A DNA stretch of 43,278 nt from Bacilli bacterium (lineage in GTDB: Bacteria; Bacillota_I; Bacilli_A; RFN20; CAG-826). Within the stretch, counting starts at the first letter, position 1; the number at the start of each line of letters is the position of its first letter. The notes beneath the pieces were generated by a model that was not told the origin of the DNA, ran no database searches, and worked only from the letters and a program-made list of their open reading frames with translations. Positions 1 to 43,278 of the stretch are shown here, piece by piece. The translations under genes were made by a program, and so were the position numbers. Where the stretch lies: contig JAKSVF010000014.1 of the NCBI GenBank assembly GCA_024408235.1, positions 1 through 43,278 on the forward strand. Direction: 5' to 3'.

Positions 1-57
1 ATTGGTTGTACTTGGCTCCAATTACATATTTCGAGAATCATTACAAGGAGGTGTGGT

Positions 58-3000
58 ATGAAGAATTTAACATTTCTATTCGTGTCCACTTTATCAATCG
101 CCTCGGCTTTAGTTCCAAATAAAGCCAGTGTAGCAAAGGTTGCCCCTTCTGTTTATTACATTGACTCTGTTAAAGGCAACGATAACAACGGCGGAACAGA
201 GGACAGCCCTTTTAAAACATTGGACAAAGCTTTATCTAAAAGCGGCGATTTAGAGATCCATTTAATTGGAAATGAAACATACAAATCGTCAAAAGGAACC
301 TCTAGAACCAATAGATTTGGTGAGGGCCATGACAACATTTCTATCATCGGGGAAATCGGAGATGATGAAATATATCCTAGATTGGCAATCGGAGATGTCG
401 ATGGCAACGGTTACATCGGCACAAATCTTATTTTAAATAAAATAAATTACACAAACCCAGCCACTCAAAAAAGACACTCTCTCTTTGCTTGCGGAAACGA
501 CCTCACTTTCGGTGATGACTGCAAAGTTGATAATGATTCTTTTGTCGAGGCGGATGGCTTTGATACATGCATTGAATATGCTAGAGACTTCCAGATTTTT
601 GCGGGAGGCAATGGTCCTGGCGGAAAAGGAAAAACAAATTCCAGCGGAGCTTATGTTGCTGGTCCGGCACTGGCCGTCGCTCTCGAGGGCAACGAAAACA
701 CCTTGACCTTCTTGTCTGGCGATTTCGGAAAAATAACCTTGTCGAACAGAGTCGCTGATACTGGCTCTATGTCAAATCACTACAAACCAAAATTAGTGCT
801 TGGCGGCACCGCATATGCTTCATATGTCGGAAGCGCAAATGACTGGTTCAATTACATCGATTCGGAAATTACAATCAAGGACGAGGCTCGAGTTCACAGG
901 GTCGTCGGAGGTGTCGCTGGATACCAATATACGTCCTCGGTTGGTGAGAAAACATATATCTATTCCGGTTCAACAACAATTAATGTTGAAGGTGGTTATG
1001 TTAAAAATTTAATTGGTGGTTCGATGGGAAGAACGTCTGCGTTCGTGAAAAATGAGGCAGACACATTCATCAATGTATCTGGCGGTTATATTGAATCATT
1101 TATGGGTGGATCTGCAGCCGGTAATACCTATGGAGACATCAACGTTAATGTCACAGGCGGAACATTTGGTAATATCAGCGATGACGTAATGTTTGGAATT
1201 ACCGATTTACGCGGCACTTTAGCTGACACAAACCATGAATCAGGCTTCTATTGCGGTGGTGCTGGTGCATCTTCCATGATCCACACCGATGATAAAAATA
1301 AACTTTCAGCCGAAGTTTATGGCAATTTGGGTTGCTGTTATCGTGAAAACGACATTCTAAACCCTTCAAACAAGGTCATGGCTATGGGCAATGTCTATGG
1401 TTCAATCAACGCAACAATCACTGGTGGTACATTCAATTGCAACGTCTACGGTGGTGGTAAGGGATTTGACTATTCAAAAGTTGCTCCAACCGGAAGAGAG
1501 AACGATCTATTTAATGTTGCTCAAGTTACAAAAGGCGTAAATCTTAACCTTTCTGGTTGCACAGTTAATGGTAACGTCTACGGTGGCGGTGCCGGTATTA
1601 GTGGCGACTCTGATGACTATTTAAGAATCGCTTTAGTTGCAGGCACTATCAATTTAAATATTGGAAATACAACAAAGGCATTGAACGATGGTACAAAACC
1701 TAGCGACTATGAAACAGTCATCAACGGAACGATTTATGGTGGTGGCGTTAATCCAAAAGTCACATCTTTAGGTGCTGCGGATCCTGTTGTTGTATTAGGA
1801 ATTCACAATACATATATCAACAACCCAAACCCTGATGATGTGCCTGCTAGTGAAAGAATTGCAGTGCACGGTGGATCTGAAAATGCGGATGTAGATGGAA
1901 ACATCCTCATCGACATCAAAGGAAGCAGCATTTGCAACAATATTTATCTTGGCTCGGGTTCAGGAGACATCAACGGTTCAATCAAAATCGATATATTGGA
2001 CTCAAAGATTGAGGGAGATCTCACTTTAGGCTCGGTTACAGGAGACATCAACGGCGATGTAACCGTCTTAGTCGAAGGCCTATCAGTCATCGAAGACATC
2101 AACGTCGGAAGTGACAGCGGAACAATTAATGGAAAAGTTGAAGTAACCATTTCTTCAACATCTGTTAGCAAGGACATCAACATCGGTACCGAAGACGATT
2201 CATTCAAAAACGAAATTGAAGTTACAGTTAATAAAGGAACCTCAATCGGCGGTACCATCAACGATAACACCGGAGATGCAAGCTTAGACCTCAACATCTC
2301 TGATGACACCAGTATCACAGGCGAAATGGTGTACGTTCAGAGCTTCGTTAGGGCTCGTGGAAATTACGACAACGCGAGATTGGAAGCTGTGCACAAGAAC
2401 AAGCCTGAAAATGTTGTTCCTGTATACCGCTGGTACAAATATGTTGATGGCAAGAATGATGAATTAGTCTATGAAGGAGAAAATAACTTCATTGAACACT
2501 TAACATCAAAAGATGTTGGTTCTTACTACTGTCAGGCTGTTTATACACCACAGGGCAAGGAAACTGTAATTGTCACATCAAACACTGCCAGATTTGTTGA
2601 GAAATCAGATGTCAAAGCGGCACAGGTCGGTTTCGATTCAACACCTGTCTTCAACTTCTATGTTGATTTATCTTCTACATATAACCCAAATGATGAGGCA
2701 ACAATCCAAATCGGTGCAGACACCGTAACTGTTAAGGGAACAGAAAACATGTCTCTTGGTTACAAGACATATAAATTCAGCGTTGCCCTTGCCCCATATC
2801 AGATGGGTTCTGACATCAGAATCTTAATCGACAATGAGGCTGTCGACGCTAAATACTCAGTTAAGCAGTACTGCAAAGAAGTATTAAGCTCCAACAGCTC
2901 ATCAGAGAAACTGAAGTCTCTTGTCACAGCGTTATTGAATTATGGTGCAGCGGCTCAGGAATACTTCGACTATCAAAAATACAGCCTAGCTAATTCTTAT

Positions 3001-3444
3001 CTTGAAGAAGACGCTAAAGTCTTATCAACATCTATTGATGAGAAATACAACAAGCTTAATATTGAAAACAACTCTGACGATATCAAGGCTTATAGTGCAA
3101 CGGTTGAAATTCTCACATCGACAACCATCAGGGTGTATTTCGTTGAGAAACCTGAAGGTTCGATAGATGGATATGAAGCCTCAATCAACGGAGAGATGAT
3201 CTCATCGGATAAGATCTTATCCAAGAACGGCAGATATTACGTTGAAATAAACAACGTTAGCGCAAAGGATCTCGATAAAGAGTTCACCGTTAGATTATCA
3301 AAAGGTGAATCCTACGTTTCAGTCACTTATAGCGTACTCACGTATTGCTATTCAAAGCAAAATTCTTCTAATGAATCTCTCAGAAATTTCGCCTTGTCAT
3401 TGTATGACTATTACATGGCGGTTGAGGATTACTTAGCAAAGTAG
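58..3444 (+). CDS. Large secreted beta-helix surface protein with Ig-like and C-terminal modules
   Basis: The 1128-residue product starts at an ATG six bases after a consensus AAGGAGG. A hydrophobic segment at residues 1-24 looks like a Sec signal peptide. The stretch VYYIDSVKGNDNNGGTEDSPF at about 33-53 is the usual opening of right-handed parallel beta-helix proteins. It is followed by many Gly-rich rungs (INVxVxGG, NVYGGG) to about residue 550, then several rungs of about 28 residues of the type GDINGxxxVxI to about 755. An Ig-like module with a YYCQA motif covers about 760-860. The rest (about 865-1128) contains two related beta-sandwich/helical units (LLNYGAAAQEYFDY; LYDYYMAVEDYL). There is no LPXTG motif or C-terminal helix, so anchoring is unclear. 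It is probably an adhesin or polysaccharide-binding protein; a lyase activity cannot be excluded. It heads a three-gene operon. Confidence 0.85.
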   Translation: MKNLTFLFVSTLSIASALVPNKASVAKVAPSVYYIDSVKGNDNNGGTEDSPFKTLDKALSKSGDLEIHLIGNETYKSSKGTSRTNRFGEGHDNISIIGEIGDDEIYPRLAIGDVDGNGYIGTNLILNKINYTNPATQKRHSLFACGNDLTFGDDCKVDNDSFVEADGFDTCIEYARDFQIFAGGNGPGGKGKTNSSGAYVAGPALAVALEGNENTLTFLSGDFGKITLSNRVADTGSMSNHYKPKLVLGGTAYASYVGSANDWFNYIDSEITIKDEARVHRVVGGVAGYQYTSSVGEKTYIYSGSTTINVEGGYVKNLIGGSMGRTSAFVKNEADTFINVSGGYIESFMGGSAAGNTYGDINVNVTGGTFGNISDDVMFGITDLRGTLADTNHESGFYCGGAGASSMIHTDDKNKLSAEVYGNLGCCYRENDILNPSNKVMAMGNVYGSINATITGGTFNCNVYGGGKGFDYSKVAPTGRENDLFNVAQVTKGVNLNLSGCTVNGNVYGGGAGISGDSDDYLRIALVAGTINLNIGNTTKALNDGTKPSDYETVINGTIYGGGVNPKVTSLGAADPVVVLGIHNTYINNPNPDDVPASERIAVHGGSENADVDGNILIDIKGSSICNNIYLGSGSGDINGSIKIDILDSKIEGDLTLGSVTGDINGDVTVLVEGLSVIEDINVGSDSGTINGKVEVTISSTSVSKDINIGTEDDSFKNEIEVTVNKGTSIGGTINDNTGDASLDLNISDDTSITGEMVYVQSFVRARGNYDNARLEAVHKNKPENVVPVYRWYKYVDGKNDELVYEGENNFIEHLTSKDVGSYYCQAVYTPQGKETVIVTSNTARFVEKSDVKAAQVGFDSTPVFNFYVDLSSTYNPNDEATIQIGADTVTVKGTENMSLGYKTYKFSVALAPYQMGSDIRILIDNEAVDAKYSVKQYCKEVLSSNSSSEKLKSLVTALLNYGAAAQEYFDYQKYSLANSYLEEDAKVLSTSIDEKYNKLNIENNSDDIKAYSATVEILTSTTIRVYFVEKPEGSIDGYEASINGEMISSDKILSKNGRYYVEINNVSAKDLDKEFTVRLSKGESYVSVTYSVLTYCYSKQNSSNESLRNFALSLYDYYMAVEDYLAK

Positions 3445-3454
3445 GAGGTTAGAT

Positions 3455-3574
3455 ATGGAAAAGTTTAATAAACCAGAAATCGAAATAATCTACATCGAAG
3501 ATGGAGATGTTATTGCAACCTCAACTGAAGGTTTAATTCGCAACCCAACGGAAACGGAAGAGGATGTTTTCTAA
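3455..3574 (+). CDS. 39-residue peptide, function unknown
   Basis: A short reading frame has a strong AGGAGGT site (3443-3449) that overlaps the stop of the upstream beta-helix gene, with its ATG six bases later. Its stop codon directly abuts the ATG of the next gene, so the three genes look translationally coupled. The peptide begins MEKFNKPEIEIIYIEDGDVI and ends ETEEDVF. It is acidic, has no signal peptide and no Cys. A KPEIEII...DVI.TS pattern recurs, as I recall, in short hypothetical proteins of gut Firmicutes, but I know no function. It could be a coupling peptide, a small regulator or a precursor peptide. No maturase gene is nearby. Confidence 0.6.
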   Translation: MEKFNKPEIEIIYIEDGDVIATSTEGLIRNPTETEEDVF

Positions 3575-3799
3575 ATGTTAAAGAAAACGTTGGTTTTCCT
3601 GGCGTTCTCGTTGCTTCTAGCTTCGTGCGGTGGAGCGAAGACTTCATCGTCCTCGAGTTCTCAAGCCTCTTCAGAAGAGTCGGAAGTTTCATCAAGCGAA
3701 TCCATCTCATCTGAAACCGAGGAATCTTCCGTTATTTCTTCTTCAATAGAAGATACCGAAAGCGATGGTCCGATCGAGGGCCCAATCATACTTATTTGA
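3575..3799 (+). CDS. Small Ser/Glu-rich lipoprotein
   Basis: This 74-residue product has a typical lipoprotein signal: basic start, hydrophobic core and lipobox LLASC with the lipidated Cys at residue 18. The mature part is a low-complexity Ser/Glu stretch with no recognisable fold and ends with a short Pro/Ile-rich tail. The Ser/Glu segment resembles the linker of the GH10 lipoprotein at 4440. Here it is not followed by a domain, so the gene is either a bare surface peptide or the remains of a longer lipoprotein. The start abuts the preceding stop. It is the only gene in the window ending in TGA, and TAG follows immediately. Confidence 0.6.
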   Translation: MLKKTLVFLAFSLLLASCGGAKTSSSSSSQASSEESEVSSSESISSETEESSVISSSIEDTESDGPIEGPIILI

Positions 3800-3805
3800 T
3801 AGAAT

Positions 3806-3836
3806 GACCGTTCCTTGTTGAGCGGTCTTTTATTTT
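3806..3836 (+). terminator. Rho-independent terminator of the beta-helix operon
   Basis: GACCGT at 3806-3811 can pair with GCGGTC at 3822-3827 (one G-T pair) and is followed by a T-rich tract. It lies seven bases after the stop of the Ser-rich lipoprotein gene. Confidence 0.75.
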
Positions 3837-3840
3837 AGGC

Positions 3841-3868
3841 GTGACAGCGTTTGCCTCTCGTTTATAAT
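3841..3868 (+). promoter_or_regulatory. Promoter of the GtrA-like gene, apparently leaderless
   Basis: A -35 box GTGACA (3841-3846), a 16-bp spacer and a perfect -10 TATAAT (3863-3868) end only seven bases before the ATG at 3876. Transcription would therefore start at or next to the A of the start codon. No Shine-Dalgarno sequence precedes the gene. Confidence 0.6.
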
Positions 3869-3875
3869 CCTTCAT

Positions 3876-4376
3876 ATGAGCAATAAGAAATCAATCTGGC
3901 AATTCATAAAGTTCGTTTTGGTGTCATGCCTTGCGACAGTCATTCAGCTCGCGTTGGTAAATATCCTTTATTTTATGATGAAGGGTTTCACCTCTCCGCT
4001 GCCGGCGTTTCTGGCCGCGGTTTTCAATGAAACCACTGTTGGTGAGGGCAACGCCAATTGGGGGTATATGTTGCCTTTCTTTCTAAGTAATTTAATTGCA
4101 AACACGGTCGGATACTTTATCAATAGAAGCAAGACGTTTAAGTCCGATGCACCAATCTGGCACTTTGCTCTTTATATAGTCATATTGTTTGCTTTAATCA
4201 TTTTCTCAACGTGGTTACAGGGCGTTATTGTTAATGCATTGAATGGGTGTGGTGTAGCTTTCTTTGTTGGTGCTGCCCCAACTATCGCGTCTATGGCAGC
4301 AGGAACCCTTCAGCTAATCATTTTATTCCCTATTCAAAAATATGTGCTCTTAAGAGAAAAGAAAGAAAACGCATAA
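3876..4376 (+). CDS. GtrA-like multi-pass membrane protein
   Basis: The product is 166 residues with four predicted membrane helices, matching the compact GtrA/DPMS family in size and topology. Family features include the first helix after a short basic start (FIKFVLVSCLATVIQLALV) and a polar stretch FINRSKTFKSD between helices two and three, the position where family members carry an N(x)RxWTF motif. Members are thought to move lipid-linked sugars across the membrane or assist sugar transfer in cell-surface glycan assembly. No glycosyltransferase is adjacent, so a specific substrate cannot be named. It appears to be transcribed alone from its own promoter with a leaderless start. Confidence 0.75.
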   Translation: MSNKKSIWQFIKFVLVSCLATVIQLALVNILYFMMKGFTSPLPAFLAAVFNETTVGEGNANWGYMLPFFLSNLIANTVGYFINRSKTFKSDAPIWHFALYIVILFALIIFSTWLQGVIVNALNGCGVAFFVGAAPTIASMAAGTLQLIILFPIQKYVLLREKKENA

Positions 4377-4427
4377 TTTGGTCTTCAATTTTGCTTTTAT
4401 AGTCCATTTCTATTTAACAAAGTGTAA

Positions 4428-4433
4428 TAATAT
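4428..4433 (+). promoter_or_regulatory. Candidate -10 box for the first GH10 gene
   Basis: TAATAT ends six bases before the ATG at 4440, and no ribosome binding site is seen. If it is used, the mRNA would be leaderless. No convincing -35 box was found, so this is a weak call. Confidence 0.35.
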
Positions 4434-4439
4434 TTGACT

Positions 4440-6311
4440 ATGAAAAAGAAAAAAGGGCTTTTGGTGGTTTTTGCCATCGCTTCGATTGTTATGTCTGCCG
4501 CGTCTTGCGGTCATGTTGAGATATCGACCTCGAGCCTTGAGGAAAAACCGGCATCTTCTCAACCGGAAAGCAGCCAGTCTATAGAATCTAGCAATATTTC
4601 AAGCGAACAATCTTCTGAACATAGCTCAGAGGAATCTATTGTCGTTAGCAGCGAGGAGTCTTCGATTGTGAGTTCAGAAGAATCAAGCGTTGTTAGCAGC
4701 GAGCAATCGTCTTCATCTAGTGAAGAGACAAGCTCCTCTAGTGCGTATACGGGTCCTCAGGTCGGTGACACCGTGAAGAAGTGGACTTCCACGAATGATT
4801 ACAACGGCCTCCCTATGGAAACGCCTAACAATCCAGAAGCGGGTTATGGTTATAGAAACGTATTTAAAGGATTTGGTCACGACGATGAGTGCTCACTTTC
4901 ATACGATTTGAAGGCCGGATATGACAAGAAAGGTTATATCACATCTGCTCTCCCAAAAACCCCGTATTTCAAGAATAAAGACGCTAAAAATGGATATATT
5001 ATTTCCTTATATTTCTATGCGATAAAAAACAGCAACATAGCATCTTTCCAGTTACAGGCTTTATCCACCAATTATGCGGATGAGATTTATGGCCTTCCAA
5101 TCAATGTCACCTCCGCAGATGAAGAGACCTGGAAACGAGTAACGGTGTCATTCGATTCGGTGGATGATTTCAAAGCGTTTAGATTAATCTACACCGTAAA
5201 AGACAAGACAAAAGAGGCATCTTTCTTAATAGATGACATAAATATCACAATTGGCACCCCAACAGTCACCGATCCAAGAACCCCTAAAGAGGAGAGTCTT
5301 TACAAGCTATATGAAGATGATTTCAAGATTGGAACATGCTTATCGGGATATTCTTTGAATAGCTCTAATATAAAAAAGCTCACCTTACAGCATTTCAACT
5401 CAATTACCGCAGAGAACGAAGGCAAACCTGAACACGTCCTCGACCAGGCGGGATGTAAGAGGTTGATGGCAGAAGGAAATAATGCCGGAGTTGCAATAAA
5501 AACCAGCTCCTTCAAAAGCGTCTATGATTTTGCGGAGGCAAACCACATCAGGGTTAGACATCACACTTTTGTGTGGCATAACCAAACTCCTGATTGGTTC
5601 TTCACAACCGATTACAACGAAGGAAGCCCGCTAGTTTCTAAAGAAGTCATGCTTGCGAGAATGGAGAATTACATAATGGTCTCGTTAAAATCGATTAACG
5701 ATATGTACCCTGGACTAGTTTATGCAATCGACGTCGCTAACGAAGCGATCGACGGCGGGGTTGTTAGGAAAAACAAAAATAAGTGGTACGATACAATCGG
5801 AAGCGATTATGTTTACTACGCCATGAAATTCGCTCACAAATGGAAAGGCGATTTCCAAGATCTTTACTACAACGATTACTCATACGACTTTGTGAGCAAC
5901 AATTGTTCATATGCCTTGAACACGCTTTTAAAAAAGGCAATCAGCGAGAAACTCGTGGATGGTTTAGGCATCCAAGGGCATCTCATGTATTTCACCAACA
6001 TGGACACGATCATTAAAGATGCAAAAATGATTAAAGAAAAAGGGCTTAAGTGTCAGATTACAGAACTTGATATTGGCATCACGGAAAACACCGCTGATAT
6101 GTACACCAAGCAAACCGCTGCATATAAGTCTTTGATGGACAAGATCCTTGCGGCCGAGAAGAAGGGCGAGATCGATATAAACGCTATTGTCTGGTGGGGC
6201 GTCTCGGACAATTATTCATGGAGAAACGATGAATGGCCATTATTGTTCGATTCGTCGTACAACAAGAAAGACTCTTATTACGCTGTTTATAATGCGAAAG
6301 CAAATTCATAA
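4440..6311 (+). CDS. GH10 endo-beta-1,4-xylanase, lipoprotein with N-terminal CBM-like domain
   Basis: The ATG at 4440 gives 623 residues; an in-frame TTG at 4434 adds only two. Lipoprotein signal with Cys23 (AASC). Residues 24-105 form a Ser/Glu linker built from repeats such as VVSSEESS. A jelly-roll CBM-like domain (about 110-275) ends SFLIDDINITIG. The catalytic GH10 barrel covers about 285-620. It shows FNSITAENEGKP, RHHTFVWHNQTPDWF, the acid/base Glu435 in DVANEAI and the nucleophile Glu542 in CQITELDIG. The enzyme should cut internal xylan bonds while tethered outside the membrane. It has a close paralogue of the same architecture at 17058 and an esterase partner at 19499. Confidence 0.93.
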   Translation: MKKKKGLLVVFAIASIVMSAASCGHVEISTSSLEEKPASSQPESSQSIESSNISSEQSSEHSSEESIVVSSEESSIVSSEESSVVSSEQSSSSSEETSSSSAYTGPQVGDTVKKWTSTNDYNGLPMETPNNPEAGYGYRNVFKGFGHDDECSLSYDLKAGYDKKGYITSALPKTPYFKNKDAKNGYIISLYFYAIKNSNIASFQLQALSTNYADEIYGLPINVTSADEETWKRVTVSFDSVDDFKAFRLIYTVKDKTKEASFLIDDINITIGTPTVTDPRTPKEESLYKLYEDDFKIGTCLSGYSLNSSNIKKLTLQHFNSITAENEGKPEHVLDQAGCKRLMAEGNNAGVAIKTSSFKSVYDFAEANHIRVRHHTFVWHNQTPDWFFTTDYNEGSPLVSKEVMLARMENYIMVSLKSINDMYPGLVYAIDVANEAIDGGVVRKNKNKWYDTIGSDYVYYAMKFAHKWKGDFQDLYYNDYSYDFVSNNCSYALNTLLKKAISEKLVDGLGIQGHLMYFTNMDTIIKDAKMIKEKGLKCQITELDIGITENTADMYTKQTAAYKSLMDKILAAEKKGEIDINAIVWWGVSDNYSWRNDEWPLLFDSSYNKKDSYYAVYNAKANS

Positions 6312-6314
6312 GAG

Positions 6315-6345
6315 AACCGGTTAAAAAAGCCGGTTTTTCTTTTTT
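6315..6345 (+). terminator. Terminator of the first GH10 gene
   Basis: AACCGG (6315-6320) pairs with CCGGTT (6330-6335), followed by a long T tract. It lies three bases after the stop codon. Confidence 0.85.
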
Positions 6346-6352
6346 AGACTAT

Positions 6353-6517
6353 TTTGCGCAAATATGGAAAAATTGCATGATTGCAATCAAGTAAATATTT
6401 CATTTTCAATTATTAATAATTGAATTATTTATTACATTAAAGTCTAGAATGCGATAATTGTCTATAGTATATGTTTGAATTGTCATATAAATAGTTAACA
6501 AATCAATATAAATTGAT
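6353..6517. promoter_or_regulatory. Cluster of four short palindromes upstream of the first GH3 operon
   Basis: The 315-base gap between the GH10 and GH3 genes has no reading frame I would support. It holds TTTGCGCAAA (6353-6362), ATTGCA-4-TGCAAT (6372-6387), a perfect 16-bp palindrome CAATTATTAATAATTG (6407-6422) and ATCAAT-4-ATTGAT (6502-6517). These are candidate operators for a sugar-responsive repressor. The promoter itself could not be placed with confidence. Confidence 0.4.
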
Positions 6518-6626
6518 AGCCATAAAGCTTTCTATTTAGGTTTTTCATGACCTATTGCCCCGTATGAACTCTTATCGAGTCGATATGGTGCGCTTTATTC
6601 CATAGAGAGAAAGGAAAAACAAAAAG

Positions 6627-9600
6627 ATGAAAAAGAAAACGTTAGCTCCGCTTTTCTTAACTGGCATGGTTTTACCATTGGCGTTAGCCGCTGGTATGTC
6701 TGGCAAAGACGCAGCTAGAGCCAGCGCCGCTTACATTGGCGAGTATGGTGAAAGAGCAGCTTATATTGAGCATGCCACCAAGGTCAATGGACAGATGGCA
6801 GATGAAGGTTTCGTCCTCCTTAAAAACGACGGCAGCTTACCATTGGCAAAAGGCAGCAAAATCTCTGTCGTTGGTAAGTCATCAACAAACTTGGCACGTG
6901 GTGGTGCAGGATCTGGTGCAGGTTCCGTCTCATCCGGTGTCACATCAGTTAATTTACAGGACTCCTTGACAGACGCTGGATTTGAAATCAACAACACACT
7001 TACAGATTTCTACAAAGACGATAAGAGATCTGGCCCAGGTCGTACAAACGGAAACGACGGATGGAAAGGAAACTCCGAAGTCACTATCGGTGAAACACCT
7101 TGGACAAGCTACACAGATGCAATCAAGGATTCAATCTATGAATACAGTGATGCCGTTATCCAGGTTCTCACTCGTGAAGGTTCAGAAGGTTGCGACGTCT
7201 TAACAGCAGACGCAACAGACTCAGTCAAGTTTGGATCATCAGAAAAGCACGCTCTTCAGTTATCAGATAACGAACAGGAATTATTCGATAACTTACACGA
7301 TTTCACAGAACACATTATTATCGTCATTAACTCATCAAACATCTTCGAGTGCGATCAGTTCATGAACGATGACAAGGTTGCAGGCATCCTTTGGATTGGT
7401 AACCCAGGTGACGTCGGACCAGGCGCAGTTGGTAGAATCCTCTGCGGTGATGTCAACCCATCAGGTCACACAGTTGACACATGGACACGTGATTTCTCCA
7501 AGGACCCAACATGGCAGAACTTCTCAGATAACAGACACACCAACGTCGCCATCCCAAACACAAGCAACAGATTAAAACACGCAGCTCAGGATACAATGTT
7601 CGCAGCTGATGGCTCACCAATGTTGAGCTACGGTTCTGATAAGAACTATTCAAAGCATGAATCACCAAGATGGTTAGAGCAGGCTCAGAAAGTTGTCCAG
7701 GGCGGTATCAACGGCGTTAAGCCAGCAGCTTACGTCTCATACGAAGAAGGTATCTACCTCGACTATCGTTACTACGAGACACGCTATGCAGATATGGCTA
7801 AAGAAGATCAGGCAGCTGCAGATGCATGGTACAACGGAGAAGAAGGCGTCGTCTTCCCATTCGGTTACGGTTTATCATACACAGAATTCGAACAGGAAAT
7901 CGTCAGAATCGCTCCAAAGAAGAACTCAACACTCGACGAAACATCAGATTTAATCGAAGTTGGCGTCAAGGTTACAAACACCGGTGACGTCGCAGGTAAA
8001 GACACAGTTCAGCTTTACTGGAAAGCACCATACACAAAGGGCGGTATCGAAAAAGCAGACCACGTCTTATGTGCATTTGACAAGACAAAGACACTCCAGC
8101 CAGGCGAGTCACAGACACTTCACCTCACATTCCATCTCCAGGATGTCGCAAACTACGACTTCACAGATGCTAACGGCAACGGATTCAAGGGATATGAACT
8201 TGATGACGGAACATATTCAGTCTTGTTAAACAAGAACGCTCACGAAAACTATGATTCAGTCGACTTAAAGGTTAAAGACGGCGGCATCAAGTATGAGAAC
8301 GATCGTTTCACAGGAAACAAGGTCGAGAACAGATTCACAGACAGAGGCTTCTATAGCTCAATGCCAGGTGAAGACGATATCGAATTCACACAGTTCTCAC
8401 GTGCTGACTGGGACGGAACATTCCCAACACACCCAACAATCGAAGACAGAACCGTTAAGGCAGGATCGCGTTTCGAGGAATTCTTAACACACGAATTCAA
8501 TATTTGGGAAATCGAAGAAGACAAGAACTTCGAATATCAGCCAGAAGCAGTTTATAGAACAGAAGATGATGCAGTCGCAGGCGGATGGACACAGGCAAAC
8601 TCAACACTCGCAAAAGGTGACCGCACACAGTTGATCGACATGAAGGATGTCGAGCCAGATGATCCAAAATGGGATGAGTTCATCAACGAATTCACATGGG
8701 CAGAAATGATGAAGTTCGTCGAGAACAACAGAATGTCATCACCATCATTAGACCAGATCGGCAAAGGCGGATTCTCAGAAGGTGACGGACCACAGAAATT
8801 CAACATCATGTGGTGGGTCTCATCTCCAATCATCGCCGCTACATGGAACCAGAAACTTGCTCACGAACAGGGCGAATGTGTTGGTATGGAATCACAGATC
8901 ACAGGTAAAGCTGGTTGGTGGGGCCCAGGTGTCAACACACACCGTTCTCCATTCGGCGGACGTAACTTCGAGTACTACTCAGCAGACCCATTCTTAATGG
9001 GTAGAATGGCAGCTCAGGTTGTCGGCGCTGCAACAGATAGAGGTGTCTATGCATACTTCAAGCACTTCGCAGTCAACGATCAGGAAAAGAACCGTGAATC
9101 CGGTATCTCATTCGTTAACGAGCAGGCATTAAGAGAAATCTACCTCAAGTCATTCCAGATGGTCTTCCAGGAAGGCAAGTCAATCGGCGTCATGGGATCA
9201 TACAACCGTATCGGCTTACAGGAAACAGCAGGAAGCTATCCATTAATGACAGAAGTCTTACGTGGTGAGTGGGGCTTCAAGGGCTCAGTCTTATCAGATA
9301 TGACTCACTCAGGAAACGGCTCAGTCAACTTCAAGTGCTACGAGAACGTTACCAACCGTACATTTGCAGGATGCAACTCTCAGTTAGACTCATCAGGCTT
9401 CAACGGCCAGACAATCTCTAAGTGGGACGCAACAGCAACATGGGCAGGCGGCACAGGTGCTCCAGTCTATGAACACAACGGCAAGAAGGTCATCCCATTC
9501 TCATGGTGGAATGCGGTCAGACAGGATGTTAAGCAGACAATGTACATGTGCGTTAACTCAACAGGTATGCAGAGAGGCTTAACACAGGTTGTTGGTGAAA

Positions 9601-10016
9601 GAGATGCAGAAGTTAAGATCGGTGAAGATTTCAGCTTCAACGTTGAACTCCCAGAAGAATACAACGGAAAGACAATCTCAAGCGCAACATATGAACTCAA
9701 CAAGCGTTGCGAATTACCAGAAGGACTCACATTAAGTGAAGATGGAACTCTCTCAGGTAACCTCGCACACGTTGGATTATATAGAGTTGATGTTATCGCA
9801 AATGTCACATACGCAGATGGCACGGAAGGAACTGTTGCTTACAAGTTCGTCATTGAAGCAGTCGCTGATCCAAGCGGCATGGAAGATGATGTAAATCCAG
9901 ATCCAGAGAAGCCAAAGAAAGGATGCAAGGGATCAATTGCTGCAACAGCAATCCTCGTTGCTCCAATCGCTCTTGCAGCAGCAGTTGTCGCTGGCAAAAA
10001 GAGAAAAGCTGAATAA
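6627..10016 (+). CDS. Secreted GH3 glycosidase, inverted domain order, C-terminal KGCxGSI anchor
   Basis: 1129 residues with a Sec signal peptide to about residue 35 (RASA|AY). The GH3 alpha/beta sandwich comes first (about 45-420): GFVLLKNDGSLPL, acid/base candidate Glu187 in SEGCD, and FPFGYGLSYTEFE. Then follow a fibronectin-III-like domain (about 440-545, VTNTGDVAGKDTVQLYW) and the GH3 barrel (about 650-960): GVNTHRSPFGGRNFEYY, FKHFAVNDQE, GSYNRIG, and nucleophile Asp891 in VLSDM. This is the reverse of the usual GH3 order. A putative Ig domain (about 990-1085) precedes a Cys1100-containing KGCKGSI motif, a hydrophobic helix and the tail KKRKAE. Probable beta-glucosidase or beta-xylosidase. 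Strong bias to CAG, ACA, TCA and CCA codons suggests high expression. First gene of cassette 1. Confidence 0.93.
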   Translation: MKKKTLAPLFLTGMVLPLALAAGMSGKDAARASAAYIGEYGERAAYIEHATKVNGQMADEGFVLLKNDGSLPLAKGSKISVVGKSSTNLARGGAGSGAGSVSSGVTSVNLQDSLTDAGFEINNTLTDFYKDDKRSGPGRTNGNDGWKGNSEVTIGETPWTSYTDAIKDSIYEYSDAVIQVLTREGSEGCDVLTADATDSVKFGSSEKHALQLSDNEQELFDNLHDFTEHIIIVINSSNIFECDQFMNDDKVAGILWIGNPGDVGPGAVGRILCGDVNPSGHTVDTWTRDFSKDPTWQNFSDNRHTNVAIPNTSNRLKHAAQDTMFAADGSPMLSYGSDKNYSKHESPRWLEQAQKVVQGGINGVKPAAYVSYEEGIYLDYRYYETRYADMAKEDQAAADAWYNGEEGVVFPFGYGLSYTEFEQEIVRIAPKKNSTLDETSDLIEVGVKVTNTGDVAGKDTVQLYWKAPYTKGGIEKADHVLCAFDKTKTLQPGESQTLHLTFHLQDVANYDFTDANGNGFKGYELDDGTYSVLLNKNAHENYDSVDLKVKDGGIKYENDRFTGNKVENRFTDRGFYSSMPGEDDIEFTQFSRADWDGTFPTHPTIEDRTVKAGSRFEEFLTHEFNIWEIEEDKNFEYQPEAVYRTEDDAVAGGWTQANSTLAKGDRTQLIDMKDVEPDDPKWDEFINEFTWAEMMKFVENNRMSSPSLDQIGKGGFSEGDGPQKFNIMWWVSSPIIAATWNQKLAHEQGECVGMESQITGKAGWWGPGVNTHRSPFGGRNFEYYSADPFLMGRMAAQVVGAATDRGVYAYFKHFAVNDQEKNRESGISFVNEQALREIYLKSFQMVFQEGKSIGVMGSYNRIGLQETAGSYPLMTEVLRGEWGFKGSVLSDMTHSGNGSVNFKCYENVTNRTFAGCNSQLDSSGFNGQTISKWDATATWAGGTGAPVYEHNGKKVIPFSWWNAVRQDVKQTMYMCVNSTGMQRGLTQVVGERDAEVKIGEDFSFNVELPEEYNGKTISSATYELNKRCELPEGLTLSEDGTLSGNLAHVGLYRVDVIANVTYADGTEGTVAYKFVIEAVADPSGMEDDVNPDPEKPKKGCKGSIAATAILVAPIALAAAVVAGKKRKAE

Positions 10017-10037
10017 GCGAAAAACCAAATAGAAGCG

Positions 10038-10063
10038 TTGCTAGGGCATTTTAGCCCTAGCAA
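10038..10063 (+). terminator. Strong hairpin after the first GH3 gene, weak T tract
   Basis: A perfect 10-bp stem TTGCTAGGGC / GCCCTAGCAA encloses a six-base loop. It is followed by TTTCTA rather than a real T run. It may terminate only partly, or protect the 3' end of a processed mRNA between the GH3 and lipoprotein genes. Confidence 0.6.
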
Positions 10064-10180
10064 TTTCTATAACAAAATGTAAACTTGGCCTAGCGGAAAT
10101 ATTTATATTTTGTTAGAATATTGAACACTAAAAAATGTTCTCCAAATAATTTTGGAATCAAATTGAAAGGAAATTAGAAA

Positions 10181-11230
10181 ATGAAGAACAAAAAAGCATT
10201 AATGGGCCTTGCTGTTGCTACATTACTTCTCACAGGATGCGGTGGCAAAGATCCAGTTAAATCAAGCGGAAACACTCCAGACAAGACATCAGAGACAAAC
10301 ACATCAGCTGTTGTTGGCACTTCAGAGGCAGGAGGCACATCACAGGCTGGTGGAGAAACAACTTCATCAAAGCCTAAAACCTCTACAGCTCCTGTTTCAA
10401 ACAGAAAGCACACCGTTAAGATCGGCGATGGTGCAGCTGAAGAAGTTTCAGAAGGCACAGCTCTTACCAAACCAGCAGATCCAGAAGCACCTGCAGGACA
10501 GGCATTCTATGGTTGGAAGAACGTTGAAAACGGTGGACAGATTTGGGACTTCGAAAGAGAAGACCTCAACAAAGTCATGCAGGATGTCACACTCGAACCA
10601 TTGTTCGTTCCAGCAGACATGGATCCACAGATCTTCGAAGCTGAGCTTTGCCACGATATCACAGACGTCTATGGCGGCGAATTAGGTATGCCTGGTGCTA
10701 CATATTCAGGCGGTCAGCAGGGAAAAGGCTTAATCGGACGTGACTTCTATGATGAATATGGCGTCACTGGCTTCGATGAAGATAACCTCGCATTCGTCCA
10801 TTTCATGTATGTTAAGGGCGATACATTAACTTGGGAACTCGACCTCGAGAACGATGTTGATAACGTTACAATTCTTGCTAGATTTGGCGCTGAATACGGC
10901 GTTACAAACCCAGAGAACGACGAAGTTTGGGCAAGAGTCACTCAGGATTCATTCCCAATCACTGTCAACGACAAAAAGCTTGAATACGGAACAATCACAC
11001 TCCACAACATCCCAGAAATCGGACAGTTCTTATCATTCCAGGATTATTTCCTCAGCGCATCAGTCTCATTACACGCTGGTAGAAACGTCATCCAGATGAA
11101 AGTTGATAACATGGATACATTAAACGGAACTATCGCTTCCTCAGCTCCATGTGTTGACTCAATCAAACTCTTCTCTTCAGAAGAAATCATGTGGAACACA
11201 GCAGTTTTAGAAAACCTCGAGAGAGACTAA
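10181..11230 (+). CDS. Lipoprotein with one InlB-type repeat and a CBM6/35-like domain
   Basis: 349 residues. Lipobox LLTGC with Cys20, then a Ser/Thr-rich linker to about residue 70. Residues 72-145 form one InlB B-type repeat (opening HTVKIGDG, then FYGWKNVENGGQIWDF and a closing beta strand). The C-terminal part (about 150-349) resembles galactose-binding-fold CBMs of the family 6/35 type. It begins QIFEAELCHDITDVYGG and ends SLHAGRNVIQMKVDN...CVDSIKLF, the usual final strands with a ligand-site pattern. No catalytic motif is visible. It lies 32 bases before the double-anchored GH3 gene and likely shares its mRNA. It probably keeps oligosaccharides near the GH3 enzymes. The counterpart in cassette 2 is at 26905. 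Confidence 0.8.
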   Translation: MKNKKALMGLAVATLLLTGCGGKDPVKSSGNTPDKTSETNTSAVVGTSEAGGTSQAGGETTSSKPKTSTAPVSNRKHTVKIGDGAAEEVSEGTALTKPADPEAPAGQAFYGWKNVENGGQIWDFEREDLNKVMQDVTLEPLFVPADMDPQIFEAELCHDITDVYGGELGMPGATYSGGQQGKGLIGRDFYDEYGVTGFDEDNLAFVHFMYVKGDTLTWELDLENDVDNVTILARFGAEYGVTNPENDEVWARVTQDSFPITVNDKKLEYGTITLHNIPEIGQFLSFQDYFLSASVSLHAGRNVIQMKVDNMDTLNGTIASSAPCVDSIKLFSSEEIMWNTAVLENLERD

Positions 11231-11262
11231 TTTAAAAACAACCCAAAAAAGGAAACAAAAAT

Positions 11263-14139
11263 ATGGGCCTCAAAAAAATATTAAAACCTAGCGTCATTAT
11301 CTGGGGCGTAAGCGCTGTTCTCTTAGCAGGCGTTCTTACCGCAGGTAACATTCTCGCTAAACAATATGAAGTCGTCTTAAGTGGTGTCTTTGGACATAAG
11401 AGAGCAATCGTTGACCCTAACGATCCAGGAACACCATTCGAACAGGAATGCAACACAAAAGAAGAAGCATACAATAACGGCATGGCAGTCTCTAAAGAGA
11501 TCTGCGAAGAAGGCATGATTCTTCTTAAGAACGACAACAATGCACTCCCAATGAAGTCAGGAACCAAGGTTTCTATCTTCGGCAAGAACTCAGTTAGCTT
11601 AGTCTACGGTGGTTCAGGATCTGCAGCCCCTTCAAAGGAAATCATTGCTAGATCAAAAACAATCTACGATTCACTTGAAGCAGTCGGAATCAAATGCAAC
11701 AACGCATTAAAGGATTTCTACAACAACACAAAGCTCTCAGGTGATGGACGTTCTGACAACCCAACCATGGCAGATATGGATAAGAACCAGTCAGGTGTTG
11801 CTACACTCAAGACAGGCGAAACACCACTCACTTCATATCCAGACTCAGTCAAGAACACATATGCTGAATATTCAGACGCAGCAATCATGGTCGTCTCACG
11901 TATCGCAGGCGAAAACTTCGACTTACCTCGTGCTTCAGACGATGGTGCAGCACACTATCTCGATCTCGACAAGAACGAAAAGGCACTCTTAAAAGACATC
12001 GTCGATTCCAAGAAGTTCCAGCGTGTCATCCTCTTGATCAACGGTTCAAACTACGTTGACTTAGGATTCTTAAAGGGTGCCAATTGCGGTGTTGATGCAT
12101 GCATCAATATCGGTAGCCCTGGTGAAAACGGAATCATGGCGCTCGGCGAAATCCTCACAGGAAAAGTTAACCCATCCGGCCATACAGTCGACACAGTTTA
12201 CACAAACTATGACAAAGACCCAGTTTGGCAGAACTTCGGCGGTAACTTCTCAAAGGGCGGCGACAGCTATCTTGAGAACGAGACAAAGCCAACTTCATAT
12301 TATTACGTTGAATACGAAGAGAATATCTATCTCGGATATCGTTACTATGAAACACGTGGTAAAGATGATCCAACATGGTATAGCAACAATGTTGTTTACC
12401 CATTCGGTTATGGATTAAGCTACACAACATTTGAACAGAACATCGTTGATGTCGCTGGATTAGAAGGTGCAGCATTAGACCCAACCAAGGACTTCGAAGT
12501 TAGCGTTAAGGTCAAAAACACCGGTTCAGTCGCTGGTAAGCAGGTAGTTCAGCTCTACGTTGAAGCTCCTTATACAAGCGGTGGAATCGAAAAGGCATAC
12601 AAAGTCTTATGCGGTTTCGGAAAGACAAAACTTCTCGAACCAGGCAAAGAAGATACAGTCAAGATCACAGTCAATCCATATTACTTCGCAAGCTTCGATA
12701 ACAAAGACGCTAACGGAAATGGATTCAAAGGCTATGAACTCGATGGTGGAAATTACATCTTCCACGCAGGAACAGATGCACACACAGACTTCGGAACATT
12801 CACAAAGAACCTCGCAACAGGTTACAAGTACGAAGTTGACCCAGTCACAGGCACAAAAGTCGAGCCATTATGGGATGAGTGCACATCATACATGACAGAG
12901 AGCCTCTCTCGTACAGACTGGGAAGGAACATTCCCTCACCCAACAACAACTGAAGAGCGTATCATCACAGCAGACATCAAGGCTAAGTTGAGATCAAAAG
13001 AAACAACAAACAACGAAGTGTTTGATGCTGTCCCAACAATGGGCGCAGATAAAGGCGTCTCATTCAGAGATTTAGTTGGCAAAGATTATGACGATCCAAC
13101 ATGGAACGACTTCCTCGATCAGATGAAGTTTGAAGAAATGCTCAAATTATTCAATGAAGGATGCTATTCAACAACCGATATTGAGCGTTTAGGCGTTCCA
13201 AAAACAACATCAGCTGACGGACCTACAGGATTCGTCGCATTCCAGGGCGACCCAGCTGTCTATGGCTGTGTCTACTATCAGTCAGAGTGCTTACTCTCAC
13301 AGACATATAACCTCGAACTCGCTAAGAAGCAGGCAAATGCATTTGGCAACGAATCATTAGTCGGTAACGAAAAGGGTGACGGATTATCATACCCAGGATG
13401 GTATGCTCCAGGTGTCAACCTCCACAGATCACCATTCTCAGGACGTAACACAGAATACTATGCAGAAGACCCATTACTCACAGGTAAGTTTGCTGCAACA
13501 GTCATCAAAGGCGTTCAGGAAAAAGGCGTCTACGCTAACGTCAAGCACTTCGCATTAAATGACCAGGAAACACACAGAGGCGGCATCGCTACATGGTGTG
13601 ATGAGCAGGCAATGCGTGAACTCTACTTCAAGGCATTCGAAATCGCTGTTAAGGAAGGTAAATCACACGGTTTAATGACTTCCTTCAACCGTATCGGATA
13701 TGAATGGGCAGGCGGATCATACCGTTTAGTCACAACAGTCCTAAGAAAAGAGTGGGGCTTCGTTGGCTCAGTCATCTGCGACTATAAGTCATGGGCATTC
13801 ATGGATTCAAAGCAGATGCTCTACGCAGGAGGCGACCTCAGCTTAGTCGCTGGTGCAGACGGCATGTTACAGCCAGGCAAGAACCCATACGGAACAGCCT
13901 ATGTAACTGAGACAGATCCAAAAGACACTAATATGCTTAGACGCACAGCTCACAACAACTTATATGCATTGGTCAACTCCAACGCTATGAAGGCTAACAT
14001 CCTTGGTTATAAGGAAGCATATTGGGTCATCGGACTCAACGTCGGAACCGCTGTAGTTGCAGTCGGAACCGCAGCATGGGGCGCAGCAGTTATCTTCCTC
14101 GCATTACGCAAGAAGCCAACTCCAGCCGCTGCTGAATAA
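11263..14139 (+). CDS. GH3 glycosidase anchored by N- and C-terminal membrane helices
   Basis: 958 residues. A hydrophobic segment at about 9-28 without a clear cleavage site and a second at about 922-947, followed by LRKKP, suggest both ends sit in the membrane with the enzyme outside. The domain order is inverted: sandwich domain first (GMILLKNDNNALPM; acid/base candidate Glu217 in AGENFD; FGYGLSYTTFE), FnIII-like domain at about 410-515 ([15 protein letters not shown]), then the barrel at about 610-850 (GVNLHRSPFSGRNTEYYAEDP, VKHFALNDQE, SFNRIG, nucleophile Asp840 in VICDY). All catalytic motifs look intact. Substrate is probably beta-linked glucose or xylose oligosaccharides. Last gene of cassette 1. 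Confidence 0.92.
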   Translation: MGLKKILKPSVIIWGVSAVLLAGVLTAGNILAKQYEVVLSGVFGHKRAIVDPNDPGTPFEQECNTKEEAYNNGMAVSKEICEEGMILLKNDNNALPMKSGTKVSIFGKNSVSLVYGGSGSAAPSKEIIARSKTIYDSLEAVGIKCNNALKDFYNNTKLSGDGRSDNPTMADMDKNQSGVATLKTGETPLTSYPDSVKNTYAEYSDAAIMVVSRIAGENFDLPRASDDGAAHYLDLDKNEKALLKDIVDSKKFQRVILLINGSNYVDLGFLKGANCGVDACINIGSPGENGIMALGEILTGKVNPSGHTVDTVYTNYDKDPVWQNFGGNFSKGGDSYLENETKPTSYYYVEYEENIYLGYRYYETRGKDDPTWYSNNVVYPFGYGLSYTTFEQNIVDVAGLEGAALDPTKDFEVSVKVKNTGSVAGKQVVQLYVEAPYTSGGIEKAYKVLCGFGKTKLLEPGKEDTVKITVNPYYFASFDNKDANGNGFKGYELDGGNYIFHAGTDAHTDFGTFTKNLATGYKYEVDPVTGTKVEPLWDECTSYMTESLSRTDWEGTFPHPTTTEERIITADIKAKLRSKETTNNEVFDAVPTMGADKGVSFRDLVGKDYDDPTWNDFLDQMKFEEMLKLFNEGCYSTTDIERLGVPKTTSADGPTGFVAFQGDPAVYGCVYYQSECLLSQTYNLELAKKQANAFGNESLVGNEKGDGLSYPGWYAPGVNLHRSPFSGRNTEYYAEDPLLTGKFAATVIKGVQEKGVYANVKHFALNDQETHRGGIATWCDEQAMRELYFKAFEIAVKEGKSHGLMTSFNRIGYEWAGGSYRLVTTVLRKEWGFVGSVICDYKSWAFMDSKQMLYAGGDLSLVAGADGMLQPGKNPYGTAYVTETDPKDTNMLRRTAHNNLYALVNSNAMKANILGYKEAYWVIGLNVGTAVVAVGTAAWGAAVIFLALRKKPTPAAAE

Positions 14140-14153
14140 AAAGCAACAACATT

Positions 14154-14187
14154 GGATGTCACTGCAAAGTGGCATCCTTTTTGTTTT
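14154..14187 (+). terminator. Terminator of GH3 cassette 1
   Basis: GGATGTCAC (14154-14162) pairs with GTGGCATCC, nine pairs including one G-T, followed by TTTTTGTTTT. Confidence 0.9.
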
Positions 14188-14245
14188 CTCTTTGAGTGAA
14201 GTCTTTACGTGTTCAAGTTATAATGCGGACAATTGGAGGAAAGAT

Positions 14246-14896
14246 ATGGATTGCTTAGAGATTATGAAATCTAGACACAGCGTGAGGCAGTATAAGGACG
14301 CCATAATCGAACAAGGAAAAAGAGAGATACTAGACGCTTTAGCCTCATCAATTAATTCCGAAAACGATATGAATATACAAATCGTCTATGATGAGCCAAA
14401 ATGCTTTAATTCATTAATGGCCCATTATGGGCATTTCTCCGGTTGCAATAACTATATTTCCGTCACTGGCAAGAAAAGTCCTGATTTAGATGAAAAAGCC
14501 GGGTATTTTGGTGAATTGCTCGTTCTAAAGGCCCAGGAACTTGGGTTAAATACCTGTTGGGTCGCCATGACGCACGGTAAGAGCATGGCCAAAGTCGAGA
14601 AGGGGGAGAAAGAAGCAATCATAATATCTTTAGGATATGGACTTACCCAAGGCGTTGTTCATAAGAACAAAGAGTTATCTTCGTTATCTGATGTGAATGA
14701 CAACTCTCCTGAATGGTATAAGAAAGGCATGGAAGCTGTCATGCTCGCTCCAACTGCAATCAATCAGCAATCGTTTAAATTCACATTGAACGGCGATAAA
14801 GTCACCGCGATATCCAAAGGCGGCCCATGCAACAAGATTGATTTAGGTATTGTAAAATGCCATTTCGAACTGGTATCAGGTCACAAAGTCGACTAA
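14246..14896 (+). CDS. Nitroreductase family protein (TM1586-like)
   Basis: The frame is open upstream into the GH3 gene and its terminator. The ATG at 14246, behind GGAGGA, is the credible start and gives 216 residues. The start MDCLEIMKSRHSVRQY is the classic nitroreductase FMN-binding opening. The middle (FSGCNNYISVTGKKSPDLDEKAGYFGE, then LKAQELGLNTCWVAMT) matches the putative TM nitroreductase subfamily. The C-terminal half repeats the fold (APTAINQQSFKF), as expected for a single-chain two-lobed member. It probably uses FMN and NAD(P)H on an unknown electron acceptor. It is flanked by terminators on both sides, so it is likely a single-gene unit. Confidence 0.88.
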   Translation: MDCLEIMKSRHSVRQYKDAIIEQGKREILDALASSINSENDMNIQIVYDEPKCFNSLMAHYGHFSGCNNYISVTGKKSPDLDEKAGYFGELLVLKAQELGLNTCWVAMTHGKSMAKVEKGEKEAIIISLGYGLTQGVVHKNKELSSLSDVNDNSPEWYKKGMEAVMLAPTAINQQSFKFTLNGDKVTAISKGGPCNKIDLGIVKCHFELVSGHKVD

Positions 14897-14901
14897 TGAA
14901 A

Positions 14902-14938
14902 AACCTTCCCGGAATAATCTAGGAAGGTTATTTTTTTT
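14902..14938. terminator. Bidirectional terminator between nitroreductase and pyridoxal kinase genes
   Basis: AACCTTCC (14902-14909) pairs with GGAAGGTT (14922-14929). A T run follows on the plus strand, and the complementary side also gives T-rich sequence. It separates convergent genes and touches the stop of the kinase gene. Confidence 0.9.
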
Positions 14939-15746
14939 ATTTTCTCTCAGCCAAAACTTCTTCGTATTTAACGCCATACCAATGGGATTCGTCGCCCTTG
15001 GTTTTCTGTATGCTTTTAACAATGAAGTCTGTCGCATCATCTAATGTGTCGTAGAGGCTCTTTCCGTTTAACAAATTACCGATTATGACACTTGAGAAGA
15101 TGTCTCCTGTTCCATGATAGCTTGGGTATTGTGTTTCCTTTAAGACGACGACTCTTTCCTTGCCATCGTAAGCAATCGCACCCAATTTGCCATCTTTTTC
15201 GTATCCTGTGAGGATGACGTTTTTGCACCCTAACGCCAAAAGCCTTTCAAGAAGGGCGTTGATGAATTCATCTGTGTGCACTTCCTGATATGGGGTATTC
15301 GTCAAGAAGCACGCTTCGGTGATGTTAGGGAGAATATAGTCAGCGACTGAACATATTTTTCTCATGCCCTGAACGATTGTTTCGCCGAGCCCCCAATACA
15401 TCTTTCCATGATCCGCCATCGCAGGGTCAACGAAGAACTGACCATTTTTATTCATGAGCTCACTCTTTATTTTGAGGATATAGTCAAACTGCCTTGCATC
15501 CCCGATGTATCCAGTATATAAACCATCGAACTTGATGCCTGTATCTTCCCAATGCTTAATGATTTTTGGCATTTCATCAGTAAGATCTAAAACGGTGAAC
15601 CCACTGAAACCTGGAGCAGTGTGAGTGGATAGGATTGCGGATGGCAATATGGCGGTTTCGTGGCCATACGCTGAAAGAACTGGAAGCGCAACCGTTGTGG
15701 AGCACTGTCCATAGCAAGAAATGTCTTGAACTGTTAATAACTTCAT
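14937..15746 (-). CDS. pdxY: Pyridoxal/pyridoxamine kinase
   Basis: 269 residues, the usual size for this ribokinase-fold family. The N-terminus MKLLTVQDISCYGQCSTTVALPVLSAYG is characteristic, as is STHTAPGFSGF. Further motifs are YTGYIGDARQ, the Mg/ATP segment VDPAMADHGKMYWGL, ILPNITEACFLT, and the catalytic anion hole GTGDIFSSVIIG near residue 225. It phosphorylates B6 vitamers at the 5' position using ATP in the cytosol. The gene follows the YggS gene with a 12-base gap and an AGAAAGG site, so the two form a vitamin-B6 operon. The exact symbol (pdxY or pdxK) cannot be settled from sequence alone. Confidence 0.93.
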   Translation of the reverse strand: MKLLTVQDISCYGQCSTTVALPVLSAYGHETAILPSAILSTHTAPGFSGFTVLDLTDEMPKIIKHWEDTGIKFDGLYTGYIGDARQFDYILKIKSELMNKNGQFFVDPAMADHGKMYWGLGETIVQGMRKICSVADYILPNITEACFLTNTPYQEVHTDEFINALLERLLALGCKNVILTGYEKDGKLGAIAYDGKERVVVLKETQYPSYHGTGDIFSSVIIGNLLNGKSLYDTLDDATDFIVKSIQKTKGDESHWYGVKYEEVLAERK

Positions 15747-15758
15747 ATTGTTTCCTTT

Positions 15759-16370
15759 CTAGAAGCAGATTATGCGTCCGAGTCGCACAAATGTGGTACC
15801 CGCCTTAACTGCTAGCTTGTAATCGTCTGACATGCCCATAGATGTCTCTTTTAATCCGTATTGCTCAGCAATGGATTTGGTTGTTTCGAACACCTTAAGC
15901 TTGTCTTCCTCTGACTGTTCTTTATCACTCATTACCATCAGTCCGATGACCTGAACTTTTGGATACTCTTTGAGTGAGTCTATAAAATCACCAAGGTTTT
16001 CTGGATTTACACCGTTTTTTGTCTCAGATGATGTTCCATGCACCTCAATGAAGCATTTTAGGGGTGTTTCGCGCCTATTTTGAATAATTTTTGCCAATTC
16101 TAGTGAATCTAGGGAGTGGAGGTAATCTATTTTGTTGATGACCTTTTTTGCCCTGGTTGTCTGGAGGTGGCCTATGAAATGCCAAGTTATTTTATGGTCC
16201 TTTAAGGCTTCGCTTTTCTCAAGAAACGCATCGATTCTATTCTCACCGAAATCATGTATTCCAAGGCTTTCAAGTTCCGATATCTCGTTTGATGTCACGT
16301 ATTTGCTAGCGACAACCATCGTGATGCCTTTTAGTTCATTTTGAATTGTTTTTATTCTCTCGATGTTCAT
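15759..16370 (-). CDS. yggS: YggS/PLPBP-family pyridoxal-phosphate homeostasis protein
   Basis: 203 residues. PLP-binding Lys lies in VVASKYV (about residue 22). Other hallmarks are HDFGENRIDAFLEK, WHFIGHLQTTRAK, IEVHGTSSETKNGV and the C-terminal SMGMSDDYKLAVKAGTTFVRLGR. It is slightly shorter than the common 220-230 residues but has all core motifs. The family binds PLP, has no known catalysis and buffers free PLP; pairing with the kinase downstream fits. The start lies seven bases after a perfect TATAAT and has no Shine-Dalgarno, so translation may begin on a leaderless mRNA. Confidence 0.93.
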   Translation of the reverse strand: MNIERIKTIQNELKGITMVVASKYVTSNEISELESLGIHDFGENRIDAFLEKSEALKDHKITWHFIGHLQTTRAKKVINKIDYLHSLDSLELAKIIQNRRETPLKCFIEVHGTSSETKNGVNPENLGDFIDSLKEYPKVQVIGLMVMSDKEQSEEDKLKVFETTKSIAEQYGLKETSMGMSDDYKLAVKAGTTFVRLGRIICF

Positions 16371-16377
16371 AGCGGTG

Positions 16378-16383
16378 ATTATA
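16378..16383 (-). promoter_or_regulatory. -10 box of the yggS-pdxY operon
   Basis: On the minus strand this reads TATAAT and ends seven bases before the ATG of yggS. Transcription would start at or next to the start codon. The -35 region is weak. Confidence 0.5.
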
Positions 16384-16529
16384 TAGAAATTCTTTCAAAT
16401 GTTAGTTGTTATTTAACAATAATATTCTTTTTTTCTAATTGTAGAGAAAAAACATTACAACACCTTTGTGATTGTTAATTCTTTTGATTAACAAAAGATA
16501 TCATTTAATGACTTTTCATTTGATAAATA

Positions 16530-16535
16530 TATAAT
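16530..16535 (+). promoter_or_regulatory. Candidate -10 box of the small basic protein gene
   Basis: A TATAAT match lies 24 bases before the ATG at 16560 and is followed by a consensus AAGGAGG (16547-16553). The -35 region is poor. Confidence 0.4.
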
Positions 16536-16559
16536 AACTATAAGCAAGGAGGTATTGAT

Positions 16560-16868
16560 ATGAATGTTGCCGCTACAAGTGCAATAATGGCCGCTAATAT
16601 TGCTATCATGGCCTCAAAAAGAAAACGTGCTCGCCTTAGAAACATTAGACGCACAAGAATTAACAAGGAGATTAAAACCATGCCAAACGAGCTTATCAGA
16701 GAATTTATTGGTAAAGAGGTCGTAATCAAGACGATCGAAGAAGTCGAATACCATGGAAGACTTGTCGCAGCTGAAGATAATTGGGTTAAGGTTGAGGAGA
16801 AGAGGGTTACAAGACTTATCAACTCCGACAGCATCACCGCTATCAGCTACAAGCATTTAAATCTCTAA
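16560..16868 (+). CDS. Small protein with basic N-terminus and SH3/Sm-like C-terminal domain
   Basis: 102 residues. The start is set by a consensus AAGGAGG six to seven bases upstream. Residues 1-18 are hydrophobic (Ala/Met/Ile-rich) and 20-38 are very basic (KRKRARLRNIRRTRINK). From about residue 41 there is a compact beta-rich domain: MPNELIREFIGKEVVIKTI, VEYHGRLVAAEDNWVKVEE. This resembles small SH3-like or Sm-like domains of the DUF6897 kind, which I recall with limited certainty. An internal Met41 also has a reasonable ribosome site (AAGGAG), so a 62-residue form made of the domain alone is possible. Function unknown; nucleic-acid binding or membrane association are both open. Confidence 0.65.
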   Translation: MNVAATSAIMAANIAIMASKRKRARLRNIRRTRINKEIKTMPNELIREFIGKEVVIKTIEEVEYHGRLVAAEDNWVKVEEKRVTRLINSDSITAISYKHLNL

Positions 16869-16881
16869 TCCAAAACACATG

Positions 16882-16912
16882 AGGCTCTTCATGACGTGGG
16901 GGCCTTTTCTTT
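16882..16912 (+). terminator. Terminator of the small basic protein gene
   Basis: AGGCTC (16882-16887) pairs with GGGCCT (16900-16905) with one G-T pair, then TTTCTTTT. Confidence 0.7.
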
Positions 16913-17000
16913 TAACCAAGGAGGCAAATATGGAATTGCATATCAAATACCGGCCAAAATAGCGATATTTGTAAAATAATCCCATAAATTGCACAAGAAT

Positions 17001-17023
17001 GACCGTTGGAAAGACGGTCTTTT
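17001..17023 (+). terminator. Second terminator-like hairpin before the GH10 gene
   Basis: GACCGT (17001-17006) pairs perfectly with ACGGTC around a short loop and is followed by TTTT. It implies a short transcript from the gap 16913-17000 or read-through control of the GH10 gene. Confidence 0.6.
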
Positions 17024-17057
17024 AGAAATAAACTATGTTCAATCGAGGAATATAGAT

Positions 17058-18734
17058 ATGAGAAACAAGAAATGTTTTTTCCTGACAGCTTTGTCTTTGC
17101 TGTCGCTTTCAGCGTTGGCGGGATGTGGTGGAAGGACACCAAGCGAAAGCAAACCGATCATAGAGGAACCTGAGTCATCTGAACCAGCGGGACCGTTAGA
17201 GATTGGTGATACTGTTAAGAAATGGAGCTCAAGAGATGATTTTGAGACAACCCCAATCGGAGTCCAATCCGGAAAAGGGCGAGCAGAGATAGTTGAGGAC
17301 AACGGAAACGAAGACGATTCTTCGATTCAAGTGGAGGTTACGGGGACCGGATATATTGGAACAGACATCCCGGTTAATCAATATTTCAACGAAGACGATG
17401 GCAAAAATGGAGACATCATCTCCCTTTATTACTTCGTTCCTCAAGGAAGCAACATTGATACGCTTCAACTTCAGGTAGTCGGCAGCTCCATGAATAATCC
17501 AATATCCGGAGAGCTCATCACGATCGATGAATCAAAGGAGGATTGCTGGATAAGAACGATTGTGTCATTCGATTCCTTGGAAACCCTAGGTGCAATCAGA
17601 CTGCAATACAAGCTTAAGGATACATCTACTCCAGCCGTTTTCTTTGTTGATGACATCGAAATCACATTGGGCGCAGAAACCGTCACAACAGGATACCAAT
17701 ATAACGATGAGAGTCTTTGGGAAACATATGATGGCTATTTCAAAGTGGGCACATGTATTTCCGGAAGTCAGATGAGAAACACGGAATATAGAAAGATAGC
17801 CAAGAATGATTTCAATTCTCTTACCGCTGAAAACGAAGGAAAACCTGAACAGGTCTTGGATCAAGAAGCTTGCCAAGCCCTTTTGAAAAACGGCGATAAT
17901 GCCGGAATTGCAATAAAAACATCGCCTTTTGAGAAGATTTATGATTTTGCAGAGGCAAATCACATCGGAATTAGACACCACACATTCGTTTGGTATTCTC
18001 AGACACCTGGCTGGTTATTCACAACCGATTACACCAACAACGGACCTAAGGCCTCCAAAGATTTGATGCTTAAAAGAATGGAGAATTACATCAAAGTCAC
18101 TCTTGAGACGATCAACAACAGATGGCCTGGTCTCGTATATGCAATAGACGTTGCAAACGAGGCAATCGAAAACGGAGGCATCAGAAACAATAACAACAAC
18201 TGGTATTCAACGGTTGGTGACGACTTTGTCTATTATGCGATGAAGTATGCCTTTGACAACAAAGATCCAGAACAGGAGCTTTACTATAACGACTATTCTT
18301 TTGACTACGATACTAGAAACTGCAGCTTTGCGGTCAATACGCTTCTTAAGAAAGCGATAGAAGAGGAACTGATCGATGGAGTTGGCATCCAGGGCCATAT
18401 CGATTCGAATGCGAACCTCGATAACATCATTACCGATGCAAAGATGATTAAGGAAAAAGGCCTTAAATGCCAAATCACCGAGCTTGATATCACGATTAAC
18501 GGCAGTGGAGACTCCGCACTCCAGGGCCAAAAGACCGCTTATAAGAACATGATAAAAAAGGTTCTTGAGTCTAATAGCAAAGGAGAAACGGACATCAATG
18601 CGGTTGTCGTCTGGGGAATCCGTGACAACGAATCTTGGAAGCGTGGGCAAAATCCTCTCTTGTTCAATGAGAATTATGAGAAAAAACCGGCATATTACGG
18701 ATTCTTGGAGGCATTAGAAGAATTCAACGCATAA
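17058..18734 (+). CDS. GH10 endo-beta-1,4-xylanase lipoprotein, second paralogue
   Basis: The frame is open further upstream, but the ATG at 17058, behind GAGG and starting a clean lipoprotein signal (LAGC, Cys23), is the right start and gives 558 residues. After a short linker of about 25 residues comes a CBM-like jelly roll (about 50-215, ending FFVDDIEITLG). The GH10 barrel follows (about 225-555): FNSLTAENEGKP, RHHTFVWYSQTPGW, acid/base Glu368 in DVANEAI, nucleophile Glu475 in CQITELDI. Its architecture matches the GH10 gene at 4440, including a shared GDTVKKW segment at the domain start. It lacks the long Ser-rich linker, so the catalytic domain should sit nearer the membrane. Confidence 0.93.
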   Translation: MRNKKCFFLTALSLLSLSALAGCGGRTPSESKPIIEEPESSEPAGPLEIGDTVKKWSSRDDFETTPIGVQSGKGRAEIVEDNGNEDDSSIQVEVTGTGYIGTDIPVNQYFNEDDGKNGDIISLYYFVPQGSNIDTLQLQVVGSSMNNPISGELITIDESKEDCWIRTIVSFDSLETLGAIRLQYKLKDTSTPAVFFVDDIEITLGAETVTTGYQYNDESLWETYDGYFKVGTCISGSQMRNTEYRKIAKNDFNSLTAENEGKPEQVLDQEACQALLKNGDNAGIAIKTSPFEKIYDFAEANHIGIRHHTFVWYSQTPGWLFTTDYTNNGPKASKDLMLKRMENYIKVTLETINNRWPGLVYAIDVANEAIENGGIRNNNNNWYSTVGDDFVYYAMKYAFDNKDPEQELYYNDYSFDYDTRNCSFAVNTLLKKAIEEELIDGVGIQGHIDSNANLDNIITDAKMIKEKGLKCQITELDITINGSGDSALQGQKTAYKNMIKKVLESNSKGETDINAVVVWGIRDNESWKRGQNPLLFNENYEKKPAYYGFLEALEEFNA

Positions 18735-18740
18735 ATAATG

Positions 18741-18770
18741 GCAGCGACTAGCAATCGCTGCTTTTTTGTT
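18741..18770 (+). terminator. Terminator of the second GH10 gene
   Basis: GCAGCGA (18741-18747) pairs with TCGCTGC (18755-18761), followed by TTTTTTG. Confidence 0.9.
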
Positions 18771-18817
18771 TAATTATTTCTCGGATTGGTTATATTAATC
18801 CCAAGAGGTATTGAAGA

Positions 18818-19447
18818 ATGGATCCAATTAGAACTAAGAGAAATGATGTTTTGGCTGAGAAGGTAATAGCCGGATTAGAGAGCAGAAATATGTCAGGATA
18901 CTATGTCCAGACGAAAGAGGAGGCTTTAGCAAAAGCGTTGGAATTGATTCCGCCAGGAAGCAAAGTCACTAAAGGCGGATCGATGTCGGTTGCTGAAATC
19001 GGCTTGTTGGATGCGATGAAAAACGGAGATTACGATTTCTGCGATAGAGATAAGGCGGCTGATAAACGTTCCGCAGAACTGTTCGCGTATGATGCGGATG
19101 TGTTTCTCGGCAGTGCGAACGCAATAACAGAGGACGGAGTCATGGTTAACATAGATGGAAACTCCAATAGAGTCTCCGCCTATGCATATGGACCACGTAA
19201 ACTTGTTTTGATTGTCGGAATGAATAAAGTCACAAAGGATATCGATCACGCGCTCAAACGCGCCAGAAACGAAGCAGCTCCTATCAATACTCAGAGATTC
19301 AATTTATCCACTCCTTGCGTGAAGAAGGGCACATGTTTTGACTGTAAGTGCCCAGACACCATCTGCTGCCAGTTCTTAATCACGAGATATGAGAGACACA
19401 AAGGACGTGTTCACGTCATTCTCGTTAATGAAAACCTAGGCTTCTAA
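18818..19447 (+). CDS. LUD-domain protein (LutC/YkgG family)
   Basis: 209 residues covering a complete LUD domain: MDPIRTKRNDVLAEKVIAGL, VTKGGSMSVAEIGLLDAM, FLGSANAITEDGVMVNIDGNSNRV, and the Cys-rich C-terminus TPCVKKGTCFDCKCPDTICC. The Cys cluster is typical of this stand-alone subfamily and may bind metal or an iron-sulfur cluster. LutC belongs to a three-subunit lactate oxidase, but no lutA or lutB is adjacent and the gene stands between two terminators. A role in lactate use is therefore unproven. AAGAGG (18801-18806) is the likely ribosome site. Confidence 0.88.
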   Translation: MDPIRTKRNDVLAEKVIAGLESRNMSGYYVQTKEEALAKALELIPPGSKVTKGGSMSVAEIGLLDAMKNGDYDFCDRDKAADKRSAELFAYDADVFLGSANAITEDGVMVNIDGNSNRVSAYAYGPRKLVLIVGMNKVTKDIDHALKRARNEAAPINTQRFNLSTPCVKKGTCFDCKCPDTICCQFLITRYERHKGRVHVILVNENLGF

Positions 19448-19463
19448 CAAAAGGCATAAGAAA

Positions 19464-19495
19464 ACCCCAGATCGTTGAGATTTGGGGTCTTTTAT
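19464..19495. terminator. Bidirectional terminator between LUD and esterase genes
   Basis: ACCCCA (19464-19469) and TGGGGT (19483-19488) form the stem, extended inside by weaker pairs, followed by CTTTTATT. It lies between convergent genes. Confidence 0.85.
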
Positions 19496-19498
19496 TAA

Positions 19499-20566
19499 TT
19501 AATCAAGCAATCCGTTGTCGATGATGATGTTTGCGTAAGCCATGCCTAAGCGGAATGAGCTCTTTGTGTTGTAGTGCATCGAGTCTCCGCCAGGGTTTCC
19601 GGTCTTCAATTCGTTCTCAGGAATCTTTGCTTCGTTTCCGTATGTATCGACGATGAAGTTCATGTCATTTGAGTCAGCGAATTTCTGCTTTTCAGCATTC
19701 ATCTTGTCTGGATCTGTCCAAGTTGATGATTCGCAGATCATTCCATCGATGAATCCGATGTTAGCTCCATCTTGATCTGGAGCGATGTCAGCAAAGTCAT
19801 TTCTGAATAATTCGACCATGTCGCCAAGTCTCTCGGCGTATTTAGCGGTCTTTGCTGAACCGGTATCAGACTCGCCCTGATGCCATAACCATCCTCTCAT
19901 GACTGGCTTGTATCCCATACCTTCGATCAATTTGAGGTTGTTGTCGATGAATGGCTTTGCGAATGTGTGGTAGAGGTTGATTTCTGGCCAATTTCCATCT
20001 GCATCTTTTACTGGCCAGTTGTATTGTGTTCCGCTTTGCTCGAAACCTGAGCCATTGGATGCCATCTTGATGAAGAAGATTGGCGCATCTTCACTAGCAA
20101 AGTTTCTAAGTCCATATGCGCAACCGAGTTCTGGTCCCATCTTCGAACCGTTTCCAGTTCCTAATCCGACTTTTGTTGGAACGAACTTTCCTTCAAAGCG
20201 GTTTTCAGTGTTAGTTGCACTGACCTGTGAGTTTCCATTTAAATTGTTGTGATTTAATTGTCCATAACCTGCGCAATATGTGCTTGATAATACTTCAGGA
20301 ATGCCATCATAGCAGACGTTTGCCTCATCATAGCCAAGGTCTGTGATTGCGGTTGTAAGGTAATCGTTATCACCGTTTTTATAAGATGTATTTCCTTCCA
20401 TGTTTGATTGTCCGGAAAGAACAAAGACGTTAACTTCTTGCACTTCTGGCTCTGGCTCAGGAACTGATGTCTCTGGTTTTGGCTCTGAAGAAGGTGTTGG
20501 CTTTGTTCCGCATGATGCGAGGAACATAGAAGCCATTAAACTTAAGACTAAAGCTTTCTTGTTCAT
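19499..20566 (-). CDS. SASA/CE6-type acetylesterase lipoprotein
   Basis: 355 residues. Lipobox FLASC with Cys19, then a Pro/Glu linker to about residue 44. The catalytic SGNH-like domain starts with VFVLSGQSNMEG, where the Ser is the nucleophile. It contains GPELGCAYGL, WLWHQGESDT and, near the end, GDSMHYNTKSSFRLGMAYA with the catalytic His. These are the signatures of the SASA family, which includes sialate O-acetylesterases and CE6 acetyl-xylan esterases. With two GH10 enzymes close by, removal of acetyl groups from xylan is the likelier role. It is monocistronic, convergent with the LUD gene and divergent from guaD. Sialic acid specificity remains possible. Confidence 0.88.
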   Translation of the reverse strand: MNKKALVLSLMASMFLASCGTKPTPSSEPKPETSVPEPEPEVQEVNVFVLSGQSNMEGNTSYKNGDNDYLTTAITDLGYDEANVCYDGIPEVLSSTYCAGYGQLNHNNLNGNSQVSATNTENRFEGKFVPTKVGLGTGNGSKMGPELGCAYGLRNFASEDAPIFFIKMASNGSGFEQSGTQYNWPVKDADGNWPEINLYHTFAKPFIDNNLKLIEGMGYKPVMRGWLWHQGESDTGSAKTAKYAERLGDMVELFRNDFADIAPDQDGANIGFIDGMICESSTWTDPDKMNAEKQKFADSNDMNFIVDTYGNEAKIPENELKTGNPGGDSMHYNTKSSFRLGMAYANIIIDNGLLD

Positions 20567-20720
20567 AATAATGCCTTTCTAATTTTGTTTATTTTAAGAC
20601 CTTTTAATAAGTGCCTTATATGACAATCTTGTTACTATTTCTTGTTAATTACCGATTAGAATGGCATCTAATGTTTAGTGATTTCTCATTTTTGGTCTCG
20701 ATGAAAAACAATGGTGTTGG

Positions 20721-20729
20721 TGATATAAT
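20721..20729 (+). promoter_or_regulatory. Extended -10 promoter of guanine deaminase gene
   Basis: TGATATAAT (TGn plus a perfect TATAAT at 20724-20729) lies 23 bases before the ATG, followed by an AAGGAG ribosome site. The -35 region is weak, as is common with extended -10 promoters. Confidence 0.5.
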
Positions 20730-20752
20730 GCTTTGCTCAAAAGGAGTGGATT

Positions 20753-22000
20753 ATGATGTTTGCGGTAAAAGGTACATTTGTGGATACACCTTTAATAGGT
20801 GCTTATAGGACTAGAGTTGGATATGCGGTCGTTGATAGCGGCGTCTGTTTAGGCGTTTTCTCCACACTTCCAATCGAATATTCAAACATCGATATTAAAG
20901 ACTATGGAAACTCCTTGATTATACCTGGCATGAGCGATTTGCATTTACATGCGCCTCAATATTCATATTGTGGCACCGCCATGGATGTTCAGTTGCTTGA
21001 ATGGTTAGAGAAATACACGTACCCAGAAGAGGGCAGATATAGCGATATCGAATACGCAAAGAAGGGTTACGCCAACTTTGTTAAAGATCTAAAGAACACA
21101 ACTACGACTAGAGCGGTTATTTTTGCAACAATCCACAACGACGCAACGCTTGAGCTCATGAAGCAGCTCGATGAAGCCGGATTCGTCGCTTATGTTGGAA
21201 AACTCAACATGAACAGAAACGCTCCTGATTATTATTGTGAAAAATCAGTGGAGCAGGGTATGAAAGACACTAGAGCCTGGATCGAGAAATGCAATTTTAA
21301 AAACGTAAAACCAATTATTACCCCTAGATTTACGCCAAGCGTTACCGATGACTATATGTGCGAGCTTGGAAAGCTAGCTAGAGAAACAGGATTAGGCATG
21401 CAATCCCACTTGAACGAGAATAGAGATGAAATCAAATGGGTTAAAGCGCTTTGTCCTGACTCAAAACACTATTCAGACACATATGATAGATACGGCTTAT
21501 TCGGCGGAGAATGCCCAACTGTTATGGCTCATTGCATATACTGCACAAAAGAAGAGGATGAGCTCATCAAGAAAAACGGTGTTTACATCGCTCATTGTCC
21601 AACGAGCAACGAGAATGTCTTAGCGGGTATAGCGCCTGCCGGCTATTATTTAAGGAATGGATATCACATCGGTTTAGGAAGCGATGTAGCGGGCGGGCAC
21701 ACGCTCAGTTTATTGGATGTGATGGCGACATCTGTCCAGGTATCAAAACTTAGAAGCCTTTATGTCGATAATTCAATAAGACCGCTCAGCATGGCAGAAG
21801 CTTTCTATATGGCTACCGTTGGCGGAGGATCCTTCTTTGGTAAAGTCGGCTTATTCGAAAAAGGGTATGAATTCGACGCTGTCGTAATCGACGATGCCAA
21901 TCCTGATAATCCTATGGAATTCGCCATTGAAGAAAGAATAGAACGGTTAGCATACCTCGGGTGTGGGAATATTATTCACAAATTTATTAAAGGGGCCTAA
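20753..22000 (+). CDS. guaD: Guanine deaminase
   Basis: 415 residues, amidohydrolase superfamily. The metal-site motif PGMSDLHLHAPQYSYCG and ITPRFTPSVTDDYMCELGKLA are diagnostic of guanine deaminase. They are joined by the Zn ligands in GMQSHLNEN and MAHCIY and the catalytic Asp in GLGSDVAGG. It converts guanine to xanthine and ammonia in purine salvage or nitrogen release. Two adjacent ATGs (20753 and 20756) are possible; the first is well spaced from AAGGAG. No purine transporter or riboswitch is adjacent. The terminator hairpin overlaps the stop codon. Confidence 0.95.
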   Translation: MMFAVKGTFVDTPLIGAYRTRVGYAVVDSGVCLGVFSTLPIEYSNIDIKDYGNSLIIPGMSDLHLHAPQYSYCGTAMDVQLLEWLEKYTYPEEGRYSDIEYAKKGYANFVKDLKNTTTTRAVIFATIHNDATLELMKQLDEAGFVAYVGKLNMNRNAPDYYCEKSVEQGMKDTRAWIEKCNFKNVKPIITPRFTPSVTDDYMCELGKLARETGLGMQSHLNENRDEIKWVKALCPDSKHYSDTYDRYGLFGGECPTVMAHCIYCTKEEDELIKKNGVYIAHCPTSNENVLAGIAPAGYYLRNGYHIGLGSDVAGGHTLSLLDVMATSVQVSKLRSLYVDNSIRPLSMAEAFYMATVGGGSFFGKVGLFEKGYEFDAVVIDDANPDNPMEFAIEERIERLAYLGCGNIIHKFIKGA

Positions 22001-22014
22001 GTGCCCTTTTTGTT
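21989..22014 (+). terminator. Terminator of guaD overlapping its stop codon
   Basis: AAAGGGGC pairs with GCCCTTTT across the TAA, giving a hairpin followed by a T run. Confidence 0.75.
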
Positions 22015-22101
22015 TTCAATTTATCGCGTATTGTAAACATGTGCGCGCTTATCTTCATATTATTAGATTGTTCAACGTGCATTTATGCTTTAGTTGCTTG
22101 A

Positions 22102-22166
22102 ATTATGCTCATTTTGTTCATATTTATTGCAAGTAAGGGTGCTGTTTTCAACATAATGAGCAAAAC
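22102..22166. promoter_or_regulatory. Long inverted repeat upstream of GH3 cassette 2
   Basis: Seventeen bases at 22102-22118 and 22150-22166 are inverted copies with 14 matches. The conserved core is TGCTCATT in one and AATGAGCA in the other. It lies just upstream of a candidate promoter, so it may be a regulator binding site. Confidence 0.4.
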
Positions 22167-22176
22167 GTTCAAATAT

Positions 22177-22206
22177 TTGGATAATTCGAAAATCTCCGTT
22201 TATATT
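22177..22206 (+). promoter_or_regulatory. Candidate promoter of GH3 cassette 2
   Basis: TTGGAT (22177-22182) and TATATT (22201-22206) are 18 bp apart. A 5' leader of about 55 bases would follow, containing a small TAGGG/CCCTA hairpin (22218-22235) and an AGGAGGA ribosome site. Confidence 0.45.
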
Positions 22207-22265
22207 GTTTTCAAACATAGGGCAAGATGTCCCTAACATAATCTAAAACAGGAGGAAATTTTTAG

Positions 22266-25200
22266 ATGAAGTTAAAACACAAGAGACCAAGTCTTTTGAA
22301 GGTCGCTTCCCCTTTGATGGTTGCAGCTTTAGCATGCGCACCAGTCATGGGAATCCTTTCAGCAGGCTCAGCAAAAGTCGCAAGTGCAGCTAACGGTGGA
22401 TATGCAAGACCAGCATATGCTACTGAAGCAGAGGCAAAAGAGGCCGCAATCGACATCAACATCCAGTTAGTAGCAGAAGGCGCAGTCCTTTTAAAGAACA
22501 AGGACAACGCATTACCACTTTCTAAGGCAACACAGAAAGTCACAGTTTTCGGATCAGCAGCAAACGCTCTCCAGAACTCAGGCGGAAACGCTAACAACAA
22601 CACGGGTAACGTTCGCATCGCATTAGCAGACGATGGATTCGAAGTTAATGAGACAATCGTTACCGAATCAAACGCAGCTTCAGCAAACGTCGGTGATTAC
22701 AAAGACGTTGCAGTTGTCGTCCTCAAGAGAGGTGGCGGTGAAGGTAGTGACCTTCCAGTCATGACAAAAGAACAAGCAGCTGATGCAACAGAGAACGGCG
22801 GATGGTCACACGCAGCTCTTGCAAAAGACGGCACAGGCAAAGAATTCAAGCACAACCAGATGCTCACAGCAGCTGAAATCGCAATGATCAATGTCGCTAA
22901 GGCACAGTGCGATAAGGTCGTCGTCTTACTCAACACTTCCAACGCAATGGAAATGTTCAACTTACAGAATGACGCAGACATCGACGGCGTCATGTTCATC
23001 GGACGTCCAGGAACAAACGGCTTAAGAGCAGTTCCAAAACTCCTTTCTGGCGAAATCAACCCATCTGGTAAATTAGCAGATACATGGGATAAGGATTTCA
23101 CATTAAACCCAACATGGTACAACTCAATCGCTAACGTCCAGAATGAAGCTGGAAGAAACAGCTACATGACACCAGACGGAAAGAACCTCACAGGCGTTTC
23201 CGCATATGGCATTGACTATAGCGAAGATATCTATCTCGGATACAAATACAGCGAGACAATCTACGAAGAAATCATTTCTGGCAACCTCTCATATGTTGGT
23301 GGCAAGCTCCAGAAGACATCTACCCCAGGTGGATTAGCTCAGGCAGATGAGTGGTATAGAGACAATGTCGTCTATCCATTCGGCTCAGGCTTATCATACA
23401 CATCATTCAACATCGGAACACCAGTTCTCAGCCGCACAAATTTAGCAGCTTCACAGGTCAACTCAAGACACGTCGCTTCAGGCGTTGACGAAGTCGCAGA
23501 TGTTAAGACAGTTGATGTCACAGTCACAGTCACAAACACAGGCTCAGTCGCAGGTAAGGAAGTTGTTGAAATCTATTCAAAGGCTCCATACACACACGGT
23601 GGAATCGAAAAATCAGCAGTCGTCCTCATCGGCTATGCTAAGACAAATGTCTTACAGCCAGGAAAGTCACAGACTCTCACAATCACAGTCAATCTCCAGG
23701 ATATGGCATCATATGACTATGCAGATGCTAATAGCAACGGATTCAAGGGCTATGAATTAGAAGCAGGCGACTACTCAATCATCGCAGCAAACACATCACA
23801 CTGCTCACAGTCAACAAACAAAGCAACATTAACAATCACTGATGATGCTAAGCTTGGATTAGATGACTTCTCCAATAAGGCAGTTGAAAACCTCTTCTCA
23901 TCAGGCAGATCACAGTCATTAAGAAAGAACAACAATGACTGGAACGGTGATGGAATCATCGATTCTGACGACAGAATGTTCACAGAAGAGCAGGTCCTTC
24001 TCTCAAGAAGCGATATGGCAGGAACAATGCCAAAAGGCCTCAAGACTAATGTTGTTGCTGACGGACATGTTTTAGAAAACCTCCCAGAATTCAGCGACAC
24101 ACTCAATTACAACATCGGTGACACAGTCAAGGTCACAACAGTCACAACAGGTGTCACAGGTGGTGCAGTTGTTAAGTATTACAAGTTCGTTGCTAATCAC
24201 ACAGCAGGCGCATTCAGCGAAGCAGAAGTTACAGAATTGGTTGGACAGTTCAGCGGCGGATATGTCGTCACAGAGAACTTCAACAAGTTAATGTCCTACT
24301 ATAACGGCTACCAGCTCAACACATGGGTTCCAGAGCACGCTTACTTCAGCAATGCAACAGATTATAAGACAGGCGATCTCATCGGTATCAAAGATACAAA
24401 GACAGTTGTTAGAGCAACAAAGGATATGCCAGCACCAAGAGAAATCACCGCTTCAGGCGACTTCAGCACAGTAGGTGAATACATCCGTAGCGGAGAAAAG
24501 ATCTATAAAGTTCTCCAGGCATTTGCACCTGTTACATTCATCATTAATGGAGGCGAAGCTGATGGAAAAGCACACCGCGATTATGCAGTTGGTGATTATG
24601 TAACATACGAAACAACAAACAGCCGTTCAGGTGCCGTTTCATCAACAAGCGTTCTTGTTACAAAGGCAATCACAAACGGAACATCATTCTCAACCAAGAG
24701 CGGCGGTAACTGCTCTACATTCAGCGCTTCAATGAGAATATCTGCAGAAAACGCCGAAGAAATCTCAACACAGGATTATTTAGCACTCTTCACAGAAAGC
24801 TCAAGCGTCCAAAATGTCGGTAGCTATCTCTATAGCGACAAGCTCTTCACAGATGACGTCAACGGTTTCGATGGTAACAACCACGGCAGAGATGTCACAA
24901 AAGAAGAAATGGCAGGTTGGTCACAGATGCCTAACGCAGCAGCACAGGCAGCAGCTAAAGAGGCGGCAGGTGACTCATGGATCTTATTCAATGATTTAAA
25001 CGGCATTGATTACAACGCTCCAGAATACACAATCACATACGGCAAGCTCAAAGGCTTAACCAACAAGACAGCATGGCTCAAGTTCATGAACCAGTGGACA
25101 TGGGCAGACTTCACAACAGCATGCTGGAACGGTGGTAACGACGGTTCGCCAGTCGAAAACCTCGGAATTCCAAACGGCGGTATCGCAGACTCTCCAACAT

Positions 25201-26780
25201 CATTCAACGGCACATATTCATGGTGCTGTAACACAACAATCGCTCAGACCTGGAACGTCGATCTCGGCTACAAGCAGGGCGAAGTCACAGCTTCAATGGG
25301 CTTATTCAAGAACATGAGCGACTTATCTAAAGCTAAGGAACAGTGGTTAAACCCAGCAATCAACACCCACAGAACTCCATTCTCAGGACGTAACAATGAG
25401 TACTACTCAGTTGACGGCTTCCACGCTGGACATATGGCAGCATCTGTTGTCAAGGGCATCCAGTCATGTGGTGTTGGCTCACACTTAAAGCACATGTTCC
25501 TCAACGATCAGGAAACAAACCGTAACTCAGGCGACTTAATGGCATGGGTTTCAGAACAGGCAATCCGTGAAGTTTACATCAAACCATTCCAGATGGGCAT
25601 CCAGGAAGGTGGAGCAGAAGGTGCAATGTCAGCATTCGCACGTATCGGCTCAATCCCAACACCAGTTTCATTCAACATGGTCAGATCACTCGTCCGTAAC
25701 GAATGGGGTGCAACAGGATTCTTCTTCCACCCAGATATGTATTCACCACAGTCCAACGTTGCAGCTGAGGACTTAATGCTTCGTACAGGCCACAACCACG
25801 CTCCAGGCAATAAGAACAGCGACACAATCGGTAATCCAAATGCTGCAAATCACGGCGCAGTTGATAACAAAGCCTTCTCAGGTACATGGGATCCAGACTA
25901 TGACAACCCACTTACCGGAACAAAGGGCGGTGTTTACATCGGACGTGACGTTGAGGCAACAGGACAGGAGAGATACTACTCCAATAACCAGTGGTTCATC
26001 GTCCGTGATTCAGCTCTCTTAATGTATAACGAATACGCTAACCAGGGCCACTCAAGAAACGGCATCACTCCAGAGGCATATGTATTAGACAACTACTACA
26101 CAGCATTCGTTGGTGCTAAGACAAAGATTAACCTTGGCTTCGACCAGGTTGACGCTTCACACGAAGCAGTCTACACACTTGAAGGAACACTCCCAGAAGG
26201 ACTCACCTTCAACTCAGCAACAGGTGTCATCTCAGGCACAACAACAGCAACCGGTTCATATCAGGTTAAAGTCAATGTCGTTATCGACAGATGGATCAAG
26301 GCTTCAGCATCCACAACAATCGTTGTTGGACACCAGGGCGTTGCTTCAACAACAGTCAATGACGAAGGCCACTTAATCGTCACATACACAGACGGAACAA
26401 CCGAAGACCTTGGAGTCGTTAAGGGCGAAAAGGGTGATACCGGCGCAACTGGCGAGCAGGGTCCAAAGGGCGATGCTGGCGAAAAAGGCGACAAGGGCGA
26501 CAAGGGTGATACCGGCGCACCTGGCGAGCAGGGTCCAAAGGGCGATGCTGGCGAAAAGGGCGATCAGGGTCCTCAGGGTCCAGCCGGATCAGATGGTCAG
26601 CCAGGCGCACAGGGTCCTCAGGGTCCAGCGGGCGCTGACGGTAAAGACGGCGCTGATGGCAAGAATGGAGCAGACGCTAAGGGTTGTGCAGGAAGCATCG
26701 TTTCTGTCACAGCTACAGTAGCAGTCCTCGGACTTGCTGGTGCAGTCGTTGCTGGAAAAGCAAAGAAAGACGAAAAATAA
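22266..26780 (+). CDS. Giant secreted GH3-like protein with collagen-like stalk and KGCxGSI anchor
   Basis: 1504 residues. Signal peptide to about 41 (KVASA|AN). GH3 sandwich domain (about 60-390; acid/base candidate Glu159 in [16 protein letters not shown]) and FnIII-like domain (about 410-530). A long insert of unknown fold (about 540-900) comes next, then the barrel-like domain (about 930-1200) and a putative Ig domain (about 1285-1345). Residues 1387-1470 are 28 unbroken Gly-X-Y triplets (GEKGDTG, GPQGPAG). The end is KGCAGSI (Cys1474), a hydrophobic helix and KAKKDEK. The barrel is divergent: AFARIG replaces the S(Y/F)NRxG of its paralogues, VDGFH replaces an (A/E)DPxL, and the nucleophile region reads FFFHPDM with Asp1157 one residue out of register. 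It may be weakly active, altered in specificity, or a binding scaffold. Codon bias is strong. First gene of cassette 2. Confidence 0.9.
26430..26573 (+). repeat. 72-bp tandem duplication in the collagen-like coding segment
   Basis: Two adjacent, nearly identical 72-bp units begin at 26430 and 26502 (both AAGGGTGATACCGGCGC). Each encodes eight Gly-X-Y triplets. Their near identity points to a recent in-frame duplication. Confidence 0.8.
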
Positions 26781-26820
26781 TTGCTAAACTTCGTTTCTAG
26801 ACGAAACTAGGCATACTAGT

Positions 26821-26848
26821 CTCCGGTACGTCGAAGGGCGTGCCGGAG
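26821..26848 (+). terminator. Strong hairpin after the collagen-stalk GH3 gene, no T tract
   Basis: CTCCGGTACG pairs with CGTGCCGGAG (one G-T pair) around an eight-base loop. It is followed by ATTTAAGG, so it is a poor terminator. Position and form match the hairpin after the first GH3 gene. Confidence 0.5.
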
Positions 26849-26904
26849 ATTTAAGGATAATAAGGGGAAAACCTGTTATTCTTAAAATATAAAGGAGAAC
26901 AAAT

Positions 26905-29025
26905 ATGAAAAAGAAAGTATCTCTTCTTTTAGCCGCTGCATCTGTGCTTGCACTTGGTGGCAACCTTGTTGCATGCGGAGGTACAGTAGATCCTTCAAAT
27001 TCCTCACAAAACATCATCCAAACCGATGATGAATATGTAATCAAATTCAATAACAACTTCGATGGCACGGTCATCAAAGTCACAGTTCGTGCAGGCGAAA
27101 CAGTCACTCTTCCAGAGGAACCAACTCGCCCTGGTTATAAATTTGTCGGATGGTATTTGAGCTATAAAGCGGACGCAAAAGAAGCTTTTGATCCAACAGC
27201 ACCAATTTATGCAGACATTACGGTGTATGCGAAATGGGAAGAAAACATCTCAGAGAGAATCGTTGTCTTCCATTTCATGGATAACGTTACAGCAGACAAG
27301 ACAATTACGGTTCAGAATGGCGCTACATTAGAAAAGCCAGCGGATCCAGTTTATCCAGACGGAACAAAAGTATTTACAGGTTGGTATTTAGACCAGCAGT
27401 GCACAAAGGCATACGATTTCACGCAAAACGTAACATCATCCTTTGATTTGTATGCTGGATGGAAGGTATCTAAAGCAACCATCACATTTGACCTTAACTA
27501 TACAGGCGCTGCTGAAGCCTCAAAAGTCGTTGTCGACATCGACGCTACCATGACTAAGCCAGCAGATCCAACAAGAGAACACTTTGTGTTCTTGGGTTGG
27601 TTCGATCGTTCGGTTGGCGGAACATTATTTGACTTTACAAAGCCAATTGAAGGCGATGCAACATTATATGCTCACTGGGAAGAGAGCGAATTCCTCGTCT
27701 CATTCGATTTAAACGGCGCAACAACAACCAGCGAGACATCTGTCTACGGTCAGAAGAATGGCTCAGTCGAGGCATTTGCTTCCACATTAGCAGAGTCTAT
27801 GTCATATCCTGGACACGACTTCAAGGGATGGTATTTAACTAAGTTAGATGCTAACTCAGATGAAGATGCAACGGCCGGAAAGACACCAGCAGACTTGTCA
27901 TCGATTACATCCGCTATGACAGTTTATGCTGGATGGGCATTATCAACTTATACTGTCTCATTTGATCTCGGTTATGAAGGAGCACCAGCTGCTCCAGCTA
28001 GCCAGAGCGTTAAGTTTGGTAAGACAGCAACCGCTCCAGAAGCACCAGTCCGCGAAGGATATTTATTCGCCGGTTGGTTCTCTGATGCAGGATTAACAAG
28101 CCAGTTCACATTCGATATGCCAGTTAATGGCAACCTCTTGCTCACTGCAAAGTGGATTGAAGATGCTGGATCACATAAAGACGTCACTGTCACATATCAC
28201 ATTGGCAGCACAGTCTACTCAACTAATAACGTTAAGTTCAATGAAGCAGCTTCGACTAACGCTCCAAGCGATCCAACCAAGGCTAACGCATTGTTTGTTG
28301 GCTGGTTCGTAGATGAAGCATTCACAACAAGATTTAATATGTCAGCTAACTTGACAGAGAATGTTGACGTATATGCTAAGTTCCTTGACAAGAACACAAT
28401 CGAAGCCGAATCGGCAGACTTTACAGACAAGGAAGGTCAGGGCACATCAACTAACTCTTTCGAAGAGCAGATGATTATGAACTACGACTTCGTTACCGAT
28501 GGAAAGAATAACGTTTCTAATGGATACTTTGTCCGCGAGCTTTATTACCCAGGCGCCTTCATCGACTTTACCATTGTATCTTCAAAAGCTGTTACTGACG
28601 CAGTCTTGTATTTAAGAGTCTCATCAGAATCTTACGTCTTCTTCACGACAAAACAATATAACGGAAAGGAATATAACTACCTTTCTGAAGACGAGTTTAA
28701 GATTTGCGTTAACACAGAATGGAATGGAGACGAACCAGTTGACTGGCTCAAGTATGGAGGTCTCTACATGCCAATGCCTAACCTTATCGACAAGGAAGAC
28801 TTATCAAAAGGCAAGACACCATTTGAGGATATGTTAATTACAACAAACTTAAATCTCAGAGAGGGAGAGAACTACATTACGCTTCTTGTTACAAATAATA
28901 ACAACCACGGTGGTACATTCCACGCAGAGGCTCCAATCATTGACGCAATGCACATCTATACAGATGCCACACTTACATGGACAGATTACGAGTTCTATAC
29001 TCGTCCAAATGTCAACAGAGGCTAA
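26905..29025 (+). CDS. Lipoprotein with six InlB-type repeats and a C-terminal CBM-like domain
   Basis: 706 residues. Lipobox LVAC with Cys24. Six successive InlB B-type repeats of 65-85 residues run from about 44 to 500. Each has an opening strand (VSFDLG, ITFDLN), a P-x-K/R-x-G/H-centred turn, a GW(Y/F) and a closing TLYAxW or VYAKW strand. The last 200 residues begin NTIEAESADFTDKEG and contain LREGENYITLLVTNNNNHGG and APIIDAMHIY, the pattern of CBM6/35-like galactose-binding domains. The repeats probably act as a spacer lifting the CBM off the membrane; the cassette 1 version at 10181 has one repeat. No catalytic motif is seen. The ribosome site is AAAGGAG. Confidence 0.85.
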   Translation: MKKKVSLLLAAASVLALGGNLVACGGTVDPSNSSQNIIQTDDEYVIKFNNNFDGTVIKVTVRAGETVTLPEEPTRPGYKFVGWYLSYKADAKEAFDPTAPIYADITVYAKWEENISERIVVFHFMDNVTADKTITVQNGATLEKPADPVYPDGTKVFTGWYLDQQCTKAYDFTQNVTSSFDLYAGWKVSKATITFDLNYTGAAEASKVVVDIDATMTKPADPTREHFVFLGWFDRSVGGTLFDFTKPIEGDATLYAHWEESEFLVSFDLNGATTTSETSVYGQKNGSVEAFASTLAESMSYPGHDFKGWYLTKLDANSDEDATAGKTPADLSSITSAMTVYAGWALSTYTVSFDLGYEGAPAAPASQSVKFGKTATAPEAPVREGYLFAGWFSDAGLTSQFTFDMPVNGNLLLTAKWIEDAGSHKDVTVTYHIGSTVYSTNNVKFNEAASTNAPSDPTKANALFVGWFVDEAFTTRFNMSANLTENVDVYAKFLDKNTIEAESADFTDKEGQGTSTNSFEEQMIMNYDFVTDGKNNVSNGYFVRELYYPGAFIDFTIVSSKAVTDAVLYLRVSSESYVFFTTKQYNGKEYNYLSEDEFKICVNTEWNGDEPVDWLKYGGLYMPMPNLIDKEDLSKGKTPFEDMLITTNLNLREGENYITLLVTNNNNHGGTFHAEAPIIDAMHIYTDATLTWTDYEFYTRPNVNRG

Positions 29026-29041
29026 TTAGGAGGAAATGAAA

Positions 29042-29551
29042 ATGAACAAAGAACATTCAAAATTATTACTTCCTATTGGAGGTCTCTCACTTGTTGCTTT
29101 CCTCTCAAGCTTAGTCAGCACAATTCTCTACGGAGCAAACTGCGGATCTGAGTTTAACGGTGGAAAACCATCCGAAATCGTCGTCGGCTGGGGAATTGCA
29201 GCAATTATCGTCTCCTGCATAGCTGTTCTCGGCTATGCAGCGGGATTATTCCTCATCAAAGGAAAGAAGAGCGCACATCTCTTCTATCTCGCAAGATTTG
29301 GTAACTATGCAGCGTTCGCTACATTGATCGGAAGTTTCTTCTATCAGATTCTTGAGGAGTATTCCTTATTAGGAACAATCCTTTACCCAATCGTATCAGG
29401 CACAGTTGGTGACCCAGTCGATCCAACTTTGGTCGCCTGCTACTTCACATCACTCATCCTTTCCCTCGTCGCAATGATCATCTCACTCGTCGTCGGAATC
29501 ATCGTCCGCAAGAAATCACACAAATTCCTTGCAGAAAGTGAGGCAAAATAA
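29042..29551 (+). CDS. Four-helix membrane protein of cassette 2
   Basis: The AGGAGG at 29028-29033 is only two bases from an ATG at 29036 but eight from the ATG at 29042. The later start is preferred, giving 169 residues. Four hydrophobic helices (about 9-31, 47-72, 84-105, 131-156) and a basic C-terminus (VRKKSHKF) are visible. The loop between helices one and two (ANCGSEFNGGKPSE) should lie outside. I do not recognise the family. The gene is 16 bases after the lipoprotein gene and two bases before the GH3 gene, so it is translated with them. It may be a partner or membrane chaperone of the anchored GH3. Cassette 1 has no counterpart. Confidence 0.7.
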   Translation: MNKEHSKLLLPIGGLSLVAFLSSLVSTILYGANCGSEFNGGKPSEIVVGWGIAAIIVSCIAVLGYAAGLFLIKGKKSAHLFYLARFGNYAAFATLIGSFFYQILEEYSLLGTILYPIVSGTVGDPVDPTLVACYFTSLILSLVAMIISLVVGIIVRKKSHKFLAESEAK

Positions 29552-29553
29552 CC

Positions 29554-32500
29554 ATGAAAACAGGTATATTCAAGAAAAAATGCTGGGAACCATTATTGGT
29601 TACATTCGCTAGCTTATTCGTTGTCTCATTAGTTGCTAACGCCGCAACGGTTCCGTTTGCAAACGAAATCCACGGATTCTTCGGAACAAGCGATTACAAA
29701 GAAGTTCAGGCAACTGGTGATGAGGCTAAAACAATTGACCGCGCTAGATTAAAAACAGCTGCTGACATTGAAGATTATTATCGTCAGGTCAACACTGATG
29801 TTCAGGAAGAAGGCACAGTTCTCTTAAAGAACGAGAATAACGCTCTCCCTCTCGCAAGCGGCTCTAAGGTCAGCTTCGCCTTTGGCGGCGCTGGCAGGAT
29901 CTTCTATGCAACCCACGGTCCAGGTGTTAGAAGAGATGGTGAAAAAGAAGGCGCTTTCTATGATCTTAAGAAGGCCATCAAATCTGAGACCGATCTAAAC
30001 GTCAACGATGCGACATATAACTTTGTCGAATCAGGCGCTGGAAAGGCAAACCGCGGAAAGAAGAATGGTATCTTCTTTACGAATGAAACAGACTGGAACT
30101 CATACAGAGGTGTTCAGGATGAATATAACGATTCAACAGTCATTGCTGTCATCACCCGTGAATCAGGTGAAGGCGCAGACGTCTCCTACGCAGGTTCAGA
30201 CGGCGTTGATGGCTCATATTTATCACTCACCGCAAATGAAATCTCCATCTTTGAAGGATTGGCTGCCTTAAAGTCACAGGGCAAAGTTAAAAACATCGTT
30301 GTCCTCATCAACTCAGCAGTCACTCTTAGATGCGACTTCATCGACAATGAAAAATATGGCATTGATGCTGCTATGTGGATCGGATTACCTGGCGCTACAG
30401 GTTTAAAGGGCGTCGCCAGATGCCTTGCAGGTAAAGCAAACCCATCCGGACGCTTATCCGACACATTCTTAAAAGATAACTTCTCTAATCCAGCTGCTAT
30501 GTATTGGAAAGTCAATGACGGCTTCTCATCATCATATGGCAACAAAAATGAATTAGAACTTAACTCAACGCAGGAATTCTACGGCGTTTATGTTGAAGGC
30601 GTCTATGTTGGATATCGTTACTATGAGACACGTTATGAAGACGTCGTCATGAATAGAAGCCTTGTCGGCGCATTCGACTATTCAAGCGCTGTCGCATATC
30701 CTTTTGGATACGGTTTATCCTACACAAACTTCGAATATTCAGACATGAAGTGGGAAGAGGTTAAGGATAGCAACGGAAAAGTGAAATCATACACAGTGGA
30801 CGTCACAGTTACAAATACTGGAACAGTCGCTGGTAAAGAACCAGTTCAGATCTACCTACAGAAACCATATTCACAGCACGACATCATCGTCGGTATGGAA
30901 AAACCATCCGTTGAGCTCGTCGGCTTTGAAAAAACTGGACTTCTTGCTCCTGGAGCATCCGAAAAAGTCACAGTCTCCGTTGACTTCGAGCAGCTCCGCT
31001 CATATGACGCAGAAGCGGATAAGACTTACATCCTCGATGAAGGCAAGTATTACTTAACAGCCGCAAAAGACTCACATGACGCAATAAATAACGTCTTAGC
31101 ATCAAAAGGCTATACAAGGGCTAATGGTGCTGATGCTGATGGAAACGCAAATTTAGCAAAGATGATCCTTGATCAGGATGAAGTCGATGCAGAAATCTTC
31201 TCAAAATCATCAGCAAGAAAGAGAATTGATCCAACAAAGCTTGAAGATGAGCCAGTTGGAACAGAAATCACCAACCACTTAGACTTCATGGATCCAAATA
31301 GATTCAAAGGAGTCAAGAACGCCGCTTCAGAAGATGGCGAAGTCAAATATGTCTCAAGAAAGAATTGGACAGGCACATTGCCATCAGAGAAGACAAACTT
31401 AATCATCACCGGCAAGGGTGGAGAGAAGTACGACATCACATCACATAAGTCAATCAAGGAAGACCCTAACGCGGTAATGCCAAAATGGGGTGATACATCT
31501 AAGAAAATGACTCTCGCTATGATGGATGGCATCAGATATGACGGTGAGGAGTGGGAATTCATCCTCGACAACTTATCTCAGGAAGAACTCTGGGAGACAC
31601 TTGTCCAGTGCTATGGATACACCCCAGCAATCGCATCTATCGCTAAACCAAAAACAGATGAAGATGACGGTCCTTACGGAGTTTCTAACACCGCAGAGGG
31701 ATTCTCATCAATGAGCTGCGAAGGCATCATCTGCTCAACATTCAACAAGCCATTAATCGGCAAAGTCGGAGAGGCTATCGCTGCAGACGCAAGATCTGAA
31801 CACGACGGTCTTCCAAAGACATTACACGGACTCTATGCTCCAGGCATGAATATCCACCGTGTCGCATTCGGTGGACGTGCAGCCGAATACTTCTCAGAAG
31901 ATCCATACTTAACGGGCGCAGCAGCTTCAGCAGAAATCATTGAGATGCAGAAGCAGTGGGTTGTCGCGTGTCCAAAGCACTTCATCTTCAACGATGAGGA
32001 ATCCAACCGTAACGGTATCTGTATCTGGATGAATGAGCAGGCTGCTCGTGAAATCTACTTACAGCCATGGGAAGACGCATTACGTCCTGATAGAGCTAAC
32101 TCACACTCACTCATGACATCATTCAACCGTGCTGGTGCAATCTGGACATCCGCTTCATCAGACTTGATGGAAGACATCATGAGAGGCGAATGGGCATTTG
32201 ACGGCTACACCTTAACAGATATGGCTGGATCAAACGGTAAGCTCTTCATGGTCTATGATGATGGATTCATGAACGGCACAGACTGCTTCCTTGATAAGGG
32301 TTCATATTCAGATATGACAGACGCTTTAAGAAAATCACCTACATTCAACTTAAAGCTCCGTGAATCAATGAAGAGATTGCTCTTCGTCACCGCTAACTAC
32401 TCAGCAGCAATGGATGGCTACTCAGCATCTACAAAGATGGTTAAGGTCGCTGTCCCATGGAGAGTCGGTCTTAAGGCATTCGAAGTCTTGACGGGAGTCG

Positions 32501-32568
32501 TTGCTGGCGCAGCATTCGCAATGTTTGTTGCAGGTCAGACATTCAAACTTCTCCGAAAAGAAGACTAA
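29554..32568 (+). CDS. GH3 glycosidase anchored by N- and C-terminal membrane helices, cassette 2
   Basis: 1004 residues. N-terminal membrane segment at about 13-33 and C-terminal one at about 975-997 (ends KLLRKED). Inverted GH3 order: sandwich domain first (TVLLKNENNALPL; acid/base candidate Glu206 in GEGAD; FGYGLSYTNFE), FnIII-like domain at about 415-515 (NTGTVAGKEPVQIY), and barrel at about 680-900. The barrel shows APGMNIHRVAFGGRAAEYFSEDP, PKHFIFNDEE, SFNRAG and nucleophile Asp889 in LTDMAG. The motifs look functional, although NDEE replaces the usual NDQE. It corresponds to the 11263 enzyme of cassette 1. The ATG is two bases after the upstream stop with only a weak ribosome site, which suggests translational coupling. 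Confidence 0.92.
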   Translation: MKTGIFKKKCWEPLLVTFASLFVVSLVANAATVPFANEIHGFFGTSDYKEVQATGDEAKTIDRARLKTAADIEDYYRQVNTDVQEEGTVLLKNENNALPLASGSKVSFAFGGAGRIFYATHGPGVRRDGEKEGAFYDLKKAIKSETDLNVNDATYNFVESGAGKANRGKKNGIFFTNETDWNSYRGVQDEYNDSTVIAVITRESGEGADVSYAGSDGVDGSYLSLTANEISIFEGLAALKSQGKVKNIVVLINSAVTLRCDFIDNEKYGIDAAMWIGLPGATGLKGVARCLAGKANPSGRLSDTFLKDNFSNPAAMYWKVNDGFSSSYGNKNELELNSTQEFYGVYVEGVYVGYRYYETRYEDVVMNRSLVGAFDYSSAVAYPFGYGLSYTNFEYSDMKWEEVKDSNGKVKSYTVDVTVTNTGTVAGKEPVQIYLQKPYSQHDIIVGMEKPSVELVGFEKTGLLAPGASEKVTVSVDFEQLRSYDAEADKTYILDEGKYYLTAAKDSHDAINNVLASKGYTRANGADADGNANLAKMILDQDEVDAEIFSKSSARKRIDPTKLEDEPVGTEITNHLDFMDPNRFKGVKNAASEDGEVKYVSRKNWTGTLPSEKTNLIITGKGGEKYDITSHKSIKEDPNAVMPKWGDTSKKMTLAMMDGIRYDGEEWEFILDNLSQEELWETLVQCYGYTPAIASIAKPKTDEDDGPYGVSNTAEGFSSMSCEGIICSTFNKPLIGKVGEAIAADARSEHDGLPKTLHGLYAPGMNIHRVAFGGRAAEYFSEDPYLTGAAASAEIIEMQKQWVVACPKHFIFNDEESNRNGICIWMNEQAAREIYLQPWEDALRPDRANSHSLMTSFNRAGAIWTSASSDLMEDIMRGEWAFDGYTLTDMAGSNGKLFMVYDDGFMNGTDCFLDKGSYSDMTDALRKSPTFNLKLRESMKRLLFVTANYSAAMDGYSASTKMVKVAVPWRVGLKAFEVLTGVVAGAAFAMFVAGQTFKLLRKED

Positions 32569-32577
32569 AACCAATTA

Positions 32578-32607
32578 AACCCCTAGGATGACTTAGGGGT
32601 TTTCTTT
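32578..32607 (+). terminator. Terminator of GH3 cassette 2
   Basis: AACCCCTA (32578-32585) pairs with TAGGGGTT (32594-32601), followed by TTCTTTT. Confidence 0.9.
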
Positions 32608-32717
32608 TGCTCATTTCGATTGAAAATACATTGTTTTAGTGAGTATTTATCAATGTATTGTTCATTGATTTGGTTTTATTTGCTTTAAGTTATTTTATCT
32701 TTAAGATAAGTGAATAT

Positions 32718-34010
32718 ATGAAAGATAAAAAGAAAGTCACCTTGATATCATTGTCTTGTTTACTTGGTGCAATAACGCTTCCAGTTGCGTTTTACGCGAC
32801 CCTGACCATTATTCCCGTGAACGCCAACAGGCCAGCAAAGATAGATAACGATACCGGCTTTGTCAAGGCTAGTGGGCGCAATATATATGATGGAGAAGGA
32901 AATATCCTCCAATTGAAAGGCTTTAATCTCGGCGACTGGTTTAATCAGGAGTGGTGGATGGCTTCAAGCACGGTTGAGGGCTTTGAGACTGGACACTACA
33001 CCCCGAAGCGCGGTTTAGCGGCAATGAAAGAGAACCCTAATCTCACTCATGATCAGATTGATGAACTCGAGAAACTCTACATAGACACGTTTATTCAGGA
33101 AATAGATTTCAAGAATATCAAAGACATGAATATGAACGCTGTTCGTATTCCAATCACCTGTTATAACTTCACAACGGATGGATATACGTATAGAGATAAT
33201 GCGTTCGATAAACTCGATTGGGCCATCGATATGTGCGAGAAATACGGTTTATACGCGATAATAGATTATCATGGTGCGATCGGATCTCAGAACCACGATA
33301 ACCATTCCGGCGCGGATGATGAGTGGAATCTCTTTGGCAACAAGAAAAACGAAGAGGCCACGATTGACGTTTGGAAAAAACTTGCGGAAAGATATAAAGA
33401 CAGGAAAACCGTAGCCGCTTATGATCTGCTGAATGAGCCTAGGAAAGCGGAAGGCAAATATGCCGGAAAACTGAATTTTGATTTCTACGATGCTCTTTAT
33501 GATGAAATAAGGGCGATAGATAGCAACCATATGATCATGATGGAGTGTTTCACTTTCCCAATTCATGGAGTTAAACCTCAAAAATACGGTTGGGAAAACG
33601 TTTCTTATTCATATCACATATATAATATGACCCCATTTAAAGGTAATGGGCTCGTTCTAGATTTCTATAAGGCCCTTACAAACCTCATGGGATATGATGT
33701 GCCAATCATAATCGGAGAATGGTCATGTTTTGATGAGGCCGAGAATTGGAGGTCATCATTCAAATTCTTCGACAAAGTGAACTGGTCTCATATATCCTGG
33801 ACGTACAAAACGAACCGTTATATGTACACATACACAGATGGAATTGGACCTAGATTCGACCTTTGGTCCCCATATGTGATTGATATAAAGCCCGCCAATC
33901 TATTTACAGGTACATTTGACGAGATAAAAGAAGTGTATTTAAAAACAGGCACAGAGAACGCGGAGACTACCATCATCTACGACGTTTACCAAGAAACCTA
34001 CGGAAAATAG
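32718..34010 (+). CDS. GH5 glucanase with N-terminal membrane anchor
   Basis: The frame opens at a TTG (32658), but the ATG at 32718 followed by a basic and hydrophobic segment (MKDKKKVTLISLSCLLGAI) is more credible: 430 residues. The catalytic GH5 barrel covers about 45-420. It has LKGFNLGDWF, MNAVRIPITCYNF, IIDYHGAIGSQN, acid/base Glu240 in YDLLNEPR, SYHIYNM and nucleophile Glu334 in IIIGEWSCF. It should hydrolyse beta-1,4- or mixed-linked glucans outside the cell; the exact GH5 subfamily is not clear to me. A terminator precedes it, so it is a separate unit. The ribosome site is poor. Confidence 0.88.
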   Translation: MKDKKKVTLISLSCLLGAITLPVAFYATLTIIPVNANRPAKIDNDTGFVKASGRNIYDGEGNILQLKGFNLGDWFNQEWWMASSTVEGFETGHYTPKRGLAAMKENPNLTHDQIDELEKLYIDTFIQEIDFKNIKDMNMNAVRIPITCYNFTTDGYTYRDNAFDKLDWAIDMCEKYGLYAIIDYHGAIGSQNHDNHSGADDEWNLFGNKKNEEATIDVWKKLAERYKDRKTVAAYDLLNEPRKAEGKYAGKLNFDFYDALYDEIRAIDSNHMIMMECFTFPIHGVKPQKYGWENVSYSYHIYNMTPFKGNGLVLDFYKALTNLMGYDVPIIIGEWSCFDEAENWRSSFKFFDKVNWSHISWTYKTNRYMYTYTDGIGPRFDLWSPYVIDIKPANLFTGTFDEIKEVYLKTGTENAETTIIYDVYQETYGK

Positions 34011-34034
34011 CCTTTTTAACGGCAATTAACAATA

Positions 34035-34073
34035 AAAACCTCCGCTTACACGCTGAATGTACTCGGAGGTTTT
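34035..34073. terminator. Bidirectional terminator between GH5 gene and minus-strand lipoprotein operon
   Basis: AAAACCTCCG (34035-34044) pairs with CGGAGGTTTT (34064-34073). Both strands give a T run after the stem, and the flanking genes converge here. Confidence 0.9.
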
Positions 34074-34105
34074 AAAATTGCTATTAGTGGCGATTTTTAT
34101 GGATA

Positions 34106-35599
34106 TTAGAATCTTTCGTTGCCTGTTGTGTCAGGAATCTCAACATATGATGGGATTGTGGTGTTGTTGAACGTAGAAACGTCGAGGTTGAAGACGATTT
34201 TCTGCTCAACGACTCTTCCATATTCAGAATATGCATATCCCGTATTGATGGTCATCGATCCGTTTTCGTGAAGCTCTAACTCGAAATCGCTTGTTCTAGT
34301 TTCAAGAACCTGTGAGTTAACGCCTAAGAACTGGAAGTCGAAATAGCTCGCTATGCTTGTTCTTAAAACATCATTCTCAACTATATAGACGTTATCGGTG
34401 CCTTCTTTTAATGAGAAGATTGAGGCTGAGACGGCGCCTAAGTTTGGTCCAAGACCGCTGAAAGTGTCGATTGCGTATGCAGCAGAGCTTGAGAGCATGA
34501 TGAGGGCTGGATAATACGAGTCCGTATTTGCGTTGTATGTGAACTCATATCCGTAGTATTTCTTATTGGCGTTACAGATTACTGCTAAATAATCGTAATC
34601 GTCTTCTCTAGTGTAAACGGATGTGTCATCTGGAGAATCGTCGTGGTGGAAGAAGGCGACATCTTCTGTGAAGTATCCCATTATGTGGTCTTTAACGCTT
34701 CCGTCTTCGTTGATGTAGTCCTTTGAGTACTTGTAGTTTGTAACCCCATTAAGACTGTTTAAGGCCGCCTGGAGTCTTGGATTGCTATTCTCGCAAGGCT
34801 TTATGTGAGCAAGTTCGCTTTCTTTGCCGAATTTAGAATATTCAAGATCAAATGTGGTGGTTCTTGTGTATGTGTCACCTTCTCCACCTTCCATGCCCAT
34901 TTCAAAGTGCAATGATGTGATCTGATGTTTGTCGTTTGTCGTGATTGTTGATCCGACGACCGCCATAGCGGCTGCAGATCCATAACACTCCAAGGCAAAT
35001 GAAGCTTTATCTAAAGATAACTCATACTTGTTATTTGCTACTTTTTTGATGTCCCTAGGCTGGATGTAATCGAACGGGTTTCTGAATTCGCTGTCGAATG
35101 AGATCGGGATGTATGTTCCGGATTCATAGTCATAATCTGACTGGAGGAAGGATTGAACCTCGTTATCTACACCTAGATATTCTGCGACGATTACGCCTGT
35201 TTTTTCATCGCGGAAATAGAGCCTTTCTCCGTTGTCATAAACCGTCTTCAAAGGATCCCCGTTAGCGTCTGTAACAAAGTTATGAGTGCCTTTTTCGAGA
35301 TCGATTGCAGTTCTAATCGTCCTATCTTTATACCCTCTACCTTCCTCTTTAGAATAGGAATATGTTCTTTCGGAAGATGTACCAAAGAATGTGTCTATTG
35401 CGTCTGGATCGACCTGATTAACATAGATGTCATAGCTTATGTTTGCGGTGTGGGAAACGCCTTTTAATGAGTTGATGACCTCTTGTAGTTCTGGGTCAGC
35501 TTTCTCGAATGAGTAGTGGTTTTCTTTGTTGCCTGTTGAACAAGCGGCAAGAGATGCTGCAAGAAGGAAAGAGATCAAAAGTAATTTATTCTTTTTCAT
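34106..35599 (-). CDS. Large lipoprotein with two similar halves, family unknown
   Basis: 497 residues, lipobox LAAC with Cys20. Two halves begin alike: DPELQEVINSLKGVSHTANI near residue 35 and NPRLQAALNSLNGVTNYKY near 275. Each continues as beta-rich sequence, so the protein looks like a tandem duplication of one beta-sheet domain. The general style recalls LolA/LppX-like lipoproteins, but I cannot assign it. No catalytic motif is visible. It is the last gene of a four-gene operon, 13 bases after the paralogue at 35613, and is followed by a bidirectional terminator. Codon use is mixed, unlike the GH3 cassettes. Confidence 0.8.
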   Translation of the reverse strand: MKKNKLLLISFLLAASLAACSTGNKENHYSFEKADPELQEVINSLKGVSHTANISYDIYVNQVDPDAIDTFFGTSSERTYSYSKEEGRGYKDRTIRTAIDLEKGTHNFVTDANGDPLKTVYDNGERLYFRDEKTGVIVAEYLGVDNEVQSFLQSDYDYESGTYIPISFDSEFRNPFDYIQPRDIKKVANNKYELSLDKASFALECYGSAAAMAVVGSTITTNDKHQITSLHFEMGMEGGEGDTYTRTTTFDLEYSKFGKESELAHIKPCENSNPRLQAALNSLNGVTNYKYSKDYINEDGSVKDHIMGYFTEDVAFFHHDDSPDDTSVYTREDDYDYLAVICNANKKYYGYEFTYNANTDSYYPALIMLSSSAAYAIDTFSGLGPNLGAVSASIFSLKEGTDNVYIVENDVLRTSIASYFDFQFLGVNSQVLETRTSDFELELHENGSMTINTGYAYSEYGRVVEQKIVFNLDVSTFNNTTIPSYVEIPDTTGNERF

Positions 35600-35612
35600 T
35601 GTTGCTACCCCC

Positions 35613-36857
35613 TTAAGCCTCAGGCTCCTCTAACCAAAGAGGAAGCGTTGTTGTTCCCTGGTTGGTGTATGTGTTCTTTATGGCGATGTTGCCTGTATAG
35701 AAGAAGAACGTTGTTGAGACGTAGTCAAGCTTGTCGCCTTTGGTATATACCTCTGCGCTTAAGCCCGTGCCCTCTGTTATGCCCATCATCGGAAGAATGA
35801 AGTTATCGGCTCCGAATGAGGTTGCCTCACTCTTTAACGACATATGGTTTTCGCTCTTATCTTCAAAAAGATATGGCGACAATGACTTTATATCAGGGAG
35901 AACTGTTGAGATATCTACAGTCTCGTCTCTAGTCCACTCTTTACCGGTGTAGACATAGCTTCTATATCCGCTGCCTTTTTTAACGTAATACATATCGTTT
36001 GCAAGCATGGTGTGTTCCTTGCTATCGAGATGAATGAAGACTTTGTCTTCTGTAACGTAAGCGGTTGCCTTTGTCTCGGCGGCGTTGCTATCGATATTCA
36101 TCGTGTAGTTGTTGCCGAGTGAATTGACTGCGGTTTCAAATTTATTTGATTTTTCCTTGTATGGTTCAAGGTATTTGATTGGTTCTAAATCGTAATCGAA
36201 GGTGAGGGAACCTGTCATGTCACAGTCAACAGTCTCAATTGAGCCTTCTCCGGTTTCGATTCCAACAGGAAGGGTGCCGAAATTGAAGGCAATTTCATTA
36301 ACTAATCCGTCAGCGTTCAATCTCACGATGGCTTTGTTCACTGGCTGTGAGAAACCTGTGTAGTAATTGAAGAGAAGATAAGCTTTCTGAGAAGAGAGAA
36401 TCAACGTCTCATCAATGTCTTCAGGGCTCAGGAAATCAAATGGTGAGGCATAATACTTCGCGAAGCGGTAGTAAGATGTTAAACCCATCAAATAGCTTCT
36501 TTCGACGGTGTTATCCTCTTTGATGATCTGAGAATACATTCTTCCGTCTTCAGATTCGTAGTAGGTGTAGTTTGTTGTTTCTCCGATTTCTCTTGCGGCA
36601 CGAAGCTTGGATGGATCGTTATCGATGTATCCGTATTCACGGATGAGGGATACATCTCTAACAGAGTCATATGCTTCGTATCCACTAGGGAAAGTCTCGG
36701 TTTGTGTTCCTTTGAATGTGACTCTATATGTGGCTTGTCTCATTCTTTCGATGAGAATTCTAGCCTCTTCTTCATAGTCCTCGGTTTCGTTATTGGCCCC
36801 ACCGCATGAGGTGATCGCCATTAAACAGATAGGAAGGAGTAGTATTTTCTTTTTCAT
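35613..36857 (-). CDS. Lipoprotein, paralogue of the 34106 gene product
   Basis: 414 residues, lipobox ITSC with Cys18. It shares landmarks with its downstream neighbour: a SPFDFLSPEDI segment (PFDYIQPRDI in the neighbour) and a second-half opening SNKFETAVNSLGNNYTMNI. It again seems to consist of two related beta-rich domains, with a shorter second half. A Gly/Asn-containing acidic stretch follows the lipidated Cys. The gene is four bases after the upstream stop, so the two are coupled. Function unknown; binding of a hydrophobic or glycan ligand is only a guess. Confidence 0.78.
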   Translation of the reverse strand: MKKKILLLPICLMAITSCGGANNETEDYEEEARILIERMRQATYRVTFKGTQTETFPSGYEAYDSVRDVSLIREYGYIDNDPSKLRAAREIGETTNYTYYESEDGRMYSQIIKEDNTVERSYLMGLTSYYRFAKYYASPFDFLSPEDIDETLILSSQKAYLLFNYYTGFSQPVNKAIVRLNADGLVNEIAFNFGTLPVGIETGEGSIETVDCDMTGSLTFDYDLEPIKYLEPYKEKSNKFETAVNSLGNNYTMNIDSNAAETKATAYVTEDKVFIHLDSKEHTMLANDMYYVKKGSGYRSYVYTGKEWTRDETVDISTVLPDIKSLSPYLFEDKSENHMSLKSEATSFGADNFILPMMGITEGTGLSAEVYTKGDKLDYVSTTFFFYTGNIAIKNTYTNQGTTTLPLWLEEPEA

Positions 36858-36861
36858 GTCG

Positions 36862-38295
36862 TTATTCTCCTATCAAAATTGCAAACGCGTCCTTTAGATC
36901 CTTGTTTGTCGATAAATCGGTTGTGTCGAATTCGCCAAATGATGTGACTGCGCTTATTGCGTCGCCTCTTGAGTCTTCGTAATTTAGTGTGAAGACAGGG
37001 AGACCGGCCTCATCGATCTTAATGGACAAGTAGTGGAAGTTCATCGCATAGTCGGCTGTGTCAGATAAATAGTAGCCAAACTTATCAGCACACGGATCGA
37101 CTAAGCCGAATAAACAGTTGAGTATGTCGAAAGAGAATGTGTAATCATCGAAGTAGAATTTGTCTAAATCGAAGACATATTCACCCTTTTTAGCGTTATA
37201 TGTGAAGAATTCATTGCTCAATATGTCTATTTGAGGGATGAAATCTAATACGGAATCGAAATATTGGTTGGATGTTATTCCGGAATAATCCGCTTCTGGA
37301 GAGACGCCGCACATGTAATATCCATAGAATGATGAATATGCAGCACCGATATAGGTTTTTCCATATTCAGCTGAATACCAAGGAATATCACAGAGCATTG
37401 CTCCAAAGCCGTTTTCATCATAGCAATAATAGTTGTGATAGACACCGTTTAAGTCTGATTCATCGAGATATGGGTGTTTCACGGTTTGGGTGAAGTTAGC
37501 GCCTTTTACCTTCTCTCCAAGCAATTCTAAAGATGTCTTTAAAGCGTTCTTTGTTGTTTCATCATCGCTAGATGTGACAGTTGGGATTGAAGGAACGTTT
37601 TCAATCGCAGATAAAGTTGAATCAAACGACTCTTTTAAACCGCCAAATCTGTCTTTTTTGATTTTGACGAAAGACATTTTTGCTGGATTGCCTTCGACAT
37701 CACTTGTGATGGATAGCGAATCAATAGACTCCTGGACAGTTTTGGAATCCCAATTGAACACATCGCCATAGAAAGCGAAGAAGGATCCGAATATAGATGA
37801 GGCTTTAGCGAGTCCCTGAGCGTTTGCGGTGTAAGTATAAGTCTCATCTTCGTTGGCTTTTACATCGAAGTATTTGCCGATTGATGCGCTTGATCCAGCG
37901 ACTTTTGAAAGCGGCGAACCATAGTTATCTTTAAAACTTACAGGCGAAGAAGAGAATGATCTGGTCTCGATTGTGTTGCTTAGCGAGATATATTCTTCAA
38001 CTGCAAAGCCGTTTTTGGAAACGATTGATGTGTAGGAGACGATGTTGTCATCGGAATCATAGACAACATTAGCTTTAGCGTTGGATGAGACCATGTCTTT
38101 GACCTTGAATGTCTCTTTTAAATAGCCATTGTAGACCGTTGACTCTATTGAGTATGATCCGGAGAAAAACGCTGCAAATTTAGATGCGACTTCATCCTGA
38201 CTGTATTTTTTCTTAATGCCAGCTGCAACGTTTGCTGCGGTTGAACAACCTGTCAAAAGGAGACCGGCAACAATTAATAAACTAGTCTTTTTCAT
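36862..38295 (-). CDS. Lipoprotein, third member of the tandem family
   Basis: 477 residues, lipobox LLTGC with Cys17. The layout is the same: a helix (KYSQDEVASKFAAFF) followed by beta-rich sequence, then a second unit starting NALKTSLELLGEKVKGANF. It is more divergent than the other two and richer in Tyr and Phe in its second half (YHNYYCYDENGFGAML). Its ATG overlaps the TAA of the upstream M6-like gene by one base, which indicates translational coupling. No known catalytic motif. It probably works with the M6-like protein and the two other lipoproteins at the cell surface. Confidence 0.76.
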   Translation of the reverse strand: MKKTSLLIVAGLLLTGCSTAANVAAGIKKKYSQDEVASKFAAFFSGSYSIESTVYNGYLKETFKVKDMVSSNAKANVVYDSDDNIVSYTSIVSKNGFAVEEYISLSNTIETRSFSSSPVSFKDNYGSPLSKVAGSSASIGKYFDVKANEDETYTYTANAQGLAKASSIFGSFFAFYGDVFNWDSKTVQESIDSLSITSDVEGNPAKMSFVKIKKDRFGGLKESFDSTLSAIENVPSIPTVTSSDDETTKNALKTSLELLGEKVKGANFTQTVKHPYLDESDLNGVYHNYYCYDENGFGAMLCDIPWYSAEYGKTYIGAAYSSFYGYYMCGVSPEADYSGITSNQYFDSVLDFIPQIDILSNEFFTYNAKKGEYVFDLDKFYFDDYTFSFDILNCLFGLVDPCADKFGYYLSDTADYAMNFHYLSIKIDEAGLPVFTLNYEDSRGDAISAVTSFGEFDTTDLSTNKDLKDAFAILIGE

Positions 38296-39911
38296 TATTT
38301 TGCCCTCCTTACAGTTACCTTTGCTTCGTCGCTTGAAAGAGAATCAACTGTGAAGGTTAAACCTAATTTAAGTTCTCCGTCACCATTTCCATCTAGAGCG
38401 AAATTTGTATAGAAGCCGTCGATATCGCCGTCTTTTCCAAACGAATCGCCTTCAAGGAATAAGTCATCATCGCTCAGTGCGAATGTGGTATCTGTCATGT
38501 GGCGATTGAAGCCGTTCTTTGATAACTCTTCGATTAAAGGATAATCCTCGAATATGCCTGAATCTGAATATTCGTTGTATCCGCTATTAGAGAAAGCATA
38601 GTCGTAGTAGGCCTTTGCTTTCTTGCCATTGTCTAAGGTGATCTCTTTTGTAAAATCAGGTGCACCATCGGCCATGGCAACACTGGTGTTTGAAATGCCC
38701 TCGACTAATCTTGCGTCCACTTTATAGACCCTGATGCCAGACTCTTTATATCCAACATTGCCGTAAAGGTTGAACAAGTAGGCCGTTTCTGAGTCTGGAG
38801 CATTGAGTGCAGTTGGAGTGTAGTACTCCAGCATCAAATATTCGCCATATATTCCTGTTTCTTCTGGAGAAAGCATCAAAACATCTCCGCTTTCGCTATA
38901 TGGTTTTAATGTATATGTCTCTTGGTCGTTTAATTTAGAGGCGACGACCTTTGTTGGTTCAATCCAACCCAATTGGTATTTTGTGAAAGGGTTGTGATCG
39001 CTGATATAGCCATCCATCATGTCTCTGTGGGCTAAAGGAGAACGGATGAATCCATCGTAGGTGCCTGTCGTATCTCTATAATCTTCAACGCCCATTTGTC
39101 TTGCCGTGTGATTTATAGCGGTGTGTGAGTCAAATTTGATTCCTGAGACTTCTGACGATCTTCCGCTTAGCCATGAGACTGAATTCACCGGACTATCATT
39201 GCCTAGTTCAGAATTGAAATAAACGTCTGTGGTGAGAAGAGTTGATACGAATTCATACATGTCTGGATAGCCCATCATGTAGTAGACTTCCGCTGGAAAC
39301 CAGCTGTAATTCAGCGCGATTGCATCGATCTTTCCATCGTCATCCGCATCAAAGTCCTTGAGATAGTATGTTTCGGTCTCCTCGAATAAGAAGTCATACA
39401 CATAATCCACGATTTCTTTTACGACATACTCTGTTCCAAAAACTATCGAATCATAGATATAGTCAGTAATGGCATTTTCAAGCTTAACAACAGGAGTTAC
39501 GACTCCAGATAAGTTGAGCTTCATTTTGCTAGATTGGTTATAGTATTCCACAACCGATGGCAATTCTTCTTCTGAACCGTCATTTTCAAAATATATGCCG
39601 TTCAATCTGTTTTTGGCACCGGATGTATAGTTGTAATCATTTGCCTTATCGTCACTAAACTCCACAGGAACGACCAAGATATTCGCTTTGCCTTGCTGCG
39701 GGAGCCCGGCCTTCCCTTGCGAGGCTCTCATTTTTCCTAAGTCATTGTAGATTCCTTGAGGATTTTTAATTATAGGCTGATCCGCATTATCAAGAGCATG
39801 GGCTCCTGGCGTCCAGTTTTTATCGTAGTCATCTTTTGTTTTGTTGGAGTTGTTGCATGATGTGGCAAGTAAAGACACCGCCATTAATGCAATTATTTTG
39901 TTCTTGTTCAT
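38295..39911 (-). CDS. M6-peptidase-like lipoprotein with degenerate zinc site
   Basis: The ATG at 39911, behind AGGAGAG, begins a lipoprotein signal (MNKNKIIALMAVSLLATSC, Cys19) and gives 538 residues; a longer frame upstream lacks support. Family traits of immune-inhibitor-A-like M6 peptidases are present: ILVVPVEFSD, SVVEYYNQSS, the Asp-rich DFDADDDGKIDAI and MMDGYISDHNPFTKYQLGWIEP. The zinc-site region reads NHTARQMGVEDYRDT (His268), where active relatives have HExGHxLGLxDxYD; the HExxH motif is lost. Peptidase activity is therefore doubtful. A beta-rich C-terminal half has an Asp-rich stretch DGDIDGFYTNFALDGNGDGE. It is the first gene of the lipoprotein operon. Confidence 0.82.
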   Translation of the reverse strand: MNKNKIIALMAVSLLATSCNNSNKTKDDYDKNWTPGAHALDNADQPIIKNPQGIYNDLGKMRASQGKAGLPQQGKANILVVPVEFSDDKANDYNYTSGAKNRLNGIYFENDGSEEELPSVVEYYNQSSKMKLNLSGVVTPVVKLENAITDYIYDSIVFGTEYVVKEIVDYVYDFLFEETETYYLKDFDADDDGKIDAIALNYSWFPAEVYYMMGYPDMYEFVSTLLTTDVYFNSELGNDSPVNSVSWLSGRSSEVSGIKFDSHTAINHTARQMGVEDYRDTTGTYDGFIRSPLAHRDMMDGYISDHNPFTKYQLGWIEPTKVVASKLNDQETYTLKPYSESGDVLMLSPEETGIYGEYLMLEYYTPTALNAPDSETAYLFNLYGNVGYKESGIRVYKVDARLVEGISNTSVAMADGAPDFTKEITLDNGKKAKAYYDYAFSNSGYNEYSDSGIFEDYPLIEELSKNGFNRHMTDTTFALSDDDLFLEGDSFGKDGDIDGFYTNFALDGNGDGELKLGLTFTVDSLSSDEAKVTVRRAK

Positions 39912-39949
39912 GGTTTCTCTCCTAAAAACGCTTAATAAAATTACCAAAA

Positions 39950-39965
39950 TGCATATAATAATGCA
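39950..39965. promoter_or_regulatory. Palindrome and candidate promoter between divergent lipoprotein genes
   Basis: TGCAT-ATAATA-ATGCA forms a dyad at the middle of the divergent gap. On the plus strand it contains TATAAT (39954-39959), with TTAATA (39932-39937) 16 bp upstream. A regulator could control both directions here. Confidence 0.35.
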
Positions 39966-40004
39966 ATAAAACTAATAAGTTTTAACTTAGGAGGAAGACG
40001 TCGA

Positions 40005-41324
40005 ATGAGAAAAAATGGATTGATTATGTTGTTCCCGCTTATCGCTGCACTTGCTGCATGCGGAAACGTTAATACACCTTCAAAAAATGAAGGTGGCAGC
40101 GATTCTAAAATTGATGACACTAGCGTTGCGGAGGTATCTGCCTCAGTTGTTTCAACAAGCGAATCGCCTGTTGTTTCATCCAGTGAAAATGCCGCAGAAT
40201 CGTCTTCTGATGATGAGAAAAATCCAAGCGAATTAGAAATCCTTTACGGAAATTACGAGGCTTTTGCCAAGAATTACAAAGCTTTGGTGAATAAAGAAGC
40301 GCACAGTTTAACTTACTTTAATAAATCCTCCTCCTTCACATCCATGCCAACCAAAGTTACAGTGGATATCGATGATGATGAATATCTGATGACTAGCATT
40401 CCAACCGATGACGATGGCAACGATTTGAACCCAAGCTATAGATATTTTTTCCTCAGCGAAGATGAATATTATGATGTTGATTATGATGGCTCATATTATT
40501 CGAACGCTAAGAGATACAAAATTGGCGAGTCTAACCCAATGGCTAATGACATCATCTCTTCCTCTGAGGCCAAGACGCAGTTTGATGAAGCAATCGAGTA
40601 TGCAGGAAATTCCATTGGAAAAATATATACCATCCAATATGACATTTATTTGCATGAGTTAAGAGATGCATTCCAGCTCTTATCATATGATTTCTATGAA
40701 GAAGACAACGGCTCTGCCTATATCGAATTCAAAGCGATGCAGAACATGGGCTATTGCGGCAATTATTTCACAATCGAGCTTGATTTAACCCCAAACGGCG
40801 ATATCAAAACCGGTTATTTCAAGAGAGAGATGTATCTTGGAAAGGGCTGGGATGGAGATAAAGGCGAGAAGGTTGAAAACGCAACGCCTACCGTCTGGTA
40901 TTCCTCATCGGTATCGAATGTCATATATTCTTCAATCGAGAACACAAAACTATTCGACGCCTCTAGATTCTTCGCCGAAAGTGCAACAGGCATCACATAT
41001 CACTATTACCAATCCGATATGGAAAGTGGATTATCAACAGAGACCTCCGAAATGCTTGTCGGTGAGACCATTAACATCTTCCAGTTTGATTTTGATGGAG
41101 TGAGAGTCAGCCCATCAACCGCGGTTGACATTCACAACATATTCATCACGGATAGTTCAAACAAAGATGTCATTGATTTCGAAAATTATCAATGGACTGC
41201 AAAATCAGTCGGAACAACCGAATTGACCCTTGGCAATTCATTCAAGAAAGATATCGCTAAGGTGACTGTATCGGTCGTTAATGAGAGAATGATAGCTGCA
41301 CCATCAGAAAATCCTGAAAAATAA
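40005..41324 (+). CDS. Lipoprotein of unknown function with C-terminal Ig-like strand pattern
   Basis: 439 residues, preceded by a clear AGGAGGA. Lipobox LAAC with Cys19, then a Ser-rich linker to about residue 72. The middle (about 80-330) is beta-rich and Tyr-rich with no family I recognise; it shares a general style with the three lipoproteins encoded on the other strand. The last 80 residues (EMLVGETINIFQF, SVGTTELTLGN, DIAKVTVSVVNE) look like a bacterial Ig-like (BIG) domain. The gene is divergent from the M6-like operon with a 93-base gap, so the two units may be co-regulated. Two hairpins follow. Confidence 0.78.
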   Translation: MRKNGLIMLFPLIAALAACGNVNTPSKNEGGSDSKIDDTSVAEVSASVVSTSESPVVSSSENAAESSSDDEKNPSELEILYGNYEAFAKNYKALVNKEAHSLTYFNKSSSFTSMPTKVTVDIDDDEYLMTSIPTDDDGNDLNPSYRYFFLSEDEYYDVDYDGSYYSNAKRYKIGESNPMANDIISSSEAKTQFDEAIEYAGNSIGKIYTIQYDIYLHELRDAFQLLSYDFYEEDNGSAYIEFKAMQNMGYCGNYFTIELDLTPNGDIKTGYFKREMYLGKGWDGDKGEKVENATPTVWYSSSVSNVIYSSIENTKLFDASRFFAESATGITYHYYQSDMESGLSTETSEMLVGETINIFQFDFDGVRVSPSTAVDIHNIFITDSSNKDVIDFENYQWTAKSVGTTELTLGNSFKKDIAKVTVSVVNERMIAAPSENPEK

Positions 41325-41329
41325 TTAAA

Positions 41330-41359
41330 ACCCTCTTAGTGCGGTTACATAGCGAGGGT
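41330..41359 (+). terminator. Weak hairpin after the 40005 lipoprotein gene
   Basis: ACCCTC (41330-41335) pairs with GAGGGT (41354-41359), but no T run follows. A better terminator lies 18 bases downstream. Confidence 0.4.
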
Positions 41360-41376
41360 AAATTCGCTAAAAAATA

Positions 41377-41422
41377 AGGCATAGCTTCCAGAGATTAGTC
41401 TAGAAGATATGCCTATTCTTTT
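41377..41422. terminator. Long terminator hairpin between the lipoprotein and fic genes
   Basis: AGGCATA (41377-41383) pairs with TATGCCT (41408-41414). The stem is extended inside by CTTCCAGA against TCTAGAAG, and ATTCTTTT follows. Confidence 0.75.
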
Positions 41423-41476
41423 AATTTAACCAATAGTGCTATGGAGGATTTCAACTCTCTGATTTCAACATAATTA

Positions 41477-41545
41477 TTCTTTTCTCGTAAATTCAACATA
41501 AAAATGAGAGAAAGTAATGTAATATGAGAGTTTATTTTTTTATAT
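41477..41545 (+). repeat. Inverted partial copy of the fic promoter and start region
   Basis: On the plus strand this stretch carries TTTTCTCGTAAA, TAAAA, ATGAGAGAAAG and AATATGAGA in the same order and nearly the same spacing as the region upstream of fic on the minus strand (42570-42627). It faces into the 3' end of fic and overlaps its last codons. Confidence 0.5.
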
Positions 41546-42578
41546 AAAACGTACTTCTTCCGTTTCCTAGTTTCTCTATTTTTCCTTCTGCCAATAGTTT
41601 AGCAATTCCTTTTTCTACTGCACTAATAGATAACCCAGGACAAAGTTCAGCTATATCTGTTTTTGTGATTTTGCCAATCTTTCTTTCGAAGGCTAATTCA
41701 ACCATTTCATTCGCGTTAACTTTCTTTGTTACTAATGCAACTCTACTTTCAAAGTCTCTATATGCCATATCTATGATTGAGAGCATATATTTGATAAATG
41801 GAGTTGGGTCATCTTTTTCTTCATACCACCCGTCTTGACTTTCTGAAAGTGCATCATAATAAAGGTCTTTGATGGATGCAATCTTAGCTTCGAGGGAAAT
41901 GTATTCTCCAACACAGTATCCGCTCCTATAAAGAAGCAAAGTAGTTAATAGCCTAGACATCCTCCCGTTACCATCTGTAAATGGATGGATGCACAGGAAA
42001 TCATGGATAAAGATTGGAATTAAAATTAATGGATCGATATTTCCTTCTTCGACAGCTTTATTATACGTATCGCATAAACTTTCAATGGCTAATGGCGTCT
42101 CATAAGGTGCTAACGGCATAAAGATTAAGTAATCTTTACCATTTTCGTCTGTGCCAGAAATTTGATTAGGGGTATTTTTGTATTTCCCTCCACAATTATT
42201 CCCTTTTACATGGCTTAATAGAATCTTATGAAGTTGAAGAATGTAATTAGGAGTTAAAGGGATATATTCAAAACTATCGTGTATGATATTAAGCGCATCT
42301 CTATATCCAGCAATTTCTTCTTCGTTTCTGTTTTTCGGTGTAGTCTTTTTCTCAACAAGTCGTTTCAACCTAGTGTTTGTGGTTCTGATTCCTTCAATAG
42401 CGTTACTTGCTTCGGTTGATTGAACTTTGGCAATCTCCACTAATCTATCAAGTTCTTCTGGTTTCTGAGAAAGATATAATTCTTGTCTTCCTTTTGCTTC
42501 GTGGATGCTGGTTAATAATCCTATGATGTCTGAACCGAATTTCATTGAGTTTAGACGTGAATAATCAAAATATCTCAT
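41532..42578 (-). CDS. Fic-domain protein with N-terminal inhibitory helix and C-terminal winged helix
   Basis: 348 residues. The Fic core motif HPFTDGNGRMSR begins at His198 and is complete, so AMP transfer from ATP to a protein hydroxyl is expected. A class II inhibitory motif SNAIEG (Ser58-Gly63) lies in the N-terminal helix and should hold the enzyme off by blocking the ATP gamma-phosphate site. The flap YLIFMPLAPYETP is present. The C-terminal 60 residues (KITKTDIAELCPGLSISAVEKGIAKL, GRSTFYI) form a winged helix typical of chromosomal Fic proteins, suggesting DNA binding or autoregulation. Base composition is more AT-rich than its neighbours and it lies by the ATPase gene, so transfer is possible. 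Confidence 0.93.
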   Translation of the reverse strand: MRYFDYSRLNSMKFGSDIIGLLTSIHEAKGRQELYLSQKPEELDRLVEIAKVQSTEASNAIEGIRTTNTRLKRLVEKKTTPKNRNEEEIAGYRDALNIIHDSFEYIPLTPNYILQLHKILLSHVKGNNCGGKYKNTPNQISGTDENGKDYLIFMPLAPYETPLAIESLCDTYNKAVEEGNIDPLILIPIFIHDFLCIHPFTDGNGRMSRLLTTLLLYRSGYCVGEYISLEAKIASIKDLYYDALSESQDGWYEEKDDPTPFIKYMLSIIDMAYRDFESRVALVTKKVNANEMVELAFERKIGKITKTDIAELCPGLSISAVEKGIAKLLAEGKIEKLGNGRSTFYIKK

Positions 42579-42590
42579 AATTCCACCTTC

Positions 42591-42627
42591 TTTCTCTCAT
42601 ATTTTACACTGTTTTACGAGAAAAACA
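42591..42627 (-). promoter_or_regulatory. Candidate fic promoter and operator
   Basis: On the minus strand TTGTTT and TAAAAT are 16 bp apart, shortly before the ATG. The same stretch holds a TTTCTC...GAGAAA dyad, which could be a self-regulation site for the Fic winged helix. Confidence 0.35.
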
Positions 42628-42668
42628 AAAATTTACGATAAATACCGGTTATATTTAAGTGACTACTG

Positions 42669-42738
42669 TTTAAAAAATTTTCAATAAAAGTGCCTATTAA
42701 GGCACTATTGATAGCTATGGTGCCTTTTAAAAAATTTT
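42669..42738. repeat. AT-rich direct repeats enclosing two mutually exclusive hairpins
   Basis: A perfect 13-base direct repeat TTTAAAAAATTTT occurs at 42669-42681 and 42726-42738. Between them AGTGCCT (42689-42695) can pair with AGGCACT (42700-42706). Alternatively AAGGCAC (42699-42705) can pair with GTGCCTT (42720-42726), followed by a T-containing AT tract. The two stems share the middle arm. Confidence 0.45.
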
Positions 42739-42776
42739 TATATTTATTAATAGAAATGCGTATCGCAACTATTATG

Positions 42777-42841
42777 TTTTTCGAGTTCAACTAGAAAAAG
42801 CTTTACTAATCTAATGAGTTTTTCGGGTACAACTTGAAAAA
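42777..42841 (+). promoter_or_regulatory. Two palindromic operators, 42 bp apart, upstream of the ATPase gene
   Basis: Two 23-bp sites (42777-42799 and 42819-42841) share the pattern TTTTTC-G-(A/G)-GT-n-C-AACT-n-GAAAAA. The arms of the first match at 10 of 11 positions and of the second at 8 of 11. Their centres are 42 bp apart, four helical turns. The second overlaps the -35 box. Confidence 0.55.
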
Positions 42842-42863
42842 CCTTCAAATACTATGCTAATAT
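42834..42863 (+). promoter_or_regulatory. Promoter of the AAA ATPase gene
   Basis: TTGAAA (42834-42839), an 18-bp spacer and an extended -10 TGCTAATAT (TAATAT at 42858-42863) precede an AAAGGAGG ribosome site. The -35 box lies inside the second palindrome. Confidence 0.6.
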
Positions 42864-42890
42864 AACACTGCGAAAAAGGAGGATTTGACT

Positions 42891-43278
42891 GTGATCAAAG
42901 ACGATTTAATTGTGAGACCAGATTATTTAAATGCCATCAGACCATTCATTGACTTCAATATGATTAAAATCATTGTTGGTGTTAGGAGAAGCGGAAAATC
43001 ATATCTTCTAGATATGGTGGCTGATGAGCTTCTTTCCCGCGGCGTTAAAAGGGATCATATCATCTATAGACTCTACACGAGCGTCGAAATCGAAGAAGGT
43101 TTTAATAAAACAGATATGTTCGATGAACTTAAAGAACAAATCAATGGGGATGATAAGTTCTACCTTCTTTTAGATGAAGTTCAAGAAGTAGATGACTGGG
43201 AAAAATCAATTAATACTCTTTACGAAAAATACAACGTCGATATCTATGTAACTGGGTCTAATTCGAAATTGACATCAA
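42891..43278 (+). CDS. AAA-family ATP-binding protein (AAA_14/DUF4143 type), 3' end cut by window
   Basis: The frame is open to the window end, giving 129 codons. The start is a GTG eight bases after AAAGGAGG. The N-terminus reads VIKDDLIVRPDYLNAIRPFI, followed by the Walker A motif GVRRSGKSYLL (about residues 26-36). A Walker B motif YLLLDEVQEVDDWE follows near 85-98, then the sensor-like strand IYVTGSNSKL. This is the typical start of AAA_14/DUF4143 ATPases, common in gut bacteria and of uncertain function. The full protein would be expected to have a C-terminal DUF4143 domain outside the window. It has its own promoter with two operator-like palindromes. Confidence 0.88.
   Translation, partial: MIKDDLIVRPDYLNAIRPFIDFNMIKIIVGVRRSGKSYLLDMVADELLSRGVKRDHIIYRLYTSVEIEEGFNKTDMFDELKEQINGDDKFYLLLDEVQEVDDWEKSINTLYEKYNVDIYVTGSNSKLTS

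Follow-up and report, generated by a model that had tools for sequence, protein, structure and literature searches.

Two 23-bp palindromes upstream of an AAA ATPase gene, at the right-hand end of the window (the whole 43,278-nucleotide stretch of Bacilli bacterium DNA analysed here), are best explained as an operator array that would be read by the winged-helix (wHTH) domain of the ATPase itself, so that the gene would repress itself. We put the probability of this reading at roughly two in three.

The ATPase gene and the repeats over its promoter

The gene (42891..43278, + strand) encodes an AAA_14-wHTH-DUF4143 ATPase of the PDC-S01 type and runs past the contig end, with contig C12, which overlaps the end of the window by 55 bp, carrying it on to base 876 and completing a frame of 404 codons counted from a TTG (L, G and C numbers denote loci, genomes and contigs of the window's own genome, respectively). 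The probable start codon is not this first-listed TTG at 42885 and instead is the GTG at 42891, which aligns with the ATG of a 96% orthologue, with a ribosome-binding site, AAGGAGG, at 42876..42882 (+ strand). The PADLOC PDC-S01 profile PDLC04787 covers residues 5-402 of the protein (E 1.4e-142), the Pfam AAA_14 and DUF4143 profiles both score above cut-off, and NCBIfam gave matches below cut-off only. Likewise, all 76 homologues in our alignment A1 match PDC-S01.

As the initial annotation had described, two palindromes of the same pattern, TTTTTCGAGTTCAACTAGAAAAA (42777-42799) and TTTTTCGGGTACAACTTGAAAAA (42819-42841), both exact matches and without assigned strand, are offset by 42 bp, and the second spans the -35 of an extended -10 promoter (42834..42863, + strand; TTGAAA - 18 - TG-n-TAATAT). 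The -35-like TTGAAA (42834-42839) is inside palindrome 2, and lies 18 bp before a TAATAT (42858-42863) that is itself preceded by TG. As a promoter scan returned five promoter-like sites compared with 3.2 ± 1.9 in shuffles, we take this promoter as a consensus match only and not as proof. The palindromes are the junctions between head-to-tail inverted-repeat units of ~40 bp, palindrome 1 joining units A and B, and palindrome 2 joining units B and C. Unit A (42749..42787, + strand) begins about where similarity to the 96% relative L012 reaches its left limit, and has a degenerate, inferred left arm, AATAGAAATGC (42749-42759), and a right arm, TTTTTCGAGTT (42777-42787). Unit B (42789..42828, + strand) is formed of AACTAGAAAAAGC (42789-42801), an AT-rich interior and GAGTTTTTCGGGT (42816-42828), while unit C (42831..42843, + strand) consists of a left arm alone, AACTTGAAAAACC, which overlaps the -35.

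The layout of unit B matches the AAACCAAAAAA-n19-TTTTTTGGTTT of ~70% relatives (L013 and L018), and since it scores just 10.1 in our automatic arm-plus-interior scan, under the threshold of the family statistics given below, its membership in this scheme rests on that comparison. The 42-bp period also occurs in L012, L014, L016, L018 and L043, the last of which has a clear tandem form whose unit junction is a short palindrome resembling the two in the window, and cooperative repression of the window promoter would be plausible from this period. The exact word TTTTTC-n11-GAAAAA, for which the initial annotation had proposed a genome search, was found at two places in the whole 1,658,461-bp genome, both of them the window palindromes; with up to one mismatch it occurred at 37 places per strand compared with 34 for a reversed control pattern, which is background.

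Divergent to the ATPase gene is a SoFic-like Fic gene (41532..42578, - strand; PADLOC SoFic, E 3.8e-42), and together they form a ~2.8-kb island that is absent from G027 (L248), where a lipoprotein gene directly adjoins the right flank. The window and L012 share sequence from -153 to about +36 and their neighbours differ, with Fic on one side and PnuC-like and AsnA-like genes on the other in the window, and what we take to be a sigma-factor-like and a PurA-like protein in L012. In G010 (L249) we also observed a decayed window cassette (1109-1641) with the same right flank, 97% identical over 198 gene bases and with much else missing. A separate repeat, GGCATA-TTCCAG-GATTAGTCTAGA, is present at two places in the genome, one near the Fic/ATPase island (window 41378-41404) and one just past another DUF4143 gene (contig C67, 44252-44279). 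By eye, window 34106-41324 contains consecutive lipoprotein-like ORFs that have N-terminal Cys signal-type sequences and may be paralogues.

Inverted repeats at promoters across the family

Of 193 genomes searched for the protein, the window's own among them, 115 had a match at E <= 1e-20. We scanned 147 fetched loci, of which 136 passed for upstream region and length, or 135 without one locus containing a run of N (L084), and addition of the window gave a family set of 136. Those left out were 8 of 144 genes without an upstream region or full-length match, three loci without a blastp hit (L005, L009 and L010) and six duplicates (L152-L157), and 118 promoters served as controls. Inverted repeats were scored over spans of 28-48 bp with an arm-plus-interior function, designed after the family upstream sequences had been read. 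Scores of at least 18 were found in 53/136 family promoters compared with 6/118 controls and 0.6% of shuffles, and scores of at least 16 in 78/136 compared with 18/118, leaving 58/136 family genes below 16. As these loci are phylogenetically related and not independent, Fisher P-values overstate the differences and are a guide only. In a second set, collected afterwards, the same function was applied to 69 of 77 loci, with eight partial-match loci left out, and the 56 that were new, from named MAGs that extend to Spirochaetales and Burkholderiaceae, reached at least 18 in 29 cases and at least 16 in 44. The query proteins for this set came from a clade (A2) already known to carry repeats, and its 29/56 therefore reflects breadth and not an unbiased family rate.

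Palindromy over 23 bp alone differed little between family promoters and the 118 controls or shuffles, and we rejected this score as a family test since it does not separate the family from controls. The features that do are a longer inverted repeat with an AT-rich interior and direct repetition at 39-42 bp. Direct repeats of at least 18/24 were detected in 45/137 family upstream regions (one of these, L084, being the run of N) compared with 10/118 controls, with an offset of 39-42 bp in 25/45 and 2/10, respectively, and an offset of 74-80 in 10 family cases. As a separate observation, the promoter in L103, L115, L119, L126, L138 and L151 lies between two repeats spaced ~75 bp apart, the second of them just 5' of the ribosome-binding site.

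The repeats themselves are clade-specific: AAACCAAAAAA..TTTTTTGGTTT in the window's clade (L013 and L018), and AACCGCAAAA..TTTTGCGGTT, GTGTCACAAA..TTTGTGACAC, TTTCGCAAA..TTTGCGAAA and GTTAAGGGG..CCCCTTAAC elsewhere. By eye they share a common plan, in which two inverted arms, each with a private word and an A-tract on its inner side, surround an AT-rich interior. The earlier expectation that TTTTTC-n11-GAAAAA would mark DUF4143-type ATPase genes generally was not borne out, and the literal word was rejected as a family marker, as a stricter form, TTTTTCNNGTNNNACNNGAAAAA, is present in 1 of 145 genomes searched, namely the window's own, and clades use their own words. Within this same genome there are seven DUF4143 matches, one being the C-terminal part of the window gene on C12, and several of the other genes have promoter-adjoining direct repeats, each with different words. 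Among these, inspection by eye of the more distant DUF4143 genes L006, L007, L009 and L010 showed private promoter direct repeats, which extend into the coding sequence in L006 and have copies downstream too in L010.

The architecture noted for the window, of operator-like sites over the ATPase promoter, recurs 5' of family members. Inverted repeats overlap the -35..-10 region in 48/78 genes compared with 35.0 ± 4.3 under random placement, a moderate excess, with the highest of 2000 random sets reaching 53. The position of the repeat differs among genes, from the -35 to the leader, and repression would therefore fit better than activation.

The ATPase as candidate reader of the repeats

Among the 78 genes scoring at least 16, half-site similarity was 9.78 for homologues from different bacterial families that are at least 60% identical (n=96). 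Below 45% identity the value was 2.66 between paralogues of one genome (n=43) and 2.52 between genes from different families (n=1869), such that same-genome paralogues share no sites beyond background. Judged by these sequence comparisons, the site arms track the gene across bacterial families and not the host. Partial Mantel analysis of the same 78 genes, which corrects for the remainder of the protein, showed that site similarity is associated with the wHTH region (residues 216-290, taken from Pfam wHTH hits; r=0.123, 0/500 permutations), with no such association for the AAA domain (r=-0.010, 288/500) and weak values for the C-terminal domain (r=0.047, 34/500) and for the linker (residues 161-215; r=0.044, 35/500, changing to 0/500 once close relatives are included), and all of these partial correlations are small. 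In an exploratory profile the three highest scanning windows fall in the recognition helix/wing region, and residues 244-286 were picked as a region after this profile. Because the arms track the protein, and its wHTH rather than its AAA domain, the ATPase itself is likely to be what recognises the repeats. The initial annotation had taken the family to be without a well-established regulator and had pointed to a possible one nearby; the evidence leads to the ATPase itself in place of a neighbour.

In the structure predicted for the 96% orthologue (pLDDT 91.7), residues 249-261 form the recognition helix and 265-287 the wing strands. By sequence there was no convincing PDB relative of the ATPase (best E 0.27), and structure comparison using the model gave Z scores of 17.7 to 2qen (rmsd 3.3, 268 aligned), 17.0 to 2fna (3.7, 270) and 13.8 to 2qby_B (9.3, 247), with NLR and CED-4 ATPases in a similar range (up to 17.4) and Cdc6/Orc1 on origin DNA among the neighbours. 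The predicted fold is nearest to SSO1545/PABY2304, with NLR-type ATPases and Cdc6/Orc1 at similar or lower scores. Like Cdc6/Orc1, SSO1545 (2fna) and PABY2304 (2qen), the family has an AAA domain followed by a winged helix, but unlike these it adds a C-terminal nuclease-like domain, and its repeats lie over its own promoter in a single-gene unit. In the case of Orc1, the sites bound are inverted origin boxes that surround AT-rich DNA and often adjoin the gene for Orc1 itself. The C-terminal domain (model pLDDT 87.3) weakly resembles PD-(D/E)XK nucleases, with many of its best PDB matches being the nucleases Bax1, McrC, Hjc, Can2 and RecU, but its top match, 2czr, is not a nuclease and no match reached E <= 0.001. 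The motif of these nucleases is formed of acidic residues plus an (E/Q)xK lysine, and across the 76 rows of the alignment E309 (74/76), D334 (75/76) and Q347 (76/76) are conserved but the lysine is missing, with S/A/T/C at position 349 in 74/76.

We propose that each unit would comprise two inverted arms of a clade-specific word and an inner A-tract, spanning ~40 bp and placed head-to-tail every 42 bp in the window's clade. The bound ATPase would cover the -35 in the window, or the -35, -10 or leader in relatives, and the gene would therefore repress itself, while the AAA domain may let oligomers span adjacent units. A second repeat at the stop codon, seen in a fifth of the relatives examined, would turn the gene and its repeats into a one-gene cassette that could be lost down to a single repeat. 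Protein binding, repression and cooperativity, and likewise a mover of the cassette, are steps that we infer.

Operators that are palindromic and cover promoters are, as a rule, sites for dimeric repressors, and a separate host regulator might bind the palindromes instead, but we regard this as unlikely by a wide margin, as same-genome paralogues do not share sites beyond background, homologues in other bacterial families do, and the exact sites are absent elsewhere in the genome; a shared host regulator is thus not favoured. The repeats could also act in RNA, as a terminator or leader hairpin, since they could fold into long-loop hairpins, some are at stop codons and a subgroup is in the leader, and some high scores in the second set resemble ordinary terminators (e.g. 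L289). Such a role is very improbable, because the repeat of many genes is 5' of the -10 or spans it, and is therefore not transcribed from that promoter, and because arm similarity tracks the DNA-binding domain. Chance pairing of A/T-rich words would suit the AT-rich DNA and the background level of 23-bp palindromy, but it deserves scarcely any credence when the sole two exact sites in 1.66 Mb are 42 bp apart, the period is preserved in relatives and enrichment is family-wide.

Repeats at both ends of the gene and at loci without it

Matches to the upstream region scoring at least 22 were present within 250 bp downstream of 34/135 genes, compared with 1/270 mismatched pairs (0.4%). In 28 of these 34 (28/135 genes) the match is the inverted repeat and starts no more than 34 bp from the first base of the stop codon, while the other six start 80-160 bp on and are the inverted repeat in L054 and L062 but not in L046, L086, L094 and L110. 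No stop-codon copy at this score was found for 107/135 genes, including that of the window, which has no downstream repeat within the 250 bp examined. In the second set, 9/55 new loci had a downstream match of at least 22, five of them at the stop codon and those of L271, L288, L295 and L314 lying 67-184 bases further on.

We also identified loci where the repeat is present and the gene is not. At one, G018 and G033 carry repeat, gene and repeat, compared with a lone repeat at the same place in G026, of the same genus, which was recovered in a search for the gene-absent state with L132 as query; for L128 and L028, both flanks without the gene were not seen among the matches listed. At a second locus, also within one genus, G172 has a lone repeat, whereas in G219 a full repeat is followed by a gene that carries a premature stop and then by a partial repeat. 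A third single-repeat locus, in G250 (query L184), has counterparts in G260 and G249 with both flanks (71-80% identical) and no repeat at all, and the single repeat in G250 is therefore more likely to have been left behind by a lost cassette than to be an old host site; we do not favour a host attachment site that predates the cassette here. The single-repeat query L185 was uninformative, its matches being mostly repeated hits about query 1363-1425, a tRNA-like region.

Two pattern searches of 279 genomes gave 29 perfect-repeat places and zero control hits, with at most two exact copies per genome for these two patterns. Counting by eye, 18/29 abut a family gene or fragment and 11/29 do not (L182, L184, L185, L189, L191-L194, L197, L198 and L203), although in L198 and L203 a family gene of another clade is nearest, 0.4-0.8 kb away. 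As these 11 are away from a cognate family gene, the repeat is not solely an operator. In L198 (G232), a relative of the window Fic gene (310-1377, by eye) was also observed beside a single GTGTCACAAA-type repeat (1501-1537), with another DUF4143-family gene 0.8 kb further on.

These data bear on the alternative that the repeats primarily serve as the ends, for recombination or transposition, of a one-gene mobile element encoded by the AAA-wHTH-nuclease gene, with promoter cover a by-product, which we consider possible but doubtful. It would account for the 28/135 genes with a copy at the stop codon, for the repeat-gene-repeat and single-repeat states of G018/G033 and G026 and of G219 and G172, for the repeat-free flanks in G260 and G249, and for similar cassettes in unrelated surroundings that share sequence to about the repeats (L046/L047 and L134/L147). 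Against it, 107/135 genes have no such downstream copy, other pairs share flank past the repeats (L097/L108 to -227, L143/L150 to -420 and L092/L095 from -95 to +88), no target-site duplication was recognised in the seven groups whose boundaries were set by eye, the nuclease-motif lysine is missing, and ordinary deletion between direct copies can also leave a single repeat. We tentatively raise a further idea, to which we give about the same limited weight, that PDC-S01 is, or is also, a minimal selfish element: an AAA-wHTH-nuclease gene bounded by private repeats that it reads itself, controlling its own dose, spreading among distant bacteria in the form of a ~1.3-kb cassette, and leaving a single repeat on loss, with the window palindromes as its left end.

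Among known systems, RAYTs are HUH (Y1) transposases, and for the window protein there was no Pfam match to such a domain at E <= 1. Unlike RAYT/REP, the gene here is an AAA-wHTH-nuclease whose exact repeat copies did not exceed two per genome in the two pattern searches. As in our family, RAYT genes go together with palindromes of their own that are also found by themselves, but these usually number >100 per genome (PMC2817692). Similarly to our proposal of self-repression, the antitoxin AbiEi of the defence-type system AbiE is described as repressing its own system on inverted repeats (PMC7319586), but AbiE, as portrayed there, is a two-gene toxin-antitoxin system with a different protein. 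The mycobacterial signal-transduction ATPase IniR, which is needed for induction of the iniBAC promoter, has like our family a DNA-binding domain and an AAA domain predicted to be similar to SSO1545, but unlike it has 818 aa, with a MalT-like domain and, separately, a C-terminal domain that binds DNA, and the available sections do not describe it as a private-repeat cassette (PMC5760070).

PDC-S01 is the PADLOC designation for a single-gene phage-defence candidate (AAA_14 plus DUF4143), and we take COG1373 to be the same family. In the portions accessible, PDC-S01 is described as ranking fourth in frequency among prokaryotic defences, with 9,986 archaeal and 29,494 bacterial occurrences and with PDCs unvalidated (PMC12988326), and as the individual locus found most often in rumen genomes, at 10,358 (PMC13356809), while COG1373 appears with 19 genes among gene groups common to gut genera (PMC10782964). 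The same portions of the two PDC-S01 accounts make no mention of an operator, private repeats, a two-ended cassette or repeat-only loci (PMC12988326, PMC13356809). Likewise, repeats or regulation of DUF4143, AAA_14, COG1373 or PDC-S01 were the subject of none of the matches listed in a literature search whose coverage stops short of preprints and most subscription journals.

Because each gene has a recognition site of its own, a DNA ligand of known sequence is available for assays of binding, ATPase activity and cleavage, and the family as a whole represents a large natural collection in which winged helices are paired with their half-sites. These private sites offer a route to asking whether PDC-S01 is a defence system, a selfish element, or both, and if it is indeed a self-regulated mobile cassette, then surveys that count PDC-S01 as immunity would need rereading.
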